Program-made: the position numbers and the translations under genes | Part shown: positions 1-64,000 of the stretch, piece after piece | How positions within the stretch are numbered: the stretch's first letter is position 1 | Layout: each line of letters starts with the position of its first letter | The notes under the pieces: generated by a model | Seen by the model: only the letters and a program-made list of their open reading frames with translations | What the model was told of the DNA's origin: nothing | The model's database searches: none | Source: Ceraceosorus guamensis | Taxonomy: Eukaryota > Basidiomycota > Exobasidiomycetes > Ceraceosorales > Ceraceosoraceae | Length of the DNA: 64,000 bases | NCBI RefSeq assembly: GCF_003144195.1 | Contig: NW_020289996.1 | Coordinates: forward strand, 187,419 to 251,418 | Reading direction: 5' to 3'

Positions 1-2150
1 TAAAGTCGTGGCGCTCTGTCAATCACCGTTAAAGAATGCCTGGCTGTCAAGCTTTCCCTTCACGATCGAGGAGCCTCAGGCAGCTCATACTTTTACGCCT
101 TTGAGCCTTGGGTCAGAGGGCGAGAAGCGCATGAAAGGGTAATTCAGCCCCCTTCTTTCGCCCAAGTCTGGTGCAGGCCACAAGCAAGACACGGCGCGAC
201 TTCCTCATGCGTAAGTTGAGGCAACACTCTTGACTCGATCTTGACACTATAGAGTTCTGAAGGATAAGTACATCGCGGCGACCGGGTGAGTACTTCGATG
301 AATGTCCCGACTCGAAGCTCAAGTAGTCCAAATCTGCCATTTCGAGATCGTGGGGAATCGCCTGCTCTCGACCTCGCAGCCCGATTTGCACATTAGGTGA
401 ATCAATTGGCAGCAACGATGCCGGCAATCACCCAATTCGGTAAAGCTGAGACCAACAATCACGTGAATCTTTCAATTTTAAGGACTTGATTCTTTCAATT
501 TTAAGGACTTGATTCTTGACTTCTACACCTTCGATCACCAACGTGGCCTCTACTCGTTGCAGATCTGGCGAATGCACGTCATGTCAAGTCAAGCACTCAA
601 GACTCAATCAAGAATCACGAATGCACGACTAACCATTCACGTGATTCGTGATTTACGACATGGATGTCTGTCAGATGGGAGCACATCACGGCCGTATCGC
701 GCGAGCGGTGGCACGTGTCCCGCCTGCTTTCGAAGCACGTAAGCAGCTGCGCGTGTGCACGTCACGCGCCGAGAGCTCACCTTAGCGCGGCACGAGCACG
801 CGGTATCAGGCAGAAATTGATCATGAGTTCGGCTCTCCAATCACGAAATGAGGATGGTGGACTTCAAGAATCTGCTGTACACCGGCAACAACGTCCAAAT
901 GCGCTGGCAAACGCTGATCAGCCGGGTCGCCGACACCTGTTACGTACAAGTAAAAGTATCACAGGGACCTCTAAGCGTATTCTCCGATTGGCGTTAAGCA
1001 TCCGCATCATCGCAAAGAAAAGCGGGGAAGTCAGGCCTTTGGCTCGACAGCAAGCCGTTGGGTTCGTGCCTGCATCGTCGAAAGCCTTCGGCAGCCCGCT
1101 TGCCCGTTTGCGGCTAAGGCGGCGAGTCCGAGCAAGATGCACCGCAAGGCGAGACGAGGCACACGAGGCACATAAATCGTGAATACACCAATTGTGAATG
1201 CGAAGGCATGAGACTCGTGAGTCAGCACTTTCAGTGGTGATTGGGGAGTGGCCAGATGGCGACACCCAACTCTCCGGAGCTGAGGGGGTGCTGCATGCGC
1301 ATTTACCCAGACCGCAGGCCGCATGCATGATCGATGGAAGCAGCGGCTGCAGGCTGGGCTCCTTCCGCAGCTAAATGTGCTGGGCGGCGGGCCAGCCAGT
1401 TTCCCAGCTCAATCGGAACGCCTTGATTCGTGAATTGCTGCCGTCGTGTGGGGCCTGTAGAGCGCCTTCCACAGAGTGGTAGGCCCGACCCGCCTGAGGC
1501 GAAGGCCGAGCCTCGAGCTCCATCCGACTTTAGAAAGGATCTCACGGTGCGTTTTCAAGTGCCGGACCATCGAGTCTAGATCACACGCGCTCAGCGCGAG
1601 TGTAGCTCTGGTCGCCTCGCGATCGTTGGAGCGCCATGCACGCGAGCAGTCGTCTGCGTCCCTGCCTTGCCTCTCTTGAAGATTTCAGCGCGAGGTTCAG
1701 AGCAGTGTTCCCCTTCGACACGAAAGCGGACCGAGGGTCTCAAACCAGCTCCGCTCTGTTGGCTGCATCCGAAGGTTCGCTCGTCTGAGAAGAGAGGCTT
1801 CTTCTGGTGAACCTCGTCCAGGGGACGAGCGCTGCAACACGCGTGCAGACACGGCGACTGTAGTGATGCCATGCGCTTGCCAAGAGATGTCCGGTGCAGG
1901 ACCGACTCACGACTTGTACAGCTCATGTCTGCCAATTTTGTCGGAGGGATCCCGTCTCATCTCCTTTATGCCCCGTCCATGCTTCGTCTCTTGTGTATCC
2001 AATATCCCCCCTCAGTACATAGCGCGTCTGTTTCTGGTCACCTATCGGTCAAAGATCCCATCCTTGTCAGACCTCCGCGTGTCAAGTCTGACCCGCTCTT
2101 CGACTCTCCCAAAGCGCATTCCGGTGCACGCCTTGGCTCACTCGCCCAGC
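1..2150. other. Intergenic region at left edge
   Basis: No convincing gene. Open frames of up to about 170 codons occur on both strands, but they overlap one another, are rich in Arg, Ser and Ala, and show no family motif, as expected by chance in GC-rich DNA. The stretch holds a 23-bp tandem duplication and several copies of the word TCGTGA or its complement TCACGA (615-620, 646-651, 841-846, 1177-1182, 1215-1220, 1428-1433). Pyrimidine-rich DNA precedes the first gene and is probably its promoter and leader. Confidence 0.6.
468..513. repeat. Tandem duplication, 2 x 23 bp
   Basis: Two identical AT-rich 23-bp units lie head to tail (468-490 and 491-513), each containing TTTCAATTTTAAGGACTTG, followed by the start of a third unit. 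No coding role is apparent. A simple slippage duplication is the likely origin. Confidence 0.9.
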
Positions 2151-3647
2151 ATGATGCTCGCTTCCTCTCAGCAGCAGACGTCTGGCTCCAACAAACGAGG
2201 CTTCCTCGGCGGTCTGAGGCTCAAGTCCTCCCGCAGAACCCGCAGCGATGCGATCCCGCCCTCAGTGGGAAACGCAACCGCTCGCTCTGGTACCTCTCGC
2301 GATGAGCAGCACTCGCGCGGCTTCGATCACGCGGCTGGCTTCGACCACTCCTTCGACAAGCGTTCCAGTGATGCGCCCACCTTCAGCAGCACTAGCTCTC
2401 GCCAAACTCTGACAGAGCTCAACGCAGCGGCTTCGAGCTCAGCACACGCCCAAGAGGCAGCACGTGCAGGGCTGTACGACACAAGGCCGCATCCTACGGC
2501 TGCTTCCATTGCTAGGATGCCTCATAGTGCCAGCCGACCCACGATGAGCCGCACTCTTGCATCCGACAGTGCAGTGCCTTCTACTAGAGGACTGGCCGAC
2601 TCTGGCTTTCATGAAAGCAAGAAGGTTGACGCTGCGAAAGGCCTCCAGGATAGCAAAGATTTAAAGACTCCGAAACCTCCCAGAGGCACCCTCAACTCTG
2701 CGCAAAAGCTTGCCTACCTAGACTGGCGCTTGGAGAACATTCGAGTGGAGCAGGACAAGCAAGACACATCCACGAGCTCGCGACGCGCGGGCGGCGCTGG
2801 AGAGACATCAACCAAAGCGCATATCGCTGCCGCTGCGATCGAGCAGACGGAGTATCTGGACGATGCTCCAGCCACAGAGACGTCTTTCCCGCCTGGCGTG
2901 TCCATCGCTTCACAACAACGTTCTAGACGTGCTTCTGCCAATCTTCTCGATGGTATTCCGATGTCGATCGACCCACAACGCAAGCCCACCATTCGCATTC
3001 AAGGAAGACCATCAACTGCCGAGGTACTCGGAAGCACGACCGCGAAAGCTCCTGGACAATTTAGTCGCCTCCCGTCTTCTCAGACACAACCCAGCATGGC
3101 GGGTGGCCAAGTGCCAGGTCTCACGCGCAGTAGAAGCCAGCGCGAAACACCGTTGGCTACGCCGAGCAGCTTTAGCGGAACACCTGGCGGTGTGAAGCGG
3201 TCTGGAAGCGTGCTTGGCCGGCTGAATATCTTTGGCAAAGCACGAACGCCTGCCGATCCTTCCATGAACAGCCTCAGTCTGGCCACATCTCCCAATTCCG
3301 AATTCTCCAACGGCGGTGGATTCTTTGGACAGCAGAACAAGTTTTTGCACGGCGGCGCATCCGTGTCTCGACATGGCTCCACAGAGGAGGGACAGGAAGT
3401 CCTGGCTGATGGCGTTAGCCCCAAAGCGGAGCATTTCCCTACACATGGAGGTTACATTGCAGAGGACCAATCTCGAAGAATGCAGCGCGAAGCTCCTCCT
3501 CGTCCCGTATCTCGCGCTGGCAGGCCTGTCTCACGAAGCGGTCACCGCGAGTCCGCGAAAGGCGACGTAGGTCGCTGGACGAAGATTGCCGTCGTCGCCA
3601 TGGGAGGATTTGCACCTCAATACGCCTCGGATGACGACGACGAGTAG
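2151..3647 (+). CDS. Orphan Ser-rich disordered protein (498 aa)
   Basis: A single exon of 498 codons. I do not recognise a family. The frame is open upstream to 1863, but the protein-like composition begins at the double Met at 2151, which I take as the start. The product is dominated by Ser, Arg, Ala, Gly and Pro and looks disordered. A short ordered-looking piece near residues 188-205 (LAYLDWRLENIRVEQDK) could form a helix. Many basic-Ser motifs (KSSRR, RRAS, TRSRSQ, KRSGS) suggest phosphorylation by basophilic kinases such as PKA. The C-terminus is a run of Asp and Glu after a short hydrophobic patch. There are no membrane segments or signal peptide. It lies upstream of GTR1 on the same strand. 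That it is a real gene is inferred from length and codon texture only. Confidence 0.65.
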   Translation: MMLASSQQQTSGSNKRGFLGGLRLKSSRRTRSDAIPPSVGNATARSGTSRDEQHSRGFDHAAGFDHSFDKRSSDAPTFSSTSSRQTLTELNAAASSSAHAQEAARAGLYDTRPHPTAASIARMPHSASRPTMSRTLASDSAVPSTRGLADSGFHESKKVDAAKGLQDSKDLKTPKPPRGTLNSAQKLAYLDWRLENIRVEQDKQDTSTSSRRAGGAGETSTKAHIAAAAIEQTEYLDDAPATETSFPPGVSIASQQRSRRASANLLDGIPMSIDPQRKPTIRIQGRPSTAEVLGSTTAKAPGQFSRLPSSQTQPSMAGGQVPGLTRSRSQRETPLATPSSFSGTPGGVKRSGSVLGRLNIFGKARTPADPSMNSLSLATSPNSEFSNGGGFFGQQNKFLHGGASVSRHGSTEEGQEVLADGVSPKAEHFPTHGGYIAEDQSRRMQREAPPRPVSRAGRPVSRSGHRESAKGDVGRWTKIAVVAMGGFAPQYASDDDDE

Positions 3648-5251
3648 GCAGGGACTGTCTGCGACCCAGACTTCCTCTTGTTGACAAAGGTAGACCGTCA
3701 CGAAGACACGCCCCGCCACGTCGCTATCACCCGTACTCCAGGCACGCCGTCAGCCCGGTGCCATATACCCTGCTCATATCTTGCTGTTTGTCCGTTTACC
3801 TAGCTTCTGTCTTCGATGCTCTCGTATTGGGGCACCTCCCACCACACTCGTTTCCTCACGCTGTCTTCCTTTCGTACGCTGTCATCACCTCCAGTCCCAA
3901 CCTGTCGACGTCCTTTACGCTGGCTTATCGAGTGTAAATGATAAGTTCCAAAGTTCAGGTTTAATGGTTGAGGCACAGAGCATACCATTAGCATGTTCGC
4001 AATCGGTCTCATAAAGCCGAGCTGAGCGGTGGTGCCGCAGTGAGCCAGTATGAGTCACCCCTCGCCTCCAGGTCAGCTCGCTGTCGCGAGATCATGCTGC
4101 TTTGAGCCTCGTATATGGCTCGTTGCGGTCAGATGCGCTCATCATCGCCTCATGGGTCACCGCTTTCACGGTGCCCTGGGAGTCGCACATGCTGAGTCAC
4201 GAAGTTGAGAGTGGGGAGTCCAGCGCCAGTAGAGAGTGTGTTGACACCGACTTGCACTCGTGACTGTCATACGACATGAAGGCCTTCGCTGTCAATCACT
4301 CGAATGTCAATCGATCTTCACTCGACTCCCACGTCCGTTAGGCCATCGAATGGCGCCGGCATCTCTTGACCGGCTGCACCGGATCAACTCGAGGAGATTG
4401 TCTGCGTGTGGTACACGTACACCGTACATCGATTGAAATGGTGCGGATTTCCTTATCTCGACCTCAGCTGCAGGCCCTTATCGCCCATCAGCACCAATGC
4501 CACCTGCTTGGCTGCTGGCCCTGTGCCCTCCTTTGGTCTGCAGAGCGCGATCTGCTGCTGCACCCTTGCGGAGCGTGCAGCGTGTGCCACACCCCGCGCG
4601 CCCGCGAATTGCAAGGGCGCGGTGACGGTGTGCGAGAAGGCAGACGATGAGCTTGCCGATCCTGACCAAGGCATGGCTGCATGGCACACGGCATCAGTCG
4701 TGAGTGAGAAGTTCCTGTCCACCAACGCCCGCACTCACGAACCGACACGCCGACGACAGCACCATCAAGATAGTTAACATGTTCACACCGATTAGGACTT
4801 ACCTTGAATCATACTTGCCAGAGTAGACGAGCTTTCCCCCCGAAATTTCGTCGTGCATGACAATTAAGCCGCAGGCCAGCCTAGCACAACTCTGGCTCCT
4901 AGAACACCGTCATTTACTGCGCTCAAGACTTCCGCCGACGCAGCGCGCATACACTTCAGCCCGACCTCCTCCACCACACACGACACGGACACTACAAGTA
5001 CTGCATTATCGACCCTAACGCTTTGCTCCTTTCATTCACAACAAGCAGCAGATCCCATGATGACAGGACTAGTTCACTTTCGGTGATCCGCACTCCAGGA
5101 AACTACACCATCCTGCGCGACACGCTTCTCGAGGTCTCCGTTGCGCGTTTGCCATCTTCTCGATACCTTAACACGAGTGCACACCCTATCAGACCTGAGT
5201 AGGGGTACTGCTGGCGCCTTCTACGGGTACAGGGAGCATTGTCATAACACG
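3648..5251. other. Intergenic region upstream of GTR1
   Basis: No gene seen. Overlapping open frames at 4.4-4.8 kb on both strands have no family resemblance. TCACGA at 4197-4202 and TCGTGA at 4258-4263 belong to the dispersed motif. Pyrimidine-rich DNA around 4900-5150 is the likely promoter and leader of GTR1. Confidence 0.5.
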
Positions 5252-6811
5252 ATGAAGAAAAAGGTGAGTCGAGCACACGAACAGCCTACGATGGAGGTCA
5301 GCCATATCACACCCGGTGGACTTGCAAGAGCTGCGGCAGCTCAGAGGGTCGGGTCTCTGATGCTTTGGTTGCTCTTAGAGTAAGAGATTCCCCGCTGCGC
5401 ACTGACCCAATCCGCTCGACGCTCTCAGATACTTCTGATGGGCCGATCAGGCTCAGGGAAAACGTCCATGAGGTCGCTGGTCTTGTGAGTGGAAACATTG
5501 GCACAAGCTTCTTAGTGCCAGGTGACCTCAACTCACATCAAAATCTCTATGCATCCATAGCTCCTCCTACCGACCTTCGGACACTCGGAGGTTAGGTTCT
5601 ACCTTGGACGTCGAGCACTCTCATGTCCGCTTTCTCGGCAACCTGTCCCTCAATTTGTGGGACTGTGGCGGTCAGCAAGCGTACATGGATTCATACTTGG
5701 AGAGCCAGCGCCATCAGGTGTTCTCGTCTGTAGGTGTCTTGATCTACGTCTTCGATCTTGTCGGTGGTGACGATCCCGATGGAAGTGAGGAGTGGGACAA
5801 AGACGTTCGATACTACAAGTGAGTCCGGTTGGAGACACTTCAATTCCCACTCAGGATATGTGCGCTCGTCACTGCTCCGCATCGCCATGAGCGTCCAAGA
5901 ATTCATCCTCAAATCGACTCGCTTCACTATCCGCTCTAGGGACTGTCTCGCTGCCTTGAAGGTGCATAGCCCTACCGCGAAGGTGTTCTGCTTGCTACAT
6001 AAGATGGACCTAGTTGACGCCACGCGGAGGAAGAGCGTTTACGCGGCAAGAGTTAACGAACTGAGACGGAAGAGCGAGGACATTGCGATTTCGCCGTTTG
6101 CCACAAGTATCTGGGATGAAACGCTTTACAGGGTGAGCAGTGAGCTGGTTGCGAAGATAATACAAGTACGCCAGTGTCATTGACCTGGCTCCCTTTCTTG
6201 GCGAACCCCAGGCGTGGTCTCGAATCATCCACACACTGATACCACAGGTCGGTGTGCTCGAACACCATTTAGCTCATTTCGCCGATGTGAACAGCGCAGC
6301 AGAAGTCGTAGTCTTTGAGCGCAGCACCTTTCTAGTCATAAGCAGGACCAGTCGGATAGGCGACGCTTCAGGGCAAAGCGAACGCACCACCTCCAATCTC
6401 CCAGCTTCGCCAAACCTTGATCTAGAGGGTTTTCCGGAAGATCACAATGCGGGCGGCAAGGACACACGACGGCTCAATCCCGAGAGATTCGAGAAGATCT
6501 CTGAACTCGTCAAGAGCCTCAAAGCCTCTTGCTCGTAAGTGTTGAATTCGCCAATTTCTGGGAGACGGCAGTCTTGAGCGTGAGAGCGCTGATTGCTGCT
6601 CCATTGTTTTCGCAGGAAATTGCAAGCAGGCTTCCAAGCTTTGGAGGTCCAAACAGAGAATTTCTCTGCGATCTTTGATGTGTTGACGCCCAACACGTAC
6701 ATCATGGTGGTTGTTTCGGACCCTCGGGTGGAGCTTGCTGCGGTCCGCCTGAACATACTTCAGGCGAAGGATCATTTTGAAAAGCTCCCTGCACTGAACA
6801 TCGGACGCTGA
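5252..6811 (+). CDS. Rag-family small GTPase Gtr1 (RagA/B type)
   Basis: Exons: 5252-5263, 5429-5484, 5561-5818, 5940-6132, 6212-6534, 6616-6811 (345 aa; yeast Gtr1 is 310). Gtr1 pairs with Gtr2 on the vacuole or lysosome and passes amino-acid status to TORC1. Visible motifs: P-loop GRSGSGKTS at residues 9-17, TRRLGSTLDVEHS switch region at 31-43, WDCGGQ at 56-61, and HKMD at 129-132 for guanine recognition. The C-terminal half is the roadblock-like Gtr/Rag dimerisation domain. A low-complexity Ser/Asn-rich stretch near residues 230-265 is longer than in yeast. The first coding exon is only 12 nt (Met-Lys-Lys-Lys); it was chosen because its donor joins in frame to the P-loop strand. Family assignment is very secure, RagA/B rather than RagC/D from the P-loop and switch sequences. 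Confidence 0.95.
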
Positions 6812-7600
6812 TCACCCTGCACATCATACCTCACTGGCTTCTTGGGAACGTCGATGAAGTCCCTTCAGTGCACGCTCAAGCATCGCTCATCGGGCACACT
6901 CTCCTTTCCACTCTTTGAGTGCGAGAATCTTTGTTTTCTCTTCTCGCACAGAGCACATGTCCTCGCCTAGTCACTTGTATTTTTAGCCCTACAGACCTTA
7001 CCAATACAATGTCGGATTGCCGCTGGCTTTCAAGGCTTACCACCTTGACGCCTCTTGAGTGGGTTCCGCCGAAGCTGATCAAGGAAGCTCCATCAACGTC
7101 CGCCTTTGATGGGCATGAAAGTACGATCTTGACGTATCTCACGAGGTCCAGCCTGCCTGGATGCTGAAGTGCAGGCAGCCGACGCGGCGCGGACCCAGCG
7201 CAAGCAACCCAAGCTTCCGCGTCAAATTAGTTCGAGAATGTTCTTGCAGACGTGCAGGTCTTTGCTCGCTGTCTTGTGCTCACTTTTCATCGCCAGTTCG
7301 AGGATCTGAAGGATTACATCTGACCCTGAGCCAAGTCACCCACACCTCGAATACTCCATGTCAAGGCTCTTTTGCTCATGCTCAGCAACGAGTCCTTGTC
7401 TTCCTATCACGAGCACCGTGCGTCAGCGCTGTCTGTGTCAGGCTGTGTGCACAACATTCCGGCTGCGCCTATCATCGACGCGAAAGCCGTCGACCTCAAA
7501 AGAGTCCCTCGAGAGAAGTGATTCGAGCTCTCACTGACGACTTTGATCCACGGCACCGCTTCCCGACCTCTGATCGCTATTACTCCTTCCCGCTGCCGGG
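6812..7600. other. Intergenic region GTR1-BRE1
   Basis: About 0.8 kb between two genes on the same strand. It must hold the GTR1 terminator and the BRE1 promoter. No distinct element was recognised. Short open frames here do not look like protein families. Confidence 0.5.
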
Positions 7601-10600
7601 ATGCACCAGGCACTTAAAAGGCCCCTCTCAGCTCTGGATGGCAGTTCTTCTGAAGATGCGACCTCGACAAAGCGACCTACCTTAACATCGAAGCACTCCT
7701 CAAATGGCGTGGCCGACATTCCTCTGGCAACGGATGCCGAAGAGGACGAGCCCGCGTATAAAGGCCTCGAAGTGAGTTCCCAGCACCATCGTCATTGTCC
7801 AACTTGCGAGCGCGTGATGACTGCGGTGGATGCCATATCTCACAAAAAGCCACCCTTTCCCAACTCACATTCAGGCATTTCGCAAAGAAGCGATATACAG
7901 GAGGCTGCTAGAAGCTCGTCGCGACTTGGGAAGAGCTGAGCAGCGCGCGGCCAGCCTTACTCAATCGTGGGAGCATAGTCAGCGCATCGCTCAAGACTGG
8001 CAGCTGCTTTGGACTCTGGTGAGTCCATTGATTCTGCACCTCTGGAGAGCCTTCCTCCTCGGCTCCGAGCCCACACTCAGCTCCGATATGCCAAGCAATT
8101 TGGTGAATTGGATGTCCAAGCGCAACGCTAATTAAAGTCTCTCTTTCACGCAGCTTGTGGAGGATTTGACAAAGTTCCAACCCAGTGCAGAGGAATGGGG
8201 GCCAGAACGAGAAGGTGAGTCCGGAACCGCAAGGAGTGTCACAGGCCGCCACTCACCAGATGAATGCGTGTTTCTCAGTACTGCTCCCGCCGACCGATCA
8301 CAATCAGCTGGCACCGGTGCAAGTGCGGTGTGATGCCGTTCACAGCGTCCTCAAGCGCATCGCTGCCCGTGACCCTCAAAACGGAATTGAGGCTGCTTCG
8401 ATATCGTCACGAGCTGATGCTTTGGCCGCGGAGGTGAGTCGAAATGGCGACAACATTACCTTAGATGCTCAATAGATGCTGACCTGAAAGCTCCCTGACC
8501 AGAGCGCTCAGCTCAGAGTTCAATTGACTAGCGCGCTTTTGGAAGGAAAGAGACTCTCTACCCAGCTTTCCGAGCTTCAGCTGTCTCTCCAGAGAGCTGA
8601 GAAGCGGGCAGACAGACTTGCAAGCCTGACTGTGCGCAGAGTCGAGCGTCCTAATTGGGAAGAGGAGGAGCGCAGGCGACAAGCCGCTGAGGATGCGCAA
8701 GCCAGGGCTGAAGCTGATCGCGTGGCCGCGGAGGTAAGCTCGATGCGGGGCCGGAATCTGTCATGTTATGGAATGCTGACATTGGAGCCCAACTCTACTT
8801 CGATATGCTCAGGCTCAGCATCATCAAGACAACCAGGTGGTGCCGAACGGCTTGCCTGGCGTCATCTCTCAACACGAGCTTGACGCTGAGCGCGAAGCTC
8901 ACTCTGCAGAGGTGTCAGAGGCCCTTGCTGAGGCTATGATGAGACTTGACGAAGCTGACAAACTGCGCACGGAGCTGACTTCGACACGCGAGACTGCAGA
9001 AGAGCTGCGAGCAGAAGTGAGTCAAAGTCGTGTGCTTAAGCTCCAGCCTTTGTAGCTCACGCTGTCGTCCCTGCACTTTCAGCTGGAACGAGTGCCTGAT
9101 GAGCGTGTACTGGCCAGCGTTCTGTACAGGGACCTTCACTCTCACTTCACCACTGCCAGTGAAGAAGCCGAGCGGCTGGGCAAGTCGCTGGCTACAGTCG
9201 AGGCCGAAAACCTCACGCTTCGCGAGCAATTATTAGATCAAAGCACTTCTTCCAATGTGAGTCGCGCATGTATTGAGCTTCGATCCAAGCAATCCTTTTG
9301 CTGAATGTACCGCAACCACAGGACGCCGCGTCCGCGCAGATTGACGAACTTCAGACCCTGCTCAAAGGCAACGAAGCTGATGTGGCTAGGCTTCGTGGAC
9401 AGCGAGACGATCTGCAAGCCGAACTCACAGAGCGACGACAACGCGATGGGGTAAAGTCCTCTCAACATGAAGAGATGAAGGAGCTGCTGAACGCGCGTGA
9501 AGCCCGGATCCAGACTTTGCGATCTGAAGTGCGACGCGTACATATGATCATCGCCGCTCGTGCTGGCGATACTGAGGCTTTCCAGAAAGCCAAAGCGCGA
9601 GAAGCATCTGATGAAGATGATGTGGCGCTAATTGAGGAGCTGCAGGGGCGATTGAAGTGAGTTTGAGCCATCGCGAGACTGAATATCAAGTGACTGACGT
9701 CACATCTATCAATGATCATCCAGGGCTGCAGAGCAAACTTCCGCGGATCTGAGACGACAACTAGAAGCACGCAGCTCCAGCACCACAGAAGAAGAGATGC
9801 TGGTCCGGGCCTCCGCTTTGCAAGGCGAACTTGATGCGCTGAGGTCGCTGCTAGATGGGGCCGGCGATGGTGATGTAGTGAAGCGCAAGCTCGAAGAGCA
9901 GGAGAGAGCTACGACCTCAATCCGTCTCGAGTTGGACGCATCAAGCGAAGCCACGAAAGCGCTCTGTGACGAGGTGGACCGACTCAGCGCCGCTTTCGCA
10001 GATGCCGAGAAGTTGGCTGCAAAGAACGTCCACGATGTCGCCAAGCTGGAAGACAAGATGCTGCGTCTCACAACCGAGAAGTCGAAAGCAGACAACAAAT
10101 ACTTCGCTGCAATGCGCGCCAAAGATGCGCTCGACAATGAGCGCAGAACGGCGCTAAGAACGGCTGAGCGACAGACCAAAGCGTTAGAGCGTTATGCGGA
10201 AGCTGAGAAGGTACTGAGCGCTCAATTGGTGGCAGCTGAGAAAGAAGCTGCTGTGCGCAAACGAGCGATGGAGGACCAGACTACGAAGCTCATCGAGGCA
10301 GATAGAGAAGCACGTCTGCTTCGCGTGAGAGAGCAAGATGCGCTGAAAGCAAAGCAACATGCTGAGGCACGTCTTGCAGCTCTGTTTCCACAACAAGCTG
10401 AGGATGCCCGCTCAGCTGCGCGTGAGCTCGAGCAGCGACAGCGCTTAGAGAGGCAATTGGAGAGAGCTCAACGCGAGAAAGCAGAAGCATTAGCAGCGGC
10501 CGCAGCTGCCGCGGCCGCAACTGGCACGAACAGAGGCCGCAGGTCTTCGACAGCGGACACTGGCATGCAGGTCGACTACCTCAACGTGAGTAGCTTCTTG

Positions 10601-10920
10601 ATCGATCCAACCACTGTAGCATGCATCGCACACTGACGAGGAAGTCCTTCGTCACGCGCAGTCTCTTCTTCGCTGCTCGGCTTGCAACGATCGCTACAGA
10701 AACACAATCCTTGTCAAATGCTTGCACACCTTCTGCGAAGAGTGCGTAAATGCTCGAGTCCAGACAAGACAACGCAAATGCCCACACTGTGCGGCTGCTT
10801 TCGCGACGAGCGACGTCCAACCATTGTATTGTGAGTTGCGGCTCAGGTACGATGTTGTCCGTGTGTCGCTCGCCCCGAGACTGATGGAAAGCTCTTCCGA
10901 CTCTTGCTGAAGTGCAATAA
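7601..10920 (+). CDS. E3 ubiquitin ligase Bre1 (H2B K123 type)
   Basis: Exons: 7601-7771, 7875-8018, 8154-8214, 8279-8433, 8503-8733, 8813-9016, 9083-9256, 9322-9656, 9724-10585, 10662-10830, 10913-10920 (837 aa). Bre1 with Rad6 monoubiquitinates histone H2B in transcribed chromatin. The N-terminus has the family-like KRPLSA start, a long coiled coil rich in Glu, Arg, Ala and Leu fills most of the protein, and a C-terminal C3HC4 RING carries zinc ligands at C784, C787, C799, H801, C804, C807, C819 and C822, with the Bre1-typical TRQRKCP sequence. The last coding exon is only 8 nt. It turns the end into LYLQ, matching the usual Bre1 ending, whereas reading through the last donor would add an unrelated tail. 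The assignment is secure; the smallest exon is inferred. Confidence 0.95.
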
Positions 10921-11919
10921 ATGGTCGGAGCTTCCTCTTTCGTATCAGTGAATTGCGCTTTCGGAACAGCATTCAAGGCTCGTCTGACGCCTGTGCCTTC
11001 ACGAGAGGGCGGCACGTCAGTCGACTTCGTCGGGCTTTCGATCGCTAGCAATTCTGACAAACGGGCGCCGCAGTTGATCACAATTCGATCCAAACCTTAT
11101 TCCTATGCCGCATCGCTGGCCTTTACCCCTACATCTCTTTACGCTCTCGCAAGACTAGACGGCCCCTACGAGGTCCCGTCCGCCGGCCTGTATGCGCCAG
11201 GCTGGAGTTCTTGTTGTAATTCTAATATCAACCCAGGCTTTCACCAGCTTCGCCCGCAATGAATAGTCGTTGCAGGTGACTCAACGCCAAGGGCGTCCGA
11301 CTCGCTTCGAATAATTCCTCTCGGCAGAACACGCAGGCCTGACTTTTGTCTGGCACTGGCCTGCCAAGACCAGCTCAACGACTGCATTGTTTTGGTGTTC
11401 TGCTGCCGTTGTAGTCGGCTCGAATCCTTTCTGGGTTTGGCGTAGACTGATGTGTTGCGGGGAAAGAGTTACCCCTAGCGGAGTGCACCCGCAAAATCAT
11501 ACGTTCAGCGCAGCCCGAACGAGGTGATGCTGCGATGGTGAGTGGAGCAGAGTCTTGACCGAGCGACCACCGAGCGGGGCCCCGCACGAGACGCCGTATA
11601 CCCACCGCGCAAGTTCCGCCTCTCGCGCTCTGCCCGCATCTGTTCAGAAGGACAATCACAAAAGACGGTTGTGCCTGTCCATTGCTGTCGCGCTTCTGTC
11701 GCTGATATGTAGCTAGCTGTGCGAAATGAGCAAAGGGGCAGGATGGTCGATGTGAATTGACACGTGCGATGTGCTTCAAAGGCCAGCGCGGCATGCAGCT
11801 TTGGTTGACTTATGACCACATCCATCTCCCAAAAGTGAACAAGCGACTTGGAAGGGGTGCGTGCGAACGGAAGCGTCCATCGCAGCAAATTGCTCAGAAG
11901 CTCAAGGAGTACGTACGAG
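10921..11919. other. Intergenic region BRE1 to alpha-glucosidase
   Basis: About 1 kb without a gene. It holds the perfect GC-rich palindrome at 11574-11585 and is the likely promoter of the alpha-glucosidase. Open frames on both strands show no family features. Confidence 0.5.
11574..11585. promoter_or_regulatory. Candidate Mig1/CreA glucose-repressor site
   Basis: The 12-bp perfect palindrome GCGGGGCCCCGC lies about 335 bp upstream of the alpha-glucosidase start. Both strands contain the SYGGRG core bound by Mig1/CreA zinc-finger repressors, which control maltase genes in other fungi. Binding here is inferred from sequence and position; such GC-rich words can occur by chance. Confidence 0.35.
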
Positions 11920-14098
11920 ATGGCTCTCTTACCTGCGCAGAAGCCAGAATGGTGGAAGTCGGCGGTGGTCTATCAGATCTACCCATCCTCCTTTAGCGAC
12001 TCGAATGGTGACGGGGTCGGAGATCTGCGCGGCATCATCGAGAAGTTGCCTTACATCAAGTCTTTGGGAGCGGATGTGATCTGGCTCTGTCCGCATTGGG
12101 CATCTCCTGGAGTAGATAATGGCTACGATGTATCCAGCTACGAAGCCATCAATCCGCAATTCGGAACGATGCAGGACAATGAGGATCTGCTAAGGGCGGC
12201 GCACGAACAGGGCTTGAAGGTCATGTTTGACCTCGTCGTCAACCACACCTCCGATCAACACGAGTGGTTCCAAGCTTCGCGTTCATCGCGTGATGACGAC
12301 AGGTCCGATTGGTTCATCTGGAGAGACGCTATCGTGGACCCCAAAGATGGCAGCAGAAGAGAACCCAACAACTGGGCGAGCGTGTGGGGAGGCTCGGCTT
12401 GGACTTGGGACGAGAAGAGGGGGCAATACTTTTTCCACATCTTCTCTCCTCAACAGCCGGACCTGAATTGGGAATCGGAAACGTTGAGGAACGAAGTCTA
12501 CGAAATGGCAAAGAGGTGGAAAGCGCGCGGCGTGGACGGGTGGAGACTGGATGCCATCAACTTCATCAGCAAGCCACAGCACTTGGACGCGAGCGGCAAG
12601 AGGTTGCAAGGCGATTTCCCCGATGCTCCCATCGTCGATTCGCAGGCAAAATATCAGGACGCGACGAAGCTCTACGTGCATGGACCCAAAGTTCATCAGT
12701 GCCTTAAAGAGGTGCGTTTTGCCCTTCGCAGCTACGGGTGTAGCACATCCTGACCTTGATGCCCACGCGAGCACACAGCTTTACAAAGAAGCTCTGGGAC
12801 CAGATACGATGACCGTTGGCGAAGCGTGGGGCACAACGCCTGAGCAGAGTATCGCATACACGGCTTGGGAGACTCGACAAGATCGAGAGCTTCAGATGGT
12901 CTTTAGCACCGAGCACGTAGGTGCGTAGAAAGTGCCGACATCTCTTTCGATCAATTCAAGTCGCTCCTTCTTTCGCACCGTTGGGTTGTCTCTCACATCC
13001 GAATACGCCTTTTTACCCTACAGACCTGTACGGTGGCCTGTCGCCAGCACCACACACAGCTCCAGACCACTCCAAGATGCGACAAACCATCGCCACTTGG
13101 CAATCTTCTCTCATTTCACACGGATCCTGGCTCTCAACTTTCGTCTCGAACCACGATCTTCCACGAGCCATTCCCAACTTCCTGGGTCCACAAGCAGAGA
13201 GGCCAGAGTGGAGAGTCAAAGCTGCTAAGCTCTTGGCCCTGTTTCAGGCTAGTCAGAGCGGCACATTGTTTGTCTACCAGGGCGAAGAGTTGGGAATGAC
13301 GAATGTTCCACACGAATGGGACATTGAACAATATCGCGATCTCGTGGGTGTCTTGCTAGGGTGTGTATCCCGCAGAGTGCTATACTAACATTGCCACTGT
13401 GCGCTGTACAGCTGTCGCTGGACTTTTACAAGAATGAACTCGCCGCACGGCGCGCGAAGTTGGGCGACCCCAGCGCCAAGGTGGACATGAGCGATGTCAT
13501 GGGAGGGTGAGCGATGCGTTATCGGGAAAACAACGAGCTCGTCACTCTTAACAATCCTCCTTTTCTCATGCTCCATCTCATGCGCAGCATTCGGCGCAAA
13601 GCGCGCGACAATTCGCGCACACCATTTCCTTGGAATGGCTCGCTTCCCACAGGTGGCTTTTCGCCCGCCAATAGTCAGACAAGACCCTGGATGCCTCTCA
13701 ATCCAGACTTTGCAGAAGGCCAGGGCAACATCAATGCGGCTTCGCAGTCCAGCGACCCGAACTCCGTCCTCAACTTTTGGAAACGAGCTTTGGCTCTACG
13801 CAAAGCCAATCCCGTGCTCGTGTATGGCACCTTCAAGATGCACGAGGTAGAGCACATCCTGCCACAAGACGCTTCGGAGGAGAACAAGAGCAGGGCGCAC
13901 AAGAGCGTCTATGCGTACGAGAGGGTGCTCGGCGACAAAAAAGCTCTCTATCTGGGCAATTGGGGTTTCGAGGAGGTGAAATTGGATTTGACGCGCGTCG
14001 AGGTTGATCAAACTCAGGAGGCAGCGCTAGCTACCCAGAATGCCTCTGGTCATCTGCTAGGTCCCCTCGAAGCAAGACTCTACCTCTTCGAAGCGTAA
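11920..14098 (+). CDS. GH13 alpha-glucosidase (maltase / oligo-1,6-glucosidase family)
   Basis: Exons: 11920-12711, 12779-12920, 13024-13343, 13412-13506, 13588-14098 (619 aa; fungal maltases are about 580-600). It hydrolyses terminal alpha-glucosidic bonds in maltose-like oligosaccharides, probably in the cytosol since no signal peptide is seen. The start has the family sequence EWWKSAVVYQIYPSSFSDSN. The catalytic triad is visible: nucleophile D211 in GWRLDAINF, acid/base E279 in TVGEAWGT and transition-state D356 in SNHDLPRA. The residue after the nucleophile is Ala, as in alpha-1,4-preferring enzymes, not the Val of yeast isomaltase. No sugar transporter or maltose regulator gene is next to it, so this is not a MAL cluster. 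The start was chosen at the Met just before the conserved domain; longer in-frame forms are less likely. Confidence 0.93.
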
Positions 14099-14334
14099 TT
14101 CATATTGAAGGTGTTCTCGACTCAAGCGGGCAGCGCAGATCTCATCAGGCCACGTAGACCTGCAGTATGATGGCCGCGAATTCGATCATGTTTCCGAAGC
14201 GTGCACAGAGACGGGTCTGGCATGCCCACGCTCCGTAGCCGTCTTTCACAACGCAGCGATGAGGCGCGTGAGACTTACGACAAGAAGCAGTGAGGAGAGT
14301 GGTAGCCGTAATATGAAGGGACTGTTCAGCGTGA

Positions 14335-17146
14335 TCATGGCTGTCTGGCTTCCCAGCCTTCCAATGCAAGTTGCCCTCGGGTGTCGAGCGACTTTGCACC
14401 GAATTTTGCTTCCCAAGCTACGATGCCTCCTTGGAGCACAGCCACTCTCTGCGCCGTCTGCTCGTCCGTCAATCCCAATTTGTCCTGCAGCGCATCGGCG
14501 TACCATCCGGCCGAGCGCACGCCCCTGCTCGTTGGCGACGAGCAGGCTTTGCAGTGGAACACGACCAGTGGGACAGAGGAGAGGTGCAAGAGGAGGGATG
14601 GCAGCGAGAGCGGTAAAGTCTGAGCTGGCAGGTTGATAGCGGTGGGGATCAAGGACTGTGAAGGAAGACCGCCGAGTAGTATGCAGTCAGCTGAGTGCCG
14701 ACTCGATACGAACACAGACGACTTCAGGTGTCACATTCGCTGCACTCACCTCGCAGTCGGATCTTCTTACGTCAATGACCAGCGCCTTTTGAGCTGCGTG
14801 TCCATGAGCCGTTTCCTGCTTTTGCAACATGTCTTTGAGCTCCTCAGCTGTCACAGTACGCAAAGGATGCTCGCTTCGCGCTCTGGGAGGGGCATAAGCT
14901 TGGAGCCAATCGGATCGTTGAACAGGGTGTTCCGGCGACTCCTTTGCTGCTGACGTTCCGGCAGCTGCAGACGATGCTGCTACGCTTTGGTCTGTACGAG
15001 CCGTGGCCGCAGTGGCAGCTTCAGCAGATCCGGCTGACGGGCTGCTGAAGGTGAACACAGTCTTAAGGCACTGGATCCGCGAACAGGGGTGGGTTAGATT
15101 TTGCGGCAAGTCACATTGAATGGAGACATGACCAATGCGGGCTGAAAATGGATAGCATTTGAACTGCATGACACGTACCTTTTGCTGCTCAAACAGCTCA
15201 TACCACTTTGGAGCCTCCTCGATCGACACTGTATTCTCCACAAAGGACTCGAAGCTAGATGGCTCGAAAGAGAGCAAGAAATTCATGAGTCGGAAAAGGC
15301 ATTCCCAAGCAATACAGAAGGGCCTCGCGCTAGGTATCTGCGGCACTCACAGATCAGCATTCTTCTTCAGCAGCTCGAGAGCTTCCGGAAAAATGGCGCG
15401 GACTGAACAACGTCCGAATTGGAAGCGAATATTCTGACGTCCACAAGACCAGACAGAGCGTCTTCAGCTTACGGGTGAAGCTTGCCCAGCTTCACGGCAA
15501 GGCCGACTCACTTTGTCTGACGTTGGAAGGCAGCACAAGCACGTGAGAAAAGGCGAGTTCAAGGACCTGAGTATGCGAACTCCAGGTGACGCTATTGAGC
15601 GCATCACTTGTGACTACACTCACTATACAGATCCAGTCCCTTCAACTTCAACTCGTGGGTGTGCAGACCGCAACTGCTGATCACTCCAAAGTTTCTGACC
15701 AGCCCAATGGCCAGATCCAGCGCAGAGGGGTTGCCGACCACTTCCAGCACCACGTCTGCGCCTCTGCCACCCGTCGCTTGCTTGATGCGACTCGTCACGT
15801 CGGGATCGGAAGAGTGGAGGTGCAGAGGTGTGGCTCCGTGCTTAGCTGCTTGGTCTAGCCGAGCAGGCACGCTATCGATCGCGTAGACGTGCTGCGAAGC
15901 GACGCGACGAGAGCAGTGTCAGGGCGTGGTCGAGCGAACGCGACGATCGAGTCACGAGTTGCATATGACGCACGTCGAAGAAATGCTTGGCTGCTGTGAC
16001 GGCGCACAAGCCTACTGGTCCGCAACCGATCACCACGGCAGTCGTATCCTTGCGCTCCGCCTCTCCGAGCATTTTGGCTGCATTTTGAGCGACAAAGAAG
16101 CCTGCAAGAACAAGGCAAAGCGTGTCAGTCTTGAACGGTATGGGTCGTCGATTGAGTGAGGGTCTGATCTTTGCTCGCGCTCACCGGTGGGAAAGATCTG
16201 ATGTGTCGATATGCGTGACGATGCTCGAAAGGGGTTCAGCCCGCGCTTGAAATATGCCGTCTCACAGCAATCTAGTCGCGCCATATACGTGCCATGCCGT
16301 CGAGACATGTGATGCACGCGCTATAGACGCTGCAGTCACGAGTGCAATTAAAGCTTTAATTGTGCGCGACCACTGTGACTCAGACTCACATCGGCCATGA
16401 GGATGAGCACCTGTTCGCTCACACCAGCAGGAGCAGGAAACAGCGTAGTGTCCGCCAATGGGATCCTAGCGTACTCAGCCTGAACGCCTTCCATCGCATT
16501 GCTTCCATACACTCTGCTCTTGACGCATCTCGCCGTCTGCTTTCTCTCGCAGAAAAAGCAGGATCCGCAATTGATTGTAAAAGGCGACACCACCTTTTGA
16601 CCGATTTTGAAATTCTGTATGGACGAGCCTACAGAGTGAACTACACCTGTCAGCTCGTGTCCTAGCACAAAGTCGTACTTGGCCACGGGCTGACTGCGAT
16701 CAAAGAGCGGGAGGAAGGGCGCGCGGCCACACGAATGTCAGTCAGCCTTTGACCTGATGCTTGCCAAGGCAAAGCTGACGACATGCTCATTGGCTCCACT
16801 CACTGGCCCCTGTCTGGAGGATCAAGGCAGCGCAAGGCAGCGTCATGGGCCAAGACGCGCATGCAAAGATTACGCTCGAGTCAGCCGAGTATCAAACGCA
16901 CGTTTGCACCTTTGCCTTGGCTGGCTGGCTGGCTGGCAGGCAATCCAGGCTCACGCGAAGCCTTGCTCGAAACTCACAAATGTGCAGATCGCTACCGCAA
17001 AGCGCAGCAGCTTCCACCTTGACCACCACCTCTTCAGCTTCTGGCACCGGGATCGGTCTGTCCTCCACAACCACCTGGTATGGGGCCTTGATGACGAGGG
17101 CCCTCATCGTGCCTGCTGAGGGAGGTGCAGCTGCACCTTGAGACAT
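14335..17146 (-). CDS. Zinc alcohol/formaldehyde-type dehydrogenase fused to rhodanese (CDC25/Acr2-like) domain
   Basis: Exons in plus coordinates: 16978-17146, 16804-16813, 16390-16693, 16185-16197, 15974-16101, 15624-15891, 15512-15516, 15351-15433, 15179-15254, 14750-15070, 14335-14655 (565 aa). Residues 1-352 are a medium-chain zinc dehydrogenase: catalytic-zinc C50 and H72-E73, structural-zinc C102, C105, C108, C116, and NAD loop GCGPVG at 191-196. Residues 353-423 are an Ala/Ser-rich linker. Residues 424-540 are a rhodanese fold with IDVRRSD and an FHC loop (C494, C497, R503). The frame runs from dehydrogenase into rhodanese without a stop, and no Met could start a whole rhodanese alone. 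Exons of 10, 13 and 5 nt restore YRGHQ, IFPTG and NKN. The dehydrogenase resembles glutathione-linked formaldehyde-type enzymes; the substrate is not known. Starting earlier (17161 or 17218) is possible. Confidence 0.85.
16918..16937. repeat. (TGGC)5 microsatellite
   Basis: Five TGGC units lie inside the first intron of the dehydrogenase-rhodanese gene. They are complementary in sense to the CAGC repeat at 17394-17419. Confidence 0.9.
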
Positions 17147-18201
17147 TTGCCTGTTCTGCATAAATCCTTCCAGCACGTTGTGTTTGGTCCGTTGTGTTGC
17201 AATTAAGCAGAACTCCAATAATCGCCTCTAACAGATCAATGTCTCACTCGAGATGATGATGTACGAGCAGAGCAACGTCCACCAGGTAGGCGAGCGGCTG
17301 AGCTGATCTGGCACGAGGATGCATGAACGCCTGATCCTGACCCGACCCTCTGCGAGTCACGAATTTTGAATGTCGTGTGTGCCCCACAAATTGCAGCCAG
17401 CCAGCCAGCCAGCCAGCCATTCAATTAACATTCAGACTCACGACTACACGACTGCACCACTGTGACTTCCGGCAATTCCGGCAGGCCTTTTCCCCGCATC
17501 CGCAGCCGCGTCGTGCGGTCTGCCTGATTGACGCGCTCGAGCCATCTCAATGGGCGTCACGTGAAGCTTTGAGTGGCTGATTAATCAACATCACGCCACG
17601 CGACTAGCCAATTGATCTAATATAAAGTTGTGATGATCCGAGTAAGGACTACTGGTAAATGCAGATCTGAATCGTTGTGCACTTGACTTTCATCAAAAGA
17701 CGTGAGCTTTTTGAATATTGAAATCTCGAATCTCAAATGAGGATTTCTTGCTTGCTTAACCCTTCATTTGATTGTGATTGTCTCTCGCTCTTGACTCCAC
17801 ATTTACGTGTGCATCGGAAGAGATATGCGCGAGCGAGAGTCGTGAGTATAGAGAGAGAATCTTGAATGCTGACCGACCCATGCGTCGATCCTGGAGCGCG
17901 GCTGCGTTTCAGCTATAGCTGCTGTTCGATCTTCGTACTCCATCACATCCTTCCCTCAATCACTAATCCAGACTCTGATCGAGCATCATCGCGCAATCCC
18001 CATTCGTCTGCTAGCTCAAGCCTCTTGGCGGCCGCAAAAAGAAAACGCTGATCGATTGCACATCAAGGCACATCACCCGCTCCAAAGGTGGTCTTGACTT
18101 TTTTTCCCGTCCCAATTCAATTCATCTCGCCAAAGGGCATCACGGACACTTTTCTCACTGCTGCCAGCTTCAAGAGGCTCAAGGAGAGGCAAAGAAGCAA
18201 G
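17147..18201. other. Divergent promoter region, dehydrogenase-rhodanese / CBP4
   Basis: About 1 kb between divergent genes. It contains the CAGC microsatellite, a TCACGA word near 17358, and an AT-rich stretch around 17580-17780. Pyrimidine-rich DNA near 17900-18000 probably leads into CBP4. No gene was recognised. Confidence 0.5.
17394..17419. repeat. (CAGC)6.5 microsatellite
   Basis: Twenty-six bases of CAGC repeat lie about 250 bp upstream of the dehydrogenase-rhodanese start codon. Its complement matches the TGGC repeat in intron 1 of that gene, so the two form an inverted pair around exon 1. Confidence 0.9.
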
Positions 18202-18862
18202 ATGTCGGCTGGGAAACCTTCGCTTGTGAGAGCATTTGTTGGCGGTGCTGTGATTGTAGCGGCAGGATGGGGAATCATGGCAGGTGAGTATGGTGTGGCT
18301 GGGGAAGGTAGCTCCTTACAAGTTCGATGGCGTGGAAGCCCATCGATCCATCTGCATCACGCTCATCCACTGCAAATCACCAATCTAATCGATCGCTCTA
18401 TTCTCCTTTTTTCGATGCGCTGCCTCTACCTCGCCTCACTACCCACGACTAATTGAGTAGCGACTACGCCAAACGAGCAGCAATTCTACGACAAACTCTC
18501 TCCGGAGCTCAAGGCTCGCGTAGATGCTCAACGAAACGCAGCCAGGCGAAAAGCAGCTTATGCCGAACAAGCGCACGTAAGTAGACAGCGCACAGCTCAA
18601 AAAAAGGGGGGGGGGCACATGTCAATGAAGCGTCGCTAGCAGATCGAAAAAGTGCAAGTCGCATCCGGTAGCTCTAGCTCCCAAAGTCCCATCGTCGTGG
18701 ACAGCTCATCTTATCCGCTCGAAATTGACCGCGCCTACTTTCCCTGTTCAACTTTAGAGAGCGCAAGATCAAGACGATTCACCTGTACAGTGGCAGACGG
18801 GCAAGGAGGCTCGCGATTCCACGCCTCCACCTACCGGAGCGTTCGGTAGACCTCCTAGGTAG
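18202..18862 (+). CDS. Complex III assembly factor Cbp4-like protein
   Basis: Exons: 18202-18283, 18461-18576, 18643-18667, 18762-18862 (107 aa). Cbp4 is a small inner-mitochondrial-membrane protein that helps assemble cytochrome b into the bc1 complex. An N-terminal membrane helix (FVGGAVIVAAGWGIM, residues 12-26) is followed by the family pattern ATTPNEQQFYDKLSPELKAR and a basic helix rich in Arg, Lys and Ala. The C-terminal exons give a Pro-rich tail ending GAFGRPPR. They are less certain: the third exon has a TAGCAG tandem acceptor and the last acceptor was chosen to keep a frame ending in a stop. Intron 2 contains a run of ten G. Yeast Cbp4 is longer (170 aa), but basidiomycete forms are often about 110. 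Confidence 0.75.
18606..18615. repeat. G10 run in CBP4 intron 2
   Basis: Ten consecutive G preceded by a run of A, inside the second intron of the CBP4-like gene. It is a simple repeat prone to length variation. Confidence 0.9.
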
Positions 18863-19379
18863 GGCATGAACGGACATCAAGCTGAGACCGGGGCAAGCGG
18901 GATAGTGAGGCAATTGCCAGTGCGGGAAGTCAAACGTTGGGTTGTTGGTATGACACGAGAGCATCGTCAAGGGTTCCATTCAATCAATGACTTGAGCCCG
19001 CCACCGCCAGCAGCAATGACGGCCAATATCTCATCGCCAAGGGATTGCGAAGTTGTCTCGGAGTGGTGCAGCCAAACGCAGATCATTCTGGTAGCTGCGC
19101 TAGGCCAGCTCAGTCCGGAGGAGCGCGTTAGACCTTCGCCACACTCACGAACTTCCTTATGGCTCGACGCTCAGCTTGCAACTTTTGATTCGTCGCTGCA
19201 TCAGAGGGAGAGAGAGAGACAGCGAGAAGGATTGATGATGATACAGTGCGAGGGCGTAATCGGCGTAGGGACCCCATAGGTTGAGGGCTTTGATTTCGAA
19301 GAGATGAGGCAACGCCCCCGCACATCTTGCGACACTTGTAAAGTGGGTGGCGCTAATCGGATTTAGACGGGGTGCCAAG
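18863..19379. other. Convergent gap CBP4 / MED14
   Basis: About 0.5 kb between two converging gene ends. It should hold both terminators. A GAGAGAGAGAGACAG purine run lies near 19206-19222. No gene is seen; open frames here overlap on both strands without family features. Confidence 0.5.
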
Positions 19380-22300
19380 CTACTCGCCGAGTTCGCTCGC
19401 GATGCGCTGCTTGATCTTTTCGATGACGGCAGACAACAATGGTCCAACAAGGTGGTCCGCAGCGTCGCAGACAAGGCCAGATTCCAAATCGATGACGGCT
19501 GGGTCGGACGTGTGCCGTATCGTCGGCTTTGCAAATCTGACCTTTGGATCCGCTGTCGAGCCCTGTTGCTCGGCTTCAGCTGCTTCTGTAGTGCGCTTGC
19601 GTTGTCTGAATTCCCGCATCACTGCTTGAAGTATCTCAGAGAAGCTTGGAATTGGCGTCGAGACTGCGCCGTCCAGTAGCGCCGCACTGTGGGAAGCACC
19701 ATTTGATCGACGTCTTGCGAACGAGCTTTGGTCCTGCGGCTTTTCAATAGAGGAATTCTCCAGAGATTCCGACCCTGATTCGTGACCTTGCAGCTCCGTC
19801 GAAGGTTCTAATGGTGTTGCCCCATCGAGGATCAGCACTTTTGAACCCCGCAGCAATCGTACGTCGAGAACGAAACTGCGAACGTGAATGGCAAAGCAAT
19901 CAGCTAAGTGTGTGATTCGGAGAGTAACGTGGCTACTGACCTATCGATGAATGTCAAGCGTAGCCATGTAGCGGAACGTACGTCGGGCTCAGGCGCCAGC
20001 ACGTCCTCAAGACATTGATCCATTATCGGAGCCACCACTCGTAGGTACGGCAGCGTGTCATGTAGAAGCTGTTAGGGGCGCGGTGCAGTCAGCATCAAGC
20101 TTAAAACTTCGCGAGATAAAGGCGTTTGACTCACCTGTAAAAAGCTCGGCCAGAAAGTTGGCGCACCATCGAAACGTCCATTGAGCATGCGGCTAAGCGA
20201 GTCGATGATCACCTCGTGTGGGTTCGGCTGAGAAGTGCCTGCGCTCGAGGCGAGTTGGAGTCTGTAGGAGCTTCCCCGTGGTGTTTGGGGGTCGTCCTGT
20301 AGGCTTACCGACGCTGTAAGGCCACCTTCGTATGTAAATACTACTTCCTGGAGATCAAATGATCGCACCTCGAGACCGTCAAGCTTGTCGGCCCTGCTAG
20401 CGCTAGCAACCTCTCGAGCCAGCGACATGATCCTTGATACTCGGTCCCATGCATCGAGAAAGAGCGCCACGCAGCCATCGATGCTTCGCGTAGAGAAGGT
20501 AAGCGCTGACTGCTGGCTTTCGAGCTCGAGCACATCGCCGGTCGCCTCGTTGAGCACCAACTTGCGGCTGCTCGTGCTAAGTGACCGTCGGAGTCGTACT
20601 GTGAACTTGACGGAGCAACTTAATAGATCGCTCCAGTCTCGTAGCTCGATGGAGACATTGCGCCTGACCAGGCTTGAGGAAGCGCCCAGGAGACTGTCTG
20701 CCCGAACACACAAGCTCGGAACCATGCTGGTGTGCGCTGAATCTTTGGCGACCTCTGACCGTGTCGAACGCAGGGCGGCCGCGCTTGCTGGAGGCAACGA
20801 GATTTCGCTCGCTGAGCGCACATGCACAAAGGGCAAGCCACGCACGCGCAGCTGCTGCTCAATCTGATGGTAGCAGACGAGTGCAACGCTGTAGTGGTGC
20901 AAGAGAGAAAGCTCTTCCAGAGAAAGTTCCGAGCTGAAATTGCGCCGACTCATGTCAGCTGGTTCACAAAAATTGAAAAGATGGCAGCCCTTCGGACGAG
21001 CTCACCTTGGTTGCCCACCAGTCTCGACTTCTTCTCGTTTTCTCTTGCCCAACGCACCGCCCTTGGCGAGCCGATCGCGATCCAGCCACTCCACCGAGTG
21101 AACACCCAGCACCGTATTGAAGCCATCTAAGAACGCAGTGGTGCACATCAACCCTACTTTGACGGAATCGTCGCCTATCCGCAGCACGACGTAGTAATTT
21201 GGACATTGGGCCAAGGGAACGAACAACAATGACGTTTCAGGACCAAGTCTAGTATACTCAGTGCTTCGAATCGGCAGTCGTCGTGTGCAATGAAGCCCCA
21301 GAAATGATGCTTTCTGTTCAAATCCTTCCAAAATGGCGAGGGCCCTTTGTTGCTGCAAAATCTCGACCAGTAAAGTCGGATCATCATTCAGCTGCGTGGA
21401 AGCTTCTTTAAGTCGGTTAAATATGCCGTCATTTGATGGCGTCGAGGCGACAATTTCAGTCGACGCAGCAGTAGAGTGTTCAAGCTGTATCCGACCCGAC
21501 ATGGTGTCGATGCGCAAGACAACCAGCAGCCTCGGATGCAGCGGCAGACGAAGCAGATGGCACGAGCGCCCCCCTTCGTCACTGACTGTGGACGAACATG
21601 CGGGTGATTCGACAGCGGCGCGCAGCGAGCTTGCTGATAGCCTTGCACGCAGCTCTGCAACAGCCGCCGCCGCGTGCAAAGAGACCGCGTGGCGAAGGAG
21701 CTTCTCGATATCGAGGTCGAGGGCGTTCTGACCATGATAGAGATGTTCATCAGCATGTGTGTCGAACCGCACCAGCGTCTCGATACTTACTACGACAAGC
21801 TGCGTGTCTTCCACGTGTTTTCGGAGTGCAGAATCAAGCGCCCACTCAACCACCAGGTCTTGCTGTTTCAGCTTCTGTCCTGGTACCGCTTCAATTGCCG
21901 AAAGATCCTTGCAAAGGGCCCTGTCAAGCGCCACAAGCTTTGCAGGTCTGCGCGAGCGGTCCACAGCCCTAATCTTGATACTGGTTCCAGCAAGCGGATC
22001 AAGCACCGGCTTCGCAGCTTTAGCGGAACCCCTGCTTGCCGTGCCTGCACGTTCCGATCGGTTCTTGCGCCAGTAAGATACCGTCAAGGTTCTCGGGTCG
22101 CCAGCTTTAAGAATGGGCTCGAAGCCTGCAGAGATCGTTGGAGCCCAGCCCACTCGAGCTAGTTCAACCGATTGATAGTGCAGAATGTCAAGCTGATACT
22201 CCAGCGCTTGGCTCTCTGCTCATCGAAGGCATCAGATTCAGCCAGGAGGCGTCAATCTCGGGCTGAATAGACAACTCACGAAGGAAGTTATACGCCCTGA

Positions 22301-24232
22301 CAAGCGGGGCATCCCGTCTCTGGCACTCGTCACGCTGCTCGGCTGGCGCTGGATGGGTCACCTCGAGCTGTTCAGCATCTCTACCTCCTGCGGCGGCGAC
22401 GGCGGCTCCATCCTTTTCCGAAGCGAGAGCGACAGATCGGGGGGCGAGCTCAAAGTCTGCTTGCGAGATCAAAATTGTACGAGCCCGCTTTCTCGGCCGT
22501 CTTGGGAATACTGGAGGTGTATCACAGAGCAGCAAAGCTCGTCAGCATCTGGCATGAGCGTTTCGAGCGTAGGCCTAAGTGCAGCACTCACAGTTTGCGC
22601 CCGCACCAGTGATGCGAAAATCGAATTTAGCGGAGAGGATGAACCAGCGATCCTCTGGTGAATTTCCAGACAGCGTCATGGAAGCAGTGAAGAGTTTGGC
22701 CACCTCGAAAGTCACTCGACCATCCTCTGCGGGGAGAGAGTCATGGTGGAACTACTTGTCAGCCTTAGGATAAATGCGCAGGAAAGACGATATCACCCAC
22801 CGATGGAGTAGGAAGTGAGCGGTGCAGGTACAACTTCGGATAATGTCAGCCTTGTTCTCAGGGCAGCGTCCATGTCCGAGATGACGTCCAAAGCTTGGCG
22901 ATCTGTAAGCTCCCGAGGCGGGACGATGTAGTCTTTGATGTGTGAAGGCAGCCTTTGATATTGCCCGGTCCCGAGAATATCTGTGGCGGAGACAAGATCC
23001 GCTTTGCGAAGGCTACACGAGGCGAATCATGAAGCAGATTCAGCAGCTGCGGACATCTGCATCCAAGTGTGCATCCTCCATCAACTGACCGAGCTCCGGG
23101 TAATTCGCTCTGCATCTTTCGAAGAGCATCAGTAGCATCATTTGCTTGTATCGTATGAGCTCGCAAGAGCCCCACGAGGTTCTAAGTATGAGGAAGGAGA
23201 CGCCCGAGCATGAGACATATCCGTGCTCAGCAGGTCAGGATGCGAACTCACTCTGGCCATCATTAAATCCGGTGCAGCTCGACTCCACCGAACAAGGACG
23301 AGTAGCTTGACAAGCTGCCTTCTGACATCCAAAGCGGTGTCGAAAATCTTGCTTTTGCGTTCCGAAGAGGACAGTGATGGGAGACTGTAAAGCACCGGTG
23401 GAATTGTCCACGTCAGCGCCGAACATCGCTCTCGTGCCAAATCCCGTCTGCGCTTTACACAAGCTTGCGACTACTCCTTTTGCTCGTACCGATTTTGGAG
23501 TCAGATTCACAGAGCAGCATTGCTCAAGTGACCCTATCCACCACCCTAGCTGACGGCCGACTCGAGAATACCCTGGCGAAACCATGAAAGCATCTCCACG
23601 CTTTTCCGACTCGACCTCCTGCATCTCTATGTGCATCTCTCGCGCAGGTCTGCTGAGGCTCTCCAACAACCGCGAACTCACGTCTCCGCCAAATTGCCAA
23701 AGCTTTCGAACCCATAATTCGCCAGTCTAGCGACGATGGCACCCAGCGGAACGAGGCCATCTGTCTCTTCGAGTAGCTCTTGCTGCAGAGCTTCGACGCT
23801 CACGCCAGGCTGCTCCCTCAACCTCGCCTTCTTTCGCGCTCTCTCGCTCCGTAGCAGGTGCTGGCCGAATTGGGTCGGATGATCCTTGCTGAGGACATGA
23901 AGATCGGTGCTCTCCTCGGAAGCGCCCAGAGGCACCGCACTTGTGCTCGCTTCCGGGCTGGCCAGCTCTCTCTGCTCCGCTGAGCCTCCCTGCGGCGCGT
24001 ACGAGGCAGCTTCGCGATCCTGAACGCTACCATTCCTGATATACGTGCGGTCATCCTGCCGAGGAGGAGCATGTGCTCCAGTACCTGCCATTGGCCGCGC
24101 AAGAGCCGTCTGCATATCCGGAGGTGGGTATGGCAATCCGGGCTTGATGGGCTGTCCAGCAGATCGAGGCGCGGAAGAGCCATAGGATTTCGTACCGGGG
24201 GCGAGATCCCCCATCGACCTTGCGCCATTCAT
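19380..24232 (-). CDS. Mediator complex subunit 14 (Rgr1)
   Basis: Exons in plus coordinates: 23682-24232, 23252-23384, 23090-23181, 22801-23012, 22592-22726, 22280-22510, 21006-22215, 20135-20933, 19941-20068, 19380-19875 (1328 aa; yeast Rgr1 is 1082). Med14 is the backbone linking head, middle and tail of Mediator at RNA polymerase II promoters. The family signature spans exons 1-4: VPLGAIVARLANYGFESFGN, then FDTALDVRRQLVKLLVLVRW, then RAHTIQANDATDALRKMQSE and TDILGTGQYQRLP. The middle has YQLDILHYQ. About 150 disordered residues rich in Pro, Ser and Ala precede the conserved start. Two donors are GTCAGT instead of GTGAGT (ends of exons 3 and 9). The start is uncertain: an in-frame Met at 24283 would add 17 mostly hydrophobic residues, and one at 24214 would shorten it by six. 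Confidence 0.92.
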
Positions 24233-25274
24233 GGCGAAGACAGCTAAGCCCACAAGGCCGGCTACAAAGATGGCTCTCCGCACCCAACTGCCAGCTCTCT
24301 ATCTGTCAAAGGGCGAAGGTACCTGCGCTAGTGTGACAGCGTCGAGCCAAAGATCGCTCCCTGCGCTTCCCTCCGCCCGATAGCTTGACCGCCCACGATC
24401 TTTTGCAGCCCTGTTCGGCAATGCATGCAATGGGAGCAGAAGCAGAGAAGAGGAGCTGCTAAGAGTTTCGAAGGTGTCCAAGGGGAGTCGGAGATGATGG
24501 CGTTCGGCGTCTAGCACCTGGTTGAAGCTGCTTCACTAGCTTGTCTTGGCCTTGCACATGCGCTCTTGTCGAGCTTCCAAGGTTGGCAGACCTCGCAAGC
24601 GAGGTGACCAATGATCCTCGTGTCGAGTCAATGTTGTGTTTTCGGGGTGGAACCGGAGCAGTGGCTCGAGTCCGCTAAAGATAGATTTCCGGGCAATTGT
24701 CCTGCATGCAATGACGCTTGCAATGACAAAGAGCAACGAATGCTGATCGTTGAAGTTGAGACCTGGTTGATCGTGGTGTCCGCGCTTGGCAAGTGACAGG
24801 CACAGGGACGACGTCCTCGCCTGCGTTAGATGTACAAAAGATTCGAGAGCATCGCCAAGCTCTGTCTGCGCTAAAAGCGATGGCAGGTCGAGAGTATATA
24901 GCAGGAATCGATTCAGGTTGATCGATGCGCGCTCACACGCTGCTTCCACACGCCCGTCATGCACATCCCATTGATTCGTCGATCGATGATGCGCGCGCTA
25001 AGCCGCGAGCCCTTCGACGATGAACACCACGTGACCTCTGCGATTCGCCGGAGCATCACGTGAATCAGCCGGGCCGGGTGCTGACCGGTGCGGGGGAGAC
25101 CCAATGTGAATCGAGGGCCCACGGCCGGCAGGGATGCCTTTAACGTCGGGAAGCCACATCGCTCTCCACTCGACCAATCGACCATGTTCCACCGGCGAGT
25201 ACTCTAGCATCTACGATCGTGAGAGAACCCTTTGACCAAGATCCGAACTGCATCATCCAAACAGCGCATACAAG
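24233..25274. other. Divergent promoter region MED14 / quinone oxidoreductase
   Basis: About 1 kb. A minus-strand frame of 142 codons (24536-24964) is open, but it has no family features and is no longer than chance frames elsewhere in the gaps. A TATATA word at about 24895-24900 on this stretch could be a promoter element. I assign no gene. Confidence 0.45.
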
Positions 25275-26745
25275 ATGAAGGCCTACATCATGGACGAGGA
25301 CATCAAGGATCTGTCCGAGCTTCCCTCTAAGCTGCGGGCTGATGCCGAAGCTCCAGAGGTGGATGCTGATGGCACGGCAGTGCTTGTCGACGTCTATGCT
25401 GCTTCGTGAGTTCTCAAGCGGCGCGTGTGGATGCGGCGTGATTGGGTGCATACAAGCTGACGTTTTGGGATCTGGCGTCTGCGCCACAGCTTGAACCTCT
25501 TCGACCAACTCCAAGTTCGCGGCAAATACCAGATGAAGAAGCCTTTTCCCTACATTCCAGGTGCAGAGATTGCAGGAGTCATTGCCAAGAATTCGCCGAT
25601 TCCTGAAGGCTGCAATTGGGTTGCTGGAAAGACCAGAGTCTTTGGATCGGCCAATGGATCGTACGCGGAGCGTGAGTAGGTCGCCCTTTCGGTCCTGTCC
25701 GACTTGCTTTCCTTTTGGCAGCTCCACTAAATCGATCAAGCTGGATACCTATGTTCTCGCAGAGGTCGAGGCAGAAATTTCGCAGCTTCAAGAAATTCCT
25801 GATGGCATGACGTTCGAAGAGGTGAGTGCGGCCAGGCGGCCCCAATATCCTTTCACTTCTAGGCACTTCGAATGCACGTTGAGGCACGTTGCTTTTCTCT
25901 GGTTAGGCTTCAGGACTCTACGTCACATGGCCAACTTCGTACGCTGCGCTACATTTCAGGGCAAAGGTTCAGCCAGGTGAATGGGTGTTAGTGCATGCTG
26001 GCGCAGGCGGAGTTGGCCTTTGCGCAATACAAATCGCCAAGGCGATGGGTGCTAAGTGAGTTCGGATCATGCTAGCGTAACAGCGAGACTAGAGCCGGTC
26101 ATTGCTCACCCAACACTCTATTTAACTCCATTTTGAATCTGGCAGAGTGATTGCAACGGCAGGAAGTGAGGAGAAGCTCAAAGTCTGCACCGAAATTGGC
26201 GGAGCGGACCATGCTGTCAATTACCGAGACAAGGAGTGGCAGAACAAGGTCAAAGGTGCGATTTGAAAGCAGGAGACACGCTAGAGCTGAGAGCTAAAAT
26301 CGCTGCTGAGCCTATGCATGCCCTCTTGATTCGCTTCCGACCAACTGCAGAGATCACCGATTCGCACGGAGTGGATGTGGTATACGACCCTGTGGGCATG
26401 ATCCTTCCATCTTTGAAGGTGATCGCGTGGAATGGCCGGCTTGTCGTAATTGGCTTCGCAGCAGGCGACATCGAAAAGGTTCCCATGAACTTACCTCTGC
26501 TGAAGCAATGCTCCATCATGGGGCTCTTCTGGGGTCGAATGACCGTGGAACAACCAGAACTGGTCCCCGAGACCTGGAATGGCATTTTGGAGCTATTGAA
26601 GAGCAAAAAAGCAAAAGCCGTCGTCTACTCGCACATCTACGAGGGCCTGGAGAGCTTGACCCAAGCTTTGCAGGACCTAATGGCACGAAAGACTTGGGGC
26701 AAAGCCGTGGTCAGGGTAAGAAAGGACGGCAAAGAGAAGCTCTGA
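25275..26745 (+). CDS. NADPH:quinone oxidoreductase-like MDR protein
   Basis: Exons: 25275-25405, 25490-25671, 25763-25821, 25907-26055, 26146-26255, 26351-26745 (341 aa, usual family length). Members of this zinc-free medium-chain dehydrogenase group reduce quinones or enones with NADPH in the cytosol. Visible: N-terminal GroES-like part with [14 protein letters not shown] and [14 protein letters not shown], nucleotide loop GAGGVG at 156-161, the TAGSEEKL segment that contacts the 2'-phosphate region, and [11 protein letters not shown]. The zinc-binding Cys cluster of alcohol dehydrogenases is missing, which fits the quinone oxidoreductase group. It is divergent from MED14 and convergent with the kinase gene. 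The precise substrate cannot be read from the sequence. Confidence 0.9.
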
Positions 26746-27108
26746 ATGGTCGCATCCGATCATACAAGATATGACGAAAGCAAGACCTTCGAACGAGCGG
26801 GGCACCACCCAGTGGATCATGCACGCATGCCTCTTAACGAGTCATTGATTTCGTCTATTGCTTGAGACCGAGGCGAGGTTCTGACAGGATCTCTTGGCGA
26901 AATGTGGGTATATGACCAGATACAGATGCTGCTGCAAGACATGCTATCGTTCCGTGTCTGTTTGTGCTGGTGTACAAAGTAGATGTCATGCGATGTGCTG
27001 AGAGGGTGAAACGAATGTATGATAGTTGGTGTAGGGAATGAAATGGAGCAGAGGAAGATGCAGAGTTGAGGCGCGTCCCCGTTCCATCGAATGCATGACG
27101 TGAAGCAT
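26746..27108. other. Convergent gap, oxidoreductase / kinase
   Basis: About 360 bp between two gene ends; both terminators should lie here. No gene or distinct repeat is seen. Confidence 0.5.
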
Positions 27109-30100
27109 TCAAGGATTGTCCAGCAGCGAGCGCAAGCTGGCTATCCTGCTTTCGACGCCTTTCAAGTCCGACTCAAGCTCGGCGTGCCTTTGAGACATGG
27201 TTGAGATCAGTGTCACTTCGCTCGAGGCGCGTCTTGAGCCGACGTTGCCCTGATTGAGCAACGATGACTTGACGGGTCGAAGGGAAACTTGAGAGGCGCG
27301 CTTGTCGAGTTCTGAAGGACGTTTGGCGAATTGAATCTCGGCCGAGCTCTGTCGACTGCGGCTCTTAGGAGGTCTTGAGCTGGACGCTCTTGTGGCACTC
27401 TTCGCACACTGCTCCTCCGCCGACACTTGCCTCGTGCGACTCCTGGGAGGCTGATTCTCGTCTGTCTGAGTCGACAGGATCGAGCTGGAATGACGGCCTA
27501 GGAGCTGGTGATGCAAAGGACGCCGAGGGAGTTGTGTTTGTTCAGCTTGACGGATTTTGAGCAACGCGGGCGCGTTCGAAGATCTGGGATTGGGGGGCCG
27601 CATAGGTTGCATGGACGCTCTACGTTGAGCCTTTGCATCAGAAGCAGGACGAAGACTTTGGTCATGCGTCACCGCAGTAGGTGCGAGGCTTGGCATACTA
27701 GGGCTGCTGCCAGGCATCGCAGTGCCAGACGCTGTAGGCACCATCAACTTGGGGGGCAGAGGCTGGCCTAACTCCAAGCTGTCATCTACGTCATCTGGCG
27801 ACCTCCGTTGCCGAAATTCTGCTAGCATCTGGCTACTGTCTCGTCGGCGCATGAGGTGGGGTCTGTCTCGTTCGCGCAGCTCTGAACACCTCGGGTCTAG
27901 AATGCTGCTTCGTCTAGTACCGATCACGGGCGGCTGCATTGCGCCAAGAAGAGGTGCGCTTCGGAGCGGCGCATCCTGCACAGAACGCACAGAATGCACC
28001 GACGCAAGACTGCAACTGCTCCCAGCCCTTTCTCTGGCGCTGATGGGCAATTGACCTCGCTCGAGAGAGGCCGAATGCGCGGGAGCTGCCGATCTTAGCG
28101 GTCCACTGATGGGTGCCGAAGTTGGGTCGATATTGAGGTTGGACAAGTTTGCAGTCAGCAGCGGACTCGAGCAGCGCGAGTCTTTCGTGGGCGTGGTTCT
28201 CTCTTGTGCTTGCAACAAGACCTGGCGAGCGCTCCGACGCTTCTGAAGCCTTGCTTGATTTTGTGCTGGGATTCCGAGCGAAGCGGAGGTGTTGACGGCC
28301 GCATCACGCAGCTCAATGGGAAGCACACGCAACGGGTCGATGCCAGGCATCTCGTTCTTCTGCTGCTGTTTCCCACCTTGTGCGAGCACGGGAGAGTCCG
28401 GCTCGGAGTCGGAGAAGGTAGCAGACCTCGAGTCGTTGGTCTGTGCTCTGATTTGCGCTACTTTTGACAGCAGCGTATCCAAAGCACTGCGCGTTGGTCT
28501 CGGAACCTTGTAGCCATCCTGATCCACTTCAGATGCCTGCGAAGCTCGAACGGATGGACCGCAGGCCGTGGCCTCGCTCGCGCTAGTAGTGGAGCGCGTT
28601 CTTGCTACGCGACGCGACGCAGGAACGATTTCACCTCGGCTGCTTCGCTTGCCGGGTTGGAGGACACTGAAAGATCTCTTGGGACGCTGCAGACCCTCAT
28701 CTAGGGTAGCCGCTCGTTTGGGCTTTCTGGCGCTACCAGCAGCCAACCACATTTCATTCCAAGCCTCCTGCTCGCTCATGTTGCGGCGCGCGTTGCTACC
28801 TCCTGAAGTCTGCGACTCGGTCCCGTGCGCATCGACGCCTGGCGTCCTCATCACGAAGTAGCTGCCTGACCCGGTTCGATGAGCCACTGTGCTAGGTCTG
28901 AAAGCAGATGCAATCGGGAAGGGGTACGGGGAGGCGGACGGTGCTGCCGAAGGTGTGCCAGAGAGTAGATGATCATTGTGACCGTGTTGCGCGTGCGCCT
29001 CTTGCTGAAATCTACTGCCAAAGCTGGGCATTGAAGTTTTCCGCATGGGTGTCACGAAGGCGCCTGGTGCGTTCGACGGCAGCAAGTGTCCGTACTTCGC
29101 TACGCTCGCGACTCGTGAAGCTGTCTCGAGGGCATGGCGGTGAAGTGAACGCTGTCCGTGCGGCTGCCACGGCGTAGATGCAAGATGCCCCTCAGACTTC
29201 TTGTCGTGTCGCAAATATGGCGTGGAAGTGGACTGACTGCTTGAAGCTGGCTTCGATTCCCTGGTGGGTTCTGGCGGCGAGCTCAATACTTCGAGCTGAT
29301 CCGAGATCCGTACCCGAGTCTGACGACGCATTTCGCCAAGCATCTCTTCGTCTCCTTTGTGTATGGCCTCCGCCGAGGCGAAAGCGTTGTTCTCTGGCAG
29401 CATTGATAGACCAACAAAATACATGTCTACGTCTGACCACGCAGCATCCGCACGCGTGTCGCGCTGGCTTATACGTCTTGCTAGAGCGGCAGAGGCCGGA
29501 GATGCCGCGACAGCGGTCTGAGACTCGTTGACGCTAGTATCGTCCTCTGTAGGCCAGCTGCCCTCAGCAGCTTTCTCCCATGCGTCTGCTGCGCTCGAAG
29601 AGCCACATTCTACAGAATCAAGATGCGGAATGTGATGCATGCCAGCAAAGTGCTGACTCACGTTGAAGCTGCTGACCGTTGGCGACATCAAGCTCTCCGA
29701 CTGCACGTGACGGTCAGGACCGCGAGGGCTGTGGATCACAGAAACGGCTTGATCGCCAGATTCGTTCTCCGCCGCAAGCTTGGGTGTGAACGGTGAGGGG
29801 TGCGAGTACGGCTTTGACCAGTCTGTACCTTTGAATGCAGGATGCTGCTTGACTTCTTCTGAGCTGTTTCGCCCTAATCTCTCGCTGTCCAGTGCTACTA
29901 GACCTCGCATGAGGCTCTGGAGCTCGGATCCGCGGGGTAGGCTCTCATCCAATCTGAAGTGTTGGTGGAAGTTGAGCTTCTGCTCCACGACTTGGGCAGG
30001 CGTCCCGACAAAAGGCAGGTAGCGGTACGTCATCTCGTACAATACCAAGCCGATGCCCCACCAATCGATGCTCGGACCATAGTCTCCCTCCGCAGATGGA

Positions 30101-31261
30101 AACGCAGTGTCTGAGACAACGTCATGCCGCACAGATGCAGGACTCTGCCAATCATAGGATGGCGAGCCGAAAGAGTCTTCCGCTCTCCGTGCCGCCTCGG
30201 CCAGCTCAGCTGCTTCGGCCCTTTGAAGTCGTAGATGAAGCAGCTCAGGGGCCAAGTAATCTGATGTGCCAGTGATGGCGTTGTGAGATCGGCGAACTAG
30301 TCGCTTCCTGGTGGGACCGTAGGAAGAGAAGGGGGCCGCAACACCAAAGTCACAGAGCTTCAGGTGACCTGAATCTGCGATCAGCCAATTTGCAGGCTTG
30401 ATATCGCTGTACAGAGTGGAACAATATCCTGAAGATCAGCTGCGAGCGCTTCGCGTGAGTGTGACTGGTTGCTTACCGGTGCATGAAACCTTCCGAATGG
30501 AGCCAGCTGACGGCAGCGACCATGTCTCTGCCCCAAGCCAGGGTGTGATGCTCGTGTATGCGTCCCTTTTCATCCGACATTTCGTTCAAGCACTTTGCTT
30601 CTCCAGCGCTGCTGAGCAACATGTCCAGATCTCCCGCTGCAAAGTACTCCATCGCGATGAAGACGTCCGATCGACTGCACCATGCGGCATGTATGCGAGG
30701 CGTTGGTAGCTCGCCCTCGAATTCGGACGATGACGACCCTGCATAGGTGCGAGCGAGGCTGAGGATGTGGCGCTCCAGAGAAGGAGAGAGGTTGGAAGTG
30801 CCGAAAGATGCGACCACTGTCCTCTTGACTGCAGATTTGACCACGTATAGCTTCCTGTCGAATCGCGATCGCGTTACCTCGCAGAAGCCGCCACCACCTC
30901 GACTCAAGCTCCTTGCCAGAGCGGTCTCGCTGGCAAAATTCCTCTCTTGAATGGTCGTCGCTGCGAGCTCCTTCAAGAGAGGCATCGCTCTTCTACGTAC
31001 CACATTAGTGTCTGAGGCAGCACCGGCGCTAGTCCCCTCCACTGGCCAGTACGCTGCCAACGCGAGATCCAAATCCTCAGAGGGGTCATCGGGCGAGGGG
31101 ACGGCAAGCTGCTTGCCCTCGGCTCGGAGCGCGCGTCGAAGGCATCGTACCACATCCAAGATTGGGGCACTTGCTAGCAGCTCCTCTACCCTAGATCGTC
31201 TCTCGCCCCAGCTTGCGGGTTGGGAGCTCTTTGAGCCAAGTGCTGGAGGATCGAGTGTCAT
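27109..31261 (-). CDS. Large AGC-type Ser/Thr protein kinase (DMPK/NDR-like)
   Basis: Exons in plus coordinates: 30477-31261 and 27109-30406 (1360 aa). The kinase domain fills roughly residues 110-480. Glycine-rich loop RGGGGFCEV at 121-129, ATP-binding K142 in VVKS, RDIKPANWL at 262-270, DFG at 281-283, GTSDYLAPELL, and DWWGIGLVLYEM. The order and GTSDYLAPE sequence place it with AGC kinases of the DMPK/ROCK/NDR branch, not with CMGC or CAMK. About 55 residues rich in Ala, Glu and Ser separate APE from DWWG, an insertion in the activation-segment to helix-F region. The remaining 850 or so residues are disordered, rich in Ser, Arg and Pro, with many RRxS motifs, and end in a short coiled coil. 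No C-terminal hydrophobic motif of typical AGC kinases is obvious. The start Met could be extended by an upstream exon I cannot see. Orthology to a named kinase is not claimed. Confidence 0.85.
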
Positions 31262-32615
31262 TCCGAAGCGGATTGAGTCAGGATCAACCCATCCATTTCA
31301 CGCAAATCCCAGAGGCCGCGAGGAGGCGCAAAAGAAGTCACACCTAGTACTGTGTCCGTAGTATGCGCATACGCCGAGCGCCGTCTCTTGCGTGGTGATG
31401 GAAGATTTGCAGGTGTTGCCGAAAGCCGCTCGTGATGGAACGAAGGCGTTAGTGGAGCAAGACGAGACTACGAGGATGACATGTGTTGAGGATCTCAGAA
31501 GGAAATTGTTGATGGTGAATGAGGAGAACGTCGGTGAAGTTGAGCCTTGATACTGGGATTGACAAGTGCTGGCCTTCAAAGCGAGAGGAAGCCTACCGAG
31601 GGTGGACCGCCAAGCATGAGCAAGCAAGCCACGGGCGTTGTGTAGTTCGAGTCGAGTTCGGCGAGCATGTTGATCGACATCTACGTTTCCCGCTCCTCAG
31701 CTCGTTACGCGCATGCAGGGCGGTGCATGGTGATGCATCACGCACGCATGCAGCAGCAAGACCAACGCCCACGCCCGTCACGTGATTTGTGTGGAGGTAA
31801 GCGCGCGCGCCGTGCTCATGCATCAGCACGTTGTGCTAGGCAGCGGTCGCGGATAGCGTAGACTCAGCAGCAGGCACCACTCATTCGCTCAAGGCGGTAT
31901 AGGCATATGTGCGGCAGATGTAGGCAAGCAGGCGTCAAAGCAGCAGCGGAGCACGCATGCACGGGGCAGCGGAATCACTTGGACCGCACAGTGACTGGTC
32001 GTTTGCCCCACACCCGGCCGGGGTTGAATAGGCCAGTCACCTCCATGCAGCAGCAGCGAGCGTGACTTACCCACGAGAGCATGTATGTGATGCCCGTCGC
32101 GACTGTTCATCTACTCTGGAACAGTCTGATGGGTGGTGTACTTTGGAACACTATACTAGTCAAGAGTGGTAGTCTGAGCAGGCAGTGCAGTGGTGTGCGT
32201 GGGAGCTATGTCCAGCGCAGCTTCGAGAGAATGAGGCGCAGAGACAGTCGTGAGTGCACGAGCCCCTTTGCAACCATGCAGCACCGGCTCCATACAGTAG
32301 CGAGTGTATGCTACTCGCTACTGCAAGTAGCTCGCGTTGCAGCAGCGATCGAGTCGTGAGTATAATAGCTGCCAATCCGGGAGCCGTGAAAGTGAGGCTG
32401 TGTACAACAGTCGTGAGTGTTCGATGAGTCTGTGAATTATTGAGGAGCACTCACGATCGTGACTCTTGAACTCATCTCGTCCCGCCCGACTTGACTCAGC
32501 ACAACCTCATCTCTCACACTATTTGAATGCAGTCTCCACACCTGTGCCGCAAGATCTTGTGCTACAACTCAGTTAGGTATTCTCGATTGAGACAAGCCAT
32601 TGGGGATATCCAAAC
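31262..32615. other. Divergent gap, kinase / RPEL protein
   Basis: About 1.35 kb with no recognised gene. It contains several TCGTGA/TCACGA words and a short CG-rich run near 31802-31812. AT-richer DNA at 32380-32560 is the probable promoter of the RPEL gene. Confidence 0.5.
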
Positions 32616-33286
32616 ATGAGTGAGTGCATTCGTAGAAGCTGTGACTGCGTCCAGCTTCGAGGGCCTGCTGGTGTATACGCACCAAGCTGATATTGTCCAA
32701 CTTGCAAACGCGCCACTCCTCAGCATCCAACCCTAACCACCACGCCGAAGAAGCTTCCAAGCTCGAGAAGCTGCTGCAAGGTCGCAGCGATGTTGTGAGT
32801 GACGTGATCGTACTTCAAAGTCCATAAGAGTGCCTGGACATTAGGAGACAGGGCCCTCCCACCATTGGAGCGATCGTGAATACTGCTCACACCATGCACT
32901 TCCTTGCTACATTCTCGCAGAAAGAGCTCCAAGAGAAGGGTATCCTCAAGAACTCCACTGCTGCTCCCGCCTTGCAGGCTGCGCAGGTGAGTGACAGGGA
33001 CTGCAAGCCAAGGGCCATCCCAAAAGTGCTTTGGCCTACCGATATTTCAGACTCGCATTGACGCTTCCTACCTTGCCTCTTTCGAACGTGACCGCTCTGA
33101 GCACAGGCGGAGCTGATCAAGCACCAGCTGGAGGATCGTCTGGAGGGCAAGTTGGAGAGGCGCCCCGATCGCGCAGAGCTGGAGAGACTCGGCATTCTCA
33201 AGGATGATGCGGAGGATGCTTCGGTGACGCAGGCAAAGAAGGAAGAGTTGGAGAAGCAGCTCAAAGCTGATGGAATCCTCAAGTAG
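32616..33286 (+). CDS. Small RPEL-repeat protein
   Basis: Exons: 32616-32619, 32724-32794, 32921-32986, 33107-33286 (106 aa). RPEL motifs bind monomeric actin in animal MRTF and Phactr proteins; small fungal proteins made almost only of RPEL-like repeats are known but poorly studied. Repeats visible: KLLQGRSDVKELQEKGILKN around residues 13-32, then RLEGKLERRPDRAELERLGI, the clearest copy with RPD-R-AEL-GIL, and a shortened LEKQLKADGILK end. The first coding exon is only 4 nt (ATG plus one base), chosen because its GTGAGT donor joins in frame to the only acceptor that opens the first repeat. Exons 2-4 are well supported; the start is less so. It is divergent from the kinase gene and convergent with the PKA regulatory subunit gene. 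Confidence 0.82.
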
Positions 33287-33687
33287 AGAGGGAGAGGCTG
33301 CTGGTGATCTTGGCCAATCGCTGCTGTGAGGTATTGTCGCCCACTTTCAGACCGGGACGTTGTGTATCGTCATTGCTCATGACAACGGCATGTATGCACG
33401 TATCGACGCATGCCAATTCCAGGCGTTCACATTCCGCGCTTCAGACTCGTGAATACCGATGCTTCAAGCGATGTTTTGGCAACCAGCTATTGATTGCGCT
33501 TCATTCAAAAGTCAAAGTGTGGGGTAACAGAACAATGGACCTAAGGTCATGAGCATGCAAGGGCAGGGAACACGTCGGGTAGCTTCGAGTTCGCGCGAGA
33601 TTCTTCCGAGGTCACATGTGCACATTTCTAGGGTCTCTAAGGTGAAAAGTGCCTCAAAAGTCGTCTCTTGATCTTTCTGTGGAAGTC
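33287..33687. other. Convergent gap, RPEL / PKA-R
   Basis: About 400 bp between two converging genes. It should hold both terminators; nothing else is recognised. Confidence 0.5.
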
Positions 33688-35305
33688 TCAATGACCAAAC
33701 GGCGAGGCGCCGATGCCACCGACCCAAGTGCCTTCGCCAAGACCAGAGCTAGCACTCTCGTGGGGGCCAACTGATGGAACGGCCGGAGGCGCATTCAATC
33801 CGCCACGAGAGGGGTTGCTGGCCCTGAAGCTTGGGCTCGCACCTCGAGTAGCACGACTCGCACCAGCGCCGTAGTGATCATGCGCATGGCGCGCCATGAT
33901 GCCAGCTAGAGGTCCTACAAGACGCTTGAAAGCAGACTCCGACAAAGTGGCCAGACGCAATGCGGGAGACGAAGCGACAATTGAGGCGGCTCTGGGTGCG
34001 TTGTTGAGCAGAGCGAGTTCTGGACGGAACCGATACGGTGCAAGAAGAGGTCAACACTTTGTTCAGACACCAGAGAGGCTCATCTTCTGCAATCTCACCC
34101 CCGAAATAGTCTCCTTCAGCAAGCTTGCCTATTGCTTCCTCCACACCATCCTGCTCGCGCCTCTTTTGAACCTCGGCGTGGCCATCGAGGATGATGAAGA
34201 ACTCGGTGCCACGTTCGCCCTGCTCGATTACCCGAGTACCTGCTGGCACTTCGCGTTGCTCGAGCGCATCGGCAATCTTTGCGCGCTCGGCGTCGGACAG
34301 CGTTTCAAATAAGCTGACCTTTCTCAAGTGCGACTCGAAGAGTGCTCGACGACGGCTGTTGGCACCGATGACGATGGAGCGGAATGTGATGCGGTCTAGT
34401 GCCCAGACGATTGAAGGCTCGGTGCTCACGACACTGGCAGCGCGTGGTTGGGCATAGAGCAGCGCGAGCTCTCCGAAGTAGGAAGAGGGCCCGCACACAG
34501 CCTTCTTGTCGCCCAGATCGAGGGTGTCCCCAGCGCGTCTACCTCCATTCGCAGAATCATCGTCGGAACCACCGGCGCTCGACGCTGCGCCTGTAGGCTT
34601 GATGTAGATCTCAAAGGAGCCAGACTCCACGATGTAGAAGTAGTCGCCTTGATCGCCCTGTCTGATGATGCACTCGTGCGCAGGCACGCGAACTTCCTTC
34701 ATCGCATTGACAACGTCTTGTTCCTGCTCCAAGTCGAGGGAGTTGAAGAGCAAGTTGCCTTTGATAGAAGCGCGAATGCGCTCCAGCTGCAAGGAACTCT
34801 TAGGGATGACTGTCTTTGGTGCGGGGGCCTCATCACCCGCGCTCGAAAGAGGCGCAAGGGACTCGGCACTGACAGAGGTTCGACGACCAAGGTTGTACGT
34901 TGCGGAAGGAGCAGAGAATGGCTGAAGGGTATCATCATCTTCCGACGAAGCTGTGGTTTGAGCAAGCGATACGATGGACCCATCGCGCGAAGGTGGCTGC
35001 AAAGAAAATGCGGGTCCAGCACTGGAGCTAGCACCAAAGGGATTGGCGTTTGAGAAAGGGCCACCGGCAGAAGTCATCGTCACATCATCTGGACCGCCGG
35101 CAGTGGAGGCAAGAGGCGAAGCAGCATCGACAGCACCTGCTGCTGCTGTGCCATCTGCACCACGAGCCAAGGTAGCCTTGCGCTCATTCTCCAGTCGCTG
35201 ATTGAACCAGTTGGCGCAGAATTGAAGGGGGTCGAGCGGCCTGAAACGCACGACGTCGCGATTAAGATCGTTCAGGATTTGCGCGTAAGAGTTCGGCAGC
35301 GCCAT
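33688..35305 (-). CDS. cAMP-dependent protein kinase regulatory subunit
   Basis: Exons in plus coordinates: 34099-35305 and 33688-34019 (512 aa; Ustilago Ubc1 is of similar length). It holds the PKA catalytic subunit inactive until cAMP binds. Residues 1-45 resemble the dimerisation/docking helices (SYAQILNDLNRDVVRFRPLDPLQF). The inhibitory site is RRTS at 141-144 in GRRTSVSAE, a phosphorylatable, type II-like site. Two cyclic-nucleotide domains follow, with cassettes FGELALLYAQPRAASV and FGELALLNNAPRAASI, each with the Glu and Arg that contact cAMP. The single intron splits the second cassette just after Gly. A Ser/Asp/Gly-rich loop of about 25 residues sits inside the first domain, and the C-terminal 70 residues are Gly/Pro/Ser-rich and unusual. 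The frame is open upstream of 35305, but the family start is there. Confidence 0.95.
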
Positions 35306-36285
35306 CTTGAGGCTGATGGGCAGGGCTAGGATGCTGAAACGTTGCAACAAGAGGTAAGGGACCGGAGGGCAGTCTAGTCTTGGTGAATCTCCTGATGTGT
35401 ATACCGCTTGGTCGGTGGAGTAGAAAGGATGGTCAGTCAGATTGGCATTCAACTGGATGATCAGAAGGCGCGAGATGTGCCTGGACCTGGTTGAACTCGA
35501 TCTTGACTCTTGACTTGAGCTGGTGGTCCAAGCGCTATACACGCGCATTCCCCAGTATTCACGAGTTGCCTCGATCCCGTGCGGTGCTGGTGCCGCTTGT
35601 GGCTGATGTTGCACGATGAGCCCATGCATGGCAGCGTCCGTTGGCGGCGGTGCGCTGCTGCACTTCCCAATTTAGAGCAGCTAGAAAGGCGGGCGGGCGG
35701 GCAGTCGCGTTTCGGATTGACTCGTGACTAGGCGCGCGCGCGCGACTGCCGAGTCGGGCGCGGTAAGTTTGCATGGAGTCTTGAGTCTAATTGAGTGAAA
35801 TCGTGAGTGAGAACGCGGTCTTGAGTCAAGAGTGGTACGCGCAAGTCACCAATCGTGAAGGTTGAGGTCACGAGACACGCAACTCGCAACGTACGGCTTC
35901 ATCAGGATCTTGGATCTTCCTGCACCGTAATTCACATTTCCGTCCATTCAAGACCTGTGTGCCGAACACTTTGACTGCTGCTCCACAACCCACTGGTCAA
36001 CTACCCGTCGCACCTACAGAGCCACCTGCTGACGGAAGGCTCTCGCCACTGCCTCTTCTTTTGCGCATCGCATACACCCCCGAAATTTGACTCGCTGCGT
36101 TCGCATCACAGCCTCACGGACTCCATCGCAATTTCTAGCGGCGGCCTTTTGCCTGCAAGATTTGCGAAGACATAATAAGGCTCAAAGTCCTGTCCATCAT
36201 CGGCACCTATGTGTAGGCCCACACTTTGAACACTAGGACAAACGGTCAAAAATCGGACAAGCAAGTGCAGGTGCATCGTTTTGCC
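35306..36285. other. Divergent promoter region PKA-R / LEA1
   Basis: About 1 kb. It has a GGCGGGCGGGCGG run near 35688-35701, a (GC)6 run at 35732-35744, and several TCGTGA, TCTTGA and TGAGTC words between 35710 and 35880. No gene seen. Confidence 0.5.
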
Positions 36286-37278
36286 ATGAAGCTGACGCCG
36301 GAACTTGTCGCGCGTTCGCAATCGACGCTCTCGCCGCTCAAGGATCGCGAGGTGAGCCTTGAAAGATGTCGTGCGGGCGAAGAAATGTCGAAGCTCACTT
36401 CCTGGCTTGTCAGCTGGATCTTCGGGGTCTCAAAATCCCGGCTATCGATAATCTTGGTGTGACCAGAGTGAGTGCAGAGGCCACATGGTGGTGTGGAAGG
36501 ACACATGCGCTCAAACGCTGCTACTCTCCTCTTGATAGGACCAGAATGACTCGATAGATCTTACAGACAATGATATTCGTGTGCTGGGCAATCTCCCATC
36601 GCTCCCTCGCCTCACTCAGCTCGTACTCTCCAACAATGTCATCACCAGCATTGCCCCAAAGATCGCCAACGCAGCACCTGGCCTCATCACCCTGGTCCTT
36701 ACAAACAACCGCCTCGACGCCTTAGCATCTCTTCAGCCGCTCGCGAGATTTCCGCGACTAGAGTATCTCACTTTGATTGGAAATCCTTGCACGCGCAAGC
36801 CGCACTACAGGGAATGGGTCATAACGCGGTGCAAACACGTGAGGGTGCTGGATTTCAAAAGGGTAAAGGAGAAAGTGAGTACATGCAACATCCAGCTTGG
36901 CGCGCTCCGCGTCGGATTTTGTACCTTATGAACGCGGCCGTCGTGCAAAAAACGTTGTCCTTACAGGAAAGGGCATTGGCAAAGTCGCTCATGGAGACGG
37001 AGGACGGCCGACCTTCGACGCTTGCTGCTTCCATTGCTTCTTCATCTAAATTGGCGATGCAGGCCACGGATGGCGCATCAGGCACCTTTGAACCAGGCTT
37101 TACCCAAAAACAGAAGGGTCAAGCAGGCAGATTGATGAGCGCAGAAGAGAGAAAAGCTTTGGAGGAAGCGATAGACAGGGCTACTACTCTCGAAGAGGTC
37201 AAGAGGCTGGAGGAGCGTTTGCGATTGGGCTATACCATTGAAGCTTCCAAACAGTCATCTGCAGATACAGAGATATGA
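36286..37278 (+). CDS. U2 snRNP A' protein (U2A'/Lea1)
   Basis: Exons: 36286-36351, 36414-36467, 36539-36874, 36967-37278 (255 aa, same as human U2A'). It binds U2 snRNA stem-loop IV together with the B'' protein and is needed for U2 snRNP at the branch site. The start MKLTPELVARS and the LDLRGLKIPAIDNLG segment are family-typical. Leucine-rich repeats run through residues 20-140, with NDSIDLTDNDIRVLGNLPSL, LVLSNNVIT and LVLTNNRLDAL, closed by LEYLTLIGNPCTRKPHYREW and the VRVLDFKRVKEKE cap. The C-terminal third is Ala/Ser/Lys-rich and predicted helical near the end (LEEAIDRATTLEEVKRLEER). Exon 3 was started at GAC CAG to match the family pattern of Asp-Gln after the intron. Very secure. Confidence 0.95.
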
Positions 37279-39325
37279 TTCGGACGACTACAAGCCAAAG
37301 CTGTACCAATAGATCATTCGCCAGCCAGAAAAAGCAAAAGGCCACTACGGGCGCGAGTGTGGGTCCACAGCCTAACCTCGCATTTTCCTTTCTCGTGTGA
37401 ATTCTCGCAGCTATCCTCGCCTCTCTGTGGTCCTGACTAGACTCATAGCCATGTTTGCTCGCCGACTGAGCGGGTCTCTCGTATCAGTCATCTTTCTGTA
37501 CTCGTGGCCGGCACTTGCGAATATGGCCGCTGCTTGCTTGTTCAATCCCGCCAATCGTGCAATCTCAGTAGTTCCCGACCCCTGCGTCGCAGATAGCACC
37601 TTCCTGATTGTGGTTCGCCAATGAGTGTTGCGAAAGCGCCATCCAGAACATGCTGCCTGCGGGTCGCTCCGACACCGCGATAGCTTGAAGGCAATTCTGA
37701 GCGCGATCGTCACTTTATCCATCTTTTACCTCGAGACTCACGACTGGCGCTAATAGGTGAATGTTCACGCCCGGCAAGAAGAGTGCCCACGTGGTCTCCC
37801 TCTGAAAGCGTTCGACCTACTTAATTTGGACGCGCGCGTGATGAGCCTCGATCGCCCGTGCCGGAGCAGCTGGGACGAGCAGCAGGAGCAGCAGGACGAG
37901 CAGCAGCGCGGCGTGCGCAGAGCATCACGGCACACGCCCTGTCTTCGAGAGAGACACGCGCCCGCAGGCGTGAGGTGCAGCGCACCGGCGTAGCGCCCGG
38001 GGGCGCGCGTCGAGAGAGTTGGCTTGCATCGCGACGACGGACCCCTCAGCGCAGCGTTGTGAGGCAAAGTGCAGCACGAAGGTAACCAAATTGGATGTGG
38101 GTTACCTTTCCATCCACCATCCATTCCGCAGATCCCGCACAATCGACCCGACATTGCTCCCTGTTCCCCTTCCCCTGGCATGAGACTCTTTGCTCTATTC
38201 GACCCACACTCTGAATGTGGACAGCTTGGACATCATCACTTTCTCCAGTAAACATCATCTCCGTCGCTCCTTGGCACCTTCTCGCCGCCAAGCCCTTGGT
38301 CGTCGTTGCGGGAGCGTTGTGCGTCATCAGTCCGTTGCTTCCCGCTTAGCAGATAAGTCGCCTCTGCCAATCCTTGTTGGTCGATCGCTGCTGTCCCATC
38401 CAAGCTGGCGCTCGCATCTGCATGTCGACCGACGTTGACACCCTCATCCGAGCCTGTCTCTCGTCACTCTAGCCTCTCGTTGTCACCGCCGTTTTTACAC
38501 GGAGCCTCGTGTACTCTTGCGCTTCCTCCGACTCTGTGACTCTTGACATTCAAAGAGGTCGTTCGGGACATGCTACGGTGGCTCAGGACCTCAGGAATCA
38601 CGATCCCCTCATAGCCGACGTTCCATGTACTCGTCCTCACCCAAGCGTCGCTGTATCATCGCTATCAATGCCATCATCTTGATCACAGTCGTCGTATGTG
38701 ATAGCTGTGCACTGCATAAGCAAGCACGGAACTTTCACACTGATGTGAGAACGCTCCCGTTCGGGCTTCTTCGGTGAGCAGCAGCTATGCTCAATTTGCC
38801 ATGTGCGCTGTTGACGGCTTTGCCGATGTTTGCGCATTGCCGTCGTCGTCGCCTTGCGCGTCTCGTGCCGACTCTCAATCACGCGGCGCGCTTGCCGTGT
38901 CCCTTCTGTCCTCTTTCATCTCGCATGCCACACCCAGTCATCATCCGGCATTGCGTACTCACTCTGGACTCAGTCTCAGAAGACTCCAGTCACGTCTGCT
39001 CCGTTCTTCACAGAGCGTAGCGTGACATCAAGTCTTGAGCCGCGCACCGCTCGCAGAGGGCTCTTACAATCTCCCTCGAGCATTACCTATTGCTTGTGCT
39101 GCGGTCCCTTGGCTTCTCACTTGCTAGACTCTTCATTCATAATCTTGCTCTGAGTCCCTGGATCAAGTCCATCAGTGCCTCTATTCGCGAAATCCTCACT
39201 GGGCGGACTGTCGCTGCAACCTCCCTCGCGCCTCGTCTCCTGGCACCTGCTCTCACCCCAATTCTAGCTCCGAGGTCGCCGGAGGAAGAAGAGCAATTTG
39301 CCAGCTTCGACTCAGTACAGACAGC
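37279..39325. other. Long region upstream of CHD1
   Basis: About 2 kb without a supported gene. A GC-rich CAGCAGGAGCAG-type stretch lies at 37860-37910 and a pyrimidine-rich stretch at 38780-39260 that probably includes the CHD1 leader. A 57-codon frame from 37451 on the plus strand starts with a signal-peptide-like segment (MFARRLSGSLVSVIFLYSWP) but is too short and isolated to call. Confidence 0.45.
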
Positions 39326-42300
39326 ATGAACAGCATCAATGATACCCACATGAGCTCTCTGAGCAGCGCTGCTGCGGACATTCCGTCATCAGCTGCTGAG
39401 CTGCCCAAACCCGTGTCATCCGACACCATCTCGCAGTCGCAATCGCAGTCTTCTTCACTCGTCCTGTGCCACAGACCGGCACCACCAGCCTTCAGCGATG
39501 AAGATGGCGATGCAACTGGTTCTATCAAGTCGGAGTTGAGCTCGATTGCGTCCGACTCTCCTGGTCCAAAAGCCCCTTCCTCTTCTTCGAGCTCCCGCTC
39601 TGCTTCGCCGTCTCGGATGCCGAACAGTGGGCGCCCACATATCGCTGCGCTAGGTGAAACATCAGCACAGGGCTCCATGCGGTCGGGAAGCGTCTCTTCT
39701 GTTTCAAGGTCACCTTCCTATACGTCTCGACCCGAACCACGCAAACCTGCGCAGCGCTTGAACGAAGCAGCTGCTAATCCAGAGCTGTATGGCCTGAGGC
39801 GTTCGGTGAGTAAGCTCGGAGATCTCACAGTCCTCGTGGACGGAGGGTCCGAGGCGTTGGGGCTTGATCCGAAGCGAGCTGGTCAGGGAGCTTCATAAGC
39901 TCGAATTTGTTGTTTAGTACGTACTGACACTCTTGCTACTGCTCCATCGGACCGCGATCTCCAGGGTCGCGCAACAAAGCAAAGTGTGAGTAGCAGGCAT
40001 GTCACAAGCATACAAACGCTTCCAGCGGCCTTGACTCTACCTACGAGCTGACACTTAAATCTCAAATCCCACGTACAGTACATCGATAGCTCCAGTGGCG
40101 AGGATGACGACAGCGGCGATGCTCTTCCTGGCAGAGCGTCGCGCAACGTGAAGTCCGCGAAACGTGCAGCCGCACTGAAGTCGAAAGCGAGGGGTAAGCA
40201 TGGTGACGACTGGATGCCCCGAGTACCATCTTTCCTTGCTCACGAGGCTTCTCGCTGTGTCCTGCAGAAACTTTTCGCAGTGCAGCCAGAGATGATGGTT
40301 CGGAGAGCTCAGACGACTATGCACAGCGAACCCATCGGAAGGCAGGGGCGCCCAAAGCTGGCACGCGCCGCACAGTGGGCAGGCATCGCAATCAACGTCC
40401 CTCGCCTAACGAAGACGAAGACTCCGCCGACATTGCGAGGATACCCTCTAGAGGGAACCGCAAGCCAAATTACAACGAGGACCAGCTGGGTCTGTCGTTC
40501 GAGTCTGATGACGATCCCTTTGAGGACCGGGCGACGGAAGCAAACGCAGCGTACATGCAGGCGCTGCCAGATGGAGGTGAGTGGAGAATACACGCGAATG
40601 ACGCGACGAACCACGTTGGCTGAATGGCGGCGCCCTTGCACTTGCGACATCTGTGTAGAACTGGAGGCCATCGAGGGAGTCTTTGGCCACACCCGGGCTC
40701 AGGATTTTCGTGAGTATTGCTGCTATGTTCTTGCGTCTGTCTTTCCGTGCTCACGCGGTGACAGCCATCCGCCGCCTCGCGCTTTGCAGTCGACGACAAG
40801 GAGGACCTTCCAACAAAGAACATGGTGTACACCATCAAATGGCAGGGTTATTCTCATCTCCATGACACCGAAGAAACTTACGACTTTCTGATCAAAAGCG
40901 GCTACGGAGGCTTGAAGCGGCTAGAGAATTACATTCGGCAAATCGTTCGACCTGAAATTGAATTGCTCAAGAATCCAGAGACAAGCAGAGAGGATGTGGA
41001 ACTGCTCCACATTGACAAGGAACGGCAAAAGGACGCTGTCGAGGGGTTCAAAGTGGTAGAAAGGATATTGGACCAACGCCAGAATGAGCCCAGCAAGGAT
41101 CATCCATACTCACACCTCGCCTACTTCTGCAAATGGAAGGGCTTGTCTTATGCGGACTGCACCTGGGAAGCCAACGAAGATATCAAAGATGAGGCTTCGA
41201 GACCCATCCAAGCATATTTGAAACGAGTGGCTTGCAAGACTAAGCCTGAACACAGCCAAGCCTACCACCGAGGTCGACCCGTCTACACTAGAATGACGGA
41301 GCAGCCGACATACATCTCGCCAGGAGGGGAGCTCAAGCCTTTTCAAATGCGTGGCTTGAATTGGCTTGCATACCTCTGGTCTAACAACCAGAACGGCATC
41401 TTGGCAGACGAGGTGCGTGGGTGCGCGGAATGAGCTCAAGGGTCGTCGCTGACTCGTGCATCTTCACCACTACAGATGGGCTTAGGCAAAACAGTCCAGA
41501 CCGTTGCTTTCTTGTCCTATCTCTTCCACTCTCAGCATCAGTACGGCCCCTTCCTCGTAGTCGTTCCCCTGTCCACGCTCCCGGCCTGGATGCAGCAGTT
41601 TGAGGTGTGGGCACCGGATATGAACGTCGTCAGCTACATCGGCAGCGCCAAAAGCCGTGAGATCATCCGCGGCTACGAATTTGGATCACAAAAACGACTC
41701 AAAATCAACGTTCTCGTGACCACGTACGAGTTCGTCCTCAAAGACCGAGCCGACTTGAGCTCGATCAAATGGCAATTTCTCGCTGTTGACGAGGTGAGAC
41801 AATCTCGTCAAGCTATGCCAAGTACGTCGAACGCTAATCAGCCATCTCATCTTCCAGGCGCACCGGTTGAAAAATTCAAGTGCGCAGCTATACGAGTGTT
41901 TGATGTCTTTCCACACTGCAAACAAGCTGCTCATCACTGGTACACCACTCCAGAACAATATCAAAGGTGAGCTTCGAATGTGCTGTGAAGGCGCATTTGC
42001 GCGGGATTGCAATCGTCGCTCACGTTTACGATCTACCCTTTCATCTCAGAATTGATCGCCTTAATGCACTTTCTGCGCCCGGATGAATTTCCTTTGGAGG
42101 TCGACTTCGACACCGAAAATGTCGACCCTGCATCCGTTCGAGCGCTACACGAGAAGCTCGACAACGTCATGATCAGAAGACTTAAGAAGGATGTCGTTAA
42201 AGAGCTGCCGACAAAATCAGAGAAGATACTGCGGGTGGAGATGTCCTCCATGCAGCAAAGAATGTACAAGGCAATCTTGACGCGCAACTTTTCCCTTCTC

Positions 42301-45300
42301 AGCCAGTCGTCGTCAGCTCAATTCAGCCTGCTCAATATCGCGATCGAGCTCAAGAAGGCGTCGAATCATCCGTACTTGTTTGAAGGAGCAGAGGTCCCGT
42401 CGGAGAAGCGCGAGGAGACCCTGAAGAATATGGTCATGCACAGCGGCAAGATGGTCCTCGTCGACAAATTGTTGACGCGTCTGAAGCAAGACGGTCACCG
42501 TGTCCTCATTTTTAGTCAAATGGTGAGAATGCTGGACATACTGTCTGACTACATGTCACTACGCGGATACATCTTCCAGAGGCTTGACGGCACCATCTCG
42601 TCAGAGCTCCGCCGCAAGAGCATCGAGCATTTCAATGCTCCTGATTCGCCAGACTTTGCCTTTCTGCTTTCCACGCGTGCCGGCGGTCTCGGTATCAATC
42701 TGGAGACGGCAGACACCGTCATCATCTTTGACTCTGATTGGAACCCTCAAAATGACCTGCAGGCCATGGCGCGTGCGCATCGACTCACATCGAAGCACCA
42801 CGTCTCCGTTTTCCGCTTGGTCACCGCCGACACAATCGAAGAGAGCGTCCTCGAGAAGGCTCGTCAAAAGATGCTTCTCGAACATGCTGTGATTGCCAAC
42901 CTCGACACTTCAGGTACAGACTACGAGGCTGGAAAAATTGCGAAGGCGTCCAAATCCGCCAACAACCCGTCGCGTGACGAGCTTGCTCAGATCTTGAAGC
43001 TTGGAGCTCAGACGCTGTTCCAGAGAGGCGAGGATGATCAGAACACCAAGCTGTCCCGTCTCGATCTCGATCAACTGTTGGAAAGCGCCGTGGATTTGGA
43101 GACTGCTGGCGACACCCACACTTCCACGGGTGGCGAAGCTTTTGCCAAGCTGTTCAACGTGTCGGACATAAAGGTTGGTGATACCGACTGGGATGACATT
43201 GTGCCGCTCGAAGAACGGCAAAAGGCCGAGGAAGAAGAGCGGCAGCGCGCAGTCCATGAAGCGGCCGCTGCAAGCTCAAGTCGCAGGCGCACAGCCGCTG
43301 ACGATGGCATTGCTAAGACTGCCAAGGCGAAGGCTACCGGCTCGGACGAAGATGTTGAAGACGAGGATGATGACGAGGATGAAGAGGATGACGACGATGA
43401 GAAGGCTGGCGGCAAGCGCGCTCGCAAAAGCGGAGGTGCTGGGGGTGCGGCGCGCTTGGCAAAGCAGCGCAAGTCTGCCGCTGAGCGATCCATGGATCTT
43501 TCGGACCGTGATCTGCGAGTTCTCATCCGGGGCATTCAACGTTGGGGCGACATACGCTGGCGTTACGACACCATCGCCGGCGAGGGCAGGCTGCATTCGA
43601 AGAATAGAGCTGTTCTAGAAAGCTTCTCGGATGACCTCATCGCCGAGTCTGAGAAGGCGGCAGCTGCACATGAGGAAGAGAAGCAAGCTGCTGCTGCCAC
43701 CAGCCCCGAGGCTGCTGCCGCTTTGAGGCAGAAAGCTGTGATGGTCACAGTCCGTGGTATCTCAACCAACGGCGAGACAACGTTACTTCGTCACCACGGA
43801 CTTCGATTACTGTTTCAAAAGCTGCATAAGCTCAGTGAAGACAAGCGCATGAAGTGGAGCGTGCCCGTCGAGCATCTGAAAGGCACAGCCAATTGGGCGA
43901 ATGGATGGGGCGACGAGCTCGACGCCAGGCTGCTGGTCGGAATCTTCAAACACGGCTTTGGCTGCTGGGAGCAGATAGAGGGCGACGACTCGCTGGGACT
44001 TAAGAATTACTTCTTCTTGGAGGAAGGAAAGAAAATCATCGAGCCGAAGTCGGCTGCTGGTGCTGAGGGAACGCATGCGGACGACGCCACACAGGCAAAC
44101 GCGACACAGGCAGTCGAGAGCAAGCCCAAGCGCAAGTTACCGACCATGGCCGCACGTCCCATTCCCAATGCTATCCACCTTGTACGCCGCGGAGACTACT
44201 TGCTCCGTGAAATGCTCGACGCAGGTGAGTCAAACAAAGTCAAGCAGTCGGTTCGAATTCACGTGTGCTAGACTGAACCTTTTGCACCCACTTGTAGACG
44301 AGCACCAGAGGCAGTTGCGCGACACAAAGCAGAAGAATGGCAAGGATGTCAAAGAAGCCAAGAGTGCTGCCTTCGCGGCCGAAAAGCAGACGGTTTCTGC
44401 ACCTCACAACAAAAAGGCGCGAAAGACGAGCGAGGCACGCAGCGGCCACGACTCCCCAGTTCCCGCTCCTGCGCCTGGCAAGGCGAAGGGCATCAAGTTG
44501 AGTAGACCAAAGAAAAGATCACCGGCTGCGACCGTTAAACCAGAGGACACGCACACGGAGGAAGAGGATAAATCATCTTATTCCAGCATGGACGAGGAGG
44601 ATTGCAAAGAATTGATGCGACCCTGCCGGAAGGAATTGAAGCGTTTGAAGGAGACTGAAACCATGTCGCGCGAAGACAAGGTCGTAGTGCTTAAAGAAAG
44701 CCTCTCGGCCATCGGCGGCTGCATTCAGAACATCGCTACCCGCTTCAAAGATCAGCCAGCCTCAGCGGCAGCTAGACAGCGGCGTCATCTATGGGCTTGG
44801 GCGGCCTTCTTCTGGCCGAGACCAGTCAAGGCAGCCCAGCTTCGCGGCATATACCGCAAGATGACGGGCGCCAGCGACGTCGCCGCATCGCCAATTCCAG
44901 CACCTGCGGTAATTCCGGCCGTCAAGAAAAGACAGCGTCCTTCGGAAGATCATGCGGCTCATGTGCCATCTCCCTTGGCTATCAAGAGCGATGCTAGCGC
45001 CAAAAAGCCCCGCATTTCCCCTGTCAATGGTGCGCCGAAGTCGGATCACAAGGCTCCCGAACAGTCGCAAGCAGCTGCAGCGTCTCCAACGAGAGGGGAA
45101 GATCCCAAGGCCACCACCGTGGCGGCTACAAACAGTGTCACTGTAGAAGACCGTAGTCGCGCTGGATCCGTTCGCACGCTCGAAAATTCGGCGCACGGGT
45201 CACCGTACAACAAGCCAGGTGCGCTGCCGCGTGCCAACGACTCGCCACGGCCGGCAGCACGTGCGTCTCCTCCAGAACGCCAACATAACGGGAGCTCTTC

Positions 45301-45778
45301 GTCACATCCTAACGATCGCGACGCCCATCGGCGGCCGCCCTCTGCAGATCCACATGCACATCCCCATGAAGTAGGACACCCGTATCCTCATCCGCGTCAC
45401 CGCGATGAGCTTATGCGGGAGCATAGTCGCGACTCTTACGGCCAAGAGCGAGAGCATGACATAGACAGAACCAGGTCAAGAGAGCACGGCTGGGAGCGTG
45501 GTCGCGATCGGGAGCGGGATCGAGAGCATGACCGTGATGCCTGGTATGGCAGCAGGGAGCGGGCGCGCGATTGGCGAGATGAGCGCGATCGAGCATGGCA
45601 CCATGAGCACGACCGCGAACGCGCGCGGGACTGGGATCGCGAGCGAGAAATGTACGAGCGCGATCGATACTATGAGGCCCGGGATCGAGAGTGGCAACAT
45701 CAGAGCGGCTACGCGCGAGGATACTCCGGCGCTTCGGGAGGATACGCGGAGTATCCCGACTACTACGACCGCAGATGA
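39326..45778 (+). CDS. Chromodomain helicase Chd1
   Basis: Exons: 39326-39805, 40079-40193, 40268-40576, 40659-40709, 40790-41412, 41476-41793, 41858-41966, 42050-44224, 44298-45778 (1886 aa; yeast Chd1 is 1468). Chd1 spaces nucleosomes behind elongating RNA polymerase II. Order: Ser-rich N-terminus; tandem chromodomains from about residue 329 ([13 protein letters not shown] and [18 protein letters not shown]); SNF2 ATPase with GLGKT at 528-532 and DEAH at 631-634, then GTPLQNN and the RAHR-like helicase motif VI; an Asp/Glu run near residue 1065; the SANT-SLIDE-like DNA-binding part; and the CHCT helical domain ([17 protein letters not shown]). The last 125 residues are an Arg-Asp-Glu-His repeat region that yeast Chd1 lacks. 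Its family is certain; the N-terminal exons 2-4 are inferred from frame and GTGAGT-type donors. Confidence 0.95.
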
Positions 45779-46415
45779 TCGCTGGTCCGCGTCGTCGCCG
45801 GATCCGTCTCGGCGAATGTCCATCGGACACTCTATTCTATACTCGGACTCCTCTCGTCTTTTGGCTTTCTCCATTCGCAGTGTTCGCGCAGTCCGCTTGC
45901 CATCCCCTCATTCGCCCATACCGTGGCTTTCGCATCTTCATCGGCACTGTGCGACCAATTCCGACGCACTTTGGAACACCCTTTCGTATGAAAGACAACT
46001 GATCCCTCAGCATGTATCCCGCACGCCGGTCCCCTCTTCATTTGTCCGCTCGAGTTCCGCGGTCCGCTACAGCACATTCGTCAATAAGACTCCCATCTTC
46101 CAGCGTGCTGTCAAAGTGCACTGTCCGCTCTCGAAATTCAGCAGTTCATGACTTGACTATGGTCATTGACCAGCGTTTCTGTCGTGTGCTGCATAGAGTA
46201 TAGCTTATTTGATTCGCATCGAGTAGGTGACGGATGATGATAGCAATACACAGGTACAGCTGATGCGCGTTTGCAGGCAGCCGAGATGATCGGTTCAGGT
46301 TCAAAAAAGAGGATCAAGTCAAGAGGCCACTTCACCGTGTGTGTGTGTCGAGGCTGCACGAACACGCAAAGTACAAAAGATGTCTCCCACAAAGTCACGG
46401 TTGACTACTACGACT
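45779..46415. other. Convergent gap CHD1 / MHYT gene
   Basis: About 640 bp between converging gene ends. It should contain both terminators; a GTGTGTGTGT run lies at about 46337-46347. No gene seen. Confidence 0.5.
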
Positions 46416-49400
46416 TTAGTAGTCGACGCCCAAGAGATTAGAGGCATTAGCGCCTCGCTCCAGGCAACGAAGTTGTCGCTGAGCCCAGTCGTCGGATCTC
46501 AGTCGTGCCATCATGGAAGCTTCATTTTGATGCGTCGAGTTGACAGCATGGCGTTGGCTCAGCACCGGGCTCTTGGACGGGTCTGCAGTGTGTGGACGAG
46601 CGGAGCTGGGCCTTCTGGAACTGGCGGGAGCAGTGAACGGACGTTGGCCGGATCCATGTACACGCCTATTTGGCGCACGGGTGGGAGTCTTGGGCACAGC
46701 AGGTAGCGGCGACTCTGCAGTGGCGATTCGATCAGCGCGCGGCGTGCTGAAAGCGATTGCCGCGGCTCTATTCACGTCGACAGATGGCGATGGGGAAACA
46801 TCTGCCTTTGTAGGCGAGCTTGCGCTAGAAGCATTGATGGTGGTGAGTTCGAGAGGAGCAGCAAGGCCTCTTGCAGCCTCCGAATTATGTCCGCTTTCGA
46901 AGCTCTCTTCTTCGATCTGGTCTTCCTCAGGTGCTCGAGCGAATTTGCTCTGACTGGTTTGCGTAACATAATTAGCCGCAAAGGCGGCAGCTCCGCCATC
47001 TTGCGTAAAGCGTCTGATGCCAAGAGAAGCGATTGTGTTCGCAGTGTCGGGACGCTGCGAAGACTTGTGACGGTGTGGTGACGCGTCTGCCGCAGCATGA
47101 GCGGCATTGCCACAATTAGGTGGACTGGTGGTCTCCGAGGCGACTAGCGTGGAGCCAGGTGAGACGAGGACAGTATTACGCTCGTCGCCCCGACGCAGAA
47201 CAGGAAGCACGCCAGTATTGTGTCCCGTCTCGGACATTTCGTGCCCAGCTTCGGATGACTTCGAGTTGTCGTGCCCCACCTCGGAAAGCTTGCCGTTCTC
47301 AAAGTCCTTGTCCGTCGCAGAGTCGAGACGCATGGTGCGAGAGCGAGAAGAATGGAAGCTCATACGATGCTGCTGATTGTGTGCGCCCTCGGACATGTCA
47401 AAGTCGACTGCGCTGTGCCTCGAGCTGAATCTGGATGCCCAGCGGCGGATAGCGACTGGCATGAGTCTCCAGTTCGTCGCCGGTCCGGCTTTGAAAATAG
47501 AGCGGCCGCTGCCAGTCTTGTCCTTGTGCAACAGATCAGCTGAGCTCGTCACATGGAAGTCGGAACCAACAGAGCCGTGACGTCTGAGCGCAGGATGGGG
47601 CAAGGCCTTCTCCTCCGCCTCCTGCATGAGGCTCGAAGGGTAGCGGCGTCGCAGGTCCAGCAAGACCTCATGCTCAAAGTCGTCGGCCTGTCGGCCACGC
47701 AACAGCATCATCTGCGACTTGGCAAACAAAGTGTATGGTGTGAAAACAAAGGGCGTGGCGGAGCTCGGAGTCTCGGATGGAATCACCGTCGAAGGCAGAC
47801 CGTTGTTGGAGGAGAACGACGCCGGCACAGCTCGCTCTTCGGGCAGCACGGCCTGCACCAAGATCATCTCGGCGGGCGGCGTTGAGTCATCGAGACTGGA
47901 AGGCACCTCGAGCACCTCTGCGCTGATTCGTGCGGTGGTGGCAAGCTTGGGGTAAAAGCGCACCGAATTGTGCAGAGCGTCCAGAGCAATGTACAATGCC
48001 GTCTGGAAGCGGATGATCAGCTCGATGGCCATTTCTTCGTCGATGAGCTCCGGGTCATCCAGACTGATGGTCGAATTATCCAGGCGCAGCTGCTTCTTGC
48101 GCTCGCTTGATCGTAGGGCTTCGCGCTCACAAACCTTGCCAGCCTCGTCGAGGGTGAGCTGATCGAGGTCGCGCAAAAATTCGCGCATCTCCGGAGTAAC
48201 ACATGCCACCTCCGGCAGACGGTAGGCAGGGATTTGGTGCCGTGCAAAGTTGTACACCAGAACGTCGAGGCCGCCTTGCCTGCTAGTAGATGGTCGGACG
48301 CCGAATAGTCCGGCGTACACACCGCCTGGCTGGACGACTGGGCGAGTGCCGCGCTTCGCAAAGACTTTCAGCGAGTCGAGCAGGGTCTCCATGTCGGGCT
48401 TCAGGACAGCGAAACGGTCTGCAAGCACACCGGCCAAGAAGCGAGTCTCTGTGACACGAAAGCCGCGTTGGCGGTATCGCTCAGCGCTCTCAACGCCAGC
48501 GGCGGAAGAGCTGGTAGGCAATTCGCGCACCAGAAATAGCGTCACACCTTCCTGTTCGTCCTCACCGTCCCCAAAGATGCTCGGGGCCACTATAGAGCTT
48601 TCGTCGTCAGCGCGGGGATTTCGCTCGGTGTTGTATGGTCCCAACTGCCTTTTGTCTGCTGCTTGCTGAGCCGCTGCCTTGCGTGTACCCGTGGAGAGCA
48701 CCGAGTCGTAGAGGACACCGACCTGCTCGAATGGAATCTCGAGCTCGCGCGCAATCTGCGAGGCTGCATCGATGACGCTGTCACGGAAGTCTGCCAACGC
48801 TGGAGGTCCACGGTTGCGTTCCTGGTCCACATCCAGACTGGCGCGCTTCGAGAGCCTGCCGCGAACTTTTGCGTCGCGTGTGCCAGCTTGGGCATCCACC
48901 TGCGCTTGCTTCAAGAAACGCAAAGTGATGGCTTTAAGGAATGGTGCAACAATGTTCCAGTCCCAGCTAATGGCGTAGAGCCACTGGAAGGTGGTCTGTC
49001 TCTTGTCGAGCGCATCCATCACTTCAGACATTTTCAGCTTGGTTTCGAGGACGACCATCGGTAGACTGCCGTCAGCTTTCACCAGAAGTCGACCGCTCTT
49101 GTCAAAAGCGACGGAGGCGACGACGACTTTTCTGGAGTTACGGCGCACCTCACGTGCCAGATTGATGTCACTGGCAGCGAGGACGGTGGCGAAGCACACA
49201 ATCACGAAGCACATGACTGTCGGAACGGTGCGGACGAGTCAGCTTATCAAGGCCCAAGACACTCGTCGGGCAATCAAGGAGGGACTCACCACCAATGGCG
49301 ATCGTGACTACGTTGTTGCGTCTGTTGCCGGCCATCAGTGCCGCCTCGTGGCCGAGACTCGAGGCGCGTACAGTATAGCTCGTGCCGCTAACTGCCAAGT

Positions 49401-50212
49401 AGTGCATGGCTGAGACACCAGTGGCGAGAATAGACGCGCATGCCAAGCGTTTGAGCCAATTGTCTTGCCACTGCCTTCTGAAGGCGAAGAAGCTCCCTAA
49501 TGCCACGATAGTGGCAACCATTGCAAGAATGACGGCGCCGATCGTCTGCGGAATGGCGTACGACACGCCAAAGTTGCCAGAGAGTGCGGCGCTGAAATGC
49601 ATCAGCCCGATGAGACCACCAACGGCTGCACCAGCAAGCGCAATGCGAGTGTAGCTCAGAGCACCCGTTGCTGATTCTGCATTGTCGAGGAAGAGGAAAG
49701 CGGCGGCGAGGGCAAGCATGGGTGCGAACAAGGAGAAGACGGTCCAACCCGGGGAATAGGAGAAGTACCAATTGATGCCGTTGATGGGCTGAAGCGTCAT
49801 GTGCATGCCGATGAAGTGCTACAACAGAGTGCTGCCGGGTAAGTTGACCGTTGGAGAAGACAGAAATGCTTGTCTCCCTCGACTCACCATTCCCCAAATG
49901 CCGACGCTCGACATGGTCACTGCGGCCATGAGCAGGAAGGCGACATTGCGGATACCCTTGTTGCCCGTCCTCTTGCCAAGCAGCAAAAGAGTAGCGTAGG
50001 ATCCAAGGACCGACACTGCCACACTAGCGACGATGATGACTGGAACTAGACGCTGTGGCACTGGATGCGTCAGATAGTACTCGGCGATGGCCGTGACATC
50101 TAAACGTCGCAGTGACACGTCGATCAGCTTCCAGCATGACAAGATGAAGATTGGCGCACTCACTCGTCGTGTCGACGTAAGCAGGTAATCCGGGATCTTC
50201 GTACAGCCCCAT
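46416..50212 (-). CDS. MHYT-domain integral membrane protein
   Basis: Exons in plus coordinates: 50164-50212, 49888-50099, 49290-49818, 46416-49216 (1196 aa). MHYT domains are multi-helix membrane sensors, suggested to bind copper and to sense small ligands such as oxygen, CO or NO. Here the first 270 or so residues form about seven membrane helices with three Met-His motifs: GIWGMHFIGMH, GLMHFSAA and SAMHYLAV, each at a helix end. Residues after the last helix (FVIVCFATVLAAS) are a long cytosolic part, beginning with a folded segment (NSRKVVVASVAFDKSGRLLVK) and a WLYAISWDWN motif, then a predicted mixed region of about 450 residues, then a Ser-rich disordered tail. No GGDEF or EAL domain as in bacterial MHYT proteins was seen. 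The largest gene gap of the window lies upstream, so its regulation may be complex. Confidence 0.88.
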
Positions 50213-53200
50213 GTCGTAGCTCAGAGGGGCGAGTTAGCAGTAGTCGAACTGTGTCTAGAGAGGTCCTCGGTGGAGCCAAGAGTGGTCTGTCGTGGCAAGC
50301 TTCCCGGACCTTGAGCGAAGGTCGGTTGCGCTTGCTGTGCGTCGCAAGGGTGGCCGGGCAGATGGATGATGGATGCTTTGTGGACGAGCAAGAGGAGGTG
50401 AAAGTGAGTGATCGAAGCTCTACAGCTTGCGTCACTGCTCTTTTTATGACTAGATGCTCGAGGCGAGAAGGAGACAGTCCCGTGCCGAGCTTCGTGTATG
50501 ATGAGCAGCTGCTCGGTGTTGCTCGATCCTTAGCGGACGGTGTTCCTGCCTTAGCGCCAGATCTGCCGCTACTCTAGCGTCGAATGTTGTGATGCGCACG
50601 CGTCGAAAGACAGAGGAAAGGCCTGCCAAGTGTGTCGAAGGAGGCGATGCGTCCAGGGTCCCTGCTGTAAGGGAGGTACTTCGGAGTTGCAAAGTCGTGG
50701 GGACGGGTGAGGTCGGAACTTTTAGCGGAGAAAGGGGAGATGGCCGCTTGTAGGAAAGAGCGGCAAGCACGTAAGCTTGTTCCAACTGCCAGCTCGATGA
50801 TGAGTCCTTCCCGAATCGTATACAATACACTTTGCGGGCCAGCCAGCTTGCTTGACGTGCAAGGTGCCTTTTCCAGCTAAGCGCCAACAACGCTTGATTG
50901 ATCGGCAATCAAGGATTCAATCGATGTTCGGAGACCTAATGTCGAATTCCGGGATGGTTTGAATCGATGAACGCAGACGGCCGGTGGTACTTTTCCCTTG
51001 CAGCGGCGGCGCAGGAGCGACCTCTTACCAAGGAGCCACCGGAAAGGTCGCGGACGCCGGACGCAAGGAGGGCAGAGGATGAGCTGAATAGGGCTTCAAA
51101 CCAGTCGCGAATGCGAAGTGCGTCTCAATGAATCAATCGATCAAACACTTTCGTGCTTCCGCGCGATAACCGAGGCTTGACGGCCGATGTCGATCGCGTG
51201 TCGGCAGGCGTGAGAAGGAGGCGATGTGCGTAAAATGTCTCCAGTGGCTTGTTGTCGCGCGGGTAGTGAGTTGTGATTCTTTACTATGAGCAATATGCGA
51301 TTGATTGGAGAATACTCTTGTCAGCCGGGAAACGTCTTTGAATTGCACTTTTGGCTGCGGCGGAAGAGGACGAAAAGGATGCTCACGGCTCGTATTGGGC
51401 AACCTTGGTGAATTCCAGGGTGACAAACGTTGGGCGCAGCTGCTGTGCCGAGTCTGAGTAGACAAGCAGCAGCGCGTCCGAGCGTGGGGGGGAGGGTTGA
51501 CGCAAGGAGCAACGTCTCGATCGCTGGCAGCAGCAGTCGTGAGTAGTAGCAACAGGTTTACCTTGTTTGTGCTGTTGCATAGCAGAATAGCTGACAGGGA
51601 CAGAGGGTTGAGATTGAGGTGATGAGCGAAGGACCCCGCGCTGGCGGTATCAGCTCGGATGGAGTCCGTGTTGGGAGCGAGATCAGGAACAGAACGAGGG
51701 GGCCCGCAGCTGCGAGGGGTCGAGCTGAGTGGCTTGGACCGTTGAAGAGCACGTCGTCCAGCTACGAGCTTGCGAATTACGTTTGGTCGCAAAGATTTCG
51801 ATCGTGACCAAGCCGGGGTGGGTGTGTAAACCCTTGCATGCAAGGCTGTCCCGTGGAAGCCGCCCGGCGTATCAGAGCAGCAAGCAGTCCTGCGTCCGAC
51901 AAAGGGACCAAGTCAGGCTGATCAGCGAGAGTCATGAGACAAAATCATGCACCTGTCAGTCGCACGGACTGTACTTCTTCCATACAAATTGCCATCGCCA
52001 TCAGCAGCTCGATGAAACTGGGCATCCGATCTGGACCCCGGCGATGGCACTGATGGGAGCAACGGCGCATGCGAGCGCATGCCAAGGTTATGCGGCGGGA
52101 GACTGTGTGTGACCGCTTGCTTCTCGCTCGATTTGACAGGTTCACATCCAGCAGCAGCAGCAGCGATGCAGCAAGGAGTCGCCGCGTTTGCTTCCCACGA
52201 TCCGCTTGACGGCGGGCCTCGAATTTGTATAGGCGCGGCGCTGCAGCTTGTCGTCGGGTGCGCGGTCCAACTCAGCTCCAAGAAGCTCAAGCTGTGCAGC
52301 AGGCATGCAACATTGGCCGCAACAGCAGCAGACAATTCTTGGGATGCAAAATAAGCAATGTGAATGCATGTCAAGTGCTGCCTAGGTAGGACAACGGAGA
52401 GAGACGCCAGAGCGAGCGGCTTGAATAGGCTGCTCGTGCGCAAAATGAAGCAAGAGGCAGTCCGGCTGTGGCATTCAGCTGAACCGGGAAACACGCAGAG
52501 GTGTGGGTGCAATCATGTACAGTCGTGAGTCCCACAGTCACACTACACGAGGTAATGGGCAGTGAGGATTCAAGATCTGCATCAGTAGTCTTGTCTGTCT
52601 GCACGGATTTGGTCTGCATGGACCTCCTCTCAGCCACACGCAGCCGTTTTTTATAGCTGCTTGCGTGTATATAGCGGCCCAACCATGATAATCGCAATTA
52701 AGGTCGAATAGGAAGGCCATGATGTTCATCCGCGCCGCCCACGCTGAAAAGAGCAGTAGCAGCGTGCCCAGCATCAGCCTTGTTCGCTGATTTACAATTG
52801 TGAGCACAACGAACAGCCCAACTACGACCAAAGAATCAATCGAGACTTGCTCGATCAGCTCGCCTTGGACCCGCGCCGCGTTCGTGACTCAGATGGTATG
52901 AGTCAAGCAACATCCATAATTAACATCGATCCGTCGCAAGGCTAGCCTACATGCATATATAGCTGCTCACGATGGTTGGTCGCGAAAGGCGACTCATTCA
53001 CCACGATTCACGATTCAGATTCTGATTGTTCAATCGGTCGATCGTGACTGGAGGCTGTCCCGCACGTCCTTTGGCGAATTGCTCCACACATACACCGGAC
53101 AAAATGCCGATCGAGGAGGCGATGCATGGCGAGCAGAGCACAAATGTCCGGAGTTCGACCGTATGCGTAATGCGTGCTCTGACCCGGACTGCAAAGTGGC

Positions 53201-54773
53201 CGTAGGTCTCAGCTATGCTGCGAATTATGCTGAGACTCTCACCACTTGTCCGAGGTATCGCGATACGATGCGGTCGAGGAACAATCTTATGATAGTTTCC
53301 TTGTGCACAAGGACCTACGAGTTGAGGATCGAATCGTGAATCGCGCGCACTCTTGACTCAGGCTGGACTCAGCATGCAATAAAATCTTCTGACTTCACCG
53401 GTGTCATGCAGTTTGAGTGTGCACAGTATTCGCAGTATAGTCAAGGTCAAGAAAGGGTTCGTGCTCAGCTTAGCATGAAGTGCATGCAGCAGCATCAGGT
53501 ACCGCGGCTGTTCCTGACGATGGCCGCGCGTGGATATGCCGGCAGCTCAAATTAGCTGTTTGCCGAGACGAGACAGCGTGCGATTCGTGAGCCGTTTAAT
53601 TGGAGTGCAAATCGAGCTTGATAATCCTGAATGCGTGAAGTAGTCACAATAGTGAATCAAGCGCGCCTGAGCAGCCTTGATCGTACCAGACTGTGACTAG
53701 GTCTGTCTCTCTTGACTCGAGATGACTCGGCCACTAGTCAAACAGTGTGCAGCAATGGAGGGCTGTTACAGCCAGCAACAAGCTTGTCCACCATAAGCAG
53801 CACAGACGCTCGATGAACTCATGACTGGTGACAAGTAATCTTGAATTTGTAGATCATCTTTTGCTCAGCGAAGCGGTGAATGCACTACGCTAGCGAAGGA
53901 TGGCCACGGGATATCCGGACGCGCTCGGGGGGGGCCAATTGCAACAGTCAGTCAGTCAAGTCAAGAGTGTTCCGTGCATCTGTCCGCGAGTCACGGACCG
54001 GCTGCGTGGAGCAGAAAGAAGCCGAATGCAGTTGTGCAGACGTGTATGTTGCAGCAAGGTACGTGGTGGGCCTACAGGTGGCTCAATAGCCGGCCGGCTT
54101 GTCATTTGTCCAGCAACGTCATGGTGGGCTGGCTAGACAAGCTGAAGCGGGGATGGGATTATCCCGGGCATCTGTGCGTTGCTGCACCCACGCCTTGCTT
54201 TTCTGTCTGTGACAAGACTTGACCATGCAGCGTTATGGGTGCTCATTTAATCGCTGACAGCTATGCTACACAACTCATCACGATCGACCAGCAGCAGGTG
54301 TTGCCGTCTGAGTGCTGGCGGGCAAAGAGAATCTTGAAAGGAGCGGCCCGCCCCCCGCAGCTTCCCTGCACGCAGCAACCAACGGAAGGAGGGGACGCGC
54401 TTAGCACCCCGCTAACCTCAGGCGCGTTCACGTGACTACCAAGGGCGTGGCCCGAGCCCTGTCGTGAGTTCAGAGCCACCATGATTTGTGACATTGCCGT
54501 CCGTAGTCGCGAGCCCTGCCTTTTAACTATGACTCCACATATCCAGTGCAAGGATCGCTCACAAAGGCAGAGATCGCACAGTCATCCACGCTCGACTCGC
54601 CAAACATATCCTATGAAGCGCACCGAGGCAATATTGAGCGCGAGGGTCGCAGCCAGCTTACCATCCATATTCATCGTTCATCGGCCAGCCTCGTGAACGT
54701 CCCCACAAGGCCCTGGGCCCTCGAGTTGGACAATCAAGGAGGTGAATCGCGCAGCTCCGCAGTCCTCGTGATC
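50213..54773. other. Largest gene gap (4.6 kb), MHYT gene / AMMECR1
   Basis: No gene could be built. Features: a minus-strand frame at 52538-52831 with two hydrophobic stretches; a plus-strand Cys-containing frame at 53079-53339; a TATATA word near 52957-52962 between them; many TCGTGA, TCACGA and TGAGTC words (for example around 53000-53050 and 53330-53340); CAGCAGCAG runs near 51530 and 52150. A 236-codon minus frame at 51133-51843 is Ser/Arg/Pro-rich and looks like chance or leader sequence. It may hold the long promoter and leader of the MHYT gene, non-coding RNA, or a short gene I cannot resolve. Confidence 0.4.
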
Positions 54774-55642
<869 letters not shown>

Positions 55643-55877
55643 CGCTGGCAATTCAAGTCGAAGCGCTTATCCAGAAAGCAAAGCAAGTGATCATGACGGT
55701 CGAATTCCGTTCCAAGTCTCATTTTTCATGAACCGCGTGTAACCTAGAGCTCCGAACAACATGATCGCATCACAACGACAGCACCCATCGCTGACCACTT
55801 CACTTCACCAATGCACGAATCTTGACACGCTTTGTAGCAGCAATAAGAATTACACAGCATTGATGTTGTTACCATCG

Positions 55878-58090
55878 TCACGCCAACATGCGCTTGTAAA
55901 CGATATTGTCCGTCTCTTCCTGATAAGTGTAGCCCAGCTCGTCCAGGTAAGCGTGGAATGCATCCGCATCCTCAGGCGGCACTTGTAGTCCCGCCAACAC
56001 CTTGGAAGTGTCGCTGCCATGATTACGATAGTGAAAGAGGGTGATGTTCCAACCTGCGTGCAGGCCCTCCAAGAAACGCTTCAACGCTCCTGGTCTCTCA
56101 GGGAAGACTGCGAGCAGGGCAAAGAATAGCATGACACGTCAAATCACTCCTCGTAGCGAGCAAATGTAGTGCTCTGCGAGCCGCCGGCGGGACGAAGCAA
56201 GGGTAGACTCACTGAACTGGAAAAGTCGCACATTTTCCGCTTGCTTTCCAGACCGACCTCCGACCATGTACCTAGCGTGCGATTTTGCCATCTCGTTATC
56301 GCTGATGTCCGTCGCGCGCATGGTGCCGTCCGCCTCGATCGCTCTCATGATGGGGTCGAGCTCTGCGTGCCTTGCCCTGCTCTGCTCAAGAGCCACGGGT
56401 TCCATCGATGTGGTGGGTGTCGTCGGATTGCTCTGCTGTCTAGACCCGGCTTGGTGTGGCGAAGGCGCCCGTCCCGGGCTGTCGGTACCTCGACCTGATG
56501 GCACTTCTCTGTGCACCGCGGTGGGACCGTGAGCCGAAGCAGCAGCTGCAGGCGCTGGAAGAGCGCCGGTGTTGTTCCCACTCAGCATGAAGGAGAGATA
56601 GATGTGAGCTCTGTTCGTGTCTCCCATTCTGTACGAGAACTCGGTCAGATTGCGTGGCTGGATATGCGCGTAGAGTTTCAAGAAGCTGCAGAAGAGAGTG
56701 TGTGAATAAGCCGAGATTGTCAGTGTCGCAATGAGAAGAGCTTTCACAGAGGCTGCCAGAAGTCTCACCTGCCACGTTCCTCCGGAATGTCCACCATCAA
56801 AAGAACCTCCTTTTGGTCTCCTAACTCGGCTCGTTCGGCGACGAACCGTAACCTTGAGAAGTTCATATTGGCCCCGCTTACGATAGCTGCAAAGCGCTTG
56901 CCTGAGCCGTGCAAGCCTTGCTCGGTGACGTATCGCTTCATGCCTGCTACTGCCAAAGCGCCTGCTGGTTCCGGCACGGATCGCGTATCTGTGAAGGGCG
57001 GGGAGAGGACTAAGTGCCAGTCACAGATCAAGCTGCGTCAAGCTTCACGGCCAACTCTCACCTTCAAAGACATCGCGAATGGCTGCACAAATCTCATCCG
57101 TGTCGACCCGCACGATGCCGTCCACCAGCTCCGCGCACACTCTAAAAGTCTCTTCGCCGATGAGTCGAACCGCTGTTCCATCGGAGAATAGACCGACTTC
57201 CTTCAACAACTCCCTCTGCCCCTTGACCAAGCTTCTAGCGAGCGCATCTCCATCATAGGTCTCCACGCCAACGACTTTGACGTGTGGTGGGGCAATGCGC
57301 TTCACGTACGCTGCAATGCCTGCCAGCAAGCCACCTCCACCCACGCAGACAAAGACGGCATCTATCCGGCTCATGTCCGTCTGTCTACAAAGCTCTACGC
57401 CGACGGTGCCTTGACCAGCAATGACCAGGGGATGGTCGAAAGGAGGAATCAAGGTCAGCCCGTAGGCCGTGGCTAGCCTCCGACATTCCGCTTGAGCTCC
57501 ATCAAAGTCCGTGCCGTGCAACACCACTTTGGCGCCCAGTCTGCGCACTGCGTCCACTTTGATGGATGGGGTGCCCATCGGCATGACGATGGTGCAGGGG
57601 ATGGACAAGTGCAAACCTGATAGCGCGACACCTTGAGCATGATTGCCTGCACCAGCACACGGTGCATGAGGCGCGCGGAGGAGTGAGTATGGTTGGACCT
57701 CACCGCGGGCGCGCTGGACGAGTTGCAAGACTTACCAGCACTACACGCAATGACGCCTTTCCACTTGCTCTCGCCTTGCAGACTCCTCATCATATTGTAA
57801 GCACCTCGAAGCTTGAAGCTGAAGACAGGTTGTAGATCTTCCCTCTTCATGAACACATCACAGCCCAATCTGCTAGAGAGGTTGGTAGCGGTCTGGAGCG
57901 GAGTCGATTTGACTAGATCGTACACGTCTGCGCTGAGCGTCAGTCGAAGGTAATCGGGCGTTCCGTCTGCCAAGACATGGTGAGGAGGCAAGTCGTAGGA
58001 CTGGGTGCCGCTTGACGAAGATTGCGCTTGAGCCTCGGGAAAAGGACCCGGTTGCCAGGCCGGGAGTCTGCTCGTTGATGGGGCAGTCAT
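55878..58090 (-). CDS. Threonine deaminase (threonine ammonia-lyase)
   Basis: Exons in plus coordinates: 57736-58090, 57062-57646, 56769-56988, 56213-56685, 55878-56107 (620 aa; yeast Ilv1 is 576). It turns threonine into 2-oxobutanoate and ammonia, the first committed step to isoleucine, in mitochondria. The PLP lysine is K93 in [11 protein letters not shown]; the phosphate loop is [10 protein letters not shown]. The two ACT-like regulatory subdomains that bind isoleucine and valine follow ([35 protein letters not shown]). Between conserved parts of the first subdomain, residues 424-490 are an Ala/Pro/Ser/Thr-rich insertion. A mitochondrial presequence is not clear from the first 40 residues, which are Pro/Ser/Gln-rich with few basic residues, so targeting may be weak or the start may lie in an unseen upstream exon. 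A Gcn4-type box lies 199 bp upstream. Confidence 0.94.
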
Positions 58091-58703
58091 GGAGACATGC
58101 GATGTGGGCAGGCGGCGGCTCGCTCGTACAAAGGCGGATCGTGGGTTGTTGGCCTTGCGGCTTGAGCGAGCGGATGAATCGAATGTGACGGCTGATGAGT
58201 TCCTGTTCAGCAGAGGCGGGAGTGAAGAGCGTGATTACTCGGGAATCACCAATGAAATTTCGCTGTGGAGGCTACGGTAAACGGTTCGTGACTCACGACT
58301 CCCTCGTGAGTGCATCCGAGAAGAAAAGCACGAGCAACGGCCGGGCTCGTTTGCATGACCCTCTATCGTGCGAGAAGCGGCCACCAATGCGCGCTTTGGG
58401 CGGAGTTCGCTACACCAAAGGGGGCGCAGGCATGCACGCGCAGCCACGGGAACGATGATACAGCGCAGCAGTTGTGAGTCGTGCAAGGTCGGGGGCATCG
58501 ACCCAGCATTCGCAGGCCTCGAACGATACACGACACCCACCATCATCGCATACACACGCACTACTGATATACGTTTCAAAGCAAGCAACGCAACTCTCTG
58601 CGGACGCTCATAGCAAGATCGCATAGCTGGACGATCCCGAAACCTACGACGCCGTCCCCGAGCACGATCATTCGCAAAAGCTAGCGATCATTACAGCTTC
58701 ATC
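58091..58703. promoter_or_regulatory. Divergent promoter ILV1 / PRA1-type gene
   Basis: 613 bp shared between the ILV1 gene (leftward) and the PRA1-type gene (rightward). It contains the dyad described at 58286-58298. No other element is clear. Confidence 0.5.
58286..58298. promoter_or_regulatory. Candidate Gcn4/CpcA box upstream of ILV1
   Basis: TCGTGACTCACGA is a perfect 13-bp dyad around a central C and contains TGACTCA, the Gcn4/CpcA consensus, about 199 bp upstream of the ILV1 start. Ilv genes are known Gcn4 targets in yeast. The outer TCGTGA/TCACGA halves also match the motif scattered in other gaps of this window, so this copy could be one of those. Confidence 0.4.
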
Positions 58704-60227
58704 ATGTCTCAATTCCTCGAGATTGCACTGAAGAGTAAGTCAACGGAAGGGGCGTCCTGTGCCATTCATCTGCGTATGCGATGGACGTTGACTCTTCCGA
58801 TCATTTCACGCAGTTCCCGAGACGATCAAGGGATTCAGGCAAGAACGCTTGTCTCATCTTAGACCGCTCAACGAATTCTTTGACCATCAGCGCATCTCAA
58901 AGCCCAACGATCTCAACGAGGCCACCCAGGTACGTGCTTGCCAACAGTCTCGGTGGATGCTGGAAGGACGTGTCATACAGGCCATATCAGATGGCACATT
59001 TCGTCCTTGGAGCTCTGTTGGGAAGCGACGCGAATGATTGGTAATGGAAGGCCGTGAGGAGGAGGAAGAGCGTCTGCAAAGCTGAATGAATCGACGTGCT
59101 CTAGCGGACAAGGAGCGATTGAGAGAGAGAGTAGGGACAAGATGGCAGCTACATAGGGCCAGGCCTAGTCTGCAGCTGGGCTGCATCTCGATCTCACGTA
59201 CGCTCAGCATCGCTGTCAGGTGTTGTGCACCACCTGCAGCTTCTCATTGCGCAGCGAAGGGTTTGGGGGGGGGGGGCGTCGTTTAATTCTCATGCCACGC
59301 CGCTCCCAAGCTGCGCATTATATGGAACACGCTTTCCGAAGTTCTCGCTGACGCTTCTTTCCGCCTCGTTCCGCAGCGGATCACTTACAACACGAGGCAT
59401 TTTTCTGGAAATTATGCAGTAGTCGTGGGCATCCTAACAGTCTATGGTCTGTGCGTAAGCGTTTTGAGGCTCTAGGGTTCGGGGAGAAGCAGGGCTCACC
59501 CGCGAGAGAAACCTGGCGAAAAGGACGTTGGCTGGTTTTTGACCACTGCTTAGTGGGCCTTGCTTTCCTAAACGAGGATGAGGAAAAGGCTTGGAGCACG
59601 GACAGTGCGGCAGAGTGTGCAGGACTGAGCGGGCTTAGAAGGAGGGAGACCTCTTGGTGCGCGGTCTTTACTGGGTCGCGTTGCTCCTTCTTCTCGCTGC
59701 AATGCCTGTTCCGAATACACAAGACATCGGGCTGACTCTTGGGAATCCCCGCGGGATCGTCAGCATCACCTCTCCTCTTCTTCTCATTGCTGTTGGCTTT
59801 CTGGTCGGAGGGTTCGTCTTGATCAATCGATTTGGTGAGTGCTCAGACCAGGATTCTGAGGCCAGTCTAGGGGACCGAACTCCAGCAGCTGATATGATGC
59901 CTACATCCTCTTGCCTTGGCGCCCCAAAGCACCGGAGCCCATGCAGGTGGGCGACCACGTCATCACTCAAAGAGGTCTCTACACTGCGCTTTTCGTCATC
60001 GGTGAGTAGCGTGTGTGCTTTTCAGCATCTGTTTGCATGCTCAAATGAGCACTAAGTATGCTCGAACTCAATCGCATCTACCCACAGGCTTGCCCTTGCT
60101 TTGGATCGCGTCACCTTTTGCCCTCTTCTTCTGGTTGGTGGGAAGCAGCGCTATACTGGTCTTGGGACACGCGGCATTCATCGAACCGCCGGTGCAGAGC
60201 GAGTACACTGGCTTGGAGGCGGTGTAG
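58704..60227 (+). CDS. PRA1/Yip3-family membrane protein
   Basis: Exons: 58704-58734, 58814-58929, 59377-59450, 59764-59834, 59930-60001, 60088-60227 (167 aa; yeast Yip3 is 176). PRA1 proteins sit in ER and Golgi membranes and bind prenylated Rab GTPases. The family pattern is present: PETIKGFRQERLSHLRPLNE, FFDHQRISKPNDLNEATQRI, then NTRHFSGNYAVV, then two hydrophobic hairpins (VVVGILTVYGLITSPLLLIA with VGFLVGGFVLI; GLPLLWIASPFALFFWLVGS with SAILVLGHAAF). Introns 2 and 3 (447 and 313 nt) are much longer than the 60-110 nt typical here, and intron 2 has a run of twelve G. Exon 4 was placed at the acceptor that keeps the TSPLLLIAVGF motif in frame. Confidence 0.9.
59265..59276. repeat. G12 run in intron 2 of the PRA1-type gene
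   Basis: Twelve consecutive G within the longest intron of the window. It is liable to length error in sequencing and could form a G-rich structure; no function is implied. Confidence 0.85.
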
Positions 60228-61276
60228 GGAGAGGTGCACATTATGCAGCAGCTAGAAGCTCGAAGTGGAGGTGGGGAAGTCTAGACGTCATCTGATGGGG
60301 AGGTTCAAAGTGCTCTGAGGGGCTTTGTAATGTCACACGTGTCCAGATGCTCCTGGCGATTTGGTGCATGAGAGTGTGTCACTTGAGTGCTTCCTTGACG
60401 TGAAGTGCTCGGGCAGGAAAGGCAGAGATGGGTTTGCTCGATCAGTCAAGAATTGATTACGCCAGGCTAGTGACTGGGGAAGCGAGAAAGGCATGCGGCA
60501 ACGGGATGGCTCACGTGATTGTTCGACTTGGAGCGGCGCTCGACGGCCGACGAGGGCGAAGATATGTGCTGCCAAGCTCCAATCGGAAGAAGGCTCACTC
60601 GACTCGCTGTTTAGGCATGAGGATGCAGGCACGGCGAAGCCCGCGGGCTGGCTTGAGTGATCCGATGAGAATATGTTTTCCAAAGTCGAAATCTTAAGGA
60701 GCAGACCGAGAGACCGACGCTTGACCGATGATGCGCGTCAGCGCGATGTGGACCGGACGAACCGCGTGAAATGAAATGCAAGCTGTCAGTCAGTCCGGCG
60801 TGCACGCGTGTGCAGGCCCGGGCTGTGGCAGTGCGGAGCTCAGCAGCGCGGCAGCACGCGTGACTCGACCTGGAGTCTTGCCTCGTGTCTTGTCTTGAGC
60901 TTGCTCGCATGCTGCACATTCGTCATTGATCACTGACGCGCGGCTCCTGATCGCTGCCTGCCTGAAAAGGAGGTTACAAAGCCCAGGCGGACGTCTGTTA
61001 TTAAGTGATCGATCGAGGCTACGCGCTGACGCTTCTGCTGCGTCGAACGGGTCTTGTGCATGGCGCGCTCATCGCGCCGACGCGCATTCGTCGCCCCATC
61101 ATTCGCAGCGCCAGCATGCATGCAGCAAGGTCTTTTTCTCTTCGGCTTTTCTGCCGTCTTGCTGAAACGCGCTGCAGAGAATCTCGCTGCACGATGATCT
61201 GCAAAGCGAATTCGCCGACGCATCTCTGCGCAGAACAACCGCCGAGCCTCAGGCTGATGTTGAGTTCAGCAGCACC

Positions 61277-61292
61277 GCGCGCGCGCGCGCGC
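61277..61292. repeat. (CG)8 run
   Basis: Sixteen alternating C and G bases, a sequence able to adopt left-handed DNA under torsion. It lies in the gene gap before the arrestin-like gene. Confidence 0.9.
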
Positions 61293-61690
61293 AGACATGC
61301 ACGCCAACATTCGTGAATTATACGAATCGTGATTGGGACTCCAAGTGCTGCCAGACAAGTTGGATGCTGTTTTTTTGCAAGTAAGAGATTCGGTGGTCCG
61401 ACCAGCCTTCACGAACCTTGGACAATTGGGTGAGAAGACAAGATTGAAAGCTGTATGCGTGCGTGCGTGACAGTAGTGCTCGATGTATCGACGCGCAGCA
61501 GCGATCGAGCGCTCAACGCGGTCTGTACAACACGCATGCGGGCGCGCGTCCACAAGCTCCTTGTCTCACCTCAAGCCACATCGCGTGCCTTGTCCTTGAT
61601 TACTCGGATTCCAGCTGCATCATGGCTGCCATGGGCTATGCTGCTGACTGAACGCTCAAATGGCACCACCGAGCGGACGCAAGTGAGACT

Positions 61691-61706
61691 TAATAATAAT
61701 AATAAT
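61691..61706. repeat. (TAA)5 microsatellite
   Basis: Sixteen bases of TAA repeat, a short AT-rich island in GC-rich intergenic DNA. Confidence 0.9.
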
Positions 61707-61880
61707 GCTGCTTAGTCTCCAGTGCAGAACAATTCGAATCACCACAATGTCGGCCAGCACGCAGGGGGCGCAGTGACCAATGAAGCGGTCATATCCAACC
61801 TAAAGCGAGTCTGAGTGGAAATTGACTTCATTCACATTGCGATCGCTGTGACCACAACGCCGATCAAGTCCGACTCGATT

Positions 61881-61904
61881 GCTGCTGCTGCTGCTGCTGC
61901 TGCT
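61881..61904. repeat. (GCT)8 microsatellite
   Basis: Twenty-four bases of GCT repeat. It would code Gln on the minus strand or Ala/Leu/Cys on the plus strand, but no gene is supported there. Confidence 0.9.
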
Positions 61905-62379
61905 CCTTCCGTACTCCAGCCCGCGATGACTCTCGAAGCGAACCTCTTCGTTCTCTAATCTTTTGCGCCAGCTTGGTCATCCGTCGCACGTACCTGGCCA
62001 GGCCTGGTTCACTCCTCCACTCACATCTCGCTCTACCAGCGACGAGCTGATTTAAGCCACATGGCTGCATCGCGCTCAACAACATACTGACACGCACTCC
62101 CTCTCCCACTCTGCGACGACTGATCCCTACCTTGCGCTGCGCAACATCTTGATCGGCTCGACGTCGGACTGGATCGCATCCAAGAGCAGTGATCCCCCAT
62201 TTCTGCTGCATTCTCAGCTCTGCAACCCGCCACGCCAAACAAGGACCGGCGATCAAGCTATCCCTCTTTTGCAGTGTCTTTCACCCCACTCCTCTGGTCA
62301 GCAGTCCGCCCCAAGCAGCATCGACGTTTGTGCGAGATCGATAGCAGACTCGCTTTTCCTACGAGGCGAGCGTCCTGCG

Positions 62380-64000
62380 ATGATCAACTCGTTGGTGCGC
62401 GCACCATGCGATCTCAGCTTGCACTTGGTCAGCGAAGACATCTTTATCCACCCACCACCGCCTTCAGCAGGCGACATACCGGGAGATGACAAGACTCTGA
62501 ATGGCGTGGTGGAGCTCAGATGCCCGGTGAGTGGCAGCTTCCGCGCCAAGCGTGCGCATTCGGCCGCATAGCTGACTTGACCACACCACACCACACCTCG
62601 CCGCGCTCGCTCGCTGCTGCGCGGCCAGTCGGAACGGACGATCGACAAGCTCAAAGTGACGCTGCAATCTCAGCAGACTTTGGCCATTCCCGAAACCTTG
62701 ACCACTTCTTTGGGTACTACGATCAACACGACGAGGTACGAGGAGAAGACGTTGATGGAAAAGGTTGTGGAGATCACCTCGGATGGCAGCGGTGGCTTGC
62801 AGCATCACCACCATCGAAAGAGAGCGCACAAGTTGAGCTTTGGTGCGGGTCATGCCGCTGCCGCTGCCTCTGGAACGAGCTCGGGCGCTTCTAGTCCGAG
62901 CGTGGAACATAGCGAGAGCGCCGCGATGCAGTACCAGCAGGGTGGAGCAGCTGGGACTACATCCACGGAGGCTGCCGCCGCAGAGGATGGCATACATCTC
63001 GATAAGGGAGTGCACGGGTGAGTGATCAAGCCGAAGTGAGACATCACAAGGCGATCACGCACAGGCCGTCGCTAAGCGCTGACCAGTCTCCGAGAATTGC
63101 TACCTGTGCCTGGCCCCAGCTTCGAGTTCTCCTTCATCATCCCTTCCACCTCTCCTCCTTTCGAGAGGCATCGGAACGGCAGGGTGAGGTACATGATCAC
63201 TGCGACCGCCTTTGGAGCAGGGCGTGGAAGGAGCGCAATCATCGCCTCTCGCGAAGTGTTTGTGATGCTCCACGTCTCTACGGATGGCGGACCCGCCGCG
63301 CTGGATGTGCAGTACCATGATGTGCACGAAGCGCTGGGTGCCATGAGCATCTCGCTGACGTCTGCAAGTCTCACAGTCGGAGGCACCGCGAATCTCAGCG
63401 TCTACCATCCCGACCCTCCGCCGGGTCTCAACGTACACGTCATTCGGGTCTTTTTGGAACAGAATGTGGAGGTATTTTCAGAGGTCAGAAAGGGATGGGT
63501 CAAGATACCTACGGAAAAGTTTAGATTGTGGGAGCGCGGGTACATGCCGTACAAGGCGAAACAGATCGATGCTTACGTCACGCCGGAAGATGCATTTTGG
63601 ATCTCGGACTCGGAAGGTGGGCCTGGGCATATTGGCAAATCGGGGTCTCCAACCATACCTGCCAACCAGGCATCCTTCCTCCAGGATCACGCAAGGAGCG
63701 GGTATCGCGTCAAGTCGGTGATTCGCCTCCCCGATGACAACACGATTCGCCCATCCACTGTCAAGGGCTCGCGAGCCGAAGTTCGCGTGTCCCACGATTT
63801 GGGTTGCGAAGTCTACTTCTCGCGGCTCAGCGTCATCGACGATCGCGAAAATAGCGAATCTTTGGGCAAACCCAAAGTGCAGGTGTTTAGCATGCGAAGA
63901 GCGACCATCGTGCCCAGCTGTTGCTGCACTTTCGACACGATCCACTTGCCGCCTTACTCGCTAGAGAGCCCAGTCGGGAGCAGACCTGTCAGCCCCACGC
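62380..64000 (+). CDS. Arrestin-like (alpha-arrestin family) protein, partial at right edge
   Basis: Exons: 62380-62526, 62629-63017, 63087 to beyond 64000 (483 codons visible; the end is outside the window). Alpha-arrestins link membrane proteins to Rsp5-type ubiquitin ligases or act in signalling. Visible parts: N-terminal strand LHLVSEDIFIHPPP, LNGVVELRCPSERTIDKLKVTL, an Ala/His/Ser-rich loop at residues 115-175 with HHHHRKRAHK, then FEFSFIIPSTSPPFERHRNGRVRYMITATAF, the arrestin-fold core typical of fungal arrestin N domains, and the start of the C domain (TSASLTVGGTANLSVYHPD). No PPxY motif is seen before the window ends; LPPYS near residue 473 is only a near miss. Start at the Met after a pyrimidine-rich leader. 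Confidence 0.85.

Follow-up and report, generated by a model that had tools for sequence, protein, structure and literature searches.

The gene for a putative dehydrogenase-rhodanese protein encoded in this 64,000-nucleotide stretch of DNA (hereafter, the window) raises the question of whether exons of 10, 13 and 5 nt can be genuine parts of a coding sequence. Located on the minus strand between 17161 and 14335, the gene is modelled as 11 exons, of which 8 are ordinary and 3 are micro-exons, giving 1713 nt and 570 aa; the spliced frame contains no internal stop, and its sole stop is the final one, at 14335. An initial annotation had placed the micro-exons at 16813-16804, 16197-16185 and 15516-15512, each preceded by CAG and followed by GTGAGT or GTGAGC, and had proposed that they restore three motifs of the protein family. 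All of these elements are present in the DNA. Micro-exon 1 encodes Y-R-G-H directly after CGSDLHI, and its splicing yields LHIYRGHQPV; micro-exon 2 encodes I-F-P-T-G, yielding MADIFPTGFF; and micro-exon 3 finishes an N codon and provides the K of LYNKN, yielding LYNKNIRFQ. The list of splice junctions that had been offered was correct in the four that it gave and incomplete, as 16390-16197 and 16185-16101 also belong to it. The coordinates of the full model, together with those of a neighbouring gene used as a control, are collected in the Table.

Table. Exons and introns of the dehydrogenase-rhodanese gene model, in order of transcription, and the control gene.
Feature	Coordinates	Strand	Length (nt)	Details
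Exon 1	16978..17161	-	184	ATG at 17161; ends in phase 1 (CAC ATT T); spliced aligner gives the same 3' end, 16978
Intron 1	16814..16977	-	164	gtgagt...ccag
Micro-exon 1	16804..16813	-	10	ACAGGGGCCA; cag before, gtgagt after; phase 1 -> 2
Intron 2	16694..16803	-	110	gtgagt...gcag
Exon 3	16390..16693	-	304	last codon is the family Asp (86/87 relatives)
Intron 3	16198..16389	-	192	gtgagt...tcag
Micro-exon 2	16185..16197	-	13	ATCTTTCCCACCG; cag before, gtgagc after; phase 0 -> 1
Intron 4	16102..16184	-	83	gtgagc...gcag
Exon 5	15974..16101	-	128	carries the NAD-fold glycine motif
Intron 5	15892..15973	-	82	gtgcgt...gcag
Exon 6	15624..15891	-	268	
Intron 6	15517..15623	-	107	gtgagt...tcag
Micro-exon 3	15512..15516	-	5	ACAAA; cag before, gtgagt after; phase 1 -> 0
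Intron 7	15434..15511	-	78	gtgagt...tcag
Exon 8	15351..15433	-	83	hand model and spliced aligner
Intron 8	15255..15350	-	96	gtgagt...ctag
Exon 9	15179..15254	-	76	3' end (intron 9 donor) set by hand
Intron 9	15071..15178	-	108	gtacgt...ccag
Exon 10	14750..15070	-	321	C-terminal end of the dehydrogenase, linker and first part of the rhodanese-like domain, all in one frame
Intron 10	14656..14749	-	94	gtgagt...acag
Exon 11	14335..14655	-	321	remainder of rhodanese-like domain and stop
Control: GH13 alpha-glucosidase gene	11920-14098	+		convergent neighbour; hand model, 5 exons: 792, 142, 320, 95 and 511 nt

The predicted product is a zinc-type medium-chain dehydrogenase that ends in a rhodanese-like domain. 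In a Pfam scan the spliced protein matched ADH_N at 92.5 bits (cut-off 23.5) and ADH_zinc_N at 82.3 bits (cut-off 31.8), whereas the match to Rhodanese (PF00581) was marginal, its 22.7 bits barely exceeding the cut-off of 22.2. The rhodanese-like part contains a CSSPTSR loop, which is CX5R-like, and a comparison of this part with the PDB gave no significant match (best E 0.8). An alignment of 11 sequences revealed that C37, H59, E60, C92, C95, C103, G178, G180 and G183 (alignment numbering) are invariant and that C89 is nearly so; we take these residues to be the catalytic-zinc Cys with its His-Glu pair, the four structural-zinc Cys and a GxGxxG-type NAD motif. Exon 10 spans, without interruption, the C-terminus of the dehydrogenase (KCLKTVFTF) and the first part of the rhodanese-like domain, and the fusion is therefore encoded in a single frame. 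No account of a dehydrogenase-rhodanese fusion was found among the titles and abstract openings of the literature searched. The state of the sequence also bears on whether the locus is a decaying pseudogene, in which the apparent exons are coincidental remains. This is highly improbable, given that the zinc-site residues, the NAD motif and the frame are intact across the dehydrogenase and that 1713 nt are read without an internal stop or frameshift.

We also examined the genomic surroundings. A scan of ten long open frames in the window revealed relatives of BRE1, CHD1, a regulatory subunit of PKA and an AGC-type kinase, which indicates that the window is eukaryotic, and a fungal, probably basidiomycete, origin appears to fit its gene content, its base composition and the shortness of its introns. 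Neither Rfam (at the gathering threshold) nor a tRNA scan gave any match in the window. The PKA regulatory subunit-like gene (33881-35671) is a single open stretch of 597 codons and the CHD1-like gene (41989-44268) is another of 760 codons; beside these, the dehydrogenase gene appears rich in introns for its locality. A possible parallel is a bacterial gene transferred to basidiomycetes, which rapidly gained many introns according to the available passages of one report (PMC3584928).

To place the micro-exons within the protein family, the spliced product was compared with a profile of 87 prokaryotic relatives, from which the window sequence was left out. The profile includes 77 genome loci, which remained from 80 kept out of 348 confirmed after three (L014, L061 and L078) were dropped for open frames below 300 aa, and 10 plasmid genes, which were taken for variety from 60 of 3629 matching plasmid records and are 32-37% identical to the window protein. 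Single-sequence scans of viral and genome contigs gave no confirmed relative, whereas alignment-based scans did yield relatives; 26 viral-contig loci from the alignment-based scan were kept out of the profile. The spliced protein scored 333 bits against this profile and aligned gap-free at all three micro-exon junctions, and the number of residues across the junctions was equal in 86, 87 and 87 of the 87 relatives for micro-exons 1, 2 and 3, respectively. The residues themselves are matched unevenly: for micro-exon 1, Y in 54, R in 11, G in 73 and H in 1 of the 87; for micro-exon 2, I in 66, F in 29, P in 67, T in 85 and G in 66; and for micro-exon 3, N in 23 and K in 43. Judged against these relatives, which are distant as well as prokaryotic, conservation is strongest in micro-exon 2 and weakest in micro-exon 3.

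Splicing models were then enumerated for each of the stretches that hold micro-exons 1, 2 and 3 (gaps A, B and C, respectively), with the other two gaps fixed at the model of the initial annotation. The enumeration covered one-intron models, two-intron models and retention, with introns of at least 40 nt. Donors were GT or GC for one intron and GT for two, and sites were allowed anywhere inside the gap and as far as 36 nt into either flanking exon. A separate enumeration was restricted to consensus sites, defined as GTRNGY donors and YAG acceptors, which were allowed up to 60 nt into the flanking exons. The site classes, the 40-nt minimum intron and a 3-bit cost of other sites were our own choice, and models whose protein was cut by a stop to below about 20 aa were left unscored.

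The micro-exon model ranked first in every gap, with 335.0 bits among 4569 (A), 2908 (B) and 1437 (C) models. When any sites were admitted, the runners-up reached 331.5, 327.3 and 331.7 bits, so that the margin is small in gap A (3.5 bits) and gap C (3.3 bits); the first donors of these two runners-up, GTTTCG and GTTGAA, are depleted in the window, with 20 occurrences each against 31.7 and 30.4 expected. In gap A, an inner exon of 6-23 nt is present in each of the 12 top-scoring models, and the profile alone therefore picks among them less sharply. The runner-up in gap B has the same micro-exon, and the best model without it scored 322.0 bits. Once only consensus sites were admitted, the best models lacking the respective micro-exon reached 324.1, 314.4 and 302.6 bits in gaps A, B and C, a lead of 10.9, 20.6 and 32.4 bits for the micro-exon model; the 314.4-bit model of gap B includes a 136-nt inner exon whose end is the micro-exon 2 sequence.

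These scores bear directly on the possibility that one or more of the micro-exons is an artefact, the true structure being a one-piece intron with a shifted, weaker site and a protein carrying a small insertion, deletion or substitution relative to its relatives. When weak sites were allowed, the best one-intron models scored 324.6, 319.6 and 327.3 bits against 335.0, that is, only 10.4, 15.4 and 7.7 bits lower, and the one in gap A pairs a CAAG acceptor with a donor that fits the consensus, GTGAGC at 16954. However, the best one-intron models of gaps B and C require the donors GCCGAT and GTTGAA and the acceptors CAAG and GAAG, and with consensus sequence at both ends the one-intron scores were at most 321.7, 178.4 and 302.6 bits in gaps A, B and C. 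We consider an artefact of this kind unlikely. Each micro-exon is needed for the frame and for the family sequence and is flanked by consensus-type sites, and no ordinary model fits equally.

A custom frame-aware spliced aligner was supplied with genomic sequence 17300-14900 and the profile, with all gaps left free and no exon coordinates. It recovered all three micro-exons to the exact nucleotide at intron costs of 4, 6, 8, 10 and 12 bits. At costs of 14 and 15, micro-exons 1 and 2 were kept and micro-exon 3 was lost along with the 3' part of the gene, and at a cost of 20 all three were lost. The end of exon 9 was placed by the aligner at 15173 (6 nt further) at costs of 4 and 6, and at 15167 (12 nt further, with no exon 10) at costs of 8-12; because these positions differ from ours, the exon 9 donor rests on the hand model. 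In the control gene, for which the profile consisted of 8 bacterial relatives taken from 30 listed matches, the aligner produced no micro-exon, its smallest exon being at least 74 nt at costs of 6, 8, 10 and 12. Its agreement with the hand model of that gene was incomplete: exon 4 began 21 nt later, an extra intron split the last exon at a cost of 6, and exons were merged at a cost of 12. Together, the prokaryotic comparison, the model ranking and the aligner support the earlier suggestion that the micro-exons are needed for the frame and motifs of the predicted dehydrogenase.

The initial annotation had further argued that three such fits are unlikely to arise by chance. This was examined by shuffling the inner sequence of the introns with dinucleotides preserved and with the first 6 and last 15 nt fixed. 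With any AG and GT sites admitted and one gap tested at a time, the other two staying at the annotated model, 335.0 bits were reached by 1, 0 and 1 of 1500 shuffles in gaps A, B and C, respectively. With consensus sites (YAG/GTRNGY) this score was reached by 0 of 1500 in each gap, the best shuffles scoring 331.2, 324.4 and 334.5 bits. The aligner was more permissive, and at a cost of 8 it placed an inner exon of at most 15 nt in 47, 11 and 62 of 300 shuffles (A, B and C), falling to 17, 1 and 39 at a cost of 10; for inner exons of any size the counts were 48, 53 and 88 of 300 at a cost of 8 and 17, 19 and 54 at a cost of 10. Because the aligner also invents micro-exons in shuffled gaps, its single calls are no proof. 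An inner exon of at most 15 nt in all three gaps at once was seen in 1 of 300 shuffles at a cost of 8 and in 0 of 300 at a cost of 10, and the score of the real whole gene was reached by 0 of 300 at a cost of 8 and by 1 of 300 at a cost of 10 (255.4 against 253.3 bits for the real gene). The argument from chance thus holds for the three micro-exons jointly and is weaker for each taken singly, since an exon of at most 15 nt was called in as many as 62 of 300 shuffles of one gap: a lone micro-exon call is weak, and the joint occurrence of all three, at consensus sites and with the highest profile score, makes a strong case.

A related question is how often introns placed at random would leave exons of this size. 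Ten introns in 1713 nt are expected to give 0.66 exons of at most 13 nt, with a probability of 0.02 for three or more; for the dehydrogenase part considered separately (9 introns in 1098 nt), the corresponding values are 0.82 and 0.03. An exon of at most 5 nt would occur somewhere with a probability of 0.23. Three exons of at most 13 nt thus exceed the random expectation, and chance closeness of introns is a possible but strained account.

All ten introns are of the GT-AG type, and their donors comprise seven GTGAGT and one each of GTGAGC, GTGCGT and GTACGT. GTGAGT occurs 82 times in the window against 36.5 expected and is the top GT hexamer by (seen-expected)/sqrt(expected), although rarer GT hexamers exceed it in the ratio of seen to expected; GTGAGC, the donor after micro-exon 2, is depleted (42 seen against 64.1 expected). 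The splice sites by themselves prove little, because GTGAGT is common and GTGAGC falls below expectation. A branch-point-like motif (CTRAM or CTYAY) was located 10-65 nt from the 3' end in nine of the ten introns, and the last 65 nt of intron 1 contain no match to this simple pattern.

The presence of ten introns, seven of them beginning with GTGAGT, might suggest that the introns flanking the micro-exons are repeatedly inserted copies of one mobile intron, or introner (background on introner-like elements is given in the available passages of PMC4457414). However, a search of the 64-kb window at E up to 0.1 gave no intron-intron match longer than 12 nt, and we regard this origin as very doubtful indeed. 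Apart from themselves, the introns matched only three features of the window: a repeat tract upstream of the gene, a palindrome that lies inside intron 3, and a single stretch of 36 nt at 81% (57299-57333). The palindrome is a perfect one of 18 nt (16345-16362). Read in the sense of the transcript, a CCAG repeat tract of intron 1 (16918-16941) is complementary to a GGCT repeat tract that precedes the start codon (17394-17419), over 24 nt at 96%; the two could pair around exon 1 if both were transcribed.

Taken together, these observations suggest that the three micro-exons are very probably genuine coding exons, included constitutively, of a zinc-type dehydrogenase gene whose genome is probably fungal. 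In fungi, introns are short and, on the common view, each is recognised as a unit. If the cell recognises the short introns of this gene in the same manner, an exon of 5-13 nt would present no obstacle. Since 5 nt leave too little room for a 3' splice-site complex on one side and U1 on the other at the same time, the flanking introns would probably be removed in turn, with the micro-exon probably joining one neighbour first. The micro-exons probably originated when pairs of introns ended up near each other, rather than through any function that a tiny exon might serve.

The lengths of the micro-exons (10, 13 and 5 nt) are not multiples of 3, and skipping micro-exon 1, 2 or 3 would truncate the frame to 71, 189 or 328 aa, respectively; they therefore cannot be cassette exons that give two working proteins. 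The same property could be read as regulated unproductive splicing, in which a micro-exon would be skipped on purpose to switch the gene off through an early stop. This would be compatible with the same exon structure, and a precedent exists in the glucose-dependent switch of a 20-nt micro-exon in Trichoderma Xlr2, as described in the available part of that report (PMC11121469). An early stop is, however, expected from skipping any exon of a length not divisible by 3, and the consensus-type flanking sites point to constitutive inclusion, so that an off-switch seems improbable. It is similarly improbable, in our estimate, that the frame-breaking micro-exons serve as a gate on splicing fidelity, whereby production of the enzyme would require splice sites lying close together to be used in the proper order, its level would track the splicing machinery, and the stepwise joining would be like recursive splicing.

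Exons of this size are not without company. The initial annotation had considered 5 nt to be near the lower limit known for eukaryotes, which overstates the rarity of such exons. The available passages of the relevant reports describe a one-nucleotide exon in the CYP621A P450 genes of Fusarium, based on 18 RNA reads and 20 orthologous genes, and mention an 8-nt exon in Phanerochaete (PMC12940212). They also describe P450 micro-exons of the basidiomycete Phanerochaete chrysosporium that code for 2-10 aa, the shortest being 6 bp, and that are spread genome-wide (PMC1184071). In plants, one-nucleotide exons are present in APC11 and VPS55, and a rice transcript contains adjacent micro-exons of 5 and 12 nt; the plant micro-exons were found by RNA-seq and confirmed in part by RT-PCR, as far as the accessible text relates (PMC8831610). 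A 5-nt exon is thus not exceptional, exons of such size, down to 1 nt, being already established. A micro-exon setting of a read mapper is also mentioned in passages of three further papers (PMC3990503, PMC4014442, PMC8022950).

The closest comparison is with Fusarium CYP621A. In both cases the gene is fungal (here probably so), the tiny exon falls in a conserved motif, the frame is lost without it, and it was inferred from relatives, which in Fusarium include an intronless one. The Fusarium exon differs in being 1 nt long and in its support from RNA reads and 20 orthologues, whereas the present exons are of 5, 10 and 13 nt, in one gene, and predicted from DNA alone. As in the P450 genes of Phanerochaete chrysosporium, tiny exons are found here in a metabolic gene, although the gene family is another and the passages available on that organism contain no 5-nt case. 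The plant micro-exons of at most 15 nt (PMC8831610, as available) are of the same size class and differ in their host and in their discovery by RNA-seq. The Trichoderma virens Xlr2 micro-exon is likewise of a fungal type and of a length that is not a multiple of 3, but it is 20 nt long, glucose-regulated and part of a transcription factor gene (PMC11121469, in the portion available), whereas the exons described here are 5-13 nt long and belong to a dehydrogenase. Among the matches listed in the open-licence literature, titles and abstract openings gave no report of this gene or of three such exons in one fungal dehydrogenase.

Exons this small are often missed by annotation, according to the available passages of two of these reports (PMC8831610, PMC12940212), and the predicted enzyme is therefore probably wrong in automatic annotation. 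The gene leaves ideas of what is possible in splicing unchanged. It adds a probably fungal gene for a plain metabolic enzyme with three predicted exons below 15 nt, one of them of 5 nt, and it illustrates that such exons may be proposed directly from genomic DNA by means of a prokaryotic profile and a frame-aware aligner.
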